The notes under the pieces were generated by a model, which saw only the letters and a list, made by a program, of their open reading frames with translations, made no database searches and was not told the DNA's origin. A stretch of DNA of 64,000 nt from Geothrix sp. (GTDB lineage: Bacteria > Acidobacteriota > Holophagae > Holophagales > Holophagaceae). The stretch is from positions 2,840,857-2,904,856 of the forward strand of contig NZ_CP126625.1 of the NCBI RefSeq assembly GCF_030219325.1. Direction: 5' to 3'. The position numbers were made by a program, and so were the translations under genes. Below are positions 1-64,000 of this stretch, piece after piece (the stretch's first letter is position 1; each line of letters starts with the position of its first letter).

Positions 1-2064
1 CTGGATGGGCTGACCACCTACGTGCCCAGTGACCGGCCGTTTCAGCGGATCAATTCCCTCCTGGAGGACCGGACGGGTGCCTTGGTGGCGGTCACGGCCA
101 ATGACACCCTTTTCAAGATCCGCCGGATGGTGGGCAACCGGCTGCTTTCCAGTACCCTGCGCATGCCTCCGGGCAGCCACCGACCGGGCTGGGGCTGGCA
201 CCAGCCTCTGCTCCAGGACCACCTGGGAGCCTGGTGGTGTGCCACGGACCAGGGACTCTGCCGGTTCGAGGTCACCCCCAGCGCGGCGGCCCTCCCGGGG
301 GCCAGGCATGCCAGGACCTACAAGGTCCAGCAGATCTCCGGCTCGGGCTCCGACGAAGTCTTCGCGGTATTCGAGGACAGCCGCGGCGACATCTGGTTCT
401 CCACCGTCGCCAACCCCCTCAACGGCCTGGGCCGCTGGGTGCGGGCCGGCGACAGGATCGAGGGTTTCAACGGCAAGGCGGGCATTCCCGAACGGCCTTC
501 CCTGGCCACGGCCTTCGCGGAGGACCAGGCGGGGAACGTCTGGGTCGCCTTCAACGGAGCAGGACTGGGCCGCTTCAGGAATGGTCGGTTCGACCTCTTC
601 ACCGAGGCGGATGGGATCCCGGCCTGCTGGATCCGCTCGATGATGCTGGATGGCAGCGGGCGGCTCTGGGTGGCCTGCTCCAGGGGCGGCGTCCGCATCA
701 TCGAGGATCCCACCGCGGCCGTGCCGCACGTCCGCGCCTTCACCACCGACCAGGGACTGGCGGGCAATTCCATCTGGAGTTGCGTGGAGGATCGCTGGGG
801 CCGGGTTTACGTGGGCACCGGGGCCGGGATCGACCGGGTTGATCTGGAGCACGGGCGGGTCCTGCACCTGTCCGAGGCCCAGGGGCTGGCCTCTGGCGTC
901 CCGCGGGCGGCCATCCGGGACCGGGAAGGCACCTTGTGGTTCGGCCTCAGCGGCGGATTGTCCCGCTACGTCCCGCCCGCGCCGAAGCCCGAGCAGCCAC
1001 CCCCGATCTTCCTGATTTCGCTCCGGGTGGCAGGAACGGCCAGAGCGCTTCCTGAATCAGGTGCCCCGGAGTGGGACCTGCCGGACCTTCCCGCCGGCCA
1101 GAACCGCATCGAGGTGGATTTCACCAGCCCTGGAGGCCTGGGTGGGAACACCCTCCGCTACCAGTATCGGCTGCGAGGGGTATCGGACGACTGGAGCAGG
1201 GCCAGCCTGGACCGCAGGGTGGATCTGGCCAACCTCGCCCCCGGCCACTACCACTTCCAGGTCCGGGCCATGGGTGAGGAAGGCAGGACCAGCGACCCTC
1301 CCGCCGAATTCCGCTTCACGATCCTTCCCCCCCTCTGGATACGCTGGTGGTTCCTCACGGTCGCCGCAGGCTCCCTTCTCGGGGTTGCCTGGCTTGGCTA
1401 CAACTACCGGCTCAGGCACCTGCTGGAGGTGGAGCGCATCCGCACCCGGATCGCCGCCGATCTCCACGACGACATCGGCGCCAGCCTCTCCCGCATCGCC
1501 ATTCTCAGCGAGGTGGTGAAACGGCGCACGCCGGAGGACCAGCCGGAGACGGCTCGTTTCCTCTCGGAGATCGCCGAGTCGTCGCGCGACCTGGTGGATT
1601 CCATGGCCGAGATCGTGTGGTCGATCAACCCCAAGCGGGACGACCTCCAGCACCTGCTGGCCCGCATCGGGCAGTTCGCCTCCGCCTCGCTCCAGGCGAA
1701 GGACATCCGCTGGACGATGACCCTGCCGCCGGATCCCGCCAAGGTGAAGCTCACGCCCGAGCAACGCCGGGGCATGTACCTCATCCTGAAGGAGGCCATC
1801 AACAACGCGCTCAAGCACTCCGGATGCCGCTCCATGAACCTGCAGGTGGCCCTGGGGCAGGGTCGGCTCACCGCCCAGATCCGGGACGACGGCTCCGGCC
1901 TGCCCCCCGAACCGCCGGGATCGGAGTCCACGGGATCCCAGCGGGGGCGGGGGCTCATCAACATGCAGGTCCGCGCCCATGACATCGGAGGCCACCTGGA
2001 CGTCGCGTCGGGCCCCGAGGGCACCACCATCCGCCTCGACCTGCCCTTCCGGGGGGGAGCATGA
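1..2064 (+). CDS. Sensor histidine kinase with propeller and Y_Y_Y domains (5' end outside window)
   Basis: The reading frame is open from the first base, so the gene starts upstream. The first roughly 320 visible residues are repeated GLW/VWVA-type blades of a two-component-regulator propeller. A Y_Y_Y-type beta domain follows at about 360-440, one membrane segment at about 449-470, and then a HisKA_3 dimerisation domain (DLHDDIGASLSRI, phosphoacceptor His at visible residue 489) and a HATPase domain (NNALKHSG, DDGSGL, GRGLINM). The sensor is expected to lie outside the cytoplasm and to phosphorylate a NarL-type regulator. The adjacent gene is exactly such a regulator, so the two are a probable cognate pair. 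The ligand is unknown; family members often sense polysaccharide breakdown or redox cues, which is not shown here. Confidence 0.9.
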   Translation: MDGLTTYVPSDRPFQRINSLLEDRTGALVAVTANDTLFKIRRMVGNRLLSSTLRMPPGSHRPGWGWHQPLLQDHLGAWWCATDQGLCRFEVTPSAAALPGARHARTYKVQQISGSGSDEVFAVFEDSRGDIWFSTVANPLNGLGRWVRAGDRIEGFNGKAGIPERPSLATAFAEDQAGNVWVAFNGAGLGRFRNGRFDLFTEADGIPACWIRSMMLDGSGRLWVACSRGGVRIIEDPTAAVPHVRAFTTDQGLAGNSIWSCVEDRWGRVYVGTGAGIDRVDLEHGRVLHLSEAQGLASGVPRAAIRDREGTLWFGLSGGLSRYVPPAPKPEQPPPIFLISLRVAGTARALPESGAPEWDLPDLPAGQNRIEVDFTSPGGLGGNTLRYQYRLRGVSDDWSRASLDRRVDLANLAPGHYHFQVRAMGEEGRTSDPPAEFRFTILPPLWIRWWFLTVAAGSLLGVAWLGYNYRLRHLLEVERIRTRIAADLHDDIGASLSRIAILSEVVKRRTPEDQPETARFLSEIAESSRDLVDSMAEIVWSINPKRDDLQHLLARIGQFASASLQAKDIRWTMTLPPDPAKVKLTPEQRRGMYLILKEAINNALKHSGCRSMNLQVALGQGRLTAQIRDDGSGLPPEPPGSESTGSQRGRGLINMQVRAHDIGGHLDVASGPEGTTIRLDLPFRGGA

Positions 2065-2127
2065 TCATGCCATCCCCCCCAGCGCCCCCAACCCCTACCA
2101 TGGAACCTCACCACCCCCAGGCCCAGG

Positions 2128-2778
2128 ATGAATGAGCGCACGGCGATCAAGGTGGCCCTGGTCGAGGACGACGGCTCCACGCGGGAGGGGTTGCGCCTGC
2201 TGATCCATGGCAGTCCCGGCTTCCACTGCACCGGCGCCTACGAATCGGTGGAGGAGGCCCTGCCGGCCCTGGCCCGGGACGCACCGGACGTCCTGCTCAT
2301 GGACATCAACCTGCCCGGCATGTCAGGCCGGGAAGGGGTGCGGATCATCAAGGATCGCTGGCCCGCCATCGAAGTCCTGATGCTCTCGGTCTACGGCGAA
2401 CAGGAGAGCGTGTTCGAATCCATCTGCAATGGTGCGGCCGGCTACCTGCTGAAGAAGACGCCGCCGGCGCGGCTGCTGGAAGCGATCCAGGAGGCCCGTG
2501 ATGGCGGCTCGCCCATGTCCCCGGAGATCGCCCGGAAGGTGGTGGTGCTGTTCCGCAAGACGCCGCGGCCCGAACCCCCGGAGCGGCAGCTCACCCCGAG
2601 GGAACTCCAGCTCCTGGCGCTCCTGGCGGAAGGACATGGCTATGCCGAGGCCGCGGACCTGCTCGGAGTCAGCGAGAACACCGTCCGCAACTACATCCGC
2701 AGCATCTACGAGAAGCTGCACGTGCACTCCAAGTCCGAAGCGGTGAGCAAGGCTCTGCGCCAAGGTCTCATCTCCTGA
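2128..2778 (+). CDS. NarL/FixJ-family response regulator
   Basis: A 216-residue two-domain regulator. The N-terminal receiver has the acidic pair EDD at 13-15, the phosphoacceptor Asp59 in LLMDINLPG and the conserved Lys in YLLKKTPP. The C-terminal LuxR-type helix-turn-helix is at about 150-212 (LTPRELQLLALLAEG, VSENTVRNYIRSIYEKL). It begins 63 bp after the histidine kinase on the same strand, so the two probably form one transcription unit and one phosphorelay. Its target genes cannot be read from the window. The ATG at 2128 is preceded by CCCAGG. Confidence 0.93.
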   Translation: MNERTAIKVALVEDDGSTREGLRLLIHGSPGFHCTGAYESVEEALPALARDAPDVLLMDINLPGMSGREGVRIIKDRWPAIEVLMLSVYGEQESVFESICNGAAGYLLKKTPPARLLEAIQEARDGGSPMSPEIARKVVVLFRKTPRPEPPERQLTPRELQLLALLAEGHGYAEAADLLGVSENTVRNYIRSIYEKLHVHSKSEAVSKALRQGLIS

Positions 2779-3165
2779 AGGCGCACTGCAATTGATCACG
2801 AATCAGAAAAAAACGCATGTTCATGCTCTGCCCGCGGATCGCTTCCAGTCGCAATCTGGGCCCATCAGCGGTCCGTCGTGCCGAGACCCGGCACCCGCGA
2901 CCCTGGGTGGAGGCTCGTCATGCCCGTCTCGGCCAGCACCCCTTCCTCCGTGCCTGTCGCTTCAGCGCCGCCCTCGTGGAGGGCGATCCTGGCCTTCTGC
3001 CTGGGGTCCACGGGTCGAATCCGGAGGTATTTCGCCAGGATCGAATCCGGAGCCACCCTCGTCCGCGATCCGTTCTCTGCGGAGCAATCCAGGGACTGAC
3101 GTCGAGATCCTCCATCCACCGAACGCCACTGGCCCCGGATGGGCCGGCATCCCAGGGGAGAAACC
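2779..3165. other. Intergenic region with no supported gene
   Basis: Open frames exist on both strands but show arginine/proline-rich shadow composition and no recognisable domain. The only structure seen is a 12-bp direct repeat (TCGAATCCGGAG) at 3015-3026 and 3041-3052. The promoter of the downstream PQ-loop gene probably lies near its end. Confidence 0.5.
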
Positions 3166-3495
3166 ATGCCCAGCACCGTGGACCTGGTGAGTTGGCTGTT
3201 CGTGGTCACCAACACCTTCCGTCTGTTCGCCTACCTGCCGCAGATCATGGCCGCGCTGAGGTGCCCGAACGGCGCCAGCGCCATCTCGCGGGCCACCTGG
3301 AGCTATTTCGCCGTGGCGCACCTCACGGGCCACTTCTACAGCCGGCTGGTGCTCCACGCCCCGAAGATGTCAGCCGTGCTGCTGGGCAACTTCCTGGCCT
3401 GTTCCACCCTGGTGGCCATCGTCACCTGGAAGAGGATCCGGCATCGGGCGGCCACCGCGGGGGAGATGAGGCCGGCACCCCTGGGGGCGGAATGA
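3166..3495 (+). CDS. PQ-loop (SemiSWEET-like) small membrane protein
   Basis: A 109-residue protein with three predicted hydrophobic helices and one PQ motif (FAYLPQIMAAL) near residue 22. This is the layout of SemiSWEET/PQ-loop half-transporters, which dimerise to move sugars or other small solutes. The ATG at 3166 was chosen because GGGGAG lies just upstream; an in-frame ATG at 3139 has no such site. A second conserved aromatic block (ATWSYFAVAHL) is present, but the substrate cannot be inferred. It stands alone between a two-component system and a convergent methyltransferase. Confidence 0.65.
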   Translation: MPSTVDLVSWLFVVTNTFRLFAYLPQIMAALRCPNGASAISRATWSYFAVAHLTGHFYSRLVLHAPKMSAVLLGNFLACSTLVAIVTWKRIRHRAATAGEMRPAPLGAE

Positions 3496-3575
3496 CTCCG
3501 GCGGGTGCTGCAAGACATTCCACGGATTGAGCGTGACACCTTGGTGAGGCTCTTCCGCGGGAAAAGCCGCGGCCT

Positions 3576-4292
3576 TCAGCGCCCCTTCACCATCGGCACG
3601 AACCGCACCGGCAGCACGGCATTCTTTTCCAGGCCCGCGGGCGTCCTCTGCAGCAGCACCAGCTCCTGGGCCCCCCACTGGGAGCCCACGGGGATGATCA
3701 TCCGGCCGCCCGCCTTCAGCTGGGCGACCAGCGCCGGAGGCACCTCCTCCGGCGCGCAGGTGACGATGATCGCATCGAAGGGCGCCGCCTCGGGCCAGCC
3801 AAGGTGGCCATCGCCGCAGCGGACCTTCACATGGGTGAAGCCCAGTCGCCGGAGGTCGGTTTCGGCCCGCCGGGCCAGGGGCTCGACGAGCTCGATGCTG
3901 CAGACCTCGGCCACCAGCCCGGAGAGCACCGCCGCCTGGTAGCCGGAGCCGGTGCCAATCTCCAGCACACGGTCCGTGGGCTTTGGATCGAGGGCCTCGG
4001 TCATGAAGGCCACGATGTAGGGCTGGGAGATGGTCTGGCCGTGGCCGATGGGCAGGGGCCCGTCCTCGTAGGCCCGGGACCGCAGCTCCGCGGGTACGAA
4101 CTCGTGGCGGGGCACCTGGCCCATGGCTTCCAGCACCCGGAGGTTCGTGATGCCCCGGGCCGCGATCTGCTCCCGCACCATGCGGGCCCGGGCGGTCGCG
4201 TAGCCGGTCTCCCCCGCCGCTCGGGGCGGCTGGGCAGCCCCCTCGTCTCCCCCTAACAGCAGCATCAAGGTCACTCCCAGATGCAATCGCAT
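3576..4292 (-). CDS. pcm: Protein-L-isoaspartate O-methyltransferase, exported form
   Basis: It carries the class I SAM-dependent repair methyltransferase motifs: MVREQIAARGI near the N terminus, GHGQTISQPYIVA, the SAM loop EIGTGSGYQAAVLS, the acidic SIELVEPLA and the post-II motif VRCGDGHLGWPE. The enzyme methylates L-isoaspartyl residues in damaged proteins and so starts their repair. The start at 4292 gives a leader MRLHLGVTLMLLLGG followed by an AQ-type cleavage region, so this copy is probably periplasmic rather than cytoplasmic. It is divergent from the lipoprotein gene to its right. An in-frame start 36 bp further upstream would hide the leader and is less likely. Confidence 0.88.
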   Translation of the reverse strand: MRLHLGVTLMLLLGGDEGAAQPPRAAGETGYATARARMVREQIAARGITNLRVLEAMGQVPRHEFVPAELRSRAYEDGPLPIGHGQTISQPYIVAFMTEALDPKPTDRVLEIGTGSGYQAAVLSGLVAEVCSIELVEPLARRAETDLRRLGFTHVKVRCGDGHLGWPEAAPFDAIIVTCAPEEVPPALVAQLKAGGRMIIPVGSQWGAQELVLLQRTPAGLEKNAVLPVRFVPMVKGR

Positions 4293-4421
4293 GGGTACGA
4301 AGGTAGTCCGCCCCGCCCCAGCCGCCAACCCGTACCACGATTGCCGGCTTCTTCCAACGCCGCCAGCCGGAAATCAACCCTCAAGTCAGGTTCGACGATG
4401 AGCGCACAACAGGGGGTCTCC

Positions 4422-6362
4422 ATGCCCAGCCTTCGCCCCGTCCTTCTCTCGGCACCCAGCACCAAGGAACGGCGGCGCCCCTGGTGGCCCCAGGTCTTCA
4501 GCCTGCTTAGCGCGGCGCTGCTCATGGGCTGCCATCTCTTCGACGCTTCGCATCCATCCTGGCCTCCACCACCCCCCACGGTCAGCCTCGTCATTCCCAG
4601 CCACACGCAGACAGTGGGCACCACGCAGCAGCTGTCGGCCACGGCCTCCAACGGGGGCGGGATCACCTGGTCCATCGATTCCGGTGGCGGCTCCCTCAGC
4701 ACCACGGGACTCTTCACGGCCCCGGTCACGCCCGGAACCACGGTGGTAAGAGCCGCCCTGACTGGAATGGCCACCATCTACGCAACGGACAGCATCTCGG
4801 TCGTGGCGGCTCCCCTGACCCAGACTTTGCTGATCTCCAGCCCCAGCGCGGGCAAAGGTGGCATCGGTCAGTGGAACCTCTACAATCCGGCCACGCTGGC
4901 CAAGAGCTCCACCCTGGCGGAGGCGAAGGGCATCCCGGAACCCTCGAGTGCCTCGCTGAGCGATGAAAACGGGGAGACCGGCTACCGCGGCGGCTTCACC
5001 TACAATGCCGTGGACCACACGTTCTACGCGGCGCTGGACCGGGCGAGCATGCCCGCGCTCACGCCGCAGGGACTGTCCTCTGATGACTCGCCCGGAATCC
5101 TCGTGCGCTTCGATCCCGAGACGGATCAACTCGAATGCCTGGCCACGATTCCCCTGCTCACCAGCTATGGCACGAACAGTCCCCTCAACGGTTTCCTCAC
5201 CAGCCCCGTGGTCAGCCCGGATGGCAAGTCCCTCATCCTGGTAGCCCAGGGCGGTGGTGAGTCCATGCCCGGACCGGACGGCACTGGGGTGCCGGGGGGC
5301 GGGGTGGTCCATGTGGACATCGACCCGGCCAGCCCCACCTTCAAGCGATTCACCCCGGTCTACAACTTCGCCGACTACGGGCGGACCCTGCCCTTCAACC
5401 GGCAGATGGTGAAGGTGGACGGCAAGCCGCGCCTCGTCAAGGCCGGGGGCGCGGACATGATCTACCTCGTCACCGACGAGGTGCACTACAACATCCAGGG
5501 GCAAGCGAGCAGCAATCCGGCCAAGCAGATGCTCCTGAAGCCGCACACGCCCGCCAACTGGGCGGGCCCCTGGGAGATCTCCTCGACGGCCTTCACCGCG
5601 CCTGGCCGGGAGCAGCTCCTGCAGCCCTGGTGGGATGACTTCACCAACAGCTACTGGTACGGGGCCAACGACAATCAGACCGATTCCGCGTTCTGGAACA
5701 TCAAATCCAAAGTGGGATTCACCGGTCCGGAGAATTCCTATTTCCCCCCATCGACTTTCCTCGGCATGCGGAGACCGGTGAGTGTATTCACGGTGATCGG
5801 CCATAACGGGGCCTTCGTGGTCAACGCGGGGGTGGACGAAGCGAATACGGACCTCAATTCGATGAAGATCATCGAACTCAGTACCAACCCCACCATCGAT
5901 CCGATCGAGCGTAAACGGCTGTCCAGCTACGAGACCGGCACCACGCAGCGCCTGTGGCCCGCGGGCGTGGGCGTCAGCCCCACGACGGGACTGGTCTTCA
6001 TGACCGGAACCTCTATGCCGGGCGCCCAGCAGATCCCCGCCGCCATTGAGCGGACCCTCGCGAATCTGCCCGCCTCTACCACCACGCCCTCGACCGCCCC
6101 CTACCACAGCCTGCCGCTGGACACGCTGTATCGGGGTGGCGCTGGGGTCAGCTACCTCGACATGGATGGCCCACTCCCCGGCAGCCTCGATGTCATCGAC
6201 ATGTCCAACTTCGCGCTGTACAACCTCGTGCGGGGCAGTGCGGCGCTGGGCTGGGTCTTTGTCGGGGCACCTGCCCTGGCGGTCGCTCCACCGAGCCCAT
6301 CGCGGACCGCTACCTCGTCACCCTGGCCCTCTACGGTGGCGCCAACGGCAGCGGCGCGGTGA
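4422..6362 (+). CDS. Surface lipoprotein with Ig-like domain, N-terminal part (frameshifted gene)
   Basis: The start at 4422 has AGGGGG upstream and gives a lipoprotein leader ending in LLMGC; an ATG at 4398 is an alternative. After the Cys comes a proline-rich linker and a bacterial Ig-like domain (VGTTQQLSATAS to GLFTAP), then several hundred residues of beta-propeller-like sequence that I cannot assign to a family. The frame loses sense after about position 6260, where it becomes Pro/Ser/Ala-rich and stops at 6362. The true continuation is one frame over and joins the next entry. The original product was probably a single exported protein of about 1030 residues with unknown function. Confidence 0.7.
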   Translation: MPSLRPVLLSAPSTKERRRPWWPQVFSLLSAALLMGCHLFDASHPSWPPPPPTVSLVIPSHTQTVGTTQQLSATASNGGGITWSIDSGGGSLSTTGLFTAPVTPGTTVVRAALTGMATIYATDSISVVAAPLTQTLLISSPSAGKGGIGQWNLYNPATLAKSSTLAEAKGIPEPSSASLSDENGETGYRGGFTYNAVDHTFYAALDRASMPALTPQGLSSDDSPGILVRFDPETDQLECLATIPLLTSYGTNSPLNGFLTSPVVSPDGKSLILVAQGGGESMPGPDGTGVPGGGVVHVDIDPASPTFKRFTPVYNFADYGRTLPFNRQMVKVDGKPRLVKAGGADMIYLVTDEVHYNIQGQASSNPAKQMLLKPHTPANWAGPWEISSTAFTAPGREQLLQPWWDDFTNSYWYGANDNQTDSAFWNIKSKVGFTGPENSYFPPSTFLGMRRPVSVFTVIGHNGAFVVNAGVDEANTDLNSMKIIELSTNPTIDPIERKRLSSYETGTTQRLWPAGVGVSPTTGLVFMTGTSMPGAQQIPAAIERTLANLPASTTTPSTAPYHSLPLDTLYRGGAGVSYLDMDGPLPGSLDVIDMSNFALYNLVRGSAALGWVFVGAPALAVAPPSPSRTATSSPWPSTVAPTAAAR

Positions 6363-7522
6363 TCAAGTACGATCGGCTCACCGGCAAGGCGACCTCGGTG
6401 CCCCTGGGGGCCACCACCACCGGCCAGCCTGTGGGGCAGCCGCTCCAGCTGGCTTCGGGCCTGGTGCTCGGCGGCACGAACATCCGCACCGCCGCGGGGC
6501 TCACGCCGACGCGCAGCTACCAGGGTGTCTACACGCTCAATCCGGCCACCGGAGCGACCCGGGACTACCCCCTGCCCTTCGCCGACCTGGTCGCCCAGGG
6601 GAAGCCGCAGTACACCACTGCGATGCGCGCGCCCCATTCGTTCACCCAGGCTGCAAACGGCACCGTCTGGTCCCTGGTGCCCTACTACCTCCACCTTCTC
6701 TTCTCGCCGAGTGTCGTACTCGCCCCAGGGCTCTTTGCCCTCGATGCCGCCTCCGGGGCACCCACGGGCGAGATCCACTTCTTCGATTATTCCCCCGGTT
6801 CGGCGGGCCCGGCGGCGGGCGCCCTGGGCTACCTGTCGCCCATGGCCGCGCAAGGCAATGTCCTGGTCTTCGTGACGCCGACGACCTTCGCGGATGCAGT
6901 TGATGGCAGCCGCGTCTGGTGCGTGGACCTCGCCACCCGCGACGCCAACAACCACCCTGCCAGCGGCTCCGCGCTGCTGACACCCGGCGGTGCCGCGGAC
7001 GAGGCCTGGTGGCCGCTGTTCGGCCCCACTCTGGCGAAGAAGACCGGCCAGCTGTACCTGATGACCACGGCCATCGGCCCCACCACCAGCCCCACGCGGC
7101 AGGTCCGCATCCTGAAGATGCAGGTGGGCAGCCCGGTCACGGTGGCACCCGCGGTCACGGCCGTGCTCACGGTCGCCGGCGCCGTGGACCTGCCAGGCAC
7201 GCCCCTGTTCGATGCCTCGGATGGCAACCTCTACTACGGCACGGCGACGGGCAGGCTGATGAAATTCGATCCCGTCGCAAAGGCCGTCACGATGGTCGCG
7301 GACCTGGCCGCCACGCCTGGCGTCACGACAGACTGCCGCGGCTTCCTCAGCGAAGCCGGTGGCGGGGTGCTGATGGGCATCGCCGCGGATCAGGACAGCA
7401 CCGGAAGCCTGACGACCCGCCGGGCCTTCCGCTACATCCTGGCCACAGGCGCCTCAACCACCACGGCCGTGGAAGCAAGCGATCGGGATCCGTTCCCAGG
7501 CATCACGCCGATCCTGCACTGA
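6359..7522 (+). CDS. Surface lipoprotein, C-terminal part (continuation after frameshift)
   Basis: This is the downstream half of the preceding gene. Good coding sense in this frame begins before the GTG at 6359: codons from about 6285 read TEPIADRYLVTLALYGG and run straight on. It consists of propeller-like repeats (DRLTGKATSVPLG, NPATGATRDYPLP, DAASGAPTGEIHF) of the PQQ/WD-like kind, so a beta-propeller fold is likely. There is no ribosome binding site at 6359, and separate translation is doubtful. The gene ends at 7522, 80 bp before the next gene on the same strand. Confidence 0.65.
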   Translation: MIKYDRLTGKATSVPLGATTTGQPVGQPLQLASGLVLGGTNIRTAAGLTPTRSYQGVYTLNPATGATRDYPLPFADLVAQGKPQYTTAMRAPHSFTQAANGTVWSLVPYYLHLLFSPSVVLAPGLFALDAASGAPTGEIHFFDYSPGSAGPAAGALGYLSPMAAQGNVLVFVTPTTFADAVDGSRVWCVDLATRDANNHPASGSALLTPGGAADEAWWPLFGPTLAKKTGQLYLMTTAIGPTTSPTRQVRILKMQVGSPVTVAPAVTAVLTVAGAVDLPGTPLFDASDGNLYYGTATGRLMKFDPVAKAVTMVADLAATPGVTTDCRGFLSEAGGGVLMGIAADQDSTGSLTTRRAFRYILATGASTTTAVEASDRDPFPGITPILH

Positions 7523-7602
7523 AGCACTCTTCCTGCAACTTGGCGCCGACGGAGAGGACTGTCCAGTTGACGCCACCTTGCCACCATTGCAAGGCATGAA
7601 CC

Positions 7603-8064
7603 ATGAACAAGCTCCATGCATTCACCCTGATTCTGATGGCGGCCGCCATCATGCCTGCCTCCGAGCCGGAACGCTTCGTCACGAAAGTCAAACTGCCTTC
7701 GGGACAGACGGCCGTGGTGGCAGAAGGAGACTTCGAACCGCGCTCCACGGGCAGCTTCAGCATCCGGTTGTACGACGCGGCACCTGCTGGTGACGAGACC
7801 ACCTTCTTCCGCGCAGGCAAGGTCCTGGATCGGGACGGAGCCGTTGAGAAGGTCGTGCTTTCGAAGGAATCAAGCCGCCATCCAGCCGAGATCATCGTGA
7901 TCGTGCGATCCACGGGGACGGGAGGTTATCTGTCCGCCCACGCCTTCACGTTCGACAAACGACGCCTCACGCTCCGCGCTTCCATGAGCGGATTGCCCGC
8001 TAATGCTGACCCGCTGGCCACCCTTCGGCGATCCAAACGGAGAGCTGTGCGTTCGACAGACTGA
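7603..8064 (+). CDS. PliI-like lysozyme inhibitor family protein (putative)
   Basis: A 153-residue exported protein. The leader MNKLHAFTLILMAAAIMPAS is followed by FVTKVKLPSGQTAVVAEGD, RSTGSFSIRLYDA and RSTGTGGYLSAHAF. This pattern resembles proteins annotated as periplasmic inhibitors of invertebrate-type lysozyme, which protect peptidoglycan from host or predator enzymes. The assignment is from memory of the family, not from a search. The C terminus is unusually basic (RRSKRRAVRS). It lies between the lipoprotein and a convergent vWA gene. Confidence 0.55.
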   Translation: MNKLHAFTLILMAAAIMPASEPERFVTKVKLPSGQTAVVAEGDFEPRSTGSFSIRLYDAAPAGDETTFFRAGKVLDRDGAVEKVVLSKESSRHPAEIIVIVRSTGTGGYLSAHAFTFDKRRLTLRASMSGLPANADPLATLRRSKRRAVRSTD

Positions 8065-8099
8065 CCAGCCAGACCTTTTGGCAGCGATCCATGAAAACA

Positions 8100-8130
8100 C
8101 CTGCCGCCCAGTCCAGTACCGGACGGCAGG
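8100..8130. terminator. Hairpin between convergent genes
   Basis: CCTGCCG at 8100-8106 pairs with CGGCAGG at 8124-8130. The hairpin lies between a plus-strand gene ending at 8064 and a minus-strand gene ending at 8180. No clear T-tract follows on either strand, so it is only a candidate bidirectional terminator. Confidence 0.35.
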
Positions 8131-8179
8131 TGCGGTCGTGCCTACCAAGCGGACTGCGAACGATGGCCCTGGCCTGGCA

Positions 8180-10579
8180 TCACCCCAGGGTCAGCTCCAG
8201 GCTGCCGGCCAGGCCGCCGGTCCAGCTCCGTAGGCGCCAGATGGCGACCAGGGCCTTGGCCTTCGCGGCGCCCGGGAAGGACTGGCTGAACGTGACCGAC
8301 ACGACCTGGCCGGCGGCGTCCACCTTCAGCTCGAGCGTGGTGCCCGCAGGCATCCCCGCCAGGGCCGCGGTCAGCGCGGGATCCAGGAGACGGGCCTCCA
8401 CCTCGCGGCGCAGGGCGGCGGGATCCGAGGTGCCGGTGATGCCGGCGAAGGACCGGATGCGGAGGAAGGAGGCCTCCTTCGCCTTCTCCTGCCGGGCCGC
8501 CCGATCCTGGGCCACCACCTCGACGACGGCCGAAGCCCCGACGGCGCGCTTCGCCATGGGTGCGGGCGCATAGGCCATGGGGCTGGCGGCGACGCCCCCG
8601 ACCACGCCGCCGACCACCCCGCCGACCACGCCACCGCGCGCGTAGCCCACGGCCGCGTCCGACACGCCCTCGGGCATGGGCAGGGGTTGGGTGACCGTGG
8701 TACTGTGTCCGCCGGTGTTGCGCACGAGCGTGTCCACCGCCACGAAGGAGGTGTGGGCCGTGAGCAGGTGGTAGGTGAGGCCCAGCCGCGTGACCTCGGC
8801 CTTGCGGGCCTCGTCCTGGCCGAACTGGTCATAGTCCGAGAGCATCTGGATGCGCTGGCGGGCCCAGAGCTGGGGCAGGGCCCCGTGGCTGCGGCCCTTC
8901 ACCTGGCCCACTTCGAAGGTCTGGCTCCAGGGGCCGCTGCCACTGATGCCGGAGAGGGTGACGGTGCCCTTGGCCTCACCCTTCCACTTGCCGAGGCAGA
9001 TCACGGGCCGATCCGCCAGCACGTCCGGCAGCTGGATGGGCTCTAGGTCCTGGATGTGGAAGCCGTTCGTGGTGAGCTTGAGGTTCGTGAGCACCGGCGA
9101 GGAGACATAGGCGCGGAACTTCTCGGCCTCGGCGGCGGCCTGCTCGGGCCTGGTGATGACGAAGGCCTCGCCCTGTCCCGCGTGGGCCATGCCCTCGATG
9201 AGGTGACGGTTCACCGACGACCCGATGCCGAAGGTGAAGAGGTTCGCCGAGCCCAGGTTCTTCCGGATGATGTCGAAGACCTGGCCGTCGGCGCTGATGT
9301 AGCCGTCCGTGGACACCACGAAGGTGCGCGAGATGCCGGGCACCCGGGGCAGGCCCAGGGCCTTGCGCATGGCGCTGCCCAGCTCGGTGCCGCCCCCGCC
9401 GTTCTGCATCCGCACGAAGGCCAGGGCCTGCGCGGCGTTCTCCGGCGTGGCGGGCTGGGAGGCGGTTGACCACAGGGCCGAGCTGCCCTCGAACACCATC
9501 ACGTTGAAGAGATCCTGGGGTCGCAGGCCCTGGATCATTTCCTTCATGAGCACCTTGGAGACTTCGATGGGGAACCCCATCTGGCTGCCCGAGACATCCA
9601 TGATGAAGACGAACTCGCGGGGCGGCAGGTCCTTGGGCATCACGCGCTTGGGCGGCTGCGCCATGAGCAGGAAGGTGTTCTCCTCCCGGCCCTGATCCAG
9701 CAGGAGACCGGACTGCACGGTGCCGCCCGCCAGCTGGTACTTCACGATGACGTCGCGGTTGCCGCCCTGGGCTTCGCTGGGATCGAGCTTCAGCGTGGCC
9801 TCGGCCTTGCCGTCGTAGGCGATGGACGTCTTGTGCGTGTCGCAGCTCATGCGCTGGATGGGCAGGCCCGCCGACAGCCTCACCTCCAGGTCGAAGGAGG
9901 TGGCGGGTTTCTCGCCGGCGTGGGTGTAGGGATTGGCCACCCAGGGCTCGCCGGTGCTGGACTCCGTGCCGACCCTTCCGGCGTAACGGGGTCCCACCAC
10001 GGTGGGATAGACGAAGGCATAGGTGCCTTCCGTGGGCACCAGCAGCTCGGTGTACGACAGCTCCACGCGGATCTCGTCGCCGGGCATGATGTTCGCCACG
10101 TTCATCTGGAACACGTTGGGGCGGTGCTGCTCCAGCAGCGAGGCGCTGCGCCCCTGCTGCTTCGCCTGCTCATAGTCGGCCCGGGCCTGGCCCCGCTCCT
10201 TGATCTGCGCCTTCAGCACCCGCTCGCCGATGGTCATGGTCATGCCGTAGACGGCCGAGCGCGTGGAGCCCGGGAACACGTAGATGGCCTCCAGGGGCTT
10301 CGTGCCGGTGTTCTTGTACACCTGGGTCACCTTCACGTCGGCGATGACGCCCGCGATGGCCACCCTGGCCGAGGTGGCCTTCAGGGGCAGCTGGTCCACG
10401 GACGCGTCATCGCTCTTCACGAAGAAGTAGGGCGACAGCGTGGCGTCAGGGTTCTCGCCCTTCGGCCCGCGGTCCATCCCGGCGGGCGTGGGGCGGATGC
10501 GGGCCTGGGCATCGCCCTGGGTGGTGAGGGCGAGCCCCACGCAGGCGAGCAGGGTGGTGGTGGAGCGGCGCAGCGACAT
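8180..10579 (-). CDS. VIT and von Willebrand A domain protein with GGVV repeat and TonB-like C terminus
   Basis: A 799-residue exported protein; the start at 10579 follows GGGAGGAACC. After the leader comes a VIT domain (about 50-180; VYKNTGTKPLEAIYVFPGS) and a vWA domain (about 315-480) with an intact metal-ion-dependent adhesion site (MDVSGSQMG, STDGYISADG). A low-complexity run of GVVGGV units sits at about 646-663. The last 100 residues (LELKVDAAGQVVSV, AIWRLRSW) resemble a TonB/AgmX-type C-terminal fold. VIT-vWA proteins in Gram-negatives are usually surface or periplasmic adhesion-type proteins, sometimes sortase targets. No LPXTG motif or C-terminal anchor is seen. Confidence 0.85.
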   Translation of the reverse strand: MSLRRSTTTLLACVGLALTTQGDAQARIRPTPAGMDRGPKGENPDATLSPYFFVKSDDASVDQLPLKATSARVAIAGVIADVKVTQVYKNTGTKPLEAIYVFPGSTRSAVYGMTMTIGERVLKAQIKERGQARADYEQAKQQGRSASLLEQHRPNVFQMNVANIMPGDEIRVELSYTELLVPTEGTYAFVYPTVVGPRYAGRVGTESSTGEPWVANPYTHAGEKPATSFDLEVRLSAGLPIQRMSCDTHKTSIAYDGKAEATLKLDPSEAQGGNRDVIVKYQLAGGTVQSGLLLDQGREENTFLLMAQPPKRVMPKDLPPREFVFIMDVSGSQMGFPIEVSKVLMKEMIQGLRPQDLFNVMVFEGSSALWSTASQPATPENAAQALAFVRMQNGGGGTELGSAMRKALGLPRVPGISRTFVVSTDGYISADGQVFDIIRKNLGSANLFTFGIGSSVNRHLIEGMAHAGQGEAFVITRPEQAAAEAEKFRAYVSSPVLTNLKLTTNGFHIQDLEPIQLPDVLADRPVICLGKWKGEAKGTVTLSGISGSGPWSQTFEVGQVKGRSHGALPQLWARQRIQMLSDYDQFGQDEARKAEVTRLGLTYHLLTAHTSFVAVDTLVRNTGGHSTTVTQPLPMPEGVSDAAVGYARGGVVGGVVGGVVGGVAASPMAYAPAPMAKRAVGASAVVEVVAQDRAARQEKAKEASFLRIRSFAGITGTSDPAALRREVEARLLDPALTAALAGMPAGTTLELKVDAAGQVVSVTFSQSFPGAAKAKALVAIWRLRSWTGGLAGSLELTLG

Positions 10580-10876
10580 GGGTTCCTCCCGGATGGGCCG
10601 CACCGGCATGGCGCGGTTCAGGAGGGTATGTCGCGTGAATGCGGTTCCTTTCAGCCGGTGGAAGGTCCTCCCTGGGAATGCCAGCTTTCCTGAACGGGCC
10701 CCAGGGGCCCTCCCGCCGTACCCATGCTCGTCCAGCCCTGCTTGATGCGTGTCCCGGCCACCCGCGACCCACCGGAATCGGCCGACGATTTCCATGGACA
10801 CCCATTCAAGTTGGGACATATTGAGACTCTATTTCCCGAATCCACCCCTCCCCGAAGGGACAACTAGGAGAACACC

Positions 10877-11350
10877 ATGAAACGGGCCATGCCGATCTTC
10901 CTGTGCTGCAGCCTCGTCCTCGCCACGGCTGCTTCCATCTCCGCCCGCGAACCAAAGGCGGTCGGTGTCCAGAGCGTCGACCAGGCGTTCACCAAGGCGC
11001 TCCTGGACGGTGATGCCGCGGCCCTCGCGGCCCTCTATGCGGATGATGCGGTTCTGGTCATGCCCGGGAGCCCGGCCATCCGCGGCGGCAAGGCCATCGC
11101 CGAGACGTTCGCTGGCTGGCTCAAGGCCACCAAGGTCACGGCGTTCAGCATGACGACCACCGGCCATCGGACTTCGGGCCGCCTCTCCACGGGTTGGGGG
11201 ACCTGGACCATGACGAGCGCCCCGAAGGCGGGTGGGGCCCCCACCACCGAGACGGGGACCTTCTGCGAGGTCACCCAGGAGAAGGATGGTGTGTGGCGCT
11301 ACGTCTCGGATCATGCGGCCGCAGATCCCGCCCCAGCCGCGAAACCGTAG
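10877..11350 (+). CDS. SnoaL/NTF2-like exported protein
   Basis: A 157-residue protein with a signal peptide (ATAASISAREP) and an NTF2-like cone fold of the SgcJ/EcaC type: AFTKALLDGDAAALAALYADDAVL, MPGSPAIRGGKAIAE, then a beta-rich second half ending in the C-terminal motif GVWRYVSDHAA. Members bind small ligands or act as isomerases and hydrolases, and most are functionally unassigned. AGGAG upstream supports the start. It is divergent from the vWA gene and convergent with the probable anti-sigma gene. Confidence 0.75.
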   Translation: MKRAMPIFLCCSLVLATAASISAREPKAVGVQSVDQAFTKALLDGDAAALAALYADDAVLVMPGSPAIRGGKAIAETFAGWLKATKVTAFSMTTTGHRTSGRLSTGWGTWTMTSAPKAGGAPTTETGTFCEVTQEKDGVWRYVSDHAAADPAPAAKP

Positions 11351-11408
11351 CGGCCGCTCCGGCAACGAGTCCTTTCAGCCAGGCTGAGTTCCCGGATGGT
11401 GGAAAGGT

Positions 11409-12521
11409 CTACTTCGCCCCGGGGTGGATCCGGGCCCTGAAGCCATCCACAGGCCCGCTTTCCGGCAGCCTGGCGGGCTCGGCCGCGGGGGCGTTCAGCA
11501 GGTAGAGGTCCAGGGCATCGCCCGCCGCCAGCCGGGTCTCGCATGCCCACCGGGCCATCTCCCCGCCGGGGTCGATCACCCGGAGGATCAGCAGCTCCAC
11601 GCCAGCGGCGTTGCGCTTCAGGAGCACCGCAGCGGCACCCGCGGGTCCCTTCACCGTGATCCGGGTCAGGCCATCGGGCCGGGGTTCCAGAGTCCAGCTG
11701 GGCCTGAACTCCGCCGCGGCCTTCCACACCACCCGGCGCGGGGGTGGAGGCGCCACGCCGCCCACGACGCCCCCCACGACCCCGCCAACCACCCCGGGCG
11801 AGAGCGCCGCGGCACCCTGGGCCGGCTGGTCCTGCCTGGATTTCTTGGCTGCGGGAGCCGGAACCACCGAGGCCAGCACCTCCACCACCGCGGCGGGCTT
11901 CGGTGCCTCGGCCTTCTTCGCCAGGTTGTCCTGGGCCTCCGCCCGTCGGAACTCGGCGGCCTTCTCGCGGGCGGCGTCCGCGGCCACGGCCATGGGCGCC
12001 CCGCCCGCCGGGGCCACGCCCCGTTGGGGCGCCGGTTCCGGGGGCGGAGGCGCCGCCGGCGTGGCGGCCTGGGCGGGCGCCGGGGCCTCCTTGGCTTTCT
12101 CCAAAGGGCTCCGGTTGCGCGCGGCGGTTGGAGTCGCCGGTGCCGCGGGCGTTGCCTCAACGGCCTTGGCGGCGGGGGCCTTGTCCATCTCCGGGCGCAG
12201 CGGGGGCGGTGCCTTGTCGGGGCTGCGCAGGTAGGCGATGCCCGCGAGGGAGGCCAGCAGCAGGCTGGCCGCGGCGCCCAGCACGCCGGTGCGGCGCCAG
12301 AAGGGCACCACCTTGGGCGGGGCCGCAGGCGCCAGGGCCGCGATGAGTTGGGCCTTCGCCGCGGGATCCGCCAACAGTTCCCGCAGTATTTCTTCATCCA
12401 TCAGGGCGTCGAAGACGGCCTGATGGCCCAAGGCCGCGGCAAACAATTGCTGCCGTTCCTCTTCGGTGAGGGTGCCGGTGGCATGGCCGCCCAGGAGCTT
12501 TTCGGCGTCGATCCGCGTCAT
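11409..12521 (-). CDS. Probable anti-sigma factor with GGVV repeat
   Basis: A 370-residue protein whose start codon overlaps the stop of the ECF sigma gene (12518-12521), so it is translationally coupled. The N-terminal 65 residues are a helical, acidic region typical of membrane anti-sigma factors but without an obvious HxxxCxxC zinc motif. One membrane helix follows at about 78-97, then a long Pro/Ala/Lys-rich tether (about 100-235) and a GVVGGV repeat at about 241-257. A compact C-terminal beta domain (about 265-370; WTLEPRPDGLTRITVKGPAG, CETRLAAGDALDLYLL) would lie outside the membrane. Position and architecture indicate it holds the sigma factor and senses an envelope signal. Confidence 0.65.
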   Translation of the reverse strand: MTRIDAEKLLGGHATGTLTEEERQQLFAAALGHQAVFDALMDEEILRELLADPAAKAQLIAALAPAAPPKVVPFWRRTGVLGAAASLLLASLAGIAYLRSPDKAPPPLRPEMDKAPAAKAVEATPAAPATPTAARNRSPLEKAKEAPAPAQAATPAAPPPPEPAPQRGVAPAGGAPMAVAADAAREKAAEFRRAEAQDNLAKKAEAPKPAAVVEVLASVVPAPAAKKSRQDQPAQGAAALSPGVVGGVVGGVVGGVAPPPPRRVVWKAAAEFRPSWTLEPRPDGLTRITVKGPAGAAAVLLKRNAAGVELLILRVIDPGGEMARWACETRLAAGDALDLYLLNAPAAEPARLPESGPVDGFRARIHPGAK

Positions 12522-13099
12522 GGCACCCCCCCTCCGGCGGCCTGCCAGCTCCCGCCCAGCGTTTCGAGCAGCTGCTTTCGGCAGCGGTGGTCCCAGGTGT
12601 AGACGGTGTTCAGGGTGGTGGCGCCCATGAGCCCCTGGATCTCGGCGAAGCTGCGCCCCTGCAGCTTGAGGCGGAACAGCTCGCGGCAGCGCTCGCCCAT
12701 GCGGGCGATGCCCCCCATGAGCTTCGCCAGCAGCTCCTTGTGCTCCAGCACCGTGGCCGGGTCCGGCGCATCCGAGGGCGGCGGGAACTGGTCCACGTCC
12801 ACGGCGTCGTACTCACCCCGGCGGGCGGCCTTGCGGCGGTGGGCCGCCAGCTTGAAGCGCAGGATCTGGAAGGCCAGGGGCAGCAGGTCCTCGATCCGGT
12901 CCAGGTGGCCGTACTTCTCGTGGAGCAGCATCAGCACCTCCTGCGCCAGGTCCTCCGCATGGGCGCCTGCATACCGGGATGCCGCGAAGGACACGATCCT
13001 TTCACGGAGCCGGGCCAGGATCGCGGCGCGACCGGAGGGGGCGGCCTCCTCCCCGAGGGGGATGGGCAGGGCGGAGGGCATCGGGAGGTCGGCGTCCAT
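12518..13099 (-). CDS. ECF-type RNA polymerase sigma factor
   Basis: A 193-residue sigma-70-family protein with region 2 at about 40-105 (HAEDLAQEVLMLLHEKY, LAFQILRFKLAAHRRKAARR) and region 4 at about 125-185 (RMGERCRELFRLKLQGRSFAEI, NTVYTWDHRCRKQL). The start at 13099 gives the usual ECF length; no strong ribosome binding site is visible and 13081 is an alternative. It is followed with a 4-bp overlap by a membrane anti-sigma-like gene, the classical regulatory pair. Region 4 has an Ala-rich LMGATTLNTVYTW where most ECF factors have the recognition helix, so promoter specificity cannot be guessed. Confidence 0.85.
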   Translation of the reverse strand: MDADLPMPSALPIPLGEEAAPSGRAAILARLRERIVSFAASRYAGAHAEDLAQEVLMLLHEKYGHLDRIEDLLPLAFQILRFKLAAHRRKAARRGEYDAVDVDQFPPPSDAPDPATVLEHKELLAKLMGGIARMGERCRELFRLKLQGRSFAEIQGLMGATTLNTVYTWDHRCRKQLLETLGGSWQAAGGGVP

Positions 13100-13165
13100 G
13101 GAACCAGGAGGTGAATTCCATCCTGGCAGCGAATGTCCCTCCCGGGCACCGGGTACACTGCCTCC

Positions 13166-13915
13166 ATGCCCGAACGCCTGATCCTGCTCACCAACGACGA
13201 TGGCCTCTGGGCCCCCGGCATCGCCGCCCTGGCCCGGGCTGCCGCGCCCTTCGGCAAGGTGGTCACCGTGGCCCCCGACCGCAACCGCTCGGCCATCTCC
13301 TCGGCCCTGAGCCTGCACAACATCCTGCGCCTGAACGAGGTCGGCCCCGACCGCTTCGCCTGCGACGGCACCCCCGTGGACTGCGTGCTGCTGGGCGTCT
13401 GCGAGGTGCTGGGCCGCAAGCCCGACTGGGTGCTCTCGGGCATCAACCACGGCTTCAACCTCGGCGAGGACGTCTTCTACTCCGGCACCGTGGGCGCCGC
13501 CTTCGAGGGCCGCCTGCAGGGGGCGCGGGCCGCGGCCTTCTCCATCCATCCCGGGGGTTCGCTCGACGTGGCGGAGCCCTGGATCGGCCGCTTCCTCGAG
13601 CGCTGGGAGGCCATGGAGCTGCCCGCCAACCGCATCTGGAACGTGAACTTCCCCAAGGGCGAGCCCAAGGGCTTCCACCTCACGGGCCAGGACAGCCGCG
13701 CCTACCACGACCTGGTGGAGCGCCGCGTCGATCCCCGCAACACGCCCTACTTCTGGATCGGCGGCGACGCCGGCCCCACCTACGCCAAGGCCCCCGGCAG
13801 CGATGCGGAAGCCGTCTTCCACGGCTTCGCCAGCGTGACGCCCCTGCGCCTCGACCTGGGCTGCCCCGAGACCCTGGCGCGCCAGGCCGACTTCGACGCG
13901 GCCTTCAAGCGGTAG
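13166..13915 (+). CDS. surE: 5'/3'-nucleotidase SurE
   Basis: A 249-residue protein with all SurE signatures: the metal site LLTNDDGLWAPG at the N terminus, VTVAPDRNRSAISSALS, the GTPVDCVLLG motif, SGINHGFNLGEDVFYSGTVGAAFEG and the distal NVNFPKG. SurE dephosphorylates nucleoside 5'- and 3'-monophosphates and short polyphosphate. The ATG at 13166 gives the normal N terminus. It is divergent from the ECF sigma gene (66 bp) and begins a three-gene run with acylphosphatase and adenine phosphoribosyltransferase, with gaps of only 2-4 bp. This suggests a small nucleotide-phosphate salvage operon. Confidence 0.95.
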   Translation: MPERLILLTNDDGLWAPGIAALARAAAPFGKVVTVAPDRNRSAISSALSLHNILRLNEVGPDRFACDGTPVDCVLLGVCEVLGRKPDWVLSGINHGFNLGEDVFYSGTVGAAFEGRLQGARAAAFSIHPGGSLDVAEPWIGRFLERWEAMELPANRIWNVNFPKGEPKGFHLTGQDSRAYHDLVERRVDPRNTPYFWIGGDAGPTYAKAPGSDAEAVFHGFASVTPLRLDLGCPETLARQADFDAAFKR

Positions 13916-13919
13916 CGCC

Positions 13920-14192
13920 GTGGCCGTCGCCTTCCGCGTCCACGGGGAGGTCCAGGGGGTGGGCTACCGGCGCTTCGCCCAGCGCGAGGCCCAGGCCCTC
14001 GGCTTGGCGGGCTGGGTGCGGAATGATCCCGATGGTTCGGTTTGCGGTGAGGCCGAGGGCTCGGAGACCGAACTGGCGGCATACCAGGCCCGGCTGGCCC
14101 AGGGCCCCGCCTTCGGGCGGGTCTCCCGACTGGACTGGGAGGCCCTGGATATGCGATCCTCCCTACCCTTTCCTTTCGAGATCCGCAGGTAG
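13920..14192 (+). CDS. acyP: Acylphosphatase
   Basis: A 90-residue protein matching the acylphosphatase family over its full length. The phosphate loop and catalytic Arg lie in VHGEVQGVGYRRF, and the catalytic Asn in GWVRNDPDGSV. It hydrolyses carboxyl-phosphate bonds such as that of 1,3-bisphosphoglycerate. The start is a GTG at 13920, 4 bp after the surE stop, and the next gene starts 2 bp after its stop, so translation is probably coupled. Confidence 0.93.
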   Translation: MAVAFRVHGEVQGVGYRRFAQREAQALGLAGWVRNDPDGSVCGEAEGSETELAAYQARLAQGPAFGRVSRLDWEALDMRSSLPFPFEIRR

Positions 14193-14194
14193 CC

Positions 14195-14719
14195 ATGCCC
14201 ACCACCACGCCCCTCACCTCCTTCGTCCGCGACGTCCCGGACTTCCCGAAAGCCGGGATCCTCTTCCGGGACATCACCCCCCTGCTGGCCAGCGCCGAGG
14301 CCTTCGGCGAGGCCGTGGCCGCCATGGCCCAGCCGGTCCTGGCCCTCCAGCCCACCCACGTGCTGGGCCTGGAGTCGCGCGGCTTCATCTTCGGCAGCGC
14401 CCTGGCCCAGAAGCTGGGCGTCGGCTTCGTGCCGGCCCGCAAGCCCGGCAAGCTGCCCATGGCCACCTACTCCGAGGCCTACGGCCTGGAGTACGGGTCG
14501 GATGCCCTGGAGATCCACACCGACGCCTTCAAGGCCGGGGACCGCGTGCTCATCGTGGACGACGTCATGGCCACCGGCGGCACCGCCGCCGCGGCCCAGC
14601 GCCTCATCCAGCGCACCGGAGCCCAACCCCTGGCGCTGACCGTCTTCATCGAGCTGACCTCCCTGCCGGGCCGCGAAAAGGTCGAGGGCCTGCCGGTCTT
14701 CAGCGTCCTGCGCTACTAG
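14195..14719 (+). CDS. apt: Adenine phosphoribosyltransferase
   Basis: A 174-residue type I phosphoribosyltransferase. The family fingerprints are FPKAGILFRDITPLL, LESRGFIFGSALA, the flexible-loop region KLPMATYSEAYGLEYG and the PRPP-binding motif VLIVDDVMATGGTAAA. It converts adenine and PRPP to AMP. It closes the surE-acyP-apt run. Its 3' end overlaps the convergent epimerase-like gene by 20 bp (14700-14719). Confidence 0.96.
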   Translation: MPTTTPLTSFVRDVPDFPKAGILFRDITPLLASAEAFGEAVAAMAQPVLALQPTHVLGLESRGFIFGSALAQKLGVGFVPARKPGKLPMATYSEAYGLEYGSDALEIHTDAFKAGDRVLIVDDVMATGGTAAAAQRLIQRTGAQPLALTVFIELTSLPGREKVEGLPVFSVLRY

Positions 14720-15614
14720 AGTTCCCCCAGCCCATCTCCACCAGGCTGGCGCGGATGCCATCGTCGGGGTTTCCGTACTCCGGCGTCCAGCCCAGCTCCT
14801 GCATCCGCCGGCTCGTGACGAGGCGGGATTCCCGCAGGAAGGCCAGGACCCCCGGACTCATGACCGACTGCGCCTCGGCCCAGGAGACGCGGCGCGGCGC
14901 GGGCAGGCCCGCCAGCTTCGCGACGCGGATGGTGAAGGCGGCCATGCTCTCCGGGGCTCCGTCCGTCAGGTTGAAGGCGCCGGACACGGGCCGATCCAGG
15001 GCCGCCAGGCAGGCCGCCACCAGGTCATCCACGTGGATGCGGTTGCCGGGCCCCGAGTCCCCGTCGCGCAGCACGGGCTCGCTCCGGCGCAGCCGGTCCA
15101 GGGGCAGGCGATGGGGGCCGTAGATGGCCGGCACGCGCAGGATCACGGGCCGGACTCCCCGCGCCCCGCACCAGGCGGCAACCTGCCCTTCCGCCTCCCA
15201 GCGCTGCCGGGAGCGGTCCTCCCGGGGCGCCACAGGGCTGGCCTCGTCCACGGCGGCTCCGCGCGTGTCCCCGTACACGCCCGTGGTGCTGAAGTACACG
15301 ACCACCTGGGGACGGGCCGGCCCCAGCGCCTGGAGGAAGCGGGCGAGCCGGAGGTCCTCCGTCCCCGCTCCCGCAGGTGGGGCCAGATAGATCACGGAGG
15401 CGAGTTCCCGTGGCAGCGCCAGGAGAGGAATGCCCGCGTCGACATCCGCCGCGACCGCGGGAATGCCCTGGCGGATGAGAACCTCCGCCGAGACCGCCCT
15501 CCGCACCAGCGCCAGCACGGGACCTGCGCCCAGCCGGCGTCGCGCCAGCCGCGTCCCCGTGTAGCCGCAGCCCGCGATGAGGCAGGTGCCCTTCCCTTCC
15601 GCGCGGTTCTCCAT
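14700..15614 (-). CDS. NAD(P)-dependent epimerase/dehydratase family protein (YeeZ-like)
   Basis: A 304-residue extended short-chain-dehydrogenase-like protein. The nucleotide-binding loop is CLIAGCGYTGTRLA, a GxGxxG variant typical of YeeZ-type proteins. YFSTTGVYGD supplies the catalytic Ser/Tyr region, the VPAIYGPHRLPLDRL segment follows, and HVDDLVAACLAAL and FNLTDG complete the substrate side. The exact reaction is unknown; YeeZ proteins are usually called sugar-nucleotide epimerases without proof. The ATG at 15614 was chosen because it places the Rossmann loop at residue 12. Its 3' end overlaps apt tail to tail. Confidence 0.8.
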   Translation of the reverse strand: MENRAEGKGTCLIAGCGYTGTRLARRRLGAGPVLALVRRAVSAEVLIRQGIPAVAADVDAGIPLLALPRELASVIYLAPPAGAGTEDLRLARFLQALGPARPQVVVYFSTTGVYGDTRGAAVDEASPVAPREDRSRQRWEAEGQVAAWCGARGVRPVILRVPAIYGPHRLPLDRLRRSEPVLRDGDSGPGNRIHVDDLVAACLAALDRPVSGAFNLTDGAPESMAAFTIRVAKLAGLPAPRRVSWAEAQSVMSPGVLAFLRESRLVTSRRMQELGWTPEYGNPDDGIRASLVEMGWGNSSSAGR

Positions 15615-15678
15615 GGGGTCAGCATACGCGCCGCCATGAGAGGCTGGTGCGGGGCCCCGGCCCCGCCTCGGAGCCCGC

Positions 15679-15765
15679 GTGTCCCCTCTCGTCAAGCTCG
15701 TGCTGCTGGCCTGGCTGGTGCTCGGGCCGCTGGGGCTCTGGCTGCGGAGGCGGCGCCGGGCCTGA
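15679..15765 (+). CDS. Possible 28-residue membrane peptide
   Basis: A GTG at 15679, with GGAG 5 bases upstream, opens a short frame with one hydrophobic helix (VKLVLLAWLVLGPLGLWL) and a basic tail (RRRRRA). It exactly fills the gap up to the stop codon of the convergent NtrY-like gene. Composition fits a real single-pass small protein, but the length is too short to decide. No function is proposed. Confidence 0.25.
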   Translation: MSPLVKLVLLAWLVLGPLGLWLRRRRRA

Positions 15766-17862
15766 TCAGGCTCTGGGGCTCCTGGGCAGCACCAGGCTGA
15801 AGCGGCTGCCGGGCTCGAGCGGCTGGTAGCGGGCATCGCCGCCGTGATCCTGGGCGATGCGGCGGACGATGGCCAGGCCCAGGCCCGTGCCCTTGCGCTT
15901 GGTGGAGAAGTAGGGCTCGAAGAGCCGCTCGCGATCGGCCTCCGGCACCCCGGCGCCGTCATCGGCCACGTCGAATCGCAGGGAGGTGCCCTCCACCGCC
16001 AGGGAGAGGCTCACCACGCCCTTGCCCTCCACCGCGGCCACCGCGTTGTCCACGAAGTTGATGAGGGCCCGCTTCACCATGTCGCCGTCCCACAGGGCGG
16101 AGACCGGCTCCCCGGGCAGGGCCAGCTCCCAGCGGATGTCGGGGTGGTTGGGGCCGTAGAGGGCGGCCACCTGCCGCAGCAGCTCGGCGGGATCGCAGGG
16201 GGAGAACTGGGGCACCGGCAGGCGGGCGAAGCGGCTGAAGCTGTCCACCAGGCGCGAGAGGCTGGCCACCTCCGCCAGGATGGTCTCGGCCCCCTCCTGC
16301 ACGGAGGCGTCATCCAGCCGGCCCTCCCGGTTCTTGCGGAGGAGCCGTTGGGCGGTCAGCTGGATGGGCGTCAGGGGGTTCTTCACCTCGTGGGCCATGC
16401 GGCGGGCCACCTCCTGCCAGGCCGCGCGCTTCTCCGCCTGGGCCAGCAGCGACAGGTCCTCCAGCACCGCCAGCACGCCCCCGCCCTGCAGGGGCTCGAG
16501 GATGGCGCGCACGGGGCGGCCCTCGCCCTCGCCGCCCATGCGGAACTCCTCCTGCACGCCGCGCTTGGAGGCGCGCACCGCCGCCAGCAGCTCGGGCAGG
16601 CGGCCCAGGCGCGGCAGCGTTCCCACCGTCTCCCAGCGGGCCTCGGTGGGATCGAAGGCCTCCAGGCCCAGCCAGGCGCGGGCGGCGGCATTGAAGGTGC
16701 GCAGCTCGCCGTCGGCCCGCCAGCTCATGACGCCCACGGGCAGGGCCGCCAGCAGCTGGTCCAGGTAGGCCCGCTGCTGCTCCAGGCGGCTGGCCTGGGC
16801 CTCGATGGCCGCCTGGTTGGTCTTGAGGTCGCGGGTCATGGCGTTGAAGGTGCGGGCCAGGAAGGCCAGCTCGTCTTCGCCCAGCTCCGGCAGCTGGACG
16901 TCGAGATCACCACTGCCCACGCGCTGCGCGGCCTTGGCCAGGGCCCGGATGGGCTCGCTGAGGGACTTCGCCAGGGCCAGGCCCGACCACACGGCGAAGA
17001 AGAGGGTCAGCAGGGTCAGGAAGAGGAAGGTGCTCTGGGGCAGGGTCTGGAGGGTGTCCCGGTTGGCGCGGATCTGCTGGCTCTCCTTGTACCGCTGCTC
17101 CAGGGCCAGCACCCGGTCGAGGGTCTCCCGGGGCATGAACACGCCCACGGCCCAGGTCCCGTCCCCCCGGGGCACCACGCGGATGAGCCAGAGGCCATCC
17201 TTCGACTCCTGGCGGCTGTCGCCGGCCTCGGGGGTCAGGTCCGGCGGCGGCAGGCCCAGGCCCAGGTCCAGGCTCTTGATGCCGCCTTCGCCCCGACCAT
17301 TGAGGGCGGCCACCAGATCCACGCCCGACGCGGCGCGGATGGCCTGGGGCTCCGCCGAGGCGGACACCAGCAGGCGGCCCGCGCCGAAATCCAGCCGGGC
17401 CCGGACGGCGGCGCGCAGGTCCTCGGCCATCTTCTGGCCGTCGCGGATGGCCACTTCCGTCTCGGGGCTGAACCAGCGCTCCACGTTCTTGTTGATGAAG
17501 TTCCGGCCCACCACGAAGAGGATCAGGCTGGGCACGATGCCCACGATGAACAGCGTCAGCACCATGCGCGTGCGCAGCCGCGAACCCAGGATGCCGCTCT
17601 TGCGCTCGAAGTAGAGCTTGGCCAGGCTGCGGGCCACGATGAACAGCAGCGTGCCGATGGCCAGCGCGTTGAGCACGCCCACCGCCACCAGGGCCCAGCG
17701 GGACGGCGCGTCCAGCCCGCCCTCCGCCACGCGGTTGCCCACCGCCTTGTAGGCCAGGATGATCATGAGGATCACCGCAACCAGGCCCACGGCCACATAG
17801 AGGCGCGTCAGCTCGGGGTGGCGTTTGGGAGCAGAACTCATCATCACAGGGTACTCTGGCAT
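15766..17862 (-). CDS. NtrY-like membrane sensor histidine kinase
   Basis: A 698-residue kinase. Three N-terminal membrane helices are followed by an extracytoplasmic sensor region (about 125-270) and another membrane helix (LFLTLLTLFFAVWSGLALA). HAMP (PIRALAKAAQRVGSGDLDV) and PAS follow, then HisKA with the phosphoacceptor in RMAHEVKNPLTPIQL and a HATPase (DNAVAAVEG, GTGLGLAIVRRI). This is the NtrY layout; NtrY normally pairs with the sigma-54 activator NtrX, but no such gene is next to it in the window. The start at 17862 is the first ATG; ATGs at 17844 and 17841 are alternatives, and none has a strong ribosome binding site. Confidence 0.88.
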   Translation of the reverse strand: MPEYPVMMSSAPKRHPELTRLYVAVGLVAVILMIILAYKAVGNRVAEGGLDAPSRWALVAVGVLNALAIGTLLFIVARSLAKLYFERKSGILGSRLRTRMVLTLFIVGIVPSLILFVVGRNFINKNVERWFSPETEVAIRDGQKMAEDLRAAVRARLDFGAGRLLVSASAEPQAIRAASGVDLVAALNGRGEGGIKSLDLGLGLPPPDLTPEAGDSRQESKDGLWLIRVVPRGDGTWAVGVFMPRETLDRVLALEQRYKESQQIRANRDTLQTLPQSTFLFLTLLTLFFAVWSGLALAKSLSEPIRALAKAAQRVGSGDLDVQLPELGEDELAFLARTFNAMTRDLKTNQAAIEAQASRLEQQRAYLDQLLAALPVGVMSWRADGELRTFNAAARAWLGLEAFDPTEARWETVGTLPRLGRLPELLAAVRASKRGVQEEFRMGGEGEGRPVRAILEPLQGGGVLAVLEDLSLLAQAEKRAAWQEVARRMAHEVKNPLTPIQLTAQRLLRKNREGRLDDASVQEGAETILAEVASLSRLVDSFSRFARLPVPQFSPCDPAELLRQVAALYGPNHPDIRWELALPGEPVSALWDGDMVKRALINFVDNAVAAVEGKGVVSLSLAVEGTSLRFDVADDGAGVPEADRERLFEPYFSTKRKGTGLGLAIVRRIAQDHGGDARYQPLEPGSRFSLVLPRSPRA

Positions 17863-17873
17863 GTTGACACGGA

Positions 17874-19118
17874 GTGGAATTGGTCAAGGTCAGGCAGGAA
17901 TGCCCATCGACGGAAGCTCTGCTGAAACGCTTCCCCCCACGAGGAGCCTTCGAAATCGACGAACTGGAAACCAAGTCAGGTCCACTCCCGAGGATCATCG
18001 GGGAATTTTGGGCACCTGGGCAGCGGAATGGTCACAGCCTTCACGAAATCAGCTACCGGGCCTGCTACAAGCCCGAGTTGCCAGCCCTATTCATCGAAGC
18101 CCTGACCCAACCCGGAGATGCCGTCTACGACCCTTTTGGCGGGCGTGGTACGACGGCACTCGAAGCGGCCCTAAGAGGTCGAAGGCCGATCTCGAACGAT
18201 GTCAACCCGCTCTCTGAGATGTTGCTCAGGCCCAGGCTCACTCCACCTGCATTTGATGAAATCGCCCATCGCCTAACGAAGATTCCCCGGCATTCCAGGA
18301 AGATCGTCGATCTGGATCTCTCCATGTTCTTCCATATCCAAACGGAATCCGAGATACGAGCCTTGAGGGTTTGGTTCAAATCACGCCGGGATTCCGGTGC
18401 CTTCGATGCCGTAGATGCCTGGATCCGAATGGTCGCGCTAAACCGACTCACGGGCCATAGCGCCGGGTTCTTCTCCATCTATTCACTTCCGCCAAACCAG
18501 GCCATGCCCGCAAAAAAGCAACTCGCAATCAACCAGCTGAGAGATCAGGTCCCTCCGTATCGCGATACCCATGCCCTCATCAGGAAAAAAACTAAGGCAT
18601 TACTACGTGATTTCACCTCTCCTGAGGCCGTGTCCGCCCTGCATGTAGCAGGTAAGTTGGCTTCACTGCACTGTGGCAGCGCAGAGCACACGCCAGATAT
18701 CCCCTCGGAAAGCGTCGACCTCGTGGTGACGAGCCCGCCCTTTTTGGATGTGGTTCAGTACCACACCGACAACTGGATGAGGAACTGGTTCGCGGCCATC
18801 GATGAATCATCAGTCGAGGCTACCTTCATCTATGAACGCACCGTGGAAGGCTGGTGTCGCCGCATTGAGGAGACTTTCAAGGAAATTCATCGCGTTATGA
18901 AGCCGGGCGCCTGGTTCGTCATGGAAGTGGGAGAGATTAAGAAGGCCACACTCAACATGGAAGATCTATTGCTTCCCATTGGTGAAGCCCATGGCTTCCA
19001 TCTACAGGGGGCCCTCATCCATACCCAAGCCTTCACCAAAACGGCCCATATATGGGGGGTCGGAAACAATGAGAAGGGTACCAACAGCCAGCGAATGGTT
19101 CTGTTTCAGAAGCGGTAG
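17874..19118 (+). CDS. DNA methyltransferase of a type II restriction-modification system
   Basis: A 414-residue amino-methyltransferase. The SAM loop is YDPFGGRGTTALEAAL near residue 87 and the catalytic tetrad is in VVTSPPFLDVVQYHTDNW near residue 285. An SPPF tetrad favours N4-cytosine methylation, though N6-adenine cannot be excluded. The order (SAM motif first, catalytic motif about 200 residues later) leaves a large middle recognition region. The start is a GTG with no good ribosome binding site, so it is uncertain. Codon use is clearly less GC-biased than in flanking genes. A controller gene and a candidate endonuclease follow, and a homologous native-looking 3' fragment lies at 22088-22183. 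Confidence 0.85.
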   Translation: MELVKVRQECPSTEALLKRFPPRGAFEIDELETKSGPLPRIIGEFWAPGQRNGHSLHEISYRACYKPELPALFIEALTQPGDAVYDPFGGRGTTALEAALRGRRPISNDVNPLSEMLLRPRLTPPAFDEIAHRLTKIPRHSRKIVDLDLSMFFHIQTESEIRALRVWFKSRRDSGAFDAVDAWIRMVALNRLTGHSAGFFSIYSLPPNQAMPAKKQLAINQLRDQVPPYRDTHALIRKKTKALLRDFTSPEAVSALHVAGKLASLHCGSAEHTPDIPSESVDLVVTSPPFLDVVQYHTDNWMRNWFAAIDESSVEATFIYERTVEGWCRRIEETFKEIHRVMKPGAWFVMEVGEIKKATLNMEDLLLPIGEAHGFHLQGALIHTQAFTKTAHIWGVGNNEKGTNSQRMVLFQKR

Positions 19119-19131
19119 CATCAACCAATGT

Positions 19132-19171
19132 GACTCATAGTCCATAGACTCCAATGGCCCATGCGCCAGTC
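19132..19171 (+). promoter_or_regulatory. C-box-like operator for the controller protein
   Basis: GACT-CAT-AGTC at 19132-19142 is followed by a further GACT at 19147-19150 and AGTC at 19168-19171. Pairs of GACT/AGTC half-sites are the known binding pattern of PvuII-type restriction controller (C) proteins. They lie directly upstream of and within the first codons of a C-protein-like gene, as expected for autoregulation. Confidence 0.6.
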
Positions 19172-19178
19172 TTGTGAC

Positions 19179-19439
19179 ATGAGGCTCATCAATCGACTTG
19201 CGCAAAACATTCGTGAACTACGACTGGCAAATGGCTGGTCTCAGGACGATTTGGCCGAGGCCTCGGGACTCGATCGTACATACATCAGCGGGATCGAACG
19301 CGGGAGGAGAAATCCCACGATTTTGGTCGTAGAACGGATTGCCAACGGGCTCCATGTCGACCCATCGATGCTCTTATCCACAGAATGTCAATCGGCAGAA
19401 AACCAGAAGACACTTCCCACCAATAGAAAGGCGGATTGA
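19179..19439 (+). CDS. Restriction-modification controller (C) protein, XRE family
   Basis: An 86-residue single-domain helix-turn-helix protein: NIRELRLANGWSQDDLAEASGLDR, then YISGIERGRRNPTILVVERIANGL. This is the length and sequence style of restriction controllers such as C.PvuII, which time endonuclease expression after the methylase. GACT/AGTC half-sites just upstream support this. The ATG at 19179 was preferred because it gives the usual short N-terminal arm; an ATG at 19161 is in frame but lies inside the operator. The proposed endonuclease gene begins 64 bp after its stop. Confidence 0.8.
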   Translation: MRLINRLAQNIRELRLANGWSQDDLAEASGLDRTYISGIERGRRNPTILVVERIANGLHVDPSMLLSTECQSAENQKTLPTNRKAD

Positions 19440-19503
19440 ACCTGTCTGCAATTTCCCGACGGTTGTAAGGGCTCTTCAAACCTACGCGGTCTATCGCAAC
19501 TAT

Positions 19504-20367
19504 ATGAAAGACAAAGATATGGTTAATCCGAAAAGAAATCGCTCCGAGGGTTGGTCCCATGCGAAGAACTCGGGCCACGCAAATGAAACAGCCATCGAAT
19601 ATTCTCTAAAAGAAGAGCCACTTAACCAGTTGGGCTATCGTCTTGGCAAGAAGGGAATGTCCGGCGAAGCCAAGGTGGGTGGAAAGGGAGAGAAATCGGT
19701 CCCTTGCATTTTGGGTGGTAAGACCAAATCAAAAACCGATCTGAAAATCATCTGGAACGATGGATCCATCAGCAATATATCCATAAAGAAGAGTTTGGGT
19801 GGACAGGCTTTTCTTATCGGGACAGAGCGGTTCATCGACGGCTTCGAGCGTCATTTCACGACCATACCCAAGGGAGTTAAAAAGGCTTTACGGCTCTACA
19901 TCGGCGGACCCGAGGTGAAGCCGGTCCTGAAGGAGATCCCTGCAACGGGCACTGATTTGCGTGAGTATGAACTCCGAAAAGGGCGAATGGTCTGGGATAC
20001 CTTGCGCACCTATGATTGCGGACTCGCGGCAGAGCTGCTGTCTTGGAGCCGGTTGAATGTAGGTAGCATCACGAGATTCTGTTTCTCGAGAGGTTTGGCC
20101 CGAGACGAATCCGACTGGGCTAGCCACATCTGGTACAAGAACTTAATCGGAGAAAACAACACAGACGAACTATTCAATATTGATGATCTCGTAGCAACTG
20201 CGGGCATGGCCATTGATCGAGTTGCTCCAGGCCCAAAGAATGGTGGGTCAACGATCCTGTTTCCGTTTGGCTTCTTGCAATGGCATCAGAAGAAGATGCA
20301 ATTTCATCATGGTTTTGAATCCATTTCGGAATGCCTGATTCTTGGCACCAAGCCGAAATCAAAATAG
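19504..20367 (+). CDS. Candidate type II restriction endonuclease
   Basis: A 287-residue protein with no domain I can name with certainty. Its place after a methyltransferase and a C protein is the normal position of the endonuclease. The stretch KTDLKIIW followed 7 residues later by ISIKKSLGGQAF fits a PD-(D/E)xK-like core (Asp, then Ser/Ile-Lys), which is the basis of the call together with context. Codon use is AT-richer than in the chromosome. The frame is open to 19339, overlapping the C gene, and 19519 is another possible start; ribosome binding sites are weak. Confidence 0.6.
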   Translation: MKDKDMVNPKRNRSEGWSHAKNSGHANETAIEYSLKEEPLNQLGYRLGKKGMSGEAKVGGKGEKSVPCILGGKTKSKTDLKIIWNDGSISNISIKKSLGGQAFLIGTERFIDGFERHFTTIPKGVKKALRLYIGGPEVKPVLKEIPATGTDLREYELRKGRMVWDTLRTYDCGLAAELLSWSRLNVGSITRFCFSRGLARDESDWASHIWYKNLIGENNTDELFNIDDLVATAGMAIDRVAPGPKNGGSTILFPFGFLQWHQKKMQFHHGFESISECLILGTKPKSK

Positions 20368-20485
20368 GCAACTACTGTAGCGGATTAAAGTGTTCATTGA
20401 ATTTCGGCCCTCAGGACCAAGGAACCCAACTGTTGAGTTTCACCCTGATCCTCTCATCGATTGTTTGATGTGACTTATTCGCTAC

Positions 20486-20902
20486 CTAACACTTGGAAAG
20501 AAGGAAAGTTGATAATCTAATGGCAAGACCCTCAGCATCTGTAGTTTGGCATTCCCAGACGACCTTCACGCTCCAACCTAGTCTTCGAAGTTGGCGTTGT
20601 GCTCGTCGATCACGAATCAAATTCGAGTCAAATTTCTTGTTCCAGAATGCGATGTTAACCGCTGGCATAGTGGATTTGCGGCATCCATTCCCATGTCGAT
20701 GCCAAAAACAACCATGGACGAAAATGACCTTCTTCAATCGTGGGAATACAAGGTCAGGTGATCCTGGTAGTTCCTTCATGTGCAATCGGAATCTGTACCC
20801 AAGGCGATGACAAAGACTTCTCACGATCAATTCGGGGGCGGTATCCTTCCCTTTGATTCTTTTCATCCTCTCGCTAACCTGCTTCGGAGTCTGAGTAGGC
20901 AT
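20486..20902 (-). CDS. vsr: Very short patch repair endonuclease
   Basis: A 138-residue protein with the Vsr signature throughout: VSERMKRIKGKDTAPELIVRSLCHRLGYRFRLH at the N terminus (residues 9-41), the catalytic core GSPDLVFPRLKKVIFVHGCFWHRH and the structural-zinc cysteines (C-x8-C type, GCRK). Vsr nicks beside T:G mismatches that arise from deamination of 5-methylcytosine. It starts 9 bp after the stop of the dcm-like gene, the usual partner, and is convergent with the candidate endonuclease. Confidence 0.93.
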   Translation of the reverse strand: MPTQTPKQVSERMKRIKGKDTAPELIVRSLCHRLGYRFRLHMKELPGSPDLVFPRLKKVIFVHGCFWHRHGNGCRKSTMPAVNIAFWNKKFDSNLIRDRRAQRQLRRLGWSVKVVWECQTTDAEGLAIRLSTFLLSKC

Positions 20903-20911
20903 TGGACCTCA

Positions 20912-22009
20912 TCACCCCGCCATTTGGTCCTTCTTCTCAAGGCAATCAAGGATCTGCCTCCCGAGTGCCATGGCAAGAAGCGGGGGAACTGCGTTGCCAA
21001 TCTGGAGATTCTTTTTCTGACGAGTTCCCGTGAATTGGTAGGCGTCGGGGAACCCCTGTAGACGTGCTCCCTCCCGAGTGGTCAATCCACGATTTTGAAA
21101 GGGATGAATACAACGACTACTACTCGGCGTTCCAAAATTCCGGGTCATGGTCGGTGCACATCGATCCCACCAGAGGCGCGCGTAGGTATTGTTAAAATAG
21201 GATTTTGGCCGTAGCTCCAATGGAATGTCGAGAATGGATCCACCGGGGGGAACCAGTCCTATCACTTTTGTGAGTCTTGCTCCATGAGTGGGAGATTCAT
21301 GTTCGGTTAACTCCGCCACACCCTTTCTCATCAGATGTTGGAATTCATTCTTCGGGGCGAAATGGTACGAATTGCAGGCTTCGCCAGATTTGATATCTGG
21401 TAGATCAGAAAGGGCATCTTCCAGAGTCAATCGCGGTAAAAGGCCGAAAAGAGAGGCACCATCTGCATGAGTTGCCTCTGGGAATTCAAACTTCATTGGC
21501 GGCTTGAATCCGACGACAAATGTTCTCTGCCTTGATTGAGGAACTCCGAAATCGACCGCATTGAGAATGCCATGTTTGGTCGTGAAGCCTAAGCGCTCCA
21601 GGTCATCGATCAGGGCCTGATAGGCTCTCCCCTCATACATTCGCTTGAATCCACTAACATTCTCGAAAAGTACCACGCTGGGACGAACCACCTCGACGAC
21701 CTTGAGGAAACTCCAGAACAGTCGATTTCTTGGATCGCTCTCTTGCTTCTTTCCGACCGTCGAGAAGCCCTGACAGGGTGGACCGCCGGCAACCAAGTCG
21801 ATCTTCCCGGCGTAGGAGAATAGCTTTTGTTGAATTTCAGATGACATGATGTCGCCACAAATGACATCGGCATGGGGATGATTGATCTGGTAGGACTCTG
21901 CAAAGGTTGGCTCGTACTCGTTTGCTACGACGACATCCCAACCCGCCCATTGCAGACCTAGGCCCAGTCCACCCGCCCCAGCAAATAGATCCATGGCCCT
22001 GAACTTCAT
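20912..22009 (-). CDS. dcm: DNA (cytosine-5-)methyltransferase
   Basis: A 365-residue C5 methylase with motif I (DLFAGAGGLGLGL), motif IV with the catalytic Cys (GGPPCQGFSTVG), motif VI (LFENVSGF), motif VIII (QSRQRTFVVG), a short recognition region around 230-300, and motifs IX-X (REGARLQGFPDAYQFTG, QIGNAVPPLLAMALG). GGAG precedes the ATG. It forms an operon with vsr and runs convergently to the PvuII-like system. No second endonuclease is visible, so it may be an orphan methylase or part of the same island acting on a different site. Composition is foreign relative to the flanks. Confidence 0.93.
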   Translation of the reverse strand: MKFRAMDLFAGAGGLGLGLQWAGWDVVVANEYEPTFAESYQINHPHADVICGDIMSSEIQQKLFSYAGKIDLVAGGPPCQGFSTVGKKQESDPRNRLFWSFLKVVEVVRPSVVLFENVSGFKRMYEGRAYQALIDDLERLGFTTKHGILNAVDFGVPQSRQRTFVVGFKPPMKFEFPEATHADGASLFGLLPRLTLEDALSDLPDIKSGEACNSYHFAPKNEFQHLMRKGVAELTEHESPTHGARLTKVIGLVPPGGSILDIPLELRPKSYFNNTYARLWWDRCAPTMTRNFGTPSSSRCIHPFQNRGLTTREGARLQGFPDAYQFTGTRQKKNLQIGNAVPPLLAMALGRQILDCLEKKDQMAG

Positions 22010-22087
22010 TGATGCTCCAGTCTTCCAATCATCTCATTTTAACCTCGAATCCTGCCATGGCCGCTCCTAGGTCTAAGTCGCCGAAAG

Positions 22088-22183
22088 GGCCAGACCTTCA
22101 CCAAGACCGCCCACATCTGGGGCGTGGGCAACAACGACAAGGGCACCAACAGCAACCGGGTGGTGCTGTTCGAGCGAATCTGA
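22088..22183 (+). pseudogene. 3' remnant of a second SPPF-type DNA methyltransferase gene
   Basis: The frame ending at the stop 22181-22183 reads QTFTKTAHIWGVGNNDKG and then TNSNRVVLFERI. It matches the last 30 residues of the methyltransferase at 17874-19118 at about 23 positions. Codons here are GC-rich like the chromosome, unlike the island copy. No upstream part of the gene remains. It marks the right edge of the restriction-modification island. Confidence 0.75.
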
Positions 22184-22335
22184 ATTCAGGGATGGAATCA
22201 GACAAGTTGAGCTATGAGCACAAATTGAATAGTAATTAATCGATATAGATTCCATTTTTTGAATCATTGACTCAACCCCAAAAAGGTCCATGCTGAGCCC
22301 TCGGGAACCCACGGTTCCATTTTGAGGAGGAACTC

Positions 22336-22731
22336 ATGCACGTCCGCACCACCGCCCTGTCCGTGCTCGCGACCCTGGCCCTGCTGCCCGCCAGCCTCGG
22401 GGCCGCCACCCCCACGCCTGCTCCCGCTGGTTCGGCGGACTCCGCGCCCGCCGTGCAGGCACCCAAATCGGGCATGCACCGCTACATGGTCGTGCGGACC
22501 TTCCCGGCGGGCGCCCTGGCCGGCCTCGATGCCGCGGGCAAGAAGGCGGTGAACAAGTGCAACTCCACCCACAACGTCAAGTGGGTGTATTCCTACGCCA
22601 ACGCGGACAAGACGAAGACCTTCTGCATCTACGAGGGCCCGAACGAGCAGGCGATCCGGGACGCCGCGGCCTCGAACAAGATCCCCGTGGACGACATCAT
22701 CGAGATCCCGGTGGTGCTGAAACCCAAGTAG
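22336..22731 (+). CDS. DUF4242 (SCO4226-like) exported protein
   Basis: A 131-residue protein with a signal peptide and short Pro/Ala-rich linker, then a ferredoxin-like alpha/beta domain from about residue 47: HRYMVVRTFPAGAL, HNVKWVYSYANADKTKTFCIYEGPNEQAIRDAA, IIEIPVVLKP. The nickel-binding Streptomyces protein SCO4226 is the characterised relative; metal binding here is an inference. GAGGAGG upstream fixes the start. It lies 36 bp before the haloperoxidase-like gene, so the two may be co-transcribed. Confidence 0.75.
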   Translation: MHVRTTALSVLATLALLPASLGAATPTPAPAGSADSAPAVQAPKSGMHRYMVVRTFPAGALAGLDAAGKKAVNKCNSTHNVKWVYSYANADKTKTFCIYEGPNEQAIRDAAASNKIPVDDIIEIPVVLKPK

Positions 22732-22767
22732 CGCCTTGCTCGGCAGCGCCGAGCCAGGGAGCCCGAC

Positions 22768-23991
22768 ATGAACCGGATGGTCAAGATCCTGCAGCGGGCG
22801 TGGCTGGTGAGTGCGGTGGTCTGCGCACCGGCCCTGGCGGATGCGGTCATCGACTGGAACATCAAGGCGGGAGATCTCGTCACCGAAGCCAAACTCAACG
22901 CCCAGTACGCCACGCGGGCGCTGACGATGATGCACGCGGCCATCTACGAGGCGAGCAACGCCATCACCCAGCGCTACCCTTCCAGGCTGAAGCTGACGGC
23001 GCCCCCCGGAGCCTCTGTGGATGCGGCCATCGCTGCGGCCAGCCGCGCCACGCTCCTGAGGCTGCTGCCGGCCCAGCGGAATGCCATCGAAGCCGCCTGC
23101 GCGGCCGCGCTTGCCGGGCTGCCAGAGGGCCCGGCCAAGACCGATGGCATCGCCGTCGGCGAGCAGGCCGCAGCCGCCATGTTCACCCTGCGTGCCGAGG
23201 ACCTCTCGCTCCCAGCAGAAAGCTACCGCCCGGTGACGACGCCCGGCGTCTATGTACCCACGGTGGTCCCGGCGGTGCCCCAGTGGCCGAAGCGCAGGCC
23301 CTGGCTGATGGCGACCGCGGACCAGTTCCGTCCCGGACCGCCGCCCAGGCTCGACAGTGCGGTGTGGGCCCACGATTTCGTGGAGGTCAAGGACCTGGGC
23401 GCGAAGAACAGCACCCGGCGCACCGCGGAGCAGACCGAGATCGCCCGCTTCTGGGAGGCGACGCTGCCGCCCATCTACCACGGCGTGGTGCGCTCAGTCG
23501 CCGGCATGCCCGGGCGGGAGGTGACCCAGAATGCCCGGCTCTTCGCGGCCATCACCCAGGCCACGGACGACGGGTTCATCGCCGTCTTCGAGGCCAAATA
23601 CCACTACGGCTTCTGGCGTCCCATCACGGCCATCCGCAACGGCGACCTCGATGGCAACGATGCCACCGACCGCGACCCTTCCTGGGCGCCCTTCATCGAC
23701 ACCCCCATGCATCCCGAGTACCCCTGCGCGCACTGCATCACGGCCAGCGCCGTGGCCACGGTGCTGCGCGCCGAGCTTGGCACCGGGCCCGTGCCGAGGC
23801 TCACCACCACCAGCCCCACAGCCGGCGGCGCCTCCAGGTCCTGGACCAGCCTGGATGACTTCGTCCGGGAGGTGTCCATGGCCCGCATCTACGATGGAGT
23901 GCACTACCGCACCTCCACCGAGGCGGCCGTCGCCATGGGCCAGCGCCTCGGCGAACTGGCGGTGGCCAAGGTTTTGAGAGCGGGTGAGTAG
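22768..23991 (+). CDS. Vanadium-dependent haloperoxidase-like (PAP2 superfamily) exported protein
   Basis: A 407-residue exported protein related to bacterial vanadium haloperoxidase/phosphatase enzymes. It has the family's helical N-terminal half (TRALTMMHAAIYEASNAI) and the active-site blocks KYHYGFWRPITAIR (Lys and Arg ligands of vanadate or phosphate), HPEYPCAHCITASA (where others have HPEYPSGHS) and ARIYDGVHYRTS (Arg and His). The Ser-Gly pair normally before the catalytic His is replaced by Cys-Ala, which may alter activity. The reaction (halide oxidation or phosphate hydrolysis) cannot be decided from sequence. Confidence 0.82.
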   Translation: MNRMVKILQRAWLVSAVVCAPALADAVIDWNIKAGDLVTEAKLNAQYATRALTMMHAAIYEASNAITQRYPSRLKLTAPPGASVDAAIAAASRATLLRLLPAQRNAIEAACAAALAGLPEGPAKTDGIAVGEQAAAAMFTLRAEDLSLPAESYRPVTTPGVYVPTVVPAVPQWPKRRPWLMATADQFRPGPPPRLDSAVWAHDFVEVKDLGAKNSTRRTAEQTEIARFWEATLPPIYHGVVRSVAGMPGREVTQNARLFAAITQATDDGFIAVFEAKYHYGFWRPITAIRNGDLDGNDATDRDPSWAPFIDTPMHPEYPCAHCITASAVATVLRAELGTGPVPRLTTTSPTAGGASRSWTSLDDFVREVSMARIYDGVHYRTSTEAAVAMGQRLGELAVAKVLRAGE

Positions 23992-24023
23992 CTCCGGAAC
24001 GGGCGCAGCCCGGCCAGACCTCA

Positions 24024-24048
24024 CTCGGGGACGCGCAGCGCCCCCGAG
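24024..24048. terminator. Hairpin between convergent genes
   Basis: CTCGGGG at 24024-24030 pairs with CCCCGAG at 24042-24048. It is placed between a plus-strand gene ending at 23991 and a minus-strand gene ending at 24066. A T-tract is absent, so this is tentative. Confidence 0.35.
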
Positions 24049-24065
24049 CAGGACAAATGGCAAAC

Positions 24066-24677
24066 CTAGAACCGGTACCCGATCCCCACGCCGTACAGCA
24101 TGGGATCCACCTTCACGGTGGTGACCTTGGCGCCGGTGGCGGCCACCTTCACGTCGCTCTTGATCTGCACGTACTTCACGTCCACGTTGAGGGACCACTT
24201 CGGGGCCAGCTGGATGTCCACGCCGGCCTGGGCGGCGAGGCCGAGGCTGCTCTTGTCCAGGTCCAGCGCGCCGTCGGCCAGCTTCACGTCGGAGATGAGG
24301 GTGTAGTTCAGGCCCGCGCCGATGTAGGGATCCACGGCCCCGCCGGGGAGGAAGCGCCACTGGGCCGTGAGCGTGGGAGGCAGGTGCTTGAAGGTGCCGA
24401 GCTTCACGCCGTTCAGCGTGACGTCGTGCTCCTGCGGCACCGTGAGCACCAGCTCGGCCGAGAAGTTCTTCGTGAAGAAGTAGCTAAAGTCCACTTCGGG
24501 GATGGTCTTGTTGCTGACGTGGATGGCATCGGCGGGGATGCCGGGGGCCGCGTCCGACTTGTTGGCGGGCTGCAGGGCCACGGCGCGGAGCCGGACCATC
24601 CAGGGGCCGTCTTCGGCGCGGAGGCTGGGGGCCGCGAGGGCCGCGGCGAGCAGGGTGAGGGTGGCGAGCTTCTTCAT
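24066..24677 (-). CDS. OmpW-family outer membrane protein
   Basis: A 203-residue eight-stranded barrel protein. It has a signal peptide (KKLATLTLLAAALAAPSLRA), alternating beta strands (DFSYFFTKNFSAELVLTV, LTAQWRFLPGGAVDPYIGAGLNYT, KWSLNVDVKYVQIKSDV) and a C-terminal aromatic strand ending YRF, the outer-membrane assembly signal. The block beginning TIPEVDFSYF and the GTFKHLPPTL loop are typical of OmpW, a small porin for hydrophobic compounds. An ATG at 24686 is an alternative start. The upstream region is occupied by an 85-bp tandem repeat. Confidence 0.85.
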   Translation of the reverse strand: MKKLATLTLLAAALAAPSLRAEDGPWMVRLRAVALQPANKSDAAPGIPADAIHVSNKTIPEVDFSYFFTKNFSAELVLTVPQEHDVTLNGVKLGTFKHLPPTLTAQWRFLPGGAVDPYIGAGLNYTLISDVKLADGALDLDKSSLGLAAQAGVDIQLAPKWSLNVDVKYVQIKSDVKVAATGAKVTTVKVDPMLYGVGIGYRF

Positions 24678-24721
24678 GACGGACATCCAGAAAAGGCCCC
24701 CGGGATCTCCCGGGAGCGGGT

Positions 24722-24942
24722 GGGAAGGCAGAGGGACTCCCACCGGCCCGGCCGGAAGGCATGGGAGCTGGGTGGGGCCCGGGAGCGCCGGGTCAGGTGG
24801 AGCGGGTGAGAAGGCAGGGCAACTCCCACCGGCTCGGCCGGAAGGCATGGGAGCTGGGCTGGTCCCGGGGGTGCCGGGTCAGGTGGAGCGGTGGAAAGGC
24901 AGGGAGATCCCCACCGGCTCGAGGCCGGAAGGCTGGGGGTGT
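24722..24942. repeat. 85-bp tandem repeat, about 2.6 copies
   Basis: The anchor AAGGCAG recurs at 24725, 24811 and 24896, giving periods of 86 and 85 bp. Each unit also carries CCCACCGG, GGCCGGAAGGC, GGGAGCTGGG and GGTCAGGTGGAGCGG. The third unit is partial and more divergent. The array fills the space between ompW and an Rrf2 gene. Confidence 0.85.
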
Positions 24943-24972
24943 TGGAGGAGGATCAGGACCGGCGGGGCCGGC

Positions 24973-25455
24973 TCAGGAAACAGGTGTGCTGCGGCGGGCG
25001 GGCCTCTGGGCCAGGGCCGCCCGCTGGGAATGCGCGGCCTGGTGGTCCGGGGAGGCGCCCACCAGGGTGTCGAAGGTCACGGTCGCCAGGTGGCGCCGCA
25101 GCAGGTCGGTGGCATCGCCCCAGGCCCGCTGCACCAGACAGCCCTGCCCGAAGACGCAGGGCTTGCCGCCCTCCATGCAGGCGTTCAGCACCACGCCACC
25201 CTCCACCGCCTCGAGGATGTCGAGCAGGGAGATCTCCGTGGCCGGACGGGCGAGACGGATGCCGCCCCCGGTGCCGCGGAGGGTGTGGAGGATGCCCGCC
25301 TTCACCAGATCGCCCACGATGCGGCGGGTGAAGGGCGCGGGCAGCAGGCGCGTCTTCGAGATCTCGGGGATGGAGACCCGGGTGCCGGGTTCCAGGCAGG
25401 CCAGGTGCAGCACCAGGCGCGCTGCGTAGTCGGACTGCCGGGAGATGCCGATCAT
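24973..25455 (-). CDS. Rrf2-family transcriptional regulator, copy 1
   Basis: A 160-residue Rrf2 protein. A winged helix-turn-helix (ISRQSDYAARLVLHLACLEPG, LPAPFTRRIVGDLVKAGIL, RGTGGGIRLARPATEISLLDI) is followed by three cysteines in a CMEGGKPCVFGQGC arrangement, the [2Fe-2S]/[4Fe-4S] ligands of IscR/NsrR-type sensors. It probably senses iron-sulfur status, nitric oxide or redox. The C-terminal tail is basic and low-complexity. The neighbouring Rrf2 gene is a close paralogue on the same strand, and a palindrome upstream is a likely operator. Confidence 0.88.
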   Translation of the reverse strand: MIGISRQSDYAARLVLHLACLEPGTRVSIPEISKTRLLPAPFTRRIVGDLVKAGILHTLRGTGGGIRLARPATEISLLDILEAVEGGVVLNACMEGGKPCVFGQGCLVQRAWGDATDLLRRHLATVTFDTLVGASPDHQAAHSQRAALAQRPARRSTPVS

Positions 25456-25481
25456 GGGGCTCCAAGGGTGATCTGGGTTTC

Positions 25482-25539
25482 AACATTACCCATTTCGTAA
25501 CCTTGGTCAATACCCCTGGGTCATGAATTTAAATGACCC
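25482..25539 (-). promoter_or_regulatory. Promoter and palindromic operator of Rrf2 copy 1
   Basis: On the minus strand a TTGACC -35 (25510-25505) is 17 bp from AATGTT (25487-25482). Immediately upstream, GGGTCAT at 25518-25524 and ATGACCC at 25533-25539 form a 22-bp palindrome around an AT-rich centre. Palindromes of this size are typical Rrf2 binding sites, so autoregulation or cross-regulation is likely. Confidence 0.5.
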
Positions 25540-25550
25540 GTCGGACATGA

Positions 25551-25574
25551 AAATCCCCCACAGGAGGGGTGGGC
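25551..25574 (-). terminator. Candidate terminator of Rrf2 copy 2
   Basis: Read on the minus strand, CCCACCCC and GTGGGGG can pair, and the stem is followed by ATTTTC. It lies 13 bp beyond the stop of the gene at 25587-26084. Confidence 0.4.
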
Positions 25575-25586
25575 CTGCCGGGCGGC

Positions 25587-26084
25587 CTAGGCCAAGGCAC
25601 CTTTCGGCACCACACAGCGGGCGGCGCCCCGCACGCGGCCGAGCTCCTGCACGCGCAGGTGGGCCGGCTGGTGGATCTCGCTGCGCTGGGCTAGGGCATC
25701 GAAGCGCACCGAGGCCAGGTAGTCCTCCAGCACCTGGGTGGCGTCCACCCACACGGACTGCACGGGGCAGGCCGAGGCCAGGGGACAGACCCGGCGGTCG
25801 CTCACGCAGTGGTTGAGGGCCACGCCGCCCTCCATGGCCTGGACCACCTCGCCCAGGGAGATGTCCGCCGCGGGCCGGGCCAGGCTCACGCCGCCGCCCG
25901 AGCCCCGGGAGGTGGCCAGGACGCCCGCCTTCACCAGGTCGCCCACGATGCGCCGGACGAAGTCCAGGGGCAGCATGCGGTGCTTGGCGATGTCGGCGAT
26001 GGGCACCTTGGCGCCGGGGGCCAGGCAGGCCAGGTGCAGCACCACGCGGGCCGCGTAATCCGTCTGTCGCGAGATGCCGAGCAT
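25587..26084 (-). CDS. Rrf2-family transcriptional regulator, copy 2
   Basis: A 165-residue paralogue of the neighbouring Rrf2 gene with the same helix-turn-helix (ISRQTDYAARVVLHLACLAPG, FVRRIVGDLVKAGVL, RGSGGGVSLARPAADISL) and a cysteine cluster CVSDRRVCPLASAC that should bind an iron-sulfur cluster. The different intervening residues suggest different cluster chemistry or target from copy 1. It has its own promoter (26136-26108), so the pair is a duplication with separate control rather than a simple operon. Confidence 0.88.
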   Translation of the reverse strand: MLGISRQTDYAARVVLHLACLAPGAKVPIADIAKHRMLPLDFVRRIVGDLVKAGVLATSRGSGGGVSLARPAADISLGEVVQAMEGGVALNHCVSDRRVCPLASACPVQSVWVDATQVLEDYLASVRFDALAQRSEIHQPAHLRVQELGRVRGAARCVVPKGALA

Positions 26085-26107
26085 GGGTCACCGCCAGGAA
26101 GGACCCA

Positions 26108-26136
26108 AATATGAGCGATCCGGTCCCATTGGTCAA
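26108..26136 (-). promoter_or_regulatory. Sigma-70-type promoter of Rrf2 copy 2
   Basis: On the minus strand TTGACC (26136-26131) is 17 bp from CATATT (26113-26108), and the start codon of the regulator lies about 24 bp downstream. A second TTGACC occurs just upstream at about 26151-26146. The -35 is the same as in the copy 1 promoter. Confidence 0.5.
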
Positions 26137-26146
26137 GATGCCCAGG

Positions 26147-26578
26147 TCAACTATGGATGAACCGGAAGAGCGCCGCGTCCTCCCCGTCCGGGTAGTAGCC
26201 GGCCCGAAGGCCGCAGCGCTCCCAGCCGCAGGCGCGGTAGAGGCGGATGGCCGACTGGTTCGAAGGGCGCACCTCCAGGTGGAGCTCCACCATGCCCTCC
26301 GCCGCCAGGGCCTCCTGGCAGGCCGTCAACAGCCGCTGGCCCAGCCCCCCGCCCCGGTGGGCCGGGTCCACGGCGATGCGTAGCAGCTCCGCCTCGCCCG
26401 CCGCGGGAATGCAGGCCCAGCGGGCGAAGGCCACCTCGGGGATGAGCCACAGCGCTTCGTGCGCCGCCGGAGCCTTCCAGGCCGTGCCGAAGGCCGTGCG
26501 ATCCAGGCGGACCACCCAGTCCGGCAGCGCCTCTCCTTCTTCCTGCCTCCAGACTCCAGGCTCGAGACTCGGCTTCAT
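26147..26578 (-). CDS. rimI: Ribosomal protein alanine N-acetyltransferase RimI-like
   Basis: A 143-residue GNAT acetyltransferase. The acetyl-CoA site is RIAVDPAHRGGGLGQRLL, followed by LHLEVRPSNQSAIRLYRACGWERCGLRAGYYPDGEDAALF, the RimI pattern (SNxxAxxLYxxxGF, YYxxxEDA) spanning residues 101-140. RimI acetylates the N terminus of ribosomal protein S18 and similar substrates. Its start codon overlaps the tsaB stop by 4 bp (26575-26578), the common tsaB-rimI arrangement. Confidence 0.9.
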   Translation of the reverse strand: MKPSLEPGVWRQEEGEALPDWVVRLDRTAFGTAWKAPAAHEALWLIPEVAFARWACIPAAGEAELLRIAVDPAHRGGGLGQRLLTACQEALAAEGMVELHLEVRPSNQSAIRLYRACGWERCGLRAGYYPDGEDAALFRFIHS

Positions 26579-27270
26579 CGCGCCACGCCCTTCCGCAGCG
26601 CCTCCGACAGGTGGGCGGCGGCGTGGGGGAAGTTCACCTCGGCGTCGGTCTCCCGCAGGTAGAAGGGCACCAGGGGGGCCTCCGGCGGTCCCTGGGCCAC
26701 ACGGCGGGCCAGGGCCACCAGGCCCGCCAGGGTGGCTTCGCCTTCGTCCGGCAGGGCGATGCGGCCCGTGGGCAGAACGGCCTCGACCCTGGGCGCGAAG
26801 GCCTCGGGGGCCCACCAGGCCTCGGCCCCCAGCAGCTCCGGCAGGGTGGCCAGGGGGTGCTTGGCGGCGGCGGACCTGGGTTCCGCCTCCCAGCGCTGGT
26901 GGAAGGCCTCGCCCCGCTGCCCATCCAGCAGGATCCAGCAGGGGCCCGCCACGCCCGCCTGGCGCAGCGCCTCGGCGCGCAGCGCGAAGGCGGAGAAACC
27001 CCAGGTGGGCAGGCCCGTGAGGCCGAAGCCCTCGGCCGTGGCTACGCCGATGCGCAGGCTCGTAAAGCCGCCGGGCCCCAGGCAGGCGGCCACGCCGCTC
27101 AGATCCATGGGGGTGGCGCCGGCCTCGGCCATGAGCTCGTCCAGGGTGGGGAGCAGCCGCTCGCTGTGGCCCCGCCCGACGCCCGACAGCACCCGCCGGG
27201 TCCAGGCCCGCTCGCCCTTCAGCAGAGCCAGGTGCAGGATCTCCGTGGTGGTGTCGAGGGCGAGCAGCAT
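26575..27270 (-). CDS. tsaB: tRNA threonylcarbamoyladenosine biosynthesis protein TsaB
   Basis: A 231-residue ASKHA-fold protein: LALDTTTEILHLALL at the N terminus, GHSERLLPTLDELM, then GPGGFTSLRIGVATAEGFG. TsaB forms a complex with TsaD and TsaE to make t6A37 on ANN-decoding tRNAs. Length and motifs are normal. It is the first gene of a two-gene operon with rimI. Confidence 0.93.
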   Translation of the reverse strand: MLLALDTTTEILHLALLKGERAWTRRVLSGVGRGHSERLLPTLDELMAEAGATPMDLSGVAACLGPGGFTSLRIGVATAEGFGLTGLPTWGFSAFALRAEALRQAGVAGPCWILLDGQRGEAFHQRWEAEPRSAAAKHPLATLPELLGAEAWWAPEAFAPRVEAVLPTGRIALPDEGEATLAGLVALARRVAQGPPEAPLVPFYLRETDAEVNFPHAAAHLSEALRKGVAR

Positions 27271-27300
27271 GGAGCCAGTGTATCGGGGCCGGAGGCCCGT

Positions 27301-27711
27301 CTAGGAGGCCAGGCCCCGACCCCGCAGGTACCAGCCGAATTCCTTGTCCATGACCTGGATGTGCTCCACCAGCCAGGCCCCCAGGAAGGCCTGCACGGCC
27401 TCCACGACCTCGGTCCGGCCCGAGCGCAGGGCCGCCAGGAGGTCGCTGACCCGCGTGACCAGCCGCGCGTGGGCCGCCACGTGGGCCGCCAGCCCCGGAT
27501 AGCGGTGCGCGATCATCAGGGACTCTTCCGACTGGAAGTGCGTGACCGTGTAGTCCCGCAGGAAGGACAGCACCCGCAGGACCTCCTCCTGGCCCCGGCC
27601 CTCCTCCACGGCATCATGCAGGCGGTTCAGCGCGTCCACCAGGGTGCGGTGCTCGGCGTCGATTTGTCCGTGGCCGACTTCCAGGGTCGGGCGCCATTCC
27701 ATGCGGGCCAA
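27301..27711 (-). CDS. Bacteriohemerythrin
   Basis: A 136-residue four-helix bundle with the full diiron ligand set: GHGQIDAEHRTLVDALN, THFQSEESLM, HVAAHARLV and HIQVMDKEF. It binds oxygen reversibly and may store or sense O2 in a micro-oxic cell. The start shown is a TTG with GGAG 5 bases upstream; an ATG at 27702 is an alternative. It lies between tsaB and the rpmB terminator on the same strand. Confidence 0.93.
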   Translation of the reverse strand: MARMEWRPTLEVGHGQIDAEHRTLVDALNRLHDAVEEGRGQEEVLRVLSFLRDYTVTHFQSEESLMIAHRYPGLAAHVAAHARLVTRVSDLLAALRSGRTEVVEAVQAFLGAWLVEHIQVMDKEFGWYLRGRGLAS

Positions 27712-27761
27712 GGGATCTCCAGGGGGGAACGGGCGGCGGAGGGCCCGCCCCTACAAGCAGA

Positions 27762-27783
27762 AAGGCGGCCCCGGGGCCGCCTT
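27762..27783 (-). terminator. Rho-independent terminator after rpmB
   Basis: A perfect 22-bp palindrome (AAGGCGGCCCC at 27762-27772 and its complement at 27773-27783), read on the minus strand 17 bp after the rpmB stop and followed by TTCTGCTTG. Confidence 0.7.
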
Positions 27784-27800
27784 CCAGAAGGGACGCGAAC

Positions 27801-27992
27801 CTAGCAGGCCTTGAGGACCTTGCCGGCCTGAATGCACGAGGTGCAGACGCGCAGGCGCTTGGGGGCGCCGCCCACCAGGGCGCGCACGCGCTGGATGTTC
27901 GGATTCCAGCGGCGCTTGGTGATGTTGTTGGAGTGGGACACGTTGTTGCCGAACTGGGGCTTCTTGCCGCAAATTTCGCACTGACGGGACAT
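27801..27992 (-). CDS. rpmB: 50S ribosomal protein L28
   Basis: A 63-residue protein: [12 protein letters not shown] at the start, [19 protein letters not shown] in the middle, [17 protein letters not shown] at the end. It carries the four-cysteine (zinc-type) form of L28. The ATG at 27992 gives the standard N terminus, 9 bases after GAGG. It is a monocistronic gene ended by the strong palindromic terminator. Confidence 0.97.
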
Positions 27993-28148
27993 GGGAACCT
28001 CGCGAACCAAAGGTGAAAACAGCCAAGAGATTCAGTGTAGCCGTCGGAGGATCAAACGCAAGGGGAAAGCCCTTGCGCTGCGCCATTTGTCCCATCCAGG
28101 ATAGCTGCATCCCCCACCCATTGCTTGGACACGCTCCCAGGAACCGCC

Positions 28149-28946
28149 GTGGATCTCCGCCTCTGGGCCCTCGCCTTCACCGTGCTGGACTGGACCGAGC
28201 GCCAGAAGGCTGAAGTCTGGGCCGCCCTCCAGGCCGGGGTGGCGCCCGCCCTGCCCCCGGGACAGGCCCGGACCCTGGCCGCCCTGGCGGCCGACCTGCC
28301 CCGCCACCGGCAGGAGGCCTCGGACCGCGGCGCCCGGCTGCTGCTGCCCGGCGACGAGGGCGTGGATGCCCTGCTGGCGCCCCTGCCCTACCCCGTGGCC
28401 CTGTGGGTGCGCGGGTCGCTGCCCCCGCCCGGACCGAGGATCGCCCTGGTGGGCAGCCGCCAGGCCGGACCCGGGGGGAGGGCCCGTGCCCGGGCCTGGG
28501 CCAGGGCGCTCACGGAAGCCGGCGTGGCCGTGATCTCGGGCCTGGCCCGGGGCATCGACGGCGCCGCCCACGCGGGGGCCCTGGAAGCCGGCGCCACCTG
28601 GGGCGTCATGGGCTCGGGGCTCGACCATCCCTACCCGCCCGAGCACCGGCCCCTCATGGACCGCATGGTGGCCGCCGGGGGTGGCGTCATCACGCCCTTC
28701 CCACCCGCGGCGCTGCCGCTGAAGTGGCACTTCCCGAGGCGCAACTGGCTCCTGGCGGCCTGGGTGGACGCGGTCCTGGTCATGGAGGCTGCCCGCCGCT
28801 CCGGGAGCCTGGTGACCGCCAAGCTGGCCCTGGACCTGGGCAAGGAACTCTTCGTGGTCCCCGGCTCCGAAGGCACCGACGCCCTCCTGGAAGAAGGCGC
28901 CGCCCACCTTTGCATAGACGTGGGCGATCTGCTGGCATTGGGATGA
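28149..28946 (+). CDS. dprA: DNA-processing protein DprA, short form
   Basis: A 265-residue protein containing the DprA Rossmann-like DNA-binding core: IALVGSRQAGPGG, VAVISGLARGIDGAAHAGAL, GLDHPYPPEHRPLMDRM, FPRRNWLLAAWVDAVLVMEA, SGSLVTAKLALDLGKELFVVPG. DprA loads RecA onto incoming single-stranded DNA in transformation. The N terminus is short and the usual C-terminal winged helix is missing, so it is shorter than the common 350-380-residue form. The GTG at 28149 has AGGA six bases upstream; a TTG at 28125 is an alternative. Confidence 0.88.
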   Translation: MDLRLWALAFTVLDWTERQKAEVWAALQAGVAPALPPGQARTLAALAADLPRHRQEASDRGARLLLPGDEGVDALLAPLPYPVALWVRGSLPPPGPRIALVGSRQAGPGGRARARAWARALTEAGVAVISGLARGIDGAAHAGALEAGATWGVMGSGLDHPYPPEHRPLMDRMVAAGGGVITPFPPAALPLKWHFPRRNWLLAAWVDAVLVMEAARRSGSLVTAKLALDLGKELFVVPGSEGTDALLEEGAAHLCIDVGDLLALG

Positions 28947-28952
28947 AAAATA

Positions 28953-29077
28953 TTCACCGCCAAGACGCCAAGAACGTCAAGTTTCTTTGTGTCTCGCGTA
29001 TCGCTGCAGGCGATACCGAAAAGAACAACAAAGCAATTGCCCTGCTTTTCTTGGCGTCTTGGCGCCTTGGCGGTGAT
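28953..29077. repeat. Word-repeat hairpin element (CGCCAAGA type)
   Basis: The left arm has CACCGCCAAG at 28955-28964 and repeated CGCCAAGA-like words. The right arm has the complement CTTGGCGGTG at 29066-29075 with TTGGCG words. Inside is a second perfect hairpin, GTATCGC (28998-29004) with GCGATAC (29010-29016). No coding sense was found. Confidence 0.75.
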
Positions 29078-29134
29078 TCTTGTTTTCCCGATTATCGGTG
29101 AGTCTCAGCCTGAAGCTGGCTGGACAAGACTTGG

Positions 29135-29339
29135 AACCGCGAATGCCGCGAATGGCCGCGAATGCTGCGGGGACAGGCCGCCTGGGCCTTCGGCCCCCAG
29201 CCACGCCAAGCGCGGCTGGCCGCTCACGGGGCGGGGCCGCCGGCCTTCAGGAGCCGGCGAATCCGCCCCGTGAGCGGAGGCGGAAGCAAGTCTGGTCGCC
29301 ATTCGCGCGCCCGCAGGGCGATTCGCGGCATTCGCGGTT
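29135..29339. repeat. Nested inverted-repeat element (CGCGAATG type)
   Basis: A 19-bp perfect inverted repeat (29135-29153 and 29321-29339) made of CCGCGAATG words encloses a second 15-bp perfect one (29220-29234 and 29263-29277) and smaller GC hairpins. It can fold as one long branched structure. It fills the gap between dprA and the convergent cytochrome operon together with the preceding element. Confidence 0.8.
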
Positions 29340-29403
29340 AAACGCTTTTCCGGCTGAGTGTGGCCGATAACCGGGCTTGTTTTTTTGAATGTAGCGCCGA
29401 GCC

Positions 29404-29877
29404 CTACGATGCCGGTGGCGCGTCGGTGCGCTTGAGGGTGCGCAGGTAGCCCACCACCTGGTCGATCTGGTCCGGCGTCAGGGTCTTGCCCCAGGGCGGC
29501 ATCATGGGGGAGAGCCCCACGCCCACGCCGCCGCGGCGGACGGTGTCCTTCAGATCAGCGTCCGTTTTCGCCTTCTGCAGGGCCGGATCCCCCAGGTCGC
29601 GCGGGTGGGGTTCGACGTTGAACGCGTTGAACCCATCCCCGGCCCCGGTCTCGCCGTGGCAGGTGAGGCAGTAGTGCTGGAAGACCTGCTTGCCCAGGCG
29701 CAATTCGTAGGAGAGGGGCGGTTCCACGGGCGCCGCGGGCGCCGCGGCTTCGGCGGGAGCGGCGCCAGGCGCGGGCGCGCCCGGCGTCGAGGCGGCGGCC
29801 TCCTTGTGCCGGCCACAGCCGGCGGTCACGCCCAGTGCCAGCACCAGGCCCAGCCGGGGAAGCATCGGGGCCCTCAT
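29404..29877 (-). CDS. Monoheme c-type cytochrome lipoprotein
   Basis: A 157-residue lipoprotein. The leader ends in VTAGC, followed by a long Ala/Pro tether (about 25-55) and a class I cytochrome c domain with heme motif CLTCHGE and a Met ligand in SPMMPPWGKTL. It would be tethered to a membrane and collect electrons from the preceding octaheme protein. It is the last gene of the bc operon; its start overlaps the octaheme stop by 4 bp. Confidence 0.9.
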   Translation of the reverse strand: MRAPMLPRLGLVLALGVTAGCGRHKEAAASTPGAPAPGAAPAEAAAPAAPVEPPLSYELRLGKQVFQHYCLTCHGETGAGDGFNAFNVEPHPRDLGDPALQKAKTDADLKDTVRRGGVGVGLSPMMPPWGKTLTPDQIDQVVGYLRTLKRTDAPPAS

Positions 29878-31877
29878 CGTCCACCTCCCTTGGCCGTGTT
29901 GGGTTTCTGGACCAGGGTCTGGAGGAACGACGTGAGCTTCAGCGCGTCCGCATCCGAGAGGCCGTAGTTCGGGCAGCGCACGTCCGCGCGCCACTTCTGC
30001 GGTCCCTTCAGCCAGGTGTAGGTCCAGCCGGGCTTCAGGCGTCGTCCGGCCTCGTTGAGCGGCGGACCGAAGTAGCCGCCCTTGTCGCCCAGGATGTGGC
30101 AGGCCTTGCAGCCCAGGGTGTCGAAGATGTGCCGGCCCTCGTCGGGATCGCGGCTGGTGGCGGGCTGGCCCGCGAAGGGATCCTCGGGGATCGAGGGATC
30201 CAGGTAGAAGGTCTCGAAGGCGTTGGCCAGAAGCGCCGCCTCCTCCCTCGTCATCCGGAACACCGGCATGCGATCCGTGAGAATGGGCCGGATGGTGTAG
30301 GACAGCACGAGGTAGTCGATCACCCAGTCCTTCTTCACCTTGCTGCCTTCCGCCGTCAGCGGCGCGGTGGAGATGTCCCCCCCCTTGTCGCCGATCTGGT
30401 GGCAGGAGAGGCAGCGGTAGCGGTCGAACAGGGCGCCCACGGAGCCGCCGGGCACCAGCGAGGCCCGCTGGGCCGGCAGGTGCTGGTAGCGGTCGGGAAC
30501 CGGTTCAGCCCCGTAGGACAGCAGGGCCGTGACCACCGCCCGCGTGTCCTCGGGCGGGAACCCGTACGAGGGCATCTTGAGCCCGGTCCCCAGGGACCGC
30601 GGGTCCTCGAGCTTGGCCTGCAGCCAGGCAGGGAGGGTGTGCTTCACGTCCTGGCGCTTCCCGAAATCCAGGGAGGCGGCCCGCTTGTCGCCGATGCGGT
30701 TCAGTTCGGGGCCGATGCGGTCGGCATCCCCGGAAGCGGCGTGGCAGGCGGTGCAGCCCAGCTGGCGGAAGAGCTTCTGCCCCTTCTCGGCCAGGGTCTG
30801 GTTCACGTGGACCGGATCCAGCATCTCCTTCGGGGCCTCGAAGTCCTTGAACTCGGACACCATGTAGGCCACCACGTCCCGCGTGTCGGCTTCGCTGAAG
30901 CCGAAGCGCGGCATCCGGGTCCTCGGGTTGAAGGCCTGGGGATCGCGGAGGAAGGCCAGCAGCCAGGGCTGGGTGGCCCGGGAGGCCACCTTCGACAGCT
31001 CGGGCGCCGAGCCGTTCCCCTTGCCTTCCAGGGTGTGGCAGGAGATGCAGCGCGCCTCGGCGAAGATCTTCTTGCCGTTGATGGGGTCGCCGGCCTTCTC
31101 CCCGCCGGCCACCCGCACCTTGTCCGAGAGGAGGCGCGAAGGGGCCGTGTTGAAGATGTAGTGGGTCAGTGCCTCGATCTCGGCCTCGCCGAGGTGAAAG
31201 TTCGGCATGTTGGCATTGGCGTCCAGCCCCTTGGGGTCCTTCAGCCAGCGCCTGAGGGCCTCGCCCCCGGTCTTGAGGGCGACGGATTCCAGGGGCGGCG
31301 CCTCGGAGCGGAAGCCTTCGTGGCCCTTCACCAGATGGCAGGCGAAGCAGCCGGCCTTCTCCATCAGCTTCCGGCCCCTCGAAAGGATGGCCGCGCCGGC
31401 CACCTGCTCGGCCTGGTGGCAGCGTCCGCAGCCGGACTCGATGAAGGGCAGCGGCGTCATGGGCGTGCCGGCGTTCTCGGCGGTGCCGTGGGCATCCTCC
31501 GTGAGCGTGGCCAGGCCCTGGCCGCCATGGCAGGAGGTGCAGCCGAAGCGATCGAAGTCCTTGGGCGTGTGGAAGCTGCGGGAGTGCAGCCGGAAGACGC
31601 CAGGGGCCCCGGCCATGGTCTCGTCCTGCACGCCCAGGTGGCAGGTGGTGCAGCGGTCGACCCGGTTCTGGAGCTGCGGCAGCCAGATCTGCTGGATGGA
31701 GACGGGCCGGGCCTGGTAGGCCTGGGCCAGCTTCTGGCTCTTGGCGCGGGCGGCGCCCAGGCGGGCGTACTCCCGCTGGATGGACCGGTAGGGCCGCAGG
31801 GCGTTCTTCAGGGGCGAGATGGCCAGGACCACGAAGAACAGGATGCTGGTGATGGCGAATAGGCGTCGCAATGGCAC
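29874..31877 (-). CDS. Membrane-anchored octaheme cytochrome c
   Basis: A 667-residue protein with one N-terminal membrane helix (LFAITSILFFVVLAISPL) and eight CxxCH heme motifs: CTTCH, CTSCH, CGRCH, CFACH, CISCH, CTACH, CLSCH and CKACH, at roughly residues 76, 111, 150, 177, 277, 374, 489 and 591. The last four sit in repeated cytochrome-c-like modules, each with a downstream Met (RMPRFGFS, KMPSYGFP, RMPVFRM). The GTG start follows GGAG. It replaces the cytochrome c1/f subunit of the bc complex and probably forms an extracytoplasmic electron wire. Confidence 0.93.
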   Translation of the reverse strand: MPLRRLFAITSILFFVVLAISPLKNALRPYRSIQREYARLGAARAKSQKLAQAYQARPVSIQQIWLPQLQNRVDRCTTCHLGVQDETMAGAPGVFRLHSRSFHTPKDFDRFGCTSCHGGQGLATLTEDAHGTAENAGTPMTPLPFIESGCGRCHQAEQVAGAAILSRGRKLMEKAGCFACHLVKGHEGFRSEAPPLESVALKTGGEALRRWLKDPKGLDANANMPNFHLGEAEIEALTHYIFNTAPSRLLSDKVRVAGGEKAGDPINGKKIFAEARCISCHTLEGKGNGSAPELSKVASRATQPWLLAFLRDPQAFNPRTRMPRFGFSEADTRDVVAYMVSEFKDFEAPKEMLDPVHVNQTLAEKGQKLFRQLGCTACHAASGDADRIGPELNRIGDKRAASLDFGKRQDVKHTLPAWLQAKLEDPRSLGTGLKMPSYGFPPEDTRAVVTALLSYGAEPVPDRYQHLPAQRASLVPGGSVGALFDRYRCLSCHQIGDKGGDISTAPLTAEGSKVKKDWVIDYLVLSYTIRPILTDRMPVFRMTREEAALLANAFETFYLDPSIPEDPFAGQPATSRDPDEGRHIFDTLGCKACHILGDKGGYFGPPLNEAGRRLKPGWTYTWLKGPQKWRADVRCPNYGLSDADALKLTSFLQTLVQKPNTAKGGGR

Positions 31878-31887
31878 AGGGACTCCG

Positions 31888-32601
31888 TCAAGCGGGGGGA
31901 TACATGTTCCAGGGCCAGACGAGGGACCAGCCTGGGCCGCGGAAGAAGGTGCCGATGAGGGTCAGGACCGTGGCCACCAGCACGAACCAGGTCATGATCC
32001 ATTCCGGCAGCGTCACCTGAGTGAGGAAGCGGCGGAACGGCTGCCCCTTCCCTTCGCCCCGGGCAACGAACATCGCGGCCGCCACCATCAGGGTGGGGAC
32101 GACGATGGCCCAGCACTGGAAGGCCGCGAAGAGCACCGTCAGGGCCACGGTCACCGCGGCGATCCCGTTGCGCAGCTTCGCCCGGTCGCCGGACCAGAGG
32201 GGGCCCGCCACCAGGTTGATGCGCGCATAGGGGATCACCACCAGCGCCACCACCACCAGCCCCGGAATCACCACCCCCGCCACCACGGGCGGGAAGTAGT
32301 GCAGCAGCTCCTGGAGGCCCAGGAAGTACCAGGGGGCCTTCGAGGGATTGGGGGTCTCCAGCGGATTCGCCAGGCCCTCCAGGGGGGCGTTGAACAGCAG
32401 GGCGATCACCGCCAGGCCGATGACCACCACCTGGAACATGATCACCTCGCGGATGATCAGGTGCGGGAAGGTCATGACGAACTTCTCTTCGCGGCGACGG
32501 ATGGTGGGCCGGGTGTCCGGCCGGACCATGGCCACCCGCTTGGGGACCACCATGGGGTCGTTGCTCTCCACCGGCACGAACGGCTGCGGGATCTGGCTCA
32601 T
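31888..32601 (-). CDS. Cytochrome b C-terminal (subunit IV-like) protein of bc complex
   Basis: A 237-residue protein corresponding to the C-terminal half of cytochrome b (subunit IV of b6f). The quinol-site helix is at residues 85-100 with [16 protein letters not shown] in place of the PEWY motif, so the Glu at that position is absent. It has four or five membrane helices, at least one more than plain subunit IV, and a C-terminal helix ending WPWNMYPP. Together with the cytochrome b6-like protein it forms the quinol oxidation site. Its start overlaps the cyt b stop by 4 bp. Confidence 0.9.
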
Positions 32602-33362
32602 GGTTCCACCTCGTCGCTGGCATCCTTCTCGGGTGGCCCCTGGACGCCGCCATCCTTCCGGATGCGCCAGATGTGCACGGACAGGAAGAGCAGCAGCACC
32701 GTCGGCAGCACCACGCAGTGCAGCACGTAGAACCTCAGCAGCGCGTTCTCCGACACGATGTTGCCACCCAGCATCAGGAAGCGCAGCGGCTTGCCGACCA
32801 GGGGGGCCTCCTTGGCCATGTTGGTGCCCACCGAGACGCCCCAGAAGGCCAGCTGGTCCCAGGGCAGCAGGTAGCCGGTGTAGGACAGCAGCAGGGTGAC
32901 CAGCAGCAGGATGACGCCCACCACCCAGTTGAACTGGCGGGGCGGCTTGTAGGCCCGGTGGTAGAACACCCTGAGCATGTGCAGCAGGGCGCCGAACACC
33001 ATCAGGTGGGCGGCCCAGCGGTGCATGTTCCGGTAGAACACGCCGTTGTCCACCACGAACATCAGCTCCTTCATGTCGCGGTAGGCCTGCGGCACCGAGG
33101 GGTGGTAGTAGAACATCAGGAAGATGCCCGTGACGATGAGCACGAAGCTGGCGACCAGCGTGATGCCGCCCAGCCAGTAGGTGTGCGAGAACTTGAGCGT
33201 CTTCTCCCGGACCTTCACCGGGTGGACGTGGAGGAACAGGTTCTCGAAGACGACGAGCGACCGGTTGCGGTTCGTGTTGGCGACGCCGTGGCGGATGATC
33301 GATCGGTACACCGCGGAGTTGCGGATCAGGGCCCCAAGGGCGGACAGCTGGAATGAGCTCAT
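32598..33362 (-). CDS. Cytochrome b (b6-like, N-terminal) subunit of bc complex
   Basis: A 254-residue four-helix cytochrome b half. Heme-b ligand pairs are His114/His128 and His215/His230; the 15-residue spacing of the second pair is the b6-like form. The segment [10 protein letters not shown] has Trp63 where plastid-type b6 has the Cys that binds heme ci, so that heme is probably absent. Split cytochrome b plus subunit IV is normal in b6f-like and many menaquinol complexes. It overlaps the Rieske gene and the subunit IV gene by 4 bp each. Confidence 0.94.
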
Positions 33363-33853
33363 ACCTTCAGCGCCTTTCCGTGCGGAATGACCACACTGGT
33401 GTCCACGGTCAGGTTCCCCGCCGCATCCGCCTTCACCTCGAGCCAGGGCAGCGGGTGGGGCGCGGGGCCGTGCGTCACGTTGCCTTCCAGGTCGAACTTG
33501 CTGCCGTGGCAGGGGCAGGCGATGCCGCCTTCCCCCGACACGGGGCGGGTGATGCAGCCCAGGTGCGTGCAGACCGCGGACATGGCGAAGACCCCGGCGG
33601 CGCCGCCCACGATGTAGACCTTCTGCTCCTGGTTGAAGCGGACCGTGCCCTCGGGGAAGTCGGCGACGTTGCCGGCGCGGAAGCTGGTCGGGGGCTCGAA
33701 GAGCACCTTGGGCTCCAGGTAGTCGGCCACCGTGAGCGCGGCGCCCAGGCCGGTCATGACACAGGCGCCGAGCCCCACCTTGGTGAGGAACTGGCGCCGG
33801 GTCTCCTCGCCGGGGGTGAGTTCCGGCAGGCTGTCTGCGGTCTCGTCAAGCAC
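33359..33853 (-). CDS. Rieske [2Fe-2S] protein of bc complex
   Basis: A 164-residue protein with the cluster motifs CTHLGC and CPCHGSKF, and a twin-arginine membrane anchor ([19 protein letters not shown]). It takes the first electron from quinol and passes it to the cytochrome c subunit. The start shown is a GTG at 33853 with AAGGAG seven bases upstream, overlapping the previous stop by 8 bp; an upstream TTG at 33874 is less likely. It begins the core bc genes of the operon. Confidence 0.94.
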
Positions 33854-35675
33854 AGGGATGCTCCTTGGTCTCAAAGCTCTGCATGGTGATCGTCCCCACC
33901 GGGCACCTCAGGGCGCAGAGCCCGCAGCGGATGCAGGCCTCCTCGTCCTTGAGGAAGACGGAACCCCGCAGCTCCGCCTTGCTCAGGAGGGGCACCAGCT
34001 CCTCCGCCGAGGCGGGCACGTCCACGAACCGGATCGAGGGCAGGATCTCGATGCAGTCCTCGGGGCAGACGTCCTGGCAGCCGCCGCAGAGGATGCACTC
34101 GGTGCCCTCCTCCGCGCTCTGGGTGAAGATCGTGTTGGTCCAGCAGTGGAGGCAGCGCGCGCCTTCCAGGCGGGCGGCCTTCTCGTCGTAGCACTCCTCG
34201 ACCTCGGCGAAGCCCACCCGGCGCAGCGTCGGCCGCATGGGCGGCTTCTGCCGCGGAATGCCCTCGAAGTCCCAGACGCGTTCGTAGCGGTCCTCGATCT
34301 CGATCTCGACCGTGAGCTCGGCTTCGGGACGGGGCTCGCCCCGCAGGAACTCGTCGATGGAGCGGGCGGCCTTCTTGCCGTCGGCGATGGCGCTGATGGC
34401 GATGCGGGGGCCGAAGGCGGCGTCGCCTCCCGTGTAGACGCCGGGGGCGCTGGTGGCGAGCGTATCCGGGTCGATGAGGATCCGCCCCTGGCGGGTCTCC
34501 ACGTTGTCCTCGGGACTCAGGAAGGAGAAATCGCCGGTCTGGCCGATGGCCACGATGACCGTGTCGGCCTCGAGGACCGTTTCCGAGCCCTCGATGAACT
34601 GCGGGGCGAAGCGGCCGTTCTCGTCGAAGACCCGCGACACCGCCGTGAACTCGACGCCCGTGGCCGAGCCATCCTTGCCGAGGATCTGCTTGGGCCCCAT
34701 CCGATGGCAGAACTTGATGCCCTCGTGCAGGGCCTCCTCGACTTCCTCCAGGGCCGCCGGCATCTCCGCTTCCGACTCGAGGCAGCAGACGGTGACCTCG
34801 CGGCCCCCGAAGCGGATGGCGCTGCGGGCCACGTCCAGGGCCTGCACGATGGAGAGGCCGCGCTCCGTGTTGCCCTGTTCCCCGCCGCGGGCGGCGGTGC
34901 GGGCCACGTCCAGGGCCACGTTGCCGCCGCCGATGACGACGACGCGCTTGCCCATCTCGACCTTGTAGCCCAGGTTCAGGTTCAGCAGGTAGTCGATGCC
35001 CCGCAGCACCCCGTCCAGCTCGATGCCGGGGATGCCCAGGGTGCGGCTCTGCATGGCGCCCACACCCAGGAAAATGGACTTGTAGCCCTTGGCCCGCAGA
35101 TCCGAGAGGGTGAAGTCCCGGCCCAGGCGCTGGTTGCAGTGCAGCTCCACGCCGAGGGACAGGATGGCGTTCACTTCGAGCTGGATGAGGGCCCGGGGCA
35201 GCCGGTACTCGGGCACGCCCAGGCGCAGCATGCCCCCGGCCACGGGGGCCGATTCGAAGATCGTGACGGGGTAGCCCAGCAGGGCCAGGTCGTGGGCGCA
35301 GGCCAGGCCCGCCGGGCCCGAGCCGATGACGGCCACCTTCTCCGCGTAGCGGTCCTTGCGGTGCCCGTAGATCTCGGAGAGCACCGAGAAGTCCATCATG
35401 CTTTCGACGCCGAACTTCTCGGTGACGAAGCGCTTCAGGGCGCGGATGGACACGGGCGAGTCGATCTCCCCCCGGCGGCAGGCTGGTTCGCAGGGGGCCG
35501 CGCAGATCCGCCCGCAGATGGAGGCGAGCGGATTGGGGCGGCGGGCCACGGCGTAGGCCTCCCGGAACCTCCCCTGGGCGATGAGCGTCACGTACTTGCC
35601 GGATTCCGTATGGACCGGGCACGCCCACTTGCAGGGGAAGTTCCGTTCAAGCCATTCCTGGCTGACCTCTTCCAT
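33846..35675 (-). CDS. GltD-like FAD/NAD(P) oxidoreductase fused to 2x[4Fe-4S] ferredoxin domain
   Basis: A 609-residue cytoplasmic flavoprotein. The N-terminal cysteines (CKWACPVHT, ICGRICAAPCEPACRRG) bind Fe-S clusters as in the glutamate synthase small subunit. The FAD loop is VIGSGPAGLACAHDL (about 116) and the NAD(P) loop VIGGGNVALDVARTA (about 250). A C-terminal ferredoxin domain has CILCGGCQDVCPEDC and CIRCGLCALRCP. No glutamate synthase large subunit is near. Placed inside the bc operon with an 8-bp overlap to the Rieske gene, it probably links NAD(P)H or ferredoxin to the quinone pool or the complex. Confidence 0.9.
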   Translation of the reverse strand: MEEVSQEWLERNFPCKWACPVHTESGKYVTLIAQGRFREAYAVARRPNPLASICGRICAAPCEPACRRGEIDSPVSIRALKRFVTEKFGVESMMDFSVLSEIYGHRKDRYAEKVAVIGSGPAGLACAHDLALLGYPVTIFESAPVAGGMLRLGVPEYRLPRALIQLEVNAILSLGVELHCNQRLGRDFTLSDLRAKGYKSIFLGVGAMQSRTLGIPGIELDGVLRGIDYLLNLNLGYKVEMGKRVVVIGGGNVALDVARTAARGGEQGNTERGLSIVQALDVARSAIRFGGREVTVCCLESEAEMPAALEEVEEALHEGIKFCHRMGPKQILGKDGSATGVEFTAVSRVFDENGRFAPQFIEGSETVLEADTVIVAIGQTGDFSFLSPEDNVETRQGRILIDPDTLATSAPGVYTGGDAAFGPRIAISAIADGKKAARSIDEFLRGEPRPEAELTVEIEIEDRYERVWDFEGIPRQKPPMRPTLRRVGFAEVEECYDEKAARLEGARCLHCWTNTIFTQSAEEGTECILCGGCQDVCPEDCIEILPSIRFVDVPASAEELVPLLSKAELRGSVFLKDEEACIRCGLCALRCPVGTITMQSFETKEHPCA

Positions 35676-35679
35676 GGGA

Positions 35680-36261
35680 CTACTTCGCGATCTCGAAGGC
35701 GGCCGCGGTGGCGCCGGCGACGGTGACGGCCTTCTGGGAGGGCTTGCACTTGGGGTGCCACACCTTCACGGTGTAGGCGCCATCGGGGACGTTCGGGATG
35801 GTGAAGCTCCCGTCCGCCTTGGTGACGGCGAAGTAGGGCGTGGGGCTCGTCACGACGAAGCCCTCCATCTCGGGGTGGACCTTGCACAGCAGCGTGGCGG
35901 CGCACTCCTTCTTGAAGGTGTAGCTCTTCGACTGGCCCTGGGGCCAGGTGCCCAGGTTGAACTTGTCGCAGCAGGCGTCCGGGGAGAAGACGTTGTGCAG
36001 CACCGCGTCGGAGTTCAGGTAGTCCACCGTGGTCCCGGCGAGGACGGCCATCACGTGGGGGATGAAGACCAGGTTCTTCTGGTCCATCTTGGCGTGGGCC
36101 GCGGGGGCCGCGAAGGTCTTGCCCGGGATGGCGGCCACGTAGACGACCGCGTCCGCGCTGTCGCGCACGCCCTTGCAGGTGACCTTGCCGTGGATGTCGC
36201 CGGCCTGGGCGCAGAGGGCCGCGCCGAGGCCGAGGGCCGTGAGGAGGAGGGTTTTCGACAT
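35680..36261 (-). CDS. Cupredoxin-like exported protein with carboxypeptidase-regulatory domain
   Basis: A 193-residue exported protein. The first half resembles plastocyanin-like domains, with candidate copper ligands His in DAVLHNVFSPDACC and Cys/His/Met in LLCKVHPEMEGFV. The second half is a CarboxypepD_reg-like beta domain (VTKADGSFTIPNVPDGAYTVKVWHPK). It may be a soluble or surface electron acceptor for the bc complex. It lies 4 bp before the FAD gene and 23 bp after the porin-cytochrome gene. Confidence 0.82.
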   Translation of the reverse strand: MSKTLLLTALGLGAALCAQAGDIHGKVTCKGVRDSADAVVYVAAIPGKTFAAPAAHAKMDQKNLVFIPHVMAVLAGTTVDYLNSDAVLHNVFSPDACCDKFNLGTWPQGQSKSYTFKKECAATLLCKVHPEMEGFVVTSPTPYFAVTKADGSFTIPNVPDGAYTVKVWHPKCKPSQKAVTVAGATAAAFEIAK

Positions 36262-36284
36262 GGTCGAGCTCCTTGGGAAACGGG

Positions 36285-37763
36285 TTAGAAGGCCGCCCGG
36301 ATGACGGTGTTGATGGACTTGTTGGTGCCGACGCCGGCCTGCTCCGACTTGTTGTACTCGAGCATGAACTTCAGGTTGGCCGCGGCCAGGTAGGTGAAGT
36401 TGTAGTTCGAGACCTTGACCGGCTGCACGGTGGTGTCACCGGGCGTGAGCTTCTCGTAGCGGGCCGAGAGGTGGAAGGGCGGCGCGAGCACGTAGTCGGC
36501 CTGGACGAAGTAGGCCTTGTAGGTGCGGTCGTCCGTGGCGTACAGGGTCAGGCCGTCGGCACTGCGCGTTTCCAGGGTGTCCTTGCCGCTCAGGTAGACG
36601 CCGAACACGTTGAGGTCCGAGTAGGTCCAGGAGGCGAAGAGGCCGGTCCGGGTGTAGCTCGTGTCCTGCATGTGGTACGGGTTGTCGCTGGGATCCAGGA
36701 TCGGCCCGTTGGCATCCGTCGCGATGAAATCGATGTTGGTGCCGTTGCCCTTGAGGGCAAGCACGCCGATGCGGAACGACTTCTCGCGCCAGTTCTCGGG
36801 GGGCATCTGCACGCCCTCGGTGTCGCCATCCAGGCCCATGCCGCCGAACTTGTAGTCGAGGCGCAGGTAGATGTCCTTGTGGTTGTTGGCGCCGAAGTTG
36901 CCGGGCGTGCCCTGGGTGCTGCCGTCCCCGGTGTTCGTGGCCACGCCGCTGCCGGGGCCGATCTTGTTGGAGAAGCCGAAGGTGTAGAAGAAGCGGTGAT
37001 TCAATACGCCATAGACCTCGATGCCGCGCACCCGGGCCGGGAGGGAGACGATGCCGGCGCCATCGGTGATGACCCCCGTGCCGCCCTTGAAGCCCACGGG
37101 ATTGTAGTTGAACAGCGAGTCCACGCCGTTGTCGGTCATGAGCCACATTTCCTGGAACCCGGCGTAGAGGTTCGGCGCGAACTTGCCCATCCGGACGTTG
37201 AAGGCGTGCTCAGGTCCGAAGAGGCTTTCGAAGCCCAGGCGGGCATGCTCGATCTCGGTCCCAGAGCCGCCATCCGGCCCTTCCGCGTGGGTCAGCTCGG
37301 CCATGAAGCTCATGTGCTCGCCCAGGGTGCCCGCGGCGAAGAGGTTCACTTCCTGGGGGAACTGGAAATCGTTGTGGACGATGGTCTTCCCCCCGCTGGC
37401 GTCGGTGCTGGAGGTGTAGACATTCGCCATCTTCACGTTCACGGCCACGGGTGCGTTGCCGGGAAGTTCATTGGGCCACACGGCATCGGGCCACACGCGC
37501 TTGTAGGCCTCCGAGCCCAGCGACACGGGCTTCTGCTTGATCAGGTCCTCGGTCTCCTTCGGCATGCGGTAGCCGTTCAGGCGGAACGCCTCGCCGAAGG
37601 GATTCAGCTTGGGGTAGACCGAGTGGCAGGTCACGCAGGAGGTCTGGTACTTCCGCGCGAAGATGGGGAAGGCGCTGGCAGGCGCGGCCAGGCCCAGGAA
37701 GAGGGCGAGCAGGAGGAGGCCGTGGAGGAGGGACCTCAGCCTCGGGGGCGTGGATGGGTTCAT
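36285..37763 (-). CDS. Outer-membrane porin-like protein with N-terminal heme c
   Basis: A 492-residue protein with a signal peptide, a single heme motif in TSCVTCHSVYPKLNPFGEAFRLNGYRMP just after it (residues 41-68), and then a long beta-barrel-like body of alternating aromatic strands ending in NTVIRAAF, a C-terminal Phe as in outer-membrane proteins. Heme plus porin in one chain suggests electron passage across or along the outer membrane. GGAG precedes the ATG. It is the first gene of the operon and lies 111 bp downstream of the PAS-LuxR gene. Confidence 0.85.
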   Translation of the reverse strand: MNPSTPPRLRSLLHGLLLLALFLGLAAPASAFPIFARKYQTSCVTCHSVYPKLNPFGEAFRLNGYRMPKETEDLIKQKPVSLGSEAYKRVWPDAVWPNELPGNAPVAVNVKMANVYTSSTDASGGKTIVHNDFQFPQEVNLFAAGTLGEHMSFMAELTHAEGPDGGSGTEIEHARLGFESLFGPEHAFNVRMGKFAPNLYAGFQEMWLMTDNGVDSLFNYNPVGFKGGTGVITDGAGIVSLPARVRGIEVYGVLNHRFFYTFGFSNKIGPGSGVATNTGDGSTQGTPGNFGANNHKDIYLRLDYKFGGMGLDGDTEGVQMPPENWREKSFRIGVLALKGNGTNIDFIATDANGPILDPSDNPYHMQDTSYTRTGLFASWTYSDLNVFGVYLSGKDTLETRSADGLTLYATDDRTYKAYFVQADYVLAPPFHLSARYEKLTPGDTTVQPVKVSNYNFTYLAAANLKFMLEYNKSEQAGVGTNKSINTVIRAAF

Positions 37764-37798
37764 GGGTGTTCTCCAGGTTGGGGGGTGGACCTGGAGAA

Positions 37799-37814
37799 GG
37801 TTGTTCCCACAACC
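37799..37814 (-). promoter_or_regulatory. Inverted repeat in the leader of the bc operon
   Basis: GGTTGT and ACAACC flank a 4-base centre, about 36 bp upstream of the first start codon. A second weaker pair (CCAGGT/ACCTGG) lies between it and the ribosome binding site. It could be an operator for the adjacent LuxR-type regulator or an RNA hairpin. Confidence 0.35.
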
Positions 37815-37874
37815 AGGCAATCACTACCCGGCAAACACACCAATCTGTCTGCTCAATCCTCACCAGGTGCCCGG

Positions 37875-38549
37875 CTACACCAGGTGCTTCTGGAAGGCGA
37901 AGGCCACCGCCTCGGCCTTGGAGTGGACCTCCAGTTTGTCCAGGATGTTCTGCGTGTGGTTCCGCACCGTCAGGGTGGAGATGTGCAGCAGGGAGGCGAT
38001 CTCGGCCGAGGTCCGGCCCGCGGCCACCAGGCCCAGGATCTCCACCTCCCGCTGGGTGAGCTTCCGGGCCCGGACGTCCGGCGACTCCCGGGCGCTCAGC
38101 ACGGCGGCCCTCGGCGGGGTCTCGGGCTCCTCCCGGGCTGCCTGGGGCCGCAGCTCCCGGTCCGAGGGCTTCAGGATGTGCACCAGGTAGAAATGGTGGG
38201 GCGGAGGGGCCGTCAGCTGCAGGATGTTCACGTCCACGCAGAGCGGCGGCCCGGACCGGGGCCGCAGGCGCAGGTCGAAGTGGCGCACCACGTCCCCGCG
38301 CCCGGCCATGTCCACCAGCGGACAATGCTCGGAGCAGTAGCGGTTGCCCGAGCCGTCGCAGCCCCCCATGAGGGCCGAACAGGACATGCCGAGGGCCTCT
38401 TCCGGGCCATAGCCCAGCAGCCGCTCGGCGCTCCGGTTCCAGGCCACCAGCCGGTTGTGGCTGTCCGTCACGAAGACCGGGTCCGGAGACCCCTCCAGCA
38501 GGTCGAGGAAGGGGCGGACCTCCTCGGCGATCCGGTGGGCGAAGCTCAC
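37875..38549 (-). CDS. PAS-LuxR transcriptional regulator
   Basis: A 224-residue protein. The PAS domain is at about 5-125 (LLEGSPDPVFVTDSHNRLVAWNRSAERLLGYGPEEALG, residues 16-53) and contains a cysteine cluster CSALMGGC...RYCSEHCP that could bind a cluster or act as a thiol switch. The LuxR helix-turn-helix is at about 158-222 (LTQREVEILGLVAAG, STLTVRNHTQNILDKLEVHSK). There is no receiver domain, so it senses directly. The GTG at 38549 follows GGGGAG. It is immediately upstream of, and co-directional with, the bc operon and is the obvious candidate for its control. Confidence 0.85.
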   Translation of the reverse strand: MSFAHRIAEEVRPFLDLLEGSPDPVFVTDSHNRLVAWNRSAERLLGYGPEEALGMSCSALMGGCDGSGNRYCSEHCPLVDMAGRGDVVRHFDLRLRPRSGPPLCVDVNILQLTAPPPHHFYLVHILKPSDRELRPQAAREEPETPPRAAVLSARESPDVRARKLTQREVEILGLVAAGRTSAEIASLLHISTLTVRNHTQNILDKLEVHSKAEAVAFAFQKHLV

Positions 38550-38988
38550 GCCGGCTCCCCGAATCCCCGGGAGGGCGCTGGCTGGACGGAAAGCCCCTGG
38601 TGCATGCGCACCTCGTGGCAACGGATCTTGGAAAGGATGGGTGGACTCACGCCATCCTTCAACCTTTCGCGCCGTTGTCCTAACAGTTTTTGCCTCCTGG
38701 CCGGGTTTTCCCGGGGCCGGCCCCCCCCCTCGGTGGCTGCCGCCGAAAGATTCAGAATATTTAACTATCAGTGTTTTCAACTGGAATCGCCCGGGCAGCT
38801 CCCGATCCCCCCTTCCGGACGGGTCCAGGGGCTTGACAGGCCTCCGGCCCCAGGTTCCATCCTTAGGGGCCATCCAGGGCTGGCAGCGTTTTTCTGGCAG
38901 GCCTGTCACGGCGCCTTATGCCGCCCCCATGGTCGAGGCGAAATCGTGGTTCTGAGCAAGGCGGCGTAGCCCCCAAGGGAGATCTCTG
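38550..38988. other. Intergenic region between divergent regulator and topA
   Basis: No gene is supported. It must hold the promoters of the PAS-LuxR gene (leftward) and topA (rightward). A TTGACA lies at 38833-38838 on the plus strand but without a convincing -10. A 9-base C run occurs near 38720, and an AT-rich patch lies at about 38750-38780. Confidence 0.5.
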
Positions 38989-41463
38989 GTGACAAAGCTC
39001 GTGATCGTCGAAAGCCCCTCCAAGGCGAAGACCATCACCAAGTACCTCGGCAAGGGGTACAAGGTCATGGCTTCCGTGGGGCACATCCGGGACCTGCCGA
39101 AGAAGCTGGGCGTGGACATCGAGAACGGGTTCCAGGAGGAATACGAGATCAGCCCGGCCAAGGAGAAGGTGGTCAAGGAGCTGAAGGCCGCCGCCAAGAC
39201 CGCCACCGAGCTGGTGCTCGCCACCGACCCCGACCGCGAGGGGGAGGCCATCAGCTGGCACCTGCTGGAGGCCATCAAGCCGCCCAAGACCCTGCCCGTG
39301 AGCCGCGTCCTCTTCAACGAGATCACCCCGGCGGGCATCCAGAAGGCCATGGCCGCCCCCACCACCATTAATAAGAAGCTGGTGGACGCCCAGCGGGCCC
39401 GCCGCGTGCTGGACCGCCTGGTGGGCTACAAGGTGAGCCAGGTGCTCTGGGACAAGGTGCGCCGGGGCCTCAGCGCCGGGCGCGTGCAGAGCGTGGCCGT
39501 GCGCATCATCGTGGACCGCGAGAAGGAGATCCTGGCCTTCAACCCCGTCGAGTACTGGGTGCTGAAGGGCCGCTTCGCCGCCAAGCTGCCGCCCTCCTTC
39601 TGGATGCGCCTGGTGAAGCTGGGGGGCCAGCCGCTACAGCTCGGCAACAAGGAGACCAAGCGCCGCGTGGGCGATGCCGCCCAGGCCAAGGACCTGAAGA
39701 CCAAGCTCGAAAAGGCCGACTACAAGGTCACGGGCCTGGAGACCAAGGAGAAGAAGCGCAACCCCGCCGCCCCCTTCACCACCGCCAAGCTGCAGCAGGA
39801 ATCGGCCCAGAAGCTCAAGATGAGCGTGAGCCGCACCATGCAGAACGCCCAGCGGCTCTACGAGGGCGTGGACTTCGGCGAAGGCCCCGTGGGCCTCATC
39901 ACCTACATGCGCACCGACTCGCCCCGCATGGCCCCCGAGGCCGTGGAGGCCACCCGCGAGTTCATCGCGTCGAAGTACGGCAAGGAGTTCCTGCCCGCCA
40001 AGGCCCGCGTGTACACAGGCAAGGCCGGGGCGCAGGACGCGCACGAGGCCATCCGCCCCACGGACATCACCCGCACGCCGGAATCCCTGCGCGGGCACCT
40101 GGAGCCCGACCAGTTCCGCCTCTACGCGCTGATCTGGCGGCGGACGATGGCCTCGCAGATGGAGGCCGCGCGCTTCGACGAGACCGTGGTGCAGACCGAG
40201 GCCGAAGTGGGCAAGGACACGGCCACCTTCGAGGCCAAGGGCGAGATCGAGCGCTTCGCGGGCTGGCTGGCGGTGTACCGCGCCGACAAGACCGAGGTGG
40301 AAGCCGAGGCCATCGCCGATGCCACCAAGGGCGCCGACGAGGAGGACGAGGACGACGCGCAGCTGCCGGCCCTGAAGCTGGGCGAGGCGCTGAAGCTCGA
40401 GCAGCTCGACGCGGACCAGCAGTTCACCAAGCCCCCCGCCCGCTTCAACGAGGCCACGCTGGTGAAGGAGCTGGAGGAGGACGGCATCGGCCGGCCCTCC
40501 ACCTACGCCAGCATCATCAGCACCATCCAGGACCGCGACTACGTCAAGAAGCACGAGGGCCGCTTCAAGCCCACGGATCTCGGCATGACGGTCACCGAGC
40601 TGCTGCTGCAGGGCTTCCACGACCTCATGGATCCCAAGTACACCTCGGGCATGGAGGGCAACCTCGACCGCATCGAGGAGGGCAAGCTCACCTTCAAGAA
40701 GGCCATGACGGACTTCTACGGGCCCTTCGAGCAGAGCCTGGCCGCCGCCGGCAAGGACATGCAGAACCTCAAGGCCGGCGTGCCCACGGGGGAGAAGTGC
40801 CCCAAGTGCGGCGACCGGAAGAAGAACCCCGGCACGCTGCTCAAGCGCATCGGCCGCAACGGGCTCTTCGTGGGCTGCACCAACTACAGCGCCGAGCTGG
40901 AAAAGGACAAGTGCGACTACACGGCGGACCTCGAAAAGATGGAGGAGCCCGAGGACGCGCCGGAGTGCCCGCTCTGCGGCACCACGCCCATGAACCTGCG
41001 CAAGGGCCAGTGGGGCCCCTTCTGGGCCTGCCCCAACTACCCCAAGTGCAAGGGCATCGTGAAGGCCGATCCCAAGGGCATCCCCGTGCCGCCGGACGAG
41101 CCCACGGGCGAGAAGTGCCCCAACTGCGGCAAGGGCTTCGTGAAGCGGCACGGCCGCTACGGCGAGTTCGTCTGCTGCGTGGACTACCCCACCTGCAAGA
41201 CCGTGAAGAAGGAGATCCTGGCCGTGCCCTGCCCCAAGTGCGGCGGCGGCCTCAGCCCCCGCAAGACCCGCTTCGGCAAGGTCTTCTACGGCTGCACCAA
41301 CTACCCCAAGTGCGACTTCACCGCCTGGGACAAGCCCGTCCCCGTCACCTGCCCCGCCTGCAAGAACCCCATCATGGGCGAAAAGACCAAGAAGCCCCGG
41401 GGGAAGGATCCCATCCAGGTGCTCGTGTGCCCCAACTGCAAGCATGAAGAGCCGATGGGGTGA
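38989..41463 (+). CDS. topA: Type I DNA topoisomerase
   Basis: An 824-residue type IA topoisomerase. Toprim is at the N terminus (VIVESPSKAKTITKYLG, TDPDREGEAI) and the catalytic Tyr306 is in GLITYMRTDSPRM. DAHEAIRPTD and ELEEDGIGRPSTYA follow, and the C-terminal tail carries five CxxC zinc ribbons (from CPKCGDRKKNP to CPACKNP...CPNC). It relaxes negative supercoils. The start is a GTG with GGGAGA upstream. The protein is longer than many homologues because of the zinc tail and an acidic insert (GADEEDEDD). The gene is followed directly by an AT-rich foreign gene. Confidence 0.97.
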   Translation: MTKLVIVESPSKAKTITKYLGKGYKVMASVGHIRDLPKKLGVDIENGFQEEYEISPAKEKVVKELKAAAKTATELVLATDPDREGEAISWHLLEAIKPPKTLPVSRVLFNEITPAGIQKAMAAPTTINKKLVDAQRARRVLDRLVGYKVSQVLWDKVRRGLSAGRVQSVAVRIIVDREKEILAFNPVEYWVLKGRFAAKLPPSFWMRLVKLGGQPLQLGNKETKRRVGDAAQAKDLKTKLEKADYKVTGLETKEKKRNPAAPFTTAKLQQESAQKLKMSVSRTMQNAQRLYEGVDFGEGPVGLITYMRTDSPRMAPEAVEATREFIASKYGKEFLPAKARVYTGKAGAQDAHEAIRPTDITRTPESLRGHLEPDQFRLYALIWRRTMASQMEAARFDETVVQTEAEVGKDTATFEAKGEIERFAGWLAVYRADKTEVEAEAIADATKGADEEDEDDAQLPALKLGEALKLEQLDADQQFTKPPARFNEATLVKELEEDGIGRPSTYASIISTIQDRDYVKKHEGRFKPTDLGMTVTELLLQGFHDLMDPKYTSGMEGNLDRIEEGKLTFKKAMTDFYGPFEQSLAAAGKDMQNLKAGVPTGEKCPKCGDRKKNPGTLLKRIGRNGLFVGCTNYSAELEKDKCDYTADLEKMEEPEDAPECPLCGTTPMNLRKGQWGPFWACPNYPKCKGIVKADPKGIPVPPDEPTGEKCPNCGKGFVKRHGRYGEFVCCVDYPTCKTVKKEILAVPCPKCGGGLSPRKTRFGKVFYGCTNYPKCDFTAWDKPVPVTCPACKNPIMGEKTKKPRGKDPIQVLVCPNCKHEEPMG

Positions 41464-41470
41464 GCCACCT

Positions 41471-42661
41471 ATGGTGATGAGACGAGAAAAACCGCCTAAA
41501 TATGTCCTCATCCCAGATACAGGCTTGCTTTGGCACGATGATAAATGTTTAATTGTTAACCCAGAGTTCGATACTTTTTTATTACAACATTCTAAAAAAT
41601 ACGAACTTGAAGTTAACGTGCCCGAAATAGTCATGGAAGAATTGGCATTTCAACAATCAACTTCTGCTATTAAATCATTCGAGCAAATGTTGCCACTTCT
41701 TGAAAAAATAAATCAAATTATTGATAAAAATATTAATATTAAAATTACAAATACTGAAATAAAAAAATTCGCCAGAGATAGGGCGTATAAATGGGCACAC
41801 GATCATAAAATTAAAATTCTACCTATCAACATCGAAAAAGTTGATTGGAATAGAATTATTCATCAAGCGACTTGGAGATTACCACCATTTACATTTGACC
41901 CAAAAAATCCTGAAAAAGAAAAGGGATTTCGGGACACATTAATTTTAGAAACAGCCATTCAAAAATCCAAAGAAGCGGCCGAAGATTGCAATGTAGTGTT
42001 CATATCCAAAGACAATCTTCTTAGAGAAACAGCAGAGAAGATATTCGGTGGCAACTCCAATATGTTGGTATTTAATAATCTCGAATCTTTTTCTTCCTAT
42101 TTAAAATTGTTTGAAGAGAAATTAACAAAAAAATTTATCCAAAACATACAACACAGAGCAAGAAGGAAATTCTATTCCGATGACGATGATAACAATTTAT
42201 GGGAAAAATATGATATTTCAAGCCAAATAGCCAATAAAGTTAAAGAGATTTTCAAAGAGCCCCCTGATCCTGAAAAATCCAGAGGAATTGTCGCCCTAGC
42301 GAATTTATCTAATAAATTTAGGCCATTTGGAGAGAGTAAAATATTTTTTAATAGTCCAACATTCAACAAATTAGAATCTTCAAATATTTTTCATTGGAAT
42401 TCTCTTGTTACTTATTCACAGCCTTTTCAATTGGCCTTAAATTTTATAACGAGGAAACCAGATTCAAGTTCCAAAAAATTAAAAATTATTCAATTCAACA
42501 TACAATGGCATGCCACGGTAAAAGCAGATGGTAGGTTCATGTCCATAGTTCTTGATGAAATTTCGATACTGGATAGTTTTTTTGATTTTCCAACTAATGA
42601 GCAATTAAATAATTACTATGGCCCATGGCCTGACCGCCATCAACCAAATTCTGAATCTTAA
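41471..42661 (+). CDS. AT-rich PIN-domain protein (DUF4935-like)
   Basis: A 396-residue protein with a PIN-type ribonuclease core in the N-terminal half: Asp16 in LIPDTGLLW, Glu56/57 in VMEELAF, Asp155 in KGFRDTLILETA and Asp181 in VFISKDNLL, matching the four acidic metal ligands. The C-terminal 190 residues are unassigned. The gene is strikingly AT-rich with A/T-ending codons, against GC-rich neighbours on both sides, so recent transfer is likely. It starts 7 bp after the topA stop. No antitoxin gene accompanies it. A role in RNA cleavage, toxin or phage defence is plausible but not shown. Confidence 0.75.
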   Translation: MVMRREKPPKYVLIPDTGLLWHDDKCLIVNPEFDTFLLQHSKKYELEVNVPEIVMEELAFQQSTSAIKSFEQMLPLLEKINQIIDKNINIKITNTEIKKFARDRAYKWAHDHKIKILPINIEKVDWNRIIHQATWRLPPFTFDPKNPEKEKGFRDTLILETAIQKSKEAAEDCNVVFISKDNLLRETAEKIFGGNSNMLVFNNLESFSSYLKLFEEKLTKKFIQNIQHRARRKFYSDDDDNNLWEKYDISSQIANKVKEIFKEPPDPEKSRGIVALANLSNKFRPFGESKIFFNSPTFNKLESSNIFHWNSLVTYSQPFQLALNFITRKPDSSSKKLKIIQFNIQWHATVKADGRFMSIVLDEISILDSFFDFPTNEQLNNYYGPWPDRHQPNSES

Positions 42662-42729
42662 AATTATTATTCCATCTTTATCGATAATCCTCATTAAATC
42701 CTAGGGGTTAATTGGAGATCTTCCTTAAT

Positions 42730-42783
42730 CGGTGATGCATGGTGATGGGCACTGCCCTGCTTTCCATCGCTGTCCATCACCGG
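42730..42783. repeat. Word-repeat hairpin (GGTGATG type)
   Basis: Left-arm words CGGTGATG and TGGTGATGG are answered by CCATCGC, TCCATCACCGG on the right. The element sits between the PIN gene and the DinB gene. Confidence 0.65.
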
Positions 42784-42809
42784 TTTCCATAGTCTTGCGA
42801 TAATCCCCC

Positions 42810-43343
42810 ATGCTCCAGGACACCCCCTCCTTTCTCGCCTACTGGCGCAACGCCCGGTCCCGCACGGTGCGGGTGCTGGAGGCGCTGGCGCCTGAGGACC
42901 TGGAGTGGGCGCCCACGCCCGGGGCCTTCAGCTTCGGCGACCTGTTCCGCCACCTGGCGGGGCTTGAACGGTTCATGTACGCGGAGAACGTGCAGGGCCG
43001 CCCCAGCTGCTACCCGGGCCACGGGGTCGACCTCGCGCCGGGCCTGGACGGCGTGCGCGCCTACCTGGACCGCTGCCACGCCGAGTCCCTAGCCATCTTC
43101 GGCCAGCTCAGTGACGCCGACCTGCTGGCCCCCTGCGTGAACCTGGCAGGCGCACAGATGGCCACCTGGAAGTGGCTCCGCGCCATGGCCGAGCACGAAG
43201 CCCACCACCGCGGCCAGCTCTACCTCATGGCCAGCCTCCGTGGCCGCAGCGTGGCCCCCCTCTTCGACCTCACCGAAGAACAGCTCGCCGCCGCATCCGA
43301 ACCCGCTGAAAAGAAAAAGCGGAACACCGATGAACACCGATAA
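42810..43343 (+). CDS. DinB-family protein, copy 1
   Basis: A 177-residue four-helix DinB/YfiT-type protein. The metal-site histidines are in LFRHLAGLERFM and AEHEAHHRGQLYLM. Such proteins are metal-dependent thiol S-transferases or of unknown function. The C-terminal residues after position about 165 (EKKKRNTDEHR) are encoded by the left arm of the following repeat, so the original stop was probably elsewhere. It is only distantly similar to the DinB protein at 46025-46552. Confidence 0.85.
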   Translation: MLQDTPSFLAYWRNARSRTVRVLEALAPEDLEWAPTPGAFSFGDLFRHLAGLERFMYAENVQGRPSCYPGHGVDLAPGLDGVRAYLDRCHAESLAIFGQLSDADLLAPCVNLAGAQMATWKWLRAMAEHEAHHRGQLYLMASLRGRSVAPLFDLTEEQLAAASEPAEKKKRNTDEHR

Positions 43344-43442
43344 AAGCTGATAAACACCGATAAAGACAAAGCAGGGCTTCAGGTGGTTCTGCTTTATCGG
43401 TGTTCATCATTCAGTTCTCGGTGTTCATCGGTGGTTTTCTTT
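43319..43442. repeat. Word-repeat hairpin (AACACCGATGAA type)
   Basis: The left arm repeats AACACCGATRAA words and ends in AAAGCAG. The right arm repeats TTTATCGGTGTTCATC words, starting CTGCTTT. The left arm overlaps the last codons of the DinB gene. Confidence 0.8.
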
Positions 43443-43443
43443 G

Positions 43444-43520
43444 GCCGGTGATGCACGGTGATAAACGGTGATAACTGCGCTTGCTCTTTTCATCTCCGTC
43501 CATCTCCGTTCATCTCCGGC
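43444..43520. repeat. Word-repeat hairpin (CGGTGATG / CATCTCCG type)
   Basis: GCCGGTGATG and two further CGGTGATA words on the left face three CATCTCCGT/CATCTCCGGC words on the right. The arms complement each other only partly because all words in one arm carry the same base change. Confidence 0.7.
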
Positions 43521-43535
43521 AAATTCCCTTTTCTT

Positions 43536-43719
43536 TTGAATGCCTCTTGGTGCGGCACTGGCCCATGGCTTCGGTATTGGCAGCCTTTCCTGCAAAGGAA
43601 TTCAATAAGCGGAGGTCAGCGGAGGGGCGGAGGAAAGCGGAGAAAGACTTGGTTGACCTGCTTTTCCTCCGCTCTCCTCAGCTTCTCCGCGCTCCTCCGC
43701 TTTCAAAATTCCTTTTCCT
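43536..43719. repeat. Two-copy intergenic element, copy 1 (GCGGAGG hairpin)
   Basis: A conserved head (TGAATGCCTCTTGG, GCGGCAC, GGCCCATGGCTTCG) is followed by a hairpin 43597-43712 whose arms are strings of AGCGGAGG and CCTCCGCT words, closed by GGAATT and AATTCC. The same head, hairpin and tail (TTTCAAAATTCC) recur at 45114-45292. Confidence 0.85.
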
Positions 43720-43749
43720 TGGGTTCCCACCGCCTCCCGGGCGAACCCG

Positions 43750-44256
43750 TCAGGGCTGCCCGGGTGGCTCGCCGGGGACCTGGAGCACGCTCTTCTTGAA
43801 GGTGCCGACGATCTCACCGGCCAGGGCCGGATAGACCTCGTCCGCCAGACGGCCCCTGGGACCGACGCCTTCCACCTGCACCGCCTCCACGCTTTCCCCG
43901 GAGGGATCCAGGATGGCGAACTCCACCACGAAGGTGCCGGTGCCCTTTTCCGCCCGGAGCACCGTGACGTTCAGCCGGAACGGGCTGTCGGGGCGGATGA
44001 CCTTCCCCAGCGACTGCTCCAGGGCCACGGCGAAGACCCAGACCCGGTCGCTGGTCTTCCAGCCGATGCGGCCGTCCCAGGAGACGCCGAGCTCGCGCTG
44101 GAACACCGCGGGGAACCAGGTGAACTGCGGCCTGGAATCCTGGACGGCGGACGTCCGGCCGGTGGGGGGCTTGATGGCATCGAACGAGGCATGGGCCGAC
44201 CGGGCCGGTCCTCCGAGCGCGAAAAGGGCCACCAGAGTACAGAGCGTCCTGGTCAT
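43750..44256 (-). CDS. Exported protein of unknown function
   Basis: A 168-residue protein with a signal peptide (LCTLVALFALGGPARSAHA). No family was recognised. It has one short region with PQFTWFPAVFQRELGVSW and a beta-rich remainder (LNVTVLRAEKGTGTFVVEFAILD) ending in a proline tail. GGGAGG eight bases before the ATG at 44256 sets the start; ATGs at 44262 and 44277 are in frame. Both flanks are word-repeat hairpins. Confidence 0.65.
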   Translation of the reverse strand: MTRTLCTLVALFALGGPARSAHASFDAIKPPTGRTSAVQDSRPQFTWFPAVFQRELGVSWDGRIGWKTSDRVWVFAVALEQSLGKVIRPDSPFRLNVTVLRAEKGTGTFVVEFAILDPSGESVEAVQVEGVGPRGRLADEVYPALAGEIVGTFKKSVLQVPGEPPGQP

Positions 44257-44462
44257 GGGCATTACCTCCCTCGACACGTTGCAAGCTGGGTTGACGATCA
44301 GCAGAACTGGGCTGGGGGAGGATGGGTGAATCCCTTCCGCCGTCTATCGGCAGGCTGGCGGGGAGCATGAGCTGTTCGGGTTCCCCTTTCGCCCCGTGGC
44401 CCCCCGCTTCGGCCACACCGGGCCGGAGCTGGTAGCAGGCTCCATCCGGAAAAGCTGGATTC

Positions 44463-44546
44463 GCCACAGATACACACGGATGAACCCGGATGGCTGGCAT
44501 CGGCGCAGCCCTGTCTTATCTGCGTTCATCCGTGTTTATCCGTGGC
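44463..44546. repeat. Word-repeat hairpin (CACGGATGAA type)
   Basis: GCCACAGATACACACGGATG words at 44463 onward are answered by TTCATCCGTGTTTATCCGTG and GGC ending at 44546. The loop contains GGCTGGCATCGGCGCAGCC. It sits upstream of the YbaK-like gene, possibly inside its leader. Confidence 0.8.
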
Positions 44547-44600
44547 TCGCTTCCCTCCCCGGACCCATCCTTGCCCTGCTCTCGGTCCCAGGAGGCTGCC

Positions 44601-45056
44601 ATGCCCATGACCAGGCTGAAGGAATTCCTCAACCGGAACGGGGTGCCGCACCAGGTCATCCCCCATCCCCTGGCCTTCACGGCCACGTCCGTGGCCGGGG
44701 CGGCGCACATCCCCGGCCGGGAGATGGCCAAGACGGTGGTGATCGACCTGGACGGCCAGCATGTCCTGGCGGTGCTGCCCGCCCACCGGAAGGTGGACCT
44801 GGAGCGCCTGCGCAAGTCCACGGACTCCTACTACGCGGACCTGGCCCAGGAGTGGGAGTTCGTCCGCGAGTTCCCCGACTGCGAGCCCGGCGCCATGCCG
44901 CCCTTCGGCAACCTCTTCGGCCTGCCGGTCTACGTGGAGGCCCACCTGGCCGCCGACGCCGAGATCGCCTTCAACGCCGGCAACCACACCGAAGTGGTGC
45001 GCATGGCCTACAAGGACTTCGAGCGCCTCGTGCAGCCCACGGTCGTGGAGATGTAG
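44601..45056 (+). CDS. YbaK/EbsC-type aminoacyl-tRNA deacylase domain protein
   Basis: A 151-residue single-domain protein: FTATSVAGAAHIPGREMAKTVVI, then LAVLPAHRKVDLERL, and the catalytic-loop region PPFGNLFGLPVYVEAHL. It has the fold of YbaK/ProRS-INS deacylases that clear mischarged tRNA, though many members are uncharacterised. AGGAGG six bases before the ATG makes the start secure. A repeat hairpin lies just upstream and another just downstream. Confidence 0.85.
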   Translation: MPMTRLKEFLNRNGVPHQVIPHPLAFTATSVAGAAHIPGREMAKTVVIDLDGQHVLAVLPAHRKVDLERLRKSTDSYYADLAQEWEFVREFPDCEPGAMPPFGNLFGLPVYVEAHLAADAEIAFNAGNHTEVVRMAYKDFERLVQPTVVEM

Positions 45057-45113
45057 GGCCAAGAGCCACCGGAGGCCCGCCGGAAAAGCGCCGCATCACA
45101 CCGGTGGACTTCT

Positions 45114-45292
45114 CTGAATGCCCCTTGGCGCGGCACGGGCCCGTGACTTCGCCAAGGGCGGCTTCTACTGCCACGGAATTTGGGAAGCGGAGGACAGCTG
45201 AGGGGCGGAGGAAAGCGGAGAAAGGCAGCGGACGCTTTCCCTCCGCTCTCCTCCGCTTTTCCGCTCTCCTCCGCTTTCAAAATTCCTTTCCT
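45114..45292. repeat. Two-copy intergenic element, copy 2 (GCGGAGG hairpin)
   Basis: It has the same layout as 43536-43719: head TGAATGCCCCTTGG, GCGGCAC, GGGCCCGTGACTTCG, then a hairpin 45175-45286 of AGCGGAGG/CCTCCGCT words closed by GGAATT and AATTCC, then the tail TTTCAAAATTCC. The word number differs from copy 1. Confidence 0.85.
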
Positions 45293-45410
45293 ATGGCCAG
45301 GGAATGGCGCCGACCCAACGGGCATGGGCCCGCCGGAGGCGGCCTCCGGCTGGGCCGGAGGCCCGTGCCTGCGAAGCCACCCGCTCCAACAGACCCACCG
45401 CCCCTGCTTT

Positions 45411-45454
45411 TCATCGTTATCTTTTATCGCCGTCCATCACCGTCCATCACCGGC
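45411..45454. repeat. One-armed word repeat (CCGTCCATCA type)
   Basis: TCATCG, TTTATCGCC, GTCCATCACC and GTCCATCACCGGC occur in a row without a matching left arm. It looks like half of a GGTGATG-type hairpin, close to the end of the cache-domain gene. Confidence 0.5.
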
Positions 45455-45480
45455 TAAAAACCAGTCGGTTCTTCCATCCG

Positions 45481-45933
45481 TCACTGATAGACGCCGCAGA
45501 ACACCACGACACCGTTCTCAGCCAGGCAGTACGAGGTCTTCGCTTCCATCTTGCGGGTCTCGGGGTTCAGGCGCTTGAAGTTCACCCAGCCGCCGGTCTT
45601 CTGCTGGCCCGCGGCGATCTGCAGCTTGATGTACTGCACGCCATCGGGATCCTTCACATTCAGGCGGTTCAGGCCCTTGAGGGCGGCGTCGGCGCCGTGG
45701 GCCAGCACGTTGCCCTCCAGGTCGTAGGCGGCCAGGTACAGGGTGCCGCCGGGCTTCACGTGGAACTTGCCCGAGCCCTTCTGGATCTCGCCCAGGAAGG
45801 CCTCCTTGCCGTGGGCCTTCATGAAGGCCAGGCCCTCTTTCACCAGGGCCTCGGCCTTGGGACGGTCGGCGGCCTGGGAGCAGAGCGGCAGCGCCATGAC
45901 ACAGGCCAGCACGGGAATGAACAGTGGACGCAC
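45481..45933 (-). CDS. Exported single-cache-domain protein
   Basis: A 150-residue periplasmic protein. It has a leader (LFIPVLACVMALPLCSQAA), then a Cache_2-like sensor fold: ALVKEGLAFMKAHGKEAFLGEI, GGTLYLAAYDLEGNVLAHG, LNVKDPDGVQYIKLQI, GGWVNFKRLNPETRKMEAKTSYC. Stand-alone cache proteins bind small organic acids and often feed separate signalling proteins. The GTG start has GGAGG five bases upstream. The C-terminal CGVYQ is normal for the family. Confidence 0.82.
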   Translation of the reverse strand: MRPLFIPVLACVMALPLCSQAADRPKAEALVKEGLAFMKAHGKEAFLGEIQKGSGKFHVKPGGTLYLAAYDLEGNVLAHGADAALKGLNRLNVKDPDGVQYIKLQIAAGQQKTGGWVNFKRLNPETRKMEAKTSYCLAENGVVVFCGVYQ

Positions 45934-46024
45934 GGAAACCTCCAGGTGGCACGATGGCCACCCCCCTGTTTTCGTCGGCGCGCCGGGGCACCTTGAGTTC
46001 CTCCGGAGTGGGCCGGGTCCGCGG

Positions 46025-46552
46025 CTAGACGATGGCCATGAGCAGCCGCTGGAGCTGGTCCAGGTGCAGCAGGTCGTGGCCGGCCATGAGGGTGCGGAGC
46101 AGGCCCAGGGATTCGGGGCCGCGCTCGTTGTGCTGGCCCGTGCGCGCCAGCTCCGCCGGGCTGAGGCTCCGCCACAGGCGCAGGTTGTGGCCACGCAGGG
46201 CGCGGAACTCCTCCACCACCTCCATGGGCTCGCGCCCGTTGTACTTCTGCCCGGCCACCCAGAGATCCTGGTCCATGCCCAGGATGGTCGGATTCTCCTC
46301 GCAGAGGATGAGCCGGGCGCGGTAGCCGTAGACCCACTCGCAGTCGCAGAAGTGGCCCATGACCTCCAGGGGCGTCCACTTCCCCTCGATGGGCCGCACC
46401 TGCAGGCGCCGGCGGTCGTGGGTGCGGACGGTGGCCGCCAGCACCTCGGGGGTGCGGGCCAGCACCGCGAGGGGCTCCTGGTCCCCCACGAACGCCGCCA
46501 GGCGCTGGCGGTAGGCGGCGGTGGTGCCTTCCGGCAGGGCTGCGGTGGCCAT
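46025..46552 (-). CDS. DinB-family protein, copy 2
   Basis: A 175-residue DinB_2-type protein: GKWTPLEVMGHFCDCEWVYGYRARLIL carries the first metal His, and LMAGHDLLHLDQLQRLLM the second pair. It is convergent with nothing and lies upstream of the divergent ferredoxin reductase gene. A fragment encoding almost the same C terminus lies at 47494-47573. Confidence 0.85.
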   Translation of the reverse strand: MATAALPEGTTAAYRQRLAAFVGDQEPLAVLARTPEVLAATVRTHDRRRLQVRPIEGKWTPLEVMGHFCDCEWVYGYRARLILCEENPTILGMDQDLWVAGQKYNGREPMEVVEEFRALRGHNLRLWRSLSPAELARTGQHNERGPESLGLLRTLMAGHDLLHLDQLQRLLMAIV

Positions 46553-46676
46553 GGCCTCCTCCAGGGTGGCCCCCGGGGCAGCCGCAGGAAAACGGGCCGG
46601 AAGGGGGAAACGGGATCATGATGGGGTCCGCCCGAAGCTGTCGCAACAGGGGGATCCGCCGCGAAGGAGCCCGTCC

Positions 46677-47486
46677 ATGCCCGAAGCCAATGCCATCGTG
46701 ACGCAGCGCATCGACTCCGCCCCGGGCCTGATGGTCCTGCGGGTGGCCCCGGCCGGGTGGGAGCTGCCGGCCTTCTCGCCGGGCCAGTTCGCGGTGCTGG
46801 GGCTGCCCACCTCGGCCCCGCGGAGCCCCGGCGCCGAGCCCGAGGAGCCCGCCCTGCCCCCGGACGCCTTCCTGCGCCGCGCCTACTCCATCGCCTCCTC
46901 CTCCCTGGAGCACCAGTACCTGGAGTTCTACCTGGTGGAGGTGAAGAGCGGGGCCCTCACGCCCCGGCTCTTCAACCTGAAGCCCGGGGACAAGCTGTGG
47001 CTGGGCCCCAAGTTCACGGGCATGTTCACCCTGGACGAGGTGCCAACCGAGCAGAACGTGGTGTTCATCGCCACGGGCACGGGGCTGGCCCCCTACATGT
47101 CCATGCTGCGCACGCACCTGGCGCGGGATGGCCGCCGCCGCTTCGCGGTGATCCACGGGGCCCGGAACTCCTGGGACCTGGGCTACCGGGATGAGCTGGT
47201 GCAGATGCAGCGCCTGGCGCCGAACTTCCACTACCTCCCCGTGCTCACCCGCCCCGCCACGGAGCTGGCCCCCTGGACGGGTCACACGGGACGGCTGCCG
47301 GCCTTCTGGGCCGAGGGGGTGCTGGCGCGGACCTGGGGCTTCCGGCCCGCCCCCGCCGACACGCACATCTTCCTCTGCGGCAACCCCGACATGCTGACCA
47401 CCCTGCAGGGCCAGCTGGAGGCCGAGGGCTTCCGCGAGCACACCAAGAAGGCCCCCGGGCAGATCCACCTGGAGAAGTACTGGTAG
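46677..47486 (+). CDS. fpr: Ferredoxin--NADP reductase
   Basis: A 269-residue FAD/NAD(P) reductase of the FNR superfamily. The FAD site is RRAYSIASSS, then EFYLVEVKSGALTPRLFNLKPGDKLWLG, with the NADP-binding motif VVFIATGTGLAPYMSMLRT and the distal IFLCGNPDM; it ends in EKYW, an aromatic C terminus typical of bacterial Fpr. It exchanges electrons between NADPH and ferredoxin or flavodoxin. The ATG at 46677 follows AAGGAG. It might supply the ferredoxin side of the electron chain encoded at 29-38 kb, but that is speculation. Confidence 0.9.
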   Translation: MPEANAIVTQRIDSAPGLMVLRVAPAGWELPAFSPGQFAVLGLPTSAPRSPGAEPEEPALPPDAFLRRAYSIASSSLEHQYLEFYLVEVKSGALTPRLFNLKPGDKLWLGPKFTGMFTLDEVPTEQNVVFIATGTGLAPYMSMLRTHLARDGRRRFAVIHGARNSWDLGYRDELVQMQRLAPNFHYLPVLTRPATELAPWTGHTGRLPAFWAEGVLARTWGFRPAPADTHIFLCGNPDMLTTLQGQLEAEGFREHTKKAPGQIHLEKYW

Positions 47487-47493
47487 GGCGCGC

Positions 47494-47573
47494 CTACACG
47501 ATGGCCATGAGCAGGCGCTTGGGCTGGTCCAGGTGCAGCAGGTCGTGGCCGGCCATGAACAGCTGATGCAGGG
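47494..47573 (-). pseudogene. C-terminal remnant of a DinB-family gene
   Basis: The minus strand reads LMAGHDLLHLDQ-type sequence (FMAGHDLLHLDQPKRLLMAIV, then stop), nearly identical to the end of the DinB protein at 46025-46552. Nothing upstream of this C terminus is recognisable. It lies at the left edge of the block carrying the 1370-residue orphan gene. Confidence 0.75.
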
Positions 47574-47663
47574 GGCCTCTCGATGGCCCTGGATGAGTCC
47601 TTTTTTGCCAGGATGTCGACTGCCATCACAAATTATTTATCGTCACCATTAACACTCTTGACT

Positions 47664-47692
47664 TTGACAATGGGAACAAAGACGCCTAGGTT
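47664..47692 (+). promoter_or_regulatory. Probable promoter of the orphan membrane protein gene
   Basis: A perfect TTGACA at 47664-47669 is 17 bp from TAGGTT at 47687-47692, in a locally AT-rich stretch about 48 bp before the chosen start codon. Confidence 0.5.
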
Positions 47693-47739
47693 GAGTGGTC
47701 ATCATTGTTTTTTCATGCCTTTGCATGCAAGGGGTTCTC

Positions 47740-50700
47740 ATGGCGGAAAACCGTCAGCCCTCCTGGATTGGCTGGATCATGGCCGCCCTCCTGGGCACGG
47801 CGGTGATTGCTCCACAGGTGGGCGGAGAGAAGTCGCCCCCTGCTCCTCCGGCTGCGTCAGGCCAGAAGGCGGCCAACCAGGGATTGGGGACGCAGGATCG
47901 GTACGGTGCGTCGGACCTGGAGAACACAACCCTGCGACCTCTGGTGCGCTTTCTGGAAAAGCTGGGCGAGCCGTCCACCCACGCCGTCCAGGAAGCCACC
48001 ATCCGAGGCGAAGCCAATAAACCCGTCTGGGAACTCAAGGGTGCGCCCTTCACCAACCTTGAGGAGATGCGGAAGTCCTGGAGTGCGGCGCACGAGCTTG
48101 AGCGCAAGGTCGGGAAGGCTCAGAAAGACGGAACGGAGAAGAAGCGCGGCCCGCACCAAGGGGCCGATGGGGATGGCACCCAGGATCTGATGGCAAGCCC
48201 GCACCTGCGCCTGCTATTGGCCAGCCTGCCTGATCCCGAGTACCCCGACCTGCTCCCCATCCACGATCTGTACCTCCGGGCCATGAAGGAGCAGATCCAC
48301 CGCATGGGGTGGCTCTTCGCCGGCCACTGGTACCCCGAGATGGACACCCCGGGCAAGGCGCCGGAGGCCTTCCGGCACATGCCGCGGAGCATCCTCTTTT
48401 CCAGGCCGCTCCAAACCCCAGTGAGCTGGGCCGGTCCGGAACCGGTCGGGCCCAAAAAAGCTGTCGGCGAATCGAACCCGGCCCGGGAGAACCACGAATT
48501 GCTGCTGGTGCTGCTTGTCCCAGAAAACCCCACCCGAGGCATCGACCGTCTTCGGCTGCGGCGTGCACTCAAGCTGGTGAATGACTGGCAGCATTCGGTG
48601 CACGCAAAGGACTCAGCTGCCGTACGGCAGCGCTACGAAAACGCGCAGGATAAGGCGAATCAGGATGGGAGGGCCTTTCAGAGTTGGCTGGATGGGTGGC
48701 TGGATGGGTTGAAAGCGAAACATGAGATTCAAGAAGAGACCTCGAATTCACTGTCAAAACTGGTTAGACCCTTGATTCGATTGCCGAAGCCTGGCGAATC
48801 TTGGGACGAGATCGAAAAAGAGACCTCGAATTCACCATCAAAAAGGGTCAGGCCCTTGATTCGATTGCCGAAGCCTGGCGAATCTTGGGACGAGTGGCTG
48901 GCGCAGCTCCAATCCTTCCCCGAAACGGTTAAGACGAAGAGCACACCCAAGTCCGTGGTCAGCCAATTTGAACGAGAGGCTCGCAGCTTCGTCGACCGCC
49001 TCTGGTCCCGTGTGACCGAAGCCTCACACTACAGCAGGCATCTGCGGTTCCTCGGGCCCCACTACTCGAGCAGCGCCCAGGCCTTGGCAGAAGAGCTTTC
49101 TCCCAAGGCAGGATTCGATACGGCCCTGGGCGCTCTGGTCATCAGTCCTGGCAGCAGCATCCCATCCGTCCGCGGGAAGGCGTTCTGGCCCGCGCGCGTT
49201 GAGGCCGTGTTTCTCCCGCCTGACGACGATTCTCTCCTCATGACCACCGTCTCCACCCAGTTCAGGGAGGACCTGACCGGCTCTGGAGACAGGTGGGCCG
49301 AAATCGATGAAACGGATACCGCCTTCGGAGGCGTGAGCGGGTCCTGGAGTTCATCACATCCTTCCGATCAGGGACTGACCTACAAACTTCCCTCGAATCT
49401 CACCTCCCTCCGGCGGGCCAAGGGCGGCAGCGATGCAGATCCCCTGGCGGGTCTCGGGGGGCCCCTGCGCTCGGCCCTGGCGCGGCTGCGGCCCCTTTCC
49501 ATCGACTGGACGGCGGAAGGTGCGAGTCCCGAGCTTGCCCCGCTGGATCCCCATCCAGCCGTGACCCTGGATCTGGAATTCCAGGCTCTGGTCCAGGACC
49601 TGAAGGTCCGTGGGATAAAGGGGGTCTTCATCAGCATGAGCAGCCTCCAGAACGCCCTGTTCATCGCCCGGCAGCTGCGGATGCACCTGCCCGACCTGAT
49701 CATTGCGATGGACTGGCTCCACGCGGAGCTGTTGCACCCCGACCTGGCGGGGGATCTGGAAGGGATCTATGTCTTCTCGCTCCACAGTCCCTACCCGGAC
49801 TTGTGGCGATTGAGCGCAGACAGCCAAGACCAGACGCATGTGAAACCGATCAGTCCGCCGGAAGAAAAACCGACCCCGCTGGCCCAGGCCTCCGCACCCT
49901 TGGTCCAGGATGCCCTGTGGCTACTGGAAAATGCAGCCCAGAACCCCAAAGGCGGGTGGCAGATCGCCCAGGTTCCAGATACCCCGTCGAAGGCCCCTTG
50001 GTCCAAGCGGCCTGACGGCGATTGGACCTTGCGTCGCCCGCGCTATGTGTCCCAGCTTCGGCATGGCCAGTTCCGTCCGGTCAAAGCCGCATTGGAGCAG
50101 GAGAATGGTCAAGGAAATGCTGAGGATGTCGTTCACTTTAAGGATGCAGGATTCCCTTGGCCGAATCATATTCCCCGTTCAGCTGATTTCTTATCGGTGG
50201 ATGTGTCCTATCTCCGCATGGGGCGCATCCAGAGATTCTGCCTTCCCCTGCTGGCCATCGGCCTGCTGCTGTTTGCCTTCCGGCGCAATCGGAAGCAGCA
50301 GGCCAACCTGGAAATGGGCGCCTCGATTGGGGTGCAGACCTGCCAAGCGCCGGCCCAGCTCGTGTTGATGATCCTGCTGGGCACCGTGCTCCTCTGCACC
50401 CAGGTGACCTGCCTGCATGCGTGCCTGGGCGTGCTCTGGCTGCTGGGAGGCAGGGGGTTGTTCCCCTGGGTCGAGATGTTGCTGTTCCTCGGCTCGTGCG
50501 GGGGCATCTTGTGGATTGCGGCAGGGACCGCAGGACGCCGGGTTCTGACCCTTCTCGAAGCCACCCGAACGCCCTTCATCGCACGCCTCAGGGATGGGCA
50601 AGGGCAGGTGTTCCTGTCGCCTGGATGGATCCAGCTGGCCACTGGCTGCCTGATGGCTGCTCCCGCCCTCTTCATCCTGGGGCAGAGGGGCTGGGAGGAT

Positions 50701-51852
50701 TTCCATCCTGACTCATCCGGCGATCGTTTCGCGCCGGCCTTCCACGCCCTTGCGGCCCTGGAGCCCTTCACGGGATTGGCCTACCTGAGCACCCTGCTCA
50801 TCATCTGCGTGTTCATGGCCCTGGCCATCCACCTCGAAGGCCTGCGTGCATTTCACCAGCAACGGAACCTGAATCTCGTGACGCCGGAGAAAGTGTCGGG
50901 CACTCCGCTGCAAACCCCGACCGAACAACGAACGAAAGCCACTCGCGGATGGAGCCTGGCGGCCTGCCTCCTGCTACCCATGCTGCTGTACCTCCCACTG
51001 TTATTCGAGGGCGGGTTCCGGGCGGTGCGGTTGATCCCCCTGCAAGGAGTGATGAGCTGGATCATCGGCCTCGGCTTCATCGGGCTGGCCGGCTACGCCG
51101 TGTGGCAGTACTGGATGGCCTGGCAGGAGTGGCGGGGGCTCAAGATCCGGTCCATCGCCCTGGAAGTGGCGCCCTGGCGGGATGCCTATGAGGAGGTCGG
51201 CAGACTGTACCCGTGGCGACCCGCCCGCAGCCTCAGTTTCTTCGGCAAGGACAACCGCAGCCTTCCCTTCAAGGTGCTCGAGGAAATCCTGGCGAAGAGC
51301 GCAGATCCGCCCCTCGATCTGGGCCTGCCCGAGCTGCACGGAATCCGGGCGAGCATCCAGAAACTGGCGGATGCCCGGACCAACCAAGCCGAGGAGGCTC
51401 GGATCGTGCGGGACCTGGACCTGGAGCTGAGCGGCATCTTCAAGCGGATGGATGCGAAGGCATCGTACCGGAACCGCCAGGCGCTCGCATTGCACACCTA
51501 CCTCTTTTTCCGGCGGCGCCTGTGGGACGTCAAGTACCGCATCTACCTGTCCCTCTTGGCCTCGTTCTGCCTTCTCTTCGCCGGGTCCGAGGGGTTGCAG
51601 GCGAGCCAGTCCCTGATGCTCCTGGCCCTCACGGGCATCGGCCTTCAGCTGCTGCTGGCCCTGCGCCTGATCCTGGATCTGGAGGGCAACGGCCTCTTCA
51701 GCGCCGTGGCAGGCACGGCCCCTGGCAAGGCCAACTGGAACCAGGACACCTGGTCGGCCCTGATGAAGCCCGCAGCCCTCGCCTTGCTCGCCCTGCTGGT
51801 CGCCCGGTTCCCCGGACTCAGCGCCGCCGCCGCGGGCATGCTTCTGCACTAG
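47740..51852 (+). CDS. Giant orphan membrane protein, possible type I periplasmic-binding-fold receptor
   Basis: A 1370-residue protein I cannot assign to a named family. One N-terminal membrane helix (about 9-24) leads into some 800 extracytoplasmic residues. This part has three stretches reminiscent of type I periplasmic ligand-binding folds: ELLLVLLVPENPTRG (about 252), HLRFLGPHYSSSAQALAEEL (about 430) and KGVFISMSSLQNALFIARQL...IIAMDWLHAELL...EGIYVFSLH (about 625-680). From about 830 there are roughly ten membrane helices, with a soluble segment of about 130 residues (about 1130-1260) between the last groups. AAGGGG precedes the ATG at 47740. The role is unknown; a receptor or channel-like sensor is a guess from topology. 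Confidence 0.7.
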   Translation: MAENRQPSWIGWIMAALLGTAVIAPQVGGEKSPPAPPAASGQKAANQGLGTQDRYGASDLENTTLRPLVRFLEKLGEPSTHAVQEATIRGEANKPVWELKGAPFTNLEEMRKSWSAAHELERKVGKAQKDGTEKKRGPHQGADGDGTQDLMASPHLRLLLASLPDPEYPDLLPIHDLYLRAMKEQIHRMGWLFAGHWYPEMDTPGKAPEAFRHMPRSILFSRPLQTPVSWAGPEPVGPKKAVGESNPARENHELLLVLLVPENPTRGIDRLRLRRALKLVNDWQHSVHAKDSAAVRQRYENAQDKANQDGRAFQSWLDGWLDGLKAKHEIQEETSNSLSKLVRPLIRLPKPGESWDEIEKETSNSPSKRVRPLIRLPKPGESWDEWLAQLQSFPETVKTKSTPKSVVSQFEREARSFVDRLWSRVTEASHYSRHLRFLGPHYSSSAQALAEELSPKAGFDTALGALVISPGSSIPSVRGKAFWPARVEAVFLPPDDDSLLMTTVSTQFREDLTGSGDRWAEIDETDTAFGGVSGSWSSSHPSDQGLTYKLPSNLTSLRRAKGGSDADPLAGLGGPLRSALARLRPLSIDWTAEGASPELAPLDPHPAVTLDLEFQALVQDLKVRGIKGVFISMSSLQNALFIARQLRMHLPDLIIAMDWLHAELLHPDLAGDLEGIYVFSLHSPYPDLWRLSADSQDQTHVKPISPPEEKPTPLAQASAPLVQDALWLLENAAQNPKGGWQIAQVPDTPSKAPWSKRPDGDWTLRRPRYVSQLRHGQFRPVKAALEQENGQGNAEDVVHFKDAGFPWPNHIPRSADFLSVDVSYLRMGRIQRFCLPLLAIGLLLFAFRRNRKQQANLEMGASIGVQTCQAPAQLVLMILLGTVLLCTQVTCLHACLGVLWLLGGRGLFPWVEMLLFLGSCGGILWIAAGTAGRRVLTLLEATRTPFIARLRDGQGQVFLSPGWIQLATGCLMAAPALFILGQRGWEDFHPDSSGDRFAPAFHALAALEPFTGLAYLSTLLIICVFMALAIHLEGLRAFHQQRNLNLVTPEKVSGTPLQTPTEQRTKATRGWSLAACLLLPMLLYLPLLFEGGFRAVRLIPLQGVMSWIIGLGFIGLAGYAVWQYWMAWQEWRGLKIRSIALEVAPWRDAYEEVGRLYPWRPARSLSFFGKDNRSLPFKVLEEILAKSADPPLDLGLPELHGIRASIQKLADARTNQAEEARIVRDLDLELSGIFKRMDAKASYRNRQALALHTYLFFRRRLWDVKYRIYLSLLASFCLLFAGSEGLQASQSLMLLALTGIGLQLLLALRLILDLEGNGLFSAVAGTAPGKANWNQDTWSALMKPAALALLALLVARFPGLSAAAAGMLLH
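48735..48894 (+). repeat. 84-bp in-frame tandem duplication inside the orphan gene
   Basis: AGAGACCTCGAATTCA begins at 48735 and again at 48819, and both copies continue through CTTGGGACGAG with few differences. It duplicates 28 residues containing VRPLIRLPKPGESWDE. Confidence 0.9.
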
Positions 51853-52081
51853 GACCCGCGTCCGCACCCGAAGCTGCTCGGAGGCAAGAGCACAGGGTGA
51901 CTCCGCGCGGGCAGGTCCCATCATTCGGCGCATGTTCTTTTGTTTCCCCAGGAGTGGCTTCGGCCAGCATCCGCCGGTGAGGGGGCGTGCTGAACAGGGG
52001 CATTCCTTCATACCCCTCCATCCCGGCAATGGCTTTCCGTCCTTGAACTCAGGAATCGGCCGTTCCTGGGATACTCGCCCC

Positions 52082-52816
52082 ATGCCCGCCGCGCCGCCCC
52101 TCCTCCTCGTCCTGCTGCCCGGCATGGACGGCACGGGGCTCATGTTCGAGCCCTTCGTCAAGGCCCTGGCGGGCTTCGAGGCGCGGGTGGTGCGGTACCC
52201 GGCGACGATGACCGCCTACCCGGACTGCGTGGCCTTCGCGCGCCAGCAGCTGCCCACGGACCAGCCCTTCCTGCTGCTGGGGGAATCCTTCTCGGGTCCG
52301 GTGGCCATCGCCCTGGCAGCGGAAGCACCGGAGGGCCTGGTCGGCCTGGTGCTCTGCAGCAGCTTCGCCCGGAACCCCCGCCCCGAGTGGCTCTGGCTGC
52401 GCCCCCTGCTGCGCCTGCTGCCGCCCCTGCAGCTGCCGCTGCCCCTCCTGCGCCGCCTGCTGCTGGGCAGGGGCGCCGCCGGGGAGCTGGTCCGGCTCAC
52501 GACGGCCATGCTCCCCCACTTCCCCACCGCCGCCATGAAGGGCCGCACCCTGGCGGTGGCCGCCGTGGACCACACGGCCCTGCTGGACCGGATTCCGGTG
52601 CCCATGCTGGCCCTCTGCGCCAGCCACGACCGGCTGGTGCCGAAACGTGCCGCGGCGTGGATCCAGGCCCATCGATCGCAGCTGGACATCACCACCCTGC
52701 AGGGCCCCCACTGGCTCCTGCAGACCCGCCCCGAAGCCTGCCTGCGGGCCATCCAGGCCTTCGTGGACCTGCTGCCCTCCCGTGAAGCAACCACGGGGAA
52801 CCCCGATCAAAGCTGA
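52082..52816 (+). CDS. Alpha/beta hydrolase
   Basis: A 244-residue alpha/beta hydrolase: the oxyanion region LLPGMDGTGLMFEPF, the nucleophile elbow LLLGESFSGPVAIALA, the acid in CASHDRLVP and the catalytic His in LQGPHWLLQ. The substrate is unknown; a Leu/Pro-rich lid lies at about 100-140. The ATG at 52082 places the first strand at residue 6. It is followed 16 bp later by the epimerase-like gene on the same strand. Confidence 0.85.
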   Translation: MPAAPPLLLVLLPGMDGTGLMFEPFVKALAGFEARVVRYPATMTAYPDCVAFARQQLPTDQPFLLLGESFSGPVAIALAAEAPEGLVGLVLCSSFARNPRPEWLWLRPLLRLLPPLQLPLPLLRRLLLGRGAAGELVRLTTAMLPHFPTAAMKGRTLAVAAVDHTALLDRIPVPMLALCASHDRLVPKRAAAWIQAHRSQLDITTLQGPHWLLQTRPEACLRAIQAFVDLLPSREATTGNPDQS

Positions 52817-52832
52817 GCTATGCTCTAGCCCC

Positions 52833-54266
52833 GTGCCCACACCTGTTTCCTCCTCCCGCCCCCGGGTCGCCCTGGCCGGCACCAGCGGCTTCATCGGAGC
52901 GGCGCTCTGCGAGGCGCTGGGGGACCGCTTCGACCTGCGCATCCTCACGCGCTCACTGACCCGCACGGCGCCGCGGGCGCAGGACGAGGTGCGCAGCTGC
53001 GACCACTTCTCCCGGCTGGAGCTGGCCCGGGCCCTGGAGGGCGTGGACTACGCGGTGTACCTGGTGCACAACCGCGACCCCTCGGCCCGCCTGGACCAGG
53101 CCCAGTCCCGGGACATGGACCTGCTGGTGGCGGACAACTTCGCCTGGGCCGCCGCCCGCAACGGCGTGCGGCAGATCCTCTGCCGGGCCCCCCTGCTGGC
53201 CGCCTCGGAGCGGCCCACGGGCCGGGACGCCCGGGAGCGGGAGGAGGTGCTGGCCTCCCGCGGCGTGCCCCTCACGGTGCTGCGCACGGGCCTGGTGGTG
53301 GGACCGGGCGGCGAGCTGGCCCGGCTGCTGGTGCAGATGGTCCAGAGCCTGCCGCGCATCCCCCTGCCCCACCTGGCCACCAACGAGATCCGGCCGCTCT
53401 CCCTGGAGGCCCTGCTGCGGGCCTTCCAGCACTGCGTGGGCCGCGCGGAGACCTTCGGCGGGAGCTTCGACGTCTTCGGCCCCGAGCCCACCAGCCTCCG
53501 GCGGATGCTGGAGGACACCGCGGACCTGCTGGGCCGCCCGGTGCACTTCGCGCCGTGGGGAGACCTGTCCCAGGGGGCCTTCGCCGCCCTGCTGAAGCGG
53601 CTGAACCCCTCCCTGCATCCGGTCTTCGTCACCTACCTGCTGGACATGTTCTCGGCCGAGTCCCACGGCGAGGCCAACCCCGTGCAGCAGGCCGTGACCC
53701 GGGACTGGACGCCCCTGAAGCAGTGCCTTGGGCGGTCGCTGCAGCAGTCCCTGCGAGCCGTCGAGGGGGAGGCCACCGGCCCCCAGCGGGCGCTGGACGA
53801 CGAGACCCTCCGCCAGCTGGGCCGGGTGCGCTCCATCCAGCGCCTGCGCCTGCCGCAGGGCCGGAACGCGGAGTGGGTGGCGGAGCGCTACTTCCCCTGG
53901 CTGGGGGCGCTGATGAAGCTCTTCGTGGCCACGGAGCGCGACGCGGACGGCTCCTGGACCGTGCGGATGCGGCTGACGCGGCTCCGCCTGCTGCGCCTGG
54001 ACTTCAAGCCCACCCACAGCACGCCGGACCGCCGCATGTACTTCATCACCGGCGGCGCCCTGGCGCGGATGCTGGGGGGGCGCACGGCCCGCCTGGAGTT
54101 CCGCGACCTGCTGGGCGGCCGCTTCACCCTGGTGGCCATCCACGACTTCAACCCGGCCCTGCCCTGGTTCTTCTACCGCTACACCCAGGCGGCCATGCAC
54201 GGCCTGGTGATGAAGGGTTTCCAGGGCCACATGGAGCAGGCCGCCGAGGGCGGGCCGATGCTTTAA
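52833..54266 (+). CDS. NAD(P)-binding epimerase-like protein with C-terminal DUF2867/SRPBCC-like domain
   Basis: A 477-residue two-part protein. The N-terminal half is an atypical short-chain dehydrogenase (VALAGTSGFIGAALCEALG, AVYLVHNRDPSA, TVLRTGLVVGPGGELARLL) of the YbjT kind. The C-terminal 130 residues (AERYFPWLGALMKLF to LPWFFYRYTQAAMHGLVMKGF) have the layout of the DUF2867/SRPBCC domain that often follows such dehydrogenases. The start is a GTG, and it probably shares a transcript with the hydrolase. Quinone or lipid chemistry is a possible role, not established. Confidence 0.75.
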   Translation: MPTPVSSSRPRVALAGTSGFIGAALCEALGDRFDLRILTRSLTRTAPRAQDEVRSCDHFSRLELARALEGVDYAVYLVHNRDPSARLDQAQSRDMDLLVADNFAWAAARNGVRQILCRAPLLAASERPTGRDAREREEVLASRGVPLTVLRTGLVVGPGGELARLLVQMVQSLPRIPLPHLATNEIRPLSLEALLRAFQHCVGRAETFGGSFDVFGPEPTSLRRMLEDTADLLGRPVHFAPWGDLSQGAFAALLKRLNPSLHPVFVTYLLDMFSAESHGEANPVQQAVTRDWTPLKQCLGRSLQQSLRAVEGEATGPQRALDDETLRQLGRVRSIQRLRLPQGRNAEWVAERYFPWLGALMKLFVATERDADGSWTVRMRLTRLRLLRLDFKPTHSTPDRRMYFITGGALARMLGGRTARLEFRDLLGGRFTLVAIHDFNPALPWFFYRYTQAAMHGLVMKGFQGHMEQAAEGGPML

Positions 54267-54291
54267 GCAGGGCCCGCCCCCGTCGATCTGC

Positions 54292-55128
54292 CTACTTCGC
54301 GCCCTTGGGGGGCTTGACCGTCCAGAAGCCGGGGTCGCTGGCGATCATGCCGGGGCCCGGGAAGCTCAGCTTGGGGCTGAAGGCGAAGAGCTGGTTCTCG
54401 ACGACGTTCACGGTGTCGGTGAAGACCTTCTGCATGGCCTTCTGGCCCTCTTCGCCCAGGGCCTCCTGGAAGGCCTTGTCGGCGGCGGCCATGCCGTCCA
54501 GCTCGCCGAGGGACTTGAGGGGACGCAGCACCAGGTAGGTGGGCGAGCCCGTGCCCGCGGCGATCTCGTAGAAGGCGAAGGAGGCCTGGTAGCCGCTCTT
54601 CCCGTAGCCGGCCAGGGCCATCTTCACGCCCTCCTCGAAGGCCTTGCCCTGCCCCTGCTTCACGCGGAAGGTGCGGATGCGCATGTACCGCATCTTGCCG
54701 ATCTCCACGGGCGGGCCGTAGCTCAGGTCCTTGCGCAGGGCGCCCAGCATGGTGCGGGTGCCGCTGAGGTGGTCGCCGTCCTGCAGGGCGATCTTGTCGA
54801 CCTCGGCCTTGAGGGCCTCGTTCTTGTCGAACTCGTTCTGCTTGGATTCCCAGTCCGCGTAGCTGGCGTAGCCCATGATGAACCAGGCCTCGGAGGGCCC
54901 CGTGAGGGCGCTCATGCCGAGGTAGTTGTCCTTGGACTTGCCCTTCACGAGGGCCCGCGTCCACGCGGACTCCGTGGCCGCGTGGCCCGCGCCGTGGCCG
55001 GGCTTCACCTCCTCCCGCACGAACAGCATGAGCGGGGGCGGCGGCATGGGACCGCTCTGGGCCAGCAGGGCCGGGGCCAGCAGAAAGGCGAGCTTGGGGA
55101 GCAGGGACTTGAAGGTTGCATGGAACAT
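54292..55128 (-). CDS. Exported protein with two dimeric alpha/beta-barrel-like repeats, unknown function
   Basis: A 278-residue protein with a signal peptide (PKLAFLLAPALLAQS) and two similar halves. One begins LMLFVREEVKPGHGAGHAATESAWTRALV, the other MRYMRIRTFRVKQGQGKAFEEGVKMAL, each followed by a GxxxxW or YxxLRPLKSLGEL strand. This is the pattern of antibiotic-biosynthesis-monooxygenase-type ferredoxin-like domains. No catalytic role can be read. It is convergent with the epimerase gene. Confidence 0.7.
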   Translation of the reverse strand: MFHATFKSLLPKLAFLLAPALLAQSGPMPPPPLMLFVREEVKPGHGAGHAATESAWTRALVKGKSKDNYLGMSALTGPSEAWFIMGYASYADWESKQNEFDKNEALKAEVDKIALQDGDHLSGTRTMLGALRKDLSYGPPVEIGKMRYMRIRTFRVKQGQGKAFEEGVKMALAGYGKSGYQASFAFYEIAAGTGSPTYLVLRPLKSLGELDGMAAADKAFQEALGEEGQKAMQKVFTDTVNVVENQLFAFSPKLSFPGPGMIASDPGFWTVKPPKGAK

Positions 55129-55285
55129 GGCGGCCCACCTCCAGAGGGGCGGACCCGATGCTAGTCGTCCGGCGCTCGCGAAGATAGGAATATTACTGTT
55201 GTAACAAGGCTATCGGATCGTATTAATACCATTTTTCGCATCTTTGCCGATGGGCGCCGCGACGCCCTTTCGCGCCGTCAAAGCC

Positions 55286-55327
55286 CATCCCCCACCTTCC
55301 AGCCAAGCGGCCGGAAGGTGGGGGATG
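55286..55327 (-). terminator. Strong hairpin downstream of the PKD gene
   Basis: A 15-bp perfect stem (CATCCCCCACCTTCC at 55286-55300 with its complement at 55313-55327), 13 bp beyond the minus-strand stop at 55341. The T-tract is short (GGCTTTG). Confidence 0.6.
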
Positions 55328-55340
55328 GGGTACGGACTGG

Positions 55341-57860
55341 TCAGTTGTTCAGCGCGCCTGCGGTGATCCAGGCGGAGATGAGGGACTGGTTCGCCGCCGA
55401 CACGCTGCGGTGGCCGCCGGCCAGCTGGGCCACCAGGGCGCTGGTCCCCGGACTGCCCGGCACGACCCGCAAGCCGGAGCGGGTGGTGGCGGCGACATTC
55501 ACCAGGTTGGCGTAGGCATTGCCCGCGGTCAGGTTCATGCCGGCATCCCCGTTCTGGCCATGGCAGCCGATGCAGAGCGGCGTGAAGATCGTCGTCTGCA
55601 GCTGGGTCAAGGTGGGTGCGGTGCCCCCGGCGGTCACGGTGATGGTCCGGGTGGCGGGAGTGGGATCGGCCAGCCCCTTGGAATCCGTGGCGGTCAGGGT
55701 GACGGTGTAGGTACCGGCCGTGGCGAAGGTGTGGTTGCCCGGTGCCAGCAGGGTGGAGGTACTGCCGTCCCCGAAGGACCAGAGGACGGTCACGGTGTCG
55801 CCGTTGGGATCGGAGACGGTGCCGGTGAAGGAGACCGCCTGTCCGGCCGTGATGCTGACATTGGCCGCGGGGGCCGTGATGACCGCGTCAGGTGGCTGGT
55901 TGACCGCCGCGGGCTGCACGGTGATGGTCCGGGTGGGCGGATTGGGATCCGCCAGCCCCAGGGAATCGGTGGCCGTGAAGCGGACCGTGTAGGTGCCGGC
56001 CGCGCTGTAGACGTGATTCCCGGGCGAGAGCAGGGTCGACGTGCCACCGTCCCCGAAGGTCCAGAGGACGGTTACGGAGTTGCCATCGGGATCCGTGGCC
56101 ATGCCCGAGAAGGAGACGGGCTGGCCCGCCACCACCGTGACGTTGCCGACGGGGGCGGTGATCGTCCCGACCGGCGCCTGGTTTCCGGTGGCGGCCTGCA
56201 CGGTGACGGTGCGGGTGGGCGGGTTGGGATCCACCAGGCCTTTGGCATCGGTGGCGGTCAGACGCACGGTGTAGGTGCCCGCCATGGGGAACAGGTGGCT
56301 GCCCGGTGACAGCATCGACGAAGTGCTCCCGTCGCCGAAGGTCCAGAGCACGGTGACGGCATCCCCGTCGGGATCCGAGGCGGTGCCCGCGAAGGACACG
56401 GACTGGCCCGCCTGGATGGTCACATCCGCCGAGGGGGACGTGATCGTGGCCGTCGGGGGATGGTTGGTGGGCGTCCCGCTGGCTGGGAGGATCTGGCCCC
56501 GGAGCTCGCCCGTGGGCTGGGCCTGGGTGAGCACGTTCAGGTAGAAGCTGCCGTTGGCGAGGGCCGCGCTGAAGCCCACCCAGTCACCGGCGAAGGGCCC
56601 CTTGAGGTTCCGTGCCCGGATCCGGCCACTCACCGCGAAGCCGCTGCCGGCATGGTCGTCGTCCTCCTCCCCGAAGTCCTCACCGCGCGACAGCGTGGCG
56701 ACCAGAGCACCCGTGGCGCCGGGCAGCCCCTGCCGGATCTCGATGCGGCGGACATTCCGGATGCCCGTGAGGGAGACGGTGTAGCGCAGCGCCGGGCCCG
56801 AGGACACGTGGTCATCGGAGACGCTGCTGCCGCTGGCCAGGGAGAAGGTGGCCTGGCCGGTGGCCTGGGTGGTGACCGGCGGGACCTCGTCACCGCCGCT
56901 GAGGGTGGCCGTGAACTGGGCCGTGGCCGTGGGTGCCGACGAGGGGACGGCGGCCATGACCACGCCGCGGCTGGTGCTGGTCCAGTAGACGTTGCCATTG
57001 GGGGCCACGGCGACCGCCGAAGGCTGGGGGTCCCCGCTGTGGATCACCGTGCGGGTCATGGACGTGAGGTCCAGGGCGTTGACGGTGTTTTTCCCGCCGG
57101 AGGCCCCGGCCACGCCGGGCGTGGGTACTTCCGTGAAGTAGAGGAGATTCTCGGAGGTGTCGAGGGCCAGCCCACGGGGGGCTTTCAGGCCCGAGAGAAC
57201 CACGCCGCCGGAGCCATCAGGCGCCCGGTGGTAGATGAGTCCGGCGGCGCTGCTGGTCCAGTACAGGTCCCCGGAGGCGGCCGCCACGAGGGTGGTCTTC
57301 TCCGGCCCGGCGGGATCGGGGATGGCGGAGATCGCCCCGCCCCGCACGATCACGGCGGCGGTGCCGCCTGAGGAGGTCGTGCCCGCGAGGTAGACCCGGT
57401 CCGCGGAATCCACGGCCAGGGCGGTGGCGGGCAGCATGCCACCGGCGTGCAGCACGGAGGGGGCGCCATCGGTGGCCCCCTGGGTCATGAGGGCGCCGCG
57501 GTTCGCATCCACCCAGTAGAGCCTTCCGGCATGGTTGGCGGCGATGCCGGAGCGCACGGCGGGATCGGCGCCCTGCACGCGCAAGGCCCCGGTGCGCAGA
57601 TCGACCCGGGCGATGGACGCGTCCAGCGGGTTGGTGGATTCCTGGGAGACGACCAGGGTGTTCGCCCCGCCAAGGGCGAGGCCCGTGGGCCGGGCCAGAC
57701 CCGAGGCCACCTGGGTGTAGGTGAAGGGAGCCGCGGTCGCGGGCGGATCCGTAGCGGGGGTCTGGGCGTTCTGGGAGGATCCCTTCCCGCAGTTCAGGTG
57801 GGGCACGGTGAGCAGCGCCACCCCAAGCAACGAGGACAGTCCGAGGATTCGGGATTTCAT
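55341..57860 (-). CDS. Exported propeller/CHRD/PKD protein with C-terminal heme c
   Basis: An 839-residue lipoprotein-like protein; the leader ends VPHLNC. In order it has an NHL-type propeller (about 45-310; ARPTGLALGG, RLYWVDANRG, PRGLALDTSENLLYFTE), a CHRD domain (about 314-460; TATLSGGDEVPPV to GELRGQILP), three PKD domains of about 90 residues each (VTVLWTFGDGSTS repeated), and a C-terminal cytochrome module with CIGCHGQNG near residue 762. AAGGAG precedes the ATG. It is probably a cell-surface adhesion or redox protein. The three PKD units are very similar, so recent duplication is likely. Confidence 0.85.
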   Translation of the reverse strand: MKSRILGLSSLLGVALLTVPHLNCGKGSSQNAQTPATDPPATAAPFTYTQVASGLARPTGLALGGANTLVVSQESTNPLDASIARVDLRTGALRVQGADPAVRSGIAANHAGRLYWVDANRGALMTQGATDGAPSVLHAGGMLPATALAVDSADRVYLAGTTSSGGTAAVIVRGGAISAIPDPAGPEKTTLVAAASGDLYWTSSAAGLIYHRAPDGSGGVVLSGLKAPRGLALDTSENLLYFTEVPTPGVAGASGGKNTVNALDLTSMTRTVIHSGDPQPSAVAVAPNGNVYWTSTSRGVVMAAVPSSAPTATAQFTATLSGGDEVPPVTTQATGQATFSLASGSSVSDDHVSSGPALRYTVSLTGIRNVRRIEIRQGLPGATGALVATLSRGEDFGEEDDDHAGSGFAVSGRIRARNLKGPFAGDWVGFSAALANGSFYLNVLTQAQPTGELRGQILPASGTPTNHPPTATITSPSADVTIQAGQSVSFAGTASDPDGDAVTVLWTFGDGSTSSMLSPGSHLFPMAGTYTVRLTATDAKGLVDPNPPTRTVTVQAATGNQAPVGTITAPVGNVTVVAGQPVSFSGMATDPDGNSVTVLWTFGDGGTSTLLSPGNHVYSAAGTYTVRFTATDSLGLADPNPPTRTITVQPAAVNQPPDAVITAPAANVSITAGQAVSFTGTVSDPNGDTVTVLWSFGDGSTSTLLAPGNHTFATAGTYTVTLTATDSKGLADPTPATRTITVTAGGTAPTLTQLQTTIFTPLCIGCHGQNGDAGMNLTAGNAYANLVNVAATTRSGLRVVPGSPGTSALVAQLAGGHRSVSAANQSLISAWITAGALNN

Positions 57861-58391
57861 GGAAATGCTCCTTGTGGAAGAACTGGACACCTCGAATGCG
57901 ACCCTGAGAACAGAGCCGCCCGGCGAGGAGCAGAGGAAACCGTGGAGGCCGAGGCGGCCTCAGGACAAACGCATCGTCCCGATCGGAGGGGTGCACCACG
58001 CGGATTCCGGCCCTGGCGAAGGACCACCCCCGAAAGGGCAGCCAGGCTGGGTTTCCGACAACGATCGAGGTCTGGGGCTCCGGGTATCCAAAGACCGGAG
58101 CGGTAGGGCAAACATGTCCCATGCCCCGGAATGCGTCAAGGATCGAAAGGTCTAGACGATCTGCCAGGACAAGCATTCACAGGGGCTTGGGATTGATTTT
58201 TTTTCTTCGCTGCCCCGGGGGAAATCCGGAGGCACGATCCAGCTAGATCGGGATGACTAGGACGAACGTGTCCGATGGCGGGATCCCGGCAGTGCCGGAA
58301 GGCCGCGCCGATGCTGCATCTTCCGATTGGGGCGGCCCGCCGGATCCGCGATTGACAGAGACTGTCTCATTCATTCCCGGGGACGGCCGAT
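57861..58391. other. Intergenic region upstream of the PKD gene
   Basis: No gene is convincing; open frames on both strands lack recognisable domains. The minus-strand promoter of the PKD gene must lie here. A T-run of eight occurs near 58197. I looked for riboswitch motifs and saw none complete. Confidence 0.45.
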
Positions 58392-59621
58392 TCAACCACC
58401 GCGCTCGGTGGCCTTGAAGCTCCGGTAGAGCAGCAGGTCGTAGAGGATCTTGAGCCCCCCGGCGAGGAAGAAGGGCAGCCCGCCGAGGGCGGGGACGGCG
58501 AGCATGGGGCCGGCCAGGACGGGTGAGATGGCTGCGCCGGTGGTGCGCGCGATGCCCGTGACGCCGGCGGCGGCGGAGCGCTCGTCGGGCGCCACCACGG
58601 CCATGGTGTAGGCCTGGCGCGTGGGCACGTCCATCTGCGAGATGCTGAAGCGCAGCAGCAGCATGGCGATGGCGAGCGGCAGGCTGGGCATGAGCGGCAC
58701 CAGGATCAGCAGCACGTTCGAGGGGATGTGGGTGTAGACCATGGTGCGGATGAGGCCGATGCGCCCGGCCAGCTTCACGGCATAGAGGCTGGAGAGGCCC
58801 GCCAGCACGTTGGCCACGAAGAAGATGGAGCCCAGCGTGCCCGGGGCCACGCCGAACTTCTGGTGGAACCAGTAGGCTACGAGGCTCTGGATGACGAAGC
58901 CCCCGGCGAAGGCGTCCAGGGAGAAGAGAGCCGACAGCTTGAACACCACGCCCTTCGAGGCATGCAGCCCCCAGCGCCCGGCCGCGGCGGCCGTCGGCGG
59001 AGCCTCCACGGCCCCGCTCAGCTTCGCGAAGAGGGCCGCCAGCAGCAGCCCCACGGCGGCGTAGGCGAAGATCAGCACCCGGTAGCTGGCCACCGGGGCC
59101 AGGCCGGAGCTCTGCAGGGCCTGGGCGGTCCAGCCGCCGGCCAGGGCGCCCAGGGCGGTGGCGAAGGAGCCCGTGAGGTTGTACCAGGCGAAGACGCCGG
59201 TGCGGCGGTCCTCGGGCAGCACCTGGGACAGGGCCGCCTGCTCGATGGCCAGGAAGGGGCCCACTTCGTTGCCGGAGGGGCTGATGACGCCGAAGGTGGC
59301 GGCCAGCACCAGCACCGTGAAGTCGCCGCTGAGGGCGAAGGGCACACCCGCCAGCAGCATGAGGGCCGAGCCCAGGGCGAGCATGCGCTTGCGGCCCACA
59401 CGGTCGGCGTGGAGGGTGATCCAGAGCGAGATGAGCGTGTCGCCCACCAGGGTGAGCGTCAGCAGCAGGCCGATGCGCCCCTCGCTGAAGCCGAGCCCGG
59501 CCAGGTACAGCACCAGCACCACGGAGAGGAAGCCGTACGAGAACATCCGCGCCGCCCGCGTCACGAAGAGCAGCCGGCCATCGGGGCCGAGGAGGGAGGG
59601 GGCCGCGCCGGGGGAGGTCAT
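58392..59621 (-). CDS. MFS transporter
   Basis: A 409-residue protein with twelve hydrophobic helices. The signature loop between helices 2 and 3 reads LHADRVGRKRMLALG, and the symmetrical position in the second half carries AVKLAGRIGL. A drug- or metabolite-efflux role is typical of this subgroup (LRFSISQMDVPTRQAYTMAVV), but the substrate is unknown. It lies downstream of the hybrid kinase on the same strand, 35 bp apart, so co-transcription is possible. Confidence 0.9.
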   Translation of the reverse strand: MTSPGAAPSLLGPDGRLLFVTRAARMFSYGFLSVVLVLYLAGLGFSEGRIGLLLTLTLVGDTLISLWITLHADRVGRKRMLALGSALMLLAGVPFALSGDFTVLVLAATFGVISPSGNEVGPFLAIEQAALSQVLPEDRRTGVFAWYNLTGSFATALGALAGGWTAQALQSSGLAPVASYRVLIFAYAAVGLLLAALFAKLSGAVEAPPTAAAAGRWGLHASKGVVFKLSALFSLDAFAGGFVIQSLVAYWFHQKFGVAPGTLGSIFFVANVLAGLSSLYAVKLAGRIGLIRTMVYTHIPSNVLLILVPLMPSLPLAIAMLLLRFSISQMDVPTRQAYTMAVVAPDERSAAAGVTGIARTTGAAISPVLAGPMLAVPALGGLPFFLAGGLKILYDLLLYRSFKATERGG

Positions 59622-59656
59622 AGGCCTCCCATTCTAAGGGTGCCGGGCCAGGGCTT

Positions 59657-62386
59657 TCAGACCCGCACGAAGGGGGCCAGGTGCGCCTGGAGTTCCTTCA
59701 TGCCGAAGGGCTTGGAGAGCAGGGTGACGTGGCGGTGCGCCTGGACCAGATCCTGGGCGGCCTGGTCGGCCCGGCCCGTGGTCAGGAGCACCGGCACCGT
59801 GGGCAGCAGGGCCCGCAGCCGCGGCAGGGTCCCCGCGCCCCCCAGGCCCGGCATGTTCATGTCCAGGATGACCACGTCGGGACGGAGGCCGCCCTCCACC
59901 CGGGCCAGGGCCTCTTCGCCGGTGGCGGCCAGGCAGGGCAGGTGCCCGAGGAGCTCGAGCATGCCCAGCATGGAGTTCTGGATCAGCTCGTCGTCGTCCA
60001 CCAGCAGGACCTCCAGGGACCCGCCGAAGGGCAGGGTGCGATAGGCCCCGGAGGGTTCGGCGGGCTGGGCTGGGCCGGCGCTGGCCGGGAAGCGCAGGAG
60101 GACGCAGGTGCCCTGGCCCGGCTCGCTCCGGAGCTCCATCTCGCCCTGGTGGGTCTTGACCGTGCTGTAGACGATGGACAGGCCCAGCCCCGTGCCCTTG
60201 CCCACCTCCTTGGTGGTGAAGAAGGGATCCAGGGCCCGGTCCATGACCTCCTTTTCCATGCCCATGCCTGTGTCCTGGACCTGCACCTCGACCCAGCGGC
60301 TGGGGAGGTTCCGGGTCCGCAGGGTGAGGGTGCCGTTCTCCGGCATGGCGTCCACGGCGTTCACGCAGAGGTTCATGAAGGCGTGGTTCAGGGCTCCCGC
60401 GTCGCCGCGGACCAGGTGCAGCGCCGGATCCAGGTCCATCTCGAGCCGGATCTTGGACAGGGTGGTGCGCTCGAGCAGCCGGACCTCCTCCCGCATGATG
60501 GCGTTGAGGTCCAGGTCCTGCTGCTCCTCCACGGCGTTCTGCCGCGCGAAGCTGAGCAGGCCCTTCAGCATGTTGCCGCCCCGCTCCGCGGCCTTGATGA
60601 TGGTGCCGAAGGCGCGCTGGACCGGGCTTCCCGCCGGCTGGGACTCGATGTGGGCGGAGGCCAGTCCGAGGATCGCCCCCAGGACGTTGTTCATGTCGTG
60701 GGCCACGCCTCCGGCGAGGCTGCCGAGGCTCTCCAGCTTCTGGGCCTGGTGGAGCTGGGCCTGCAGGAACTGCTGCCGTTCCTCCGCCTCCCGGCGCTTG
60801 GTGACGTCGGTGATGATGCCGACCAGGGTGTGCAGGCTTCCGTCCGGGTTCTCCAGGCGACGCCCCGACAGGTGGCCCCAGAAGGTGCTCCCGTCGGCCC
60901 GGATGAACAGCCGCTCCACGGAGACGAGGTCGATCTCCCCGGTGATGATCATCCGCATCCGCGCATCGGCGATCCGCCTTTCGGACGGGTGCAGGTGCTC
61001 GGGGTAGGTGGTCCCGATCAGCTGCTCCAGGGGCATCCCGAACATCTCCGCCATGCGCCGGTTCGCGAAGGAGATCTCGCCCCGGTCGGACACCAGGATG
61101 ATGCCGGCTTCGGAGGCCTCGAAGATGGTCCTGAGCTTGGCCTCGTTCTCCCGCAGCAGGGCCTCGGCCTGCTTGCGCTCGGTGATGTCGTGGATGATGG
61201 AGTACAGCACCCGGCGGTGGCCCGCCAGGACGCGGCTGGAGGAGACCTCCACCTCGCGGAGGGAGCCATCCGCCAGGCGGTGCTGGAATTCGAAGCGGGC
61301 CCCTTCGTCCTCCCGGATGGAGGCCATGATCCGCTGGAGCTCCCCCTCCGGCAGGATGTTGATGTCCGAGATGTGCAGCTCCAGCATCCGCTCCGGCGCG
61401 TAGCCGTAGAAGGCAGTGGCGGCGCGGTTGGCGTCGAGGATGCGGCCATCCTCGGGGTCGATCATCAGCATCACCGACGAGTTGTCGGTGAACTGGTGGC
61501 GATGGGCGGCCTCGCTCATCCGCAGGGCCTCCTCCGCCCGCCGGCGCTCCAGCTCTCCGGCCGCCCGGTCCGCCACCAGCTTCAGCAGCGCTTCGGCCAG
61601 TTCCGGCTCCTTCAGCGGGCGCCGGCCGATCAGGGCGATCAGGCCGATGGGCTTCCCGGTGTGGCCCCAGAGGGTCACCCCCAGGTAGCTCTCGGCCCTG
61701 AGGTCCCGGAGCACCTCATCCTTGGGGAAGGAGGCGGCCACCCCGGAGGGGAAGCAGCACACCGCCTTTCCCGCGAGCACGCCACAGGGCGTGTCCTTCA
61801 GGGCGTAGGAGACGTTGTCCTCGAAGCGGCCGTCACACCACATTGCGAGCGTCTTCGCCGTCAGGCCATCGCCTTCGAGGACATCGATGCAGACGAATTC
61901 CACGGCGAACTGCTCGGCCAGGAACCGGGCCAGGGACTGGAAGAAGTCCTCGCCCGGCCCAAGGGCGCCACTGGCCAGGAAGGCCAGCACCTCCTCGGTG
62001 CGGTGATGCCGGGTCAGGTCCGTGAAGGTGATGACGGGGTTCTCGCCAAGCCGGGCGCAGGCGGCCCGGACGAACCGCCAGGAGCCGTCCCGCTGCCGCA
62101 TGGGGAGGTCCATGGGCGCCATGGGCCGGCTCCCGTCCCTGGGGGGCCGCAGCGCCTCCGCCCAGGCCCCCTGCAGCTGCTGGCGGGTGGCGGGGTCTGG
62201 AAGGAACGACTCCCACCATGCTCCGGCGTCCCGGAGATCCCCGCTCCCGTAGCCGAAGAGCTCCGTGAACGCCAGGTTGGGGCAGAGGGCCTCCTCCACG
62301 GGATCCCACGCCACCATGGCCAGGGGCAGGCTGTCCACCCATTGGCAGGCGGGGGGGACCTGAGGCGGCGGGAGTGGCGAGGTCAT
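59657..62386 (-). CDS. Hybrid histidine kinase with PAS, GAF and receiver domains
   Basis: A 909-residue soluble hybrid kinase. It has an N-terminal PAS (about 20-115), a GAF-like domain (about 130-285; AEQFAVEFVCIDVL, AGKAVCCFPSGVA), and two PAS domains (IDPEDGRILDANRAATAFYGY; SDRGEISFANRRMAEMFG). HisKA (GGVAHDMNNVLGAILG), HATPase (GTGLGLSIVYSTVKTHQG) and a C-terminal receiver (VLLVDDDELIQNSM, phospho-Asp in VVILDMNMPG) follow. There is no membrane helix. The start at 62386 is a choice among ATGs at 62455, 62428 and 62386, none with a clear ribosome binding site. The output is unknown. Confidence 0.9.
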   Translation of the reverse strand: MTSPLPPPQVPPACQWVDSLPLAMVAWDPVEEALCPNLAFTELFGYGSGDLRDAGAWWESFLPDPATRQQLQGAWAEALRPPRDGSRPMAPMDLPMRQRDGSWRFVRAACARLGENPVITFTDLTRHHRTEEVLAFLASGALGPGEDFFQSLARFLAEQFAVEFVCIDVLEGDGLTAKTLAMWCDGRFEDNVSYALKDTPCGVLAGKAVCCFPSGVAASFPKDEVLRDLRAESYLGVTLWGHTGKPIGLIALIGRRPLKEPELAEALLKLVADRAAGELERRRAEEALRMSEAAHRHQFTDNSSVMLMIDPEDGRILDANRAATAFYGYAPERMLELHISDINILPEGELQRIMASIREDEGARFEFQHRLADGSLREVEVSSSRVLAGHRRVLYSIIHDITERKQAEALLRENEAKLRTIFEASEAGIILVSDRGEISFANRRMAEMFGMPLEQLIGTTYPEHLHPSERRIADARMRMIITGEIDLVSVERLFIRADGSTFWGHLSGRRLENPDGSLHTLVGIITDVTKRREAEERQQFLQAQLHQAQKLESLGSLAGGVAHDMNNVLGAILGLASAHIESQPAGSPVQRAFGTIIKAAERGGNMLKGLLSFARQNAVEEQQDLDLNAIMREEVRLLERTTLSKIRLEMDLDPALHLVRGDAGALNHAFMNLCVNAVDAMPENGTLTLRTRNLPSRWVEVQVQDTGMGMEKEVMDRALDPFFTTKEVGKGTGLGLSIVYSTVKTHQGEMELRSEPGQGTCVLLRFPASAGPAQPAEPSGAYRTLPFGGSLEVLLVDDDELIQNSMLGMLELLGHLPCLAATGEEALARVEGGLRPDVVILDMNMPGLGGAGTLPRLRALLPTVPVLLTTGRADQAAQDLVQAHRHVTLLSKPFGMKELQAHLAPFVRV

Positions 62387-62520
62387 GCAGGGGCCCCGGG
62401 GGAGATTCCATCTATTCGGCTTGACCATCCCATCGCAGTAACCCGGTGCCGTCAACCGGGCCTAGCCGCTCCGGTCATCCCGGCTGTCTGGATCCACCTT
62501 CTTCAGGGATACTTGACCCC

Positions 62521-63090
62521 ATGTCCCTCCTTGCCCGCCCCGCCGTCCGCTGGCCCGCCCTCCTCGGCCTCTGGGCCCTGGCGGGGGCGGTGGCCTGGAT
62601 CGTGACGGTGCAGGTCTTCCTCCTGGTCCTGAACCCGTTCTGCCACCTGCAGCGGCCCGGGTTCTCGCACCTGGAGGTGGTGAGCGTGGACCGGAACGCG
62701 GACAGCCAGATCACGGACTTCGTGACGGCGAAGCAGGGCGAGGAGACGCGGGTGCTCACCGTCAGCAAGGCCGAGGCCGCCGAACTGCACCCGCACGACG
62801 AGGTGTGGATCCTGGACGCCTGGTACGCGGACAGCCTGCGCCCAACCCAGTTCCTGCTGACGCCCCAGCGCATCCTGCTGGAATACCCGCTGCTGCTCCT
62901 GCTGCCGGTGGCCCTGGGCCTCTGGCGCGTGCGCCGCGCCCGCCGGGAGGCCGAGGCCGCCCCGCCCCCGCCCGTGCGCCGCACCTTCACCGACGACTTC
63001 CACCTGCGCGCCCAGCGCTTCGCCAAGCCGGAGGCCGCCGATGCTGGCGCCGGGATGACTGAGACCAAGAACACCGATGGGGAACGATAG
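62521..63090 (+). CDS. Two-helix membrane protein of unknown function
   Basis: A 189-residue protein with membrane helices near 10-37 (LLGLWALAGAVAWIVTVQVFLLVL) and about 120-138 (YPLLLLLPVALGLWRV). Between them is a domain of about 80 residues outside the membrane (HLEVVSVDRNADSQITDFVTAKQGEETRVLTV), and a charged tail follows. No family was recognised. The last codons (TETKNTDGER) come from an AACACCGATGG word like those in the 43-kb hairpins. Confidence 0.65.
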   Translation: MSLLARPAVRWPALLGLWALAGAVAWIVTVQVFLLVLNPFCHLQRPGFSHLEVVSVDRNADSQITDFVTAKQGEETRVLTVSKAEAAELHPHDEVWILDAWYADSLRPTQFLLTPQRILLEYPLLLLLPVALGLWRVRRARREAEAAPPPPVRRTFTDDFHLRAQRFAKPEAADAGAGMTETKNTDGER

Positions 63091-63149
63091 GACCTGATCG
63101 GCTTTCCTCCGGGGCCGGGCGATGTCCGCCCTGGTCGCCGCGAAGGGGC

Positions 63150-63644
63150 TCAGCCCTGCTTGTCGGGGGTTTCCGCCTTGGGCGGATCGGCCTTGGGAGC
63201 CTCGGCCTTCGGCGCCTCGGCGGGCTTCACAGGGGCCTTGGCCTTCGGGACTTCCACCGGGCGGGTGGCGGCCTGGTAGGTCTTCCAGGATTCCTCGGCC
63301 TTGCGGTGGATCTCCTCCGCCCGTTCGCGATGGACCTCCGCCTTCTTCTGCAGACCATCGGCCTGGCGCTTGGCCTGGTCGGCCTTCTTCAAAGCCTCGG
63401 CCTCGGCCCGCTTGTAGGCGGCCTGCCGGGTCTTCTCCTGGGCCGCGCGGCGCTTCTGCGCCCGGGCCTCGCCGGCAAGCCTGTCCGCCTGCGCCTCCCG
63501 CTTCTCCAGTTCCTCGGTGCGCCGGGCCGACTTGTCGGCTGCCTTCGCCTTCATCGGGGCGGGCCCACTGGGTTTCGGGGTCGGGTCGGGAGTCTGGGCT
63601 CCCAGGAACACGGGCAGGAACAGGGTGCAGGCCAGCAGCTTCAT
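63150..63644 (-). CDS. Exported coiled-coil, Lys/Ala/Glu-rich protein
   Basis: A 164-residue protein: signal peptide (KLLACTLFLPVFLGAQ), then a continuous charged helix or coiled coil at about 35-125 (SARRTEELEKREAQADRLAG, AEALKKADQAKRQADGLQKK) and a KAEAPKADPPK-type tail. The composition resembles periplasmic TolA-like or cell-wall spacer proteins, but no catalytic domain is present. It is divergent from the DUF2164 gene. Confidence 0.7.
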   Translation of the reverse strand: MKLLACTLFLPVFLGAQTPDPTPKPSGPAPMKAKAADKSARRTEELEKREAQADRLAGEARAQKRRAAQEKTRQAAYKRAEAEALKKADQAKRQADGLQKKAEVHRERAEEIHRKAEESWKTYQAATRPVEVPKAKAPVKPAEAPKAEAPKADPPKAETPDKQG

Positions 63645-63771
63645 GGGAAACCTCGGGGTTGGGAATGGGAAGCCTCCATTCTGCACCCCCGCCGACCCGG
63701 ATCGGAACCTTTGCACACCGTTTCCCAGCCCCGTCAACCGCAGCCACACTGAAGGCTCGCGCGAGGCATCC

Positions 63772-64000
63772 ATGGACATCAAGCTCACCCCCGACACCGA
63801 GAAGCGCCTGGCCGGCCCCATCCAGCGCTTCGTAGCCGAGGAGTACGGCGAAAGCATCGGCGAGCTGGGCGCGGGCAACTTCCTGCGCTTCTGCCTGAAG
63901 GAGATCGGCCCCGCCATCTACAACCAGGCCATCAGCGATGCACAGGGCTGCCTGCAGGAGCGGGTGACGGACCTGGAGAACATCTGCTTCGCCGAGGAGA
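63772..64000 (+). CDS. DUF2164 family protein (3' end outside window)
   Basis: The 76 visible residues (MDIKLTPDTEKRLAGPIQRF, EEYGESIGELGAGNFLRFCL, EIGPAIYNQAISDAQ) match the DUF2164 family of about 80-residue bacterial proteins of unknown role, so only the last few codons should be missing. The ATG follows GAGG. The frame is open to the edge of the window. Confidence 0.85.
   Translation, partial: MDIKLTPDTEKRLAGPIQRFVAEEYGESIGELGAGNFLRFCLKEIGPAIYNQAISDAQGCLQERVTDLENICFAEE

Follow-up and report, generated by a model that had tools for sequence, protein, structure and literature searches.

The window, the whole stretch of 64,000 nucleotides of Geothrix sp. DNA that was analysed, carries on its forward strand a gene for a large membrane protein, in which the following features were located.

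47740..51852, + strand: whole gene, 1370 aa (ORF call, start site, GC by codon position)
47761..47817, + strand: N-terminal membrane anchor, residues 8-26 (family-averaged hydropathy)
47818..50226, + strand: outer (periplasmic) region, residues 27-829 (hydropathy, loop charge)
48205..50103, + strand: predicted type I periplasmic-binding-protein fold, residues ~156-788 with insertions (structure model)
48586..49008, + strand: insertion in the outer domain, residues ~283-423 (eight-protein alignment)
48724..48891, + strand: tandem duplication of 84 bases within the insertion, in frame, the two copies being 89% identical
49651..49653, + strand: Asn638 (family alignment)
50227..51105, + strand: seven membrane helices, residues 830-1122 (family-averaged hydropathy)
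51106..51540, + strand: basic cytosolic segment, residues 1123-1267, ~145 aa (hydropathy, loop charge)
51541..51804, + strand: final three membrane helices and the family's cytosolic loop (hydropathy, family alignment)

GC at codon positions 1, 2 and 3 of 47740-51852 is 0.654, 0.469 and 0.778, which is a coding pattern. The start ATG at 47740 has AAGGGG upstream with a five-base spacer and aligns with the nearest relative's start; an in-frame GTG at 47695 is a less likely alternative start. Family-averaged hydropathy places helices at residues 8-26, 830-848, 876-894, 909-927, 964-982 and 1012-1030, with further helices at 1073-1091, 1104-1122, 1268-1286, 1294-1312 and 1337-1355, and another peak at 1248-1266, weak and scoring 0.02 in the protein itself, is taken to be an amphipathic cytosolic helix. 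The resulting layout comprises one anchor, an outer region of 803 residues, ten more helices and a cytosolic stretch at 1123-1267, and lysine and arginine are denser in loops assigned to the inside than in those assigned to the outside in 32 of the 34 members counted. An earlier note on this DNA had described an N-terminal anchor, an outer region of about 800 residues, roughly ten helices in the membrane and some 130 cytosolic residues, all of which agrees with this layout, in which the cytosolic segment has about 145 residues.

The same note had seen stretches resembling a type I periplasmic binding fold in the outer region, and structure prediction supports this assignment. The model of the window outer domain, which begins at residue 118 and in which the fold occupies model residues 39-671, has low mean confidence (mean pLDDT 51, pTM 0.52, 415 of 711 residues under pLDDT 50). 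All 50 of the Foldseek matches listed for it have the type I binding fold (best E 1.5e-4), among them ionotropic glutamate receptors, AmiC and solute-binding proteins, with low query-normalised TM-scores of 0.14-0.18 and rmsd of 8.5-19.5. VIA-align superposes this model on LivK 3td9 with Z 12.9 and rmsd 3.6 over 292 aligned residues; for the model of a relative, L090 (pLDDT 66.3, pTM 0.66), the corresponding values are Z 21.9, rmsd 3.5 and 296 aligned, and the top Foldseek match is the solute-binding protein 4mlc (E 6.6e-4). In a profile alignment, the GPxFSGS, ..T.YG and LDxLFLA stretches of the family fall on the corresponding stretches of LivJ, and E524, R558, D176, G267 and F641 are invariant in all 44 aligned rows. 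Compared profile to profile with binding proteins, the family gives a weak signal (probability 0.8%, and 1.5% with E 0.035), reaching 10.6% with E 0.0029 when a sister type is added, and the Pfam Peripla_BP and ANF_receptor models match neither the window protein (E up to 10) nor 18 members of the family (E up to 1). Six PF13458 matches occur in the window genome, all at other loci.

The protein is not, as had been supposed, an orphan. The family profile has matches in 25 of 396 Acidobacteriota genomes, a second copy lies in the same genome as the window gene, and a sister type is present in the phylum of Pseudodesulfovibrio. The outer domain of this sister type is homologous to that of the family (hhalign 98.1%, E 1.4e-13), and its five genes likewise encode a helix at the N-terminus, an extended outer region and several helices towards the C-terminus. 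The fusion of a ligand-binding-type outer domain with a polytopic domain within a single chain, which the earlier note had singled out as unusual, recurs among family members. As for known families, Pfam, NCBIfam and PADLOC, whose models cover anti-phage defence, give no match to the window protein at E up to 10, and a PDB sequence search returned two photosystem II chains alone (E 0.72 and 0.88), which are chance-level matches. ABC, kinase, channel and permease domains are likewise absent from the 18 members (Pfam, E up to 1), so that the earlier statement that no ABC, kinase or known channel domain is visible stands, and readings of the protein as an ABC/Liv permease, a kinase, a channel of a known family or a defence protein were set aside. 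The family is genuine and has no matching Pfam or NCBIfam model, and the present account is a first description for a gene set that lacks a Pfam family.

The searches that delimited the family had several other outcomes. A first pattern scan of genome contigs gave 34 pattern occurrences, none of them a relative, and a DNA pattern marked 26 loci with family members. L017, a formylglycine-enzyme-like protein as judged by eye, was dropped, as were L071 and L096, which were false; L079, labelled Rhodanobacteraceae, was taken as misnamed, because the phylum set of its genome repeats that of the window (same contigs and matches). Weak membrane-only matches (G163, G184, G060 contig 34, G192 and G221) were not accepted as members, and the ORFs at these loci gave a match for G163 only (E 0.09). 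A plasmid or viral origin was rejected: plasmids gave no tblastn match to the family, pattern scans of viral contigs, limited in reach, gave no confirmed match, the single PHROGs match among 18 members was judged chance, and the viral structure library gave no match under E 0.07.

Within the family, the window protein is a divergent member. Its branch is long (1.93) in a tree made by a quick method, whose program warns of long branches meeting where the window clade joins. The insertion at residues ~283-423 is present in the window protein and in its nearest relative, L011, and is gapped in the other six of eight aligned proteins. Of the 44 aligned rows, 42 have Asp at position 638, which aligns near the acid of the HPEMG stretch of LivJ, and the window protein has Asn there. 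The GVSP stretch and the cytosolic loop motif RDxxLSR..T.PG, the latter found in many family members, are degenerate in the window protein. Because a presumed ligand-contacting acid is replaced by Asn, the window protein probably binds a different ligand from most of the family. Asn638 and the degenerate inner loop could also reflect loss of an ancestral function. The long branch, Asn638, the tandem duplication and the degenerate GVSP and RDxxLSR stretches would all suit a paralogue in decay, with an outer domain that has lost its binding, a view compatible with the other readings discussed here. However, 1370 codons remain open with clear third-position GC, and the nearest relative, although from another genus, has kept an insertion at this place as well as the Asn, so that decay appears distinctly improbable.

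The reading that we favour, at just under even odds (about 0.48), is that the protein is a ligand-operated membrane receptor in one chain. The N-terminally anchored clam shell, of the sort that binds branched-chain amino acids, would capture a small solute in the periplasm, presumably amino-acid-like in most of the family. Its closure would be passed to the ten-helix membrane domain, consisting of seven helices, the basic cytosolic segment and three helices, which would alter its cytosolic face and so give a signal to a partner. Against this receptor reading, the searches turned up neither an output domain nor an obligate partner gene. The main rival, which we consider possible but rather unlikely, is a transporter with a built-in solute-binding domain, in which the clam shell feeds the ligand to the ten-helix domain, and this domain uses an ion gradient to carry it through the membrane or works as an exporter. 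Ten helices would fit a transporter as well, the top structural matches of the outer domain are ABC solute-binding proteins, and fused binding domains exist in other transporters; on the other hand, the chain contains no ATPase, no permease family matches the 18 members, and a long basic cytosolic segment together with an N-terminal anchor is unusual in a permease. The many ionotropic glutamate receptors among the structural matches might suggest a ligand-gated channel resembling these receptors or GluR0, with gating by a type I fold. These matches, however, fall on the N-terminal type I domain wherever ranges are given and so reflect only a shared clam-shell fold, and no Pfam pore domain was matched, which makes such a channel highly improbable.

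Gene neighbourhoods bear on a further proposal. Pfam was applied to all 30 same-strand neighbours within 300 bases in 27 neighbourhoods, and a lytic-type enzyme was found among them at nine loci from six lineages, as follows.

L012 and L016: patatin
L015: N-acetylmuramidase
L055: Peptidase_C39_2/C70
L011: phosphoesterase, then a weak C92 match
L018, L049, L050 and L053 (one lineage): Peptidase_C1 match just below the cut-off

Outside these nine, a lysozyme lies upstream in L075 together with a SLATT protein, L083 has upstream DUF3376, which is the domain that partners the patatin of L016, and the window gene has an alpha/beta hydrolase behind it as its sole such neighbour; ABC genes were absent from the three window neighbours scanned. 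These associations could point to a module for envelope conflict or remodelling, in which the protein senses the products of an adjacent lytic enzyme or controls that enzyme. However, 18 of the 27 loci have no lytic-type neighbour, seven of them having no same-strand neighbour within 300 bases at all, and the remaining neighbours are regulators, kinases, GreA, DinB-like proteins, GH2 and similar. The lytic enzymes belong to differing families, the proportion of 9/27 is a raw count, uncorrected for background, and the neighbours of the window gene are not common to its relatives. We therefore regard such a module as unlikely.

No relative of the membrane domain was identified. In a Foldseek search with the full-length L090 model, seven class C GPCRs occupy ranks 3-9 (E 1.8e-3 to 9e-3), and the membrane parts do not superpose, with rmsd of ~24-34 in four of the seven, those with alignments of over 900 columns. 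The VIA-align rows for L090 mainly span residues 151-611 and leave the membrane part uncovered, so that a new membrane fold is not claimed. The family profile A5 matches two beta-3 adrenergic receptor sequences (E 5e-5 and 1.6e-4) over a seven-helix stretch, at ~25 and 23 bits with a composition bias of 9 and 12 bits, and other GPCRs in its list stand at E 0.02 or worse. The membrane-only profile A7 matches GABA-B and mGlu7 with E between 1.5 and 3.5, where two designed proteins outrank them (E 0.016 and 0.097). These GPCR matches of the two profiles probably reflect composition rather than kinship. PF00003 (7tm_3), searched at E up to 10, matches the family locus in none of 20 family-bearing genomes, and kinship with class C GPCRs is for this reason not established; sub-threshold PF00003 matches lie elsewhere in 10 of these genomes (best E 0.017).

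Compared with known systems, the family resembles the LivJ/LivK-type ABC solute-binding proteins in its predicted two-lobed fold and in the order of short motifs. It differs from them in that it has no Peripla_BP match in Pfam, is fused to ten helices, carries insertions and has no visible ABC partner, and neither a BPD_transp_2 permease nor an ATPase of a Liv-type importer was found in the chain by Pfam. GluR0 similarly has a binding domain fused to membrane helices, but that domain has a type II fold, in two parts on either side of a pore, whereas no pore domain was matched by Pfam in the window protein or the 18 members. The bacterial 7TMR-DISM and 7TMR-HD proteins, as described in one source (PMC1592074), likewise join an outer sensor to seven helices. 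Their outer domain is a different one, however, and the family has no intracellular enzyme; the Pfam domains of these receptors match neither the window protein nor the 18 members.

The hallmark of class C GPCRs is that a polytopic membrane protein includes its own clam-shell sensor, and bacteria are not known to have heterotrimeric G proteins. According to a 2014 study, GPCRs are observed in eukaryotes only, and the GABA receptor is proposed there to have arisen from the union of bacteriorhodopsin with a periplasmic binding protein (PMC8687355). The predicted models contain a clam-shell outer domain of the ligand-binding type, and it is conceivable, if doubtful, that bacteria own class-C-receptor-like proteins, in which such a sensor is coupled to a transducing bundle of seven helices, with a cytosolic segment and three further helices. 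In Acidobacteriota and the Pseudodesulfovibrio phylum, these would be an ancient or convergent counterpart of mGlu and GABA-B receptors. Unlike class C GPCRs, the family has three extra helices and an N-terminal anchor and lacks PF00003 at its locus; like mGlu, GABA-B, calcium-sensing and sweet taste receptors, it unites in a single chain a predicted clam shell, seven helices and a segment in the cytosol. Whatever its output, a bacterial family with this class C outline is a natural place in which to test transduction by such fusions.

The feature under study is encoded as follows:

47740-51852, + strand: window gene, a reading frame of 1370 codons plus a stop

A ribosome-binding-like AAGGGG lies five bases upstream of its ATG, and its GC content by codon position is 0.654/0.469/0.778. 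By family-averaged hydropathy, the protein starts with an N-terminal anchor and an outer region of 803 residues, followed by seven helices, then a K/R-rich cytosolic stretch of 145 residues and three last helices; the K+R fraction is higher in inside-placed than in outside-placed loops in 32 of the 34 members counted. Hydropathy and loop charge thus bear out the architecture described in an earlier note (anchor, huge outer region, about ten helices, cytosolic segment). An 84-base tandem duplication, in-frame and 89% identical, lies at 48724-48891 within an outer-domain insertion. In the window at large, GC drops to 0.50-0.58 at 18001-22000 and 40001-44000, compared with roughly 0.62-0.73 for the remaining 2-kb blocks.

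The earlier note saw no ABC, kinase or known channel domain in this protein, and Pfam, NCBIfam and PADLOC gave no match at E up to 10; against PDB sequences, the best match was only E 0.72. A Pfam scan of 18 members at E up to 1 gave twelve single-member matches, none recurring (best E 0.015), and a search of PDB sequences with a profile of 23 outer domains was empty at E up to 10. Its word "orphan" is refuted by homologues found in profile and DNA-pattern searches. As a single query, the window protein matched only its own genome among 60 relatives and 9 of the 396 genomes searched in its phylum, a count that includes its own genome and L017, a candidate judged false (L numbers denote stretches of DNA with family members, their relatives or candidates). 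An eight-member profile matched 25 of the 396, including the window genome and genome G060, which holds only the sister type, that is, related proteins with a homologous outer domain. A further, shorter copy (1059 aa; L049:8353-11532, C1:1111867-1115028) is present in the window genome, situated in a genus-wide cluster with a sigma-54 activator, a papain-like gene and a divergent GH108 muramidase. A DNA pattern for the PDPxHxxLxLxFDR stretch occurred at 28 places in the genome collection, 26 of them encoding members, several of which run off the ends of the fetched stretch. The named hosts are acidobacterial except for one MAG called Rhodanobacteraceae (L079, CAJCHN010000129.1), which is probably misnamed, its genome grouping in the window's acidobacterial phylum set. 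The window protein, on a long branch, forms a pair in a quick tree with L011, a gene of another genus in the same taxonomic family (29% identity in the alignment; 31% and 37% in two tblastn pieces). Stops or frame changes at differing sites interrupt the family genes of L059/L082, L061, L063, L070 and L094, reflecting either natural decay or assembly error.

Stretches of the outer region had been said to resemble a type I periplasmic binding fold, and two models support this likeness. An AlphaFold model of window residues 118-828 from an alignment of 23 had low mean confidence (pLDDT 51, pTM 0.52; 415 of 711 residues at pLDDT <50), and Foldseek returned type I binding fold proteins in all 50 listed rows, with a best E of 1.5e-4 and low TM-scores; VIA-align superimposed it on LivK 3td9 over both lobes (Z 12.9, 3.6 A, 292 residues). 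The better model of a relative, the entire 1197-residue L090 chain (pLDDT 66.3, pTM 0.66), matched the same structure at Z 21.9 and 3.5 A over 296 residues. Profile comparison with LivJ/LivK and acidobacterial binding proteins was weak both without the sister type (E 0.035, probability 1.5%) and with it added (probability 10.6%, E 0.0029), against E 0.74 for the membrane domain as a control; the alignments are in register at GPxFSGS and a T.YG stretch, as well as at LDxLFLA in the first comparison. E524, R558, D176, G267 and F641 are invariant in all 44 aligned rows. Near the acid of the LivJ HPEMG stretch, which we take to contact the ligand's amino group, 42 of the 44 rows have Asp and two, the window protein and L011, have Asn; the ligand of the window copy has probably changed.

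By sequence alignment, this outer domain is common to the family and the sister type of L068 and L147 (hhalign 98.1%, E 1.4e-13, 324 columns), and the alignment of their membrane domains is weak (probability 9%, E 0.0035). Of 218 genomes from the phylum of Pseudodesulfovibrio, 3 matched; two of these carry long genes and the third a fragment at a contig end. The main profile, that of the family proper, matched the same two with long genes among 198.

The membrane domain could be matched to neither a family nor a fold. In many members GVSP..P precedes one helix, and the last cytosolic loop contains RDxxLSR..T.PG; both stretches are degenerate in the window protein. Most likely, the clam shell would capture a solute, and its closure would most likely act through the membrane bundle on the cytosolic face. 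We put the probability that the outcome is a signal at roughly one half (0.48); transport is a rather unlikely outcome, and a current a very improbable one.

Gene neighbourhoods bear on another reading, in which the protein would serve an envelope-enzyme module. In 27 neighbourhoods, with genes called by a simple script, 30 co-directional neighbours within 300 bases, spread over 20 loci, were all scanned with Pfam, and nine loci had a lytic-type enzyme among them.

Lytic-type co-directional neighbours of family genes within 300 bases, by Pfam
L012, L016: patatin
L015: N-acetylmuramidase
L055: Peptidase_C39_2/C70
L011: phosphoesterase, then a weak C92 match
L018, L049, L050, L053 (single lineage): papain-like match barely below the cut-off

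The 9 of 27 is a lead only, because no background rate was computed. Other neighbours include response regulators, protein kinases, GreA, DinB-like, GH2, radical SAM, a sigma-54 activator and matchless proteins. Upstream of family genes, outside this count, are a phage-type lysozyme and, behind it, a SLATT/DUF4231 protein (L075:616-1616), and in L083 a DUF3376 protein. Pfam identified an oxidoreductase NAD-binding protein upstream of the window gene itself; downstream of it are genes for an alpha/beta hydrolase and for an NAD-binding protein. The relatives do not share these neighbours. We regard the envelope-enzyme reading as improbable; it and the readings as signal, transport and current are not fully exclusive. 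Contractile-injection-type tail sheath and tail tube (gp19) genes adjoin the family gene divergently in two related genomes (L062:4807-7557 and L065:12981-15731; Pfam identified the sheath in L062 and the tube in L065). A membrane protein of 351-353 aa, lacking a Pfam match, adjoins it at L067:12978-14033 and L085:6901-7962 (34% identity), upstream in one genome and downstream in the other.

Judged by title and abstract opening, the open-access papers searched were not found to describe such a family, which does not prove absence. PMC7159879 mentions a conflict system with helices and a downstream periplasmic-binding domain, an arrangement unlike that of the window family. In the Foldseek ranking for the whole L090 chain, positions 3-9 are taken by seven entries of class C GPCRs, with E from 1.8e-3 to 9e-3. 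Membership of that class is not claimed, because PF00003 matched no family loci across 20 genomes, four of the seven alignments extend into the membrane with rmsd climbing to about 24-34, and the sequence matches are mixed, with two beta-3 adrenergic receptors at E 5e-5 and 1.6e-4 under heavy composition bias and the remaining GPCR matches near or within noise. The likeness of the window family to class C GPCRs is one of outline.
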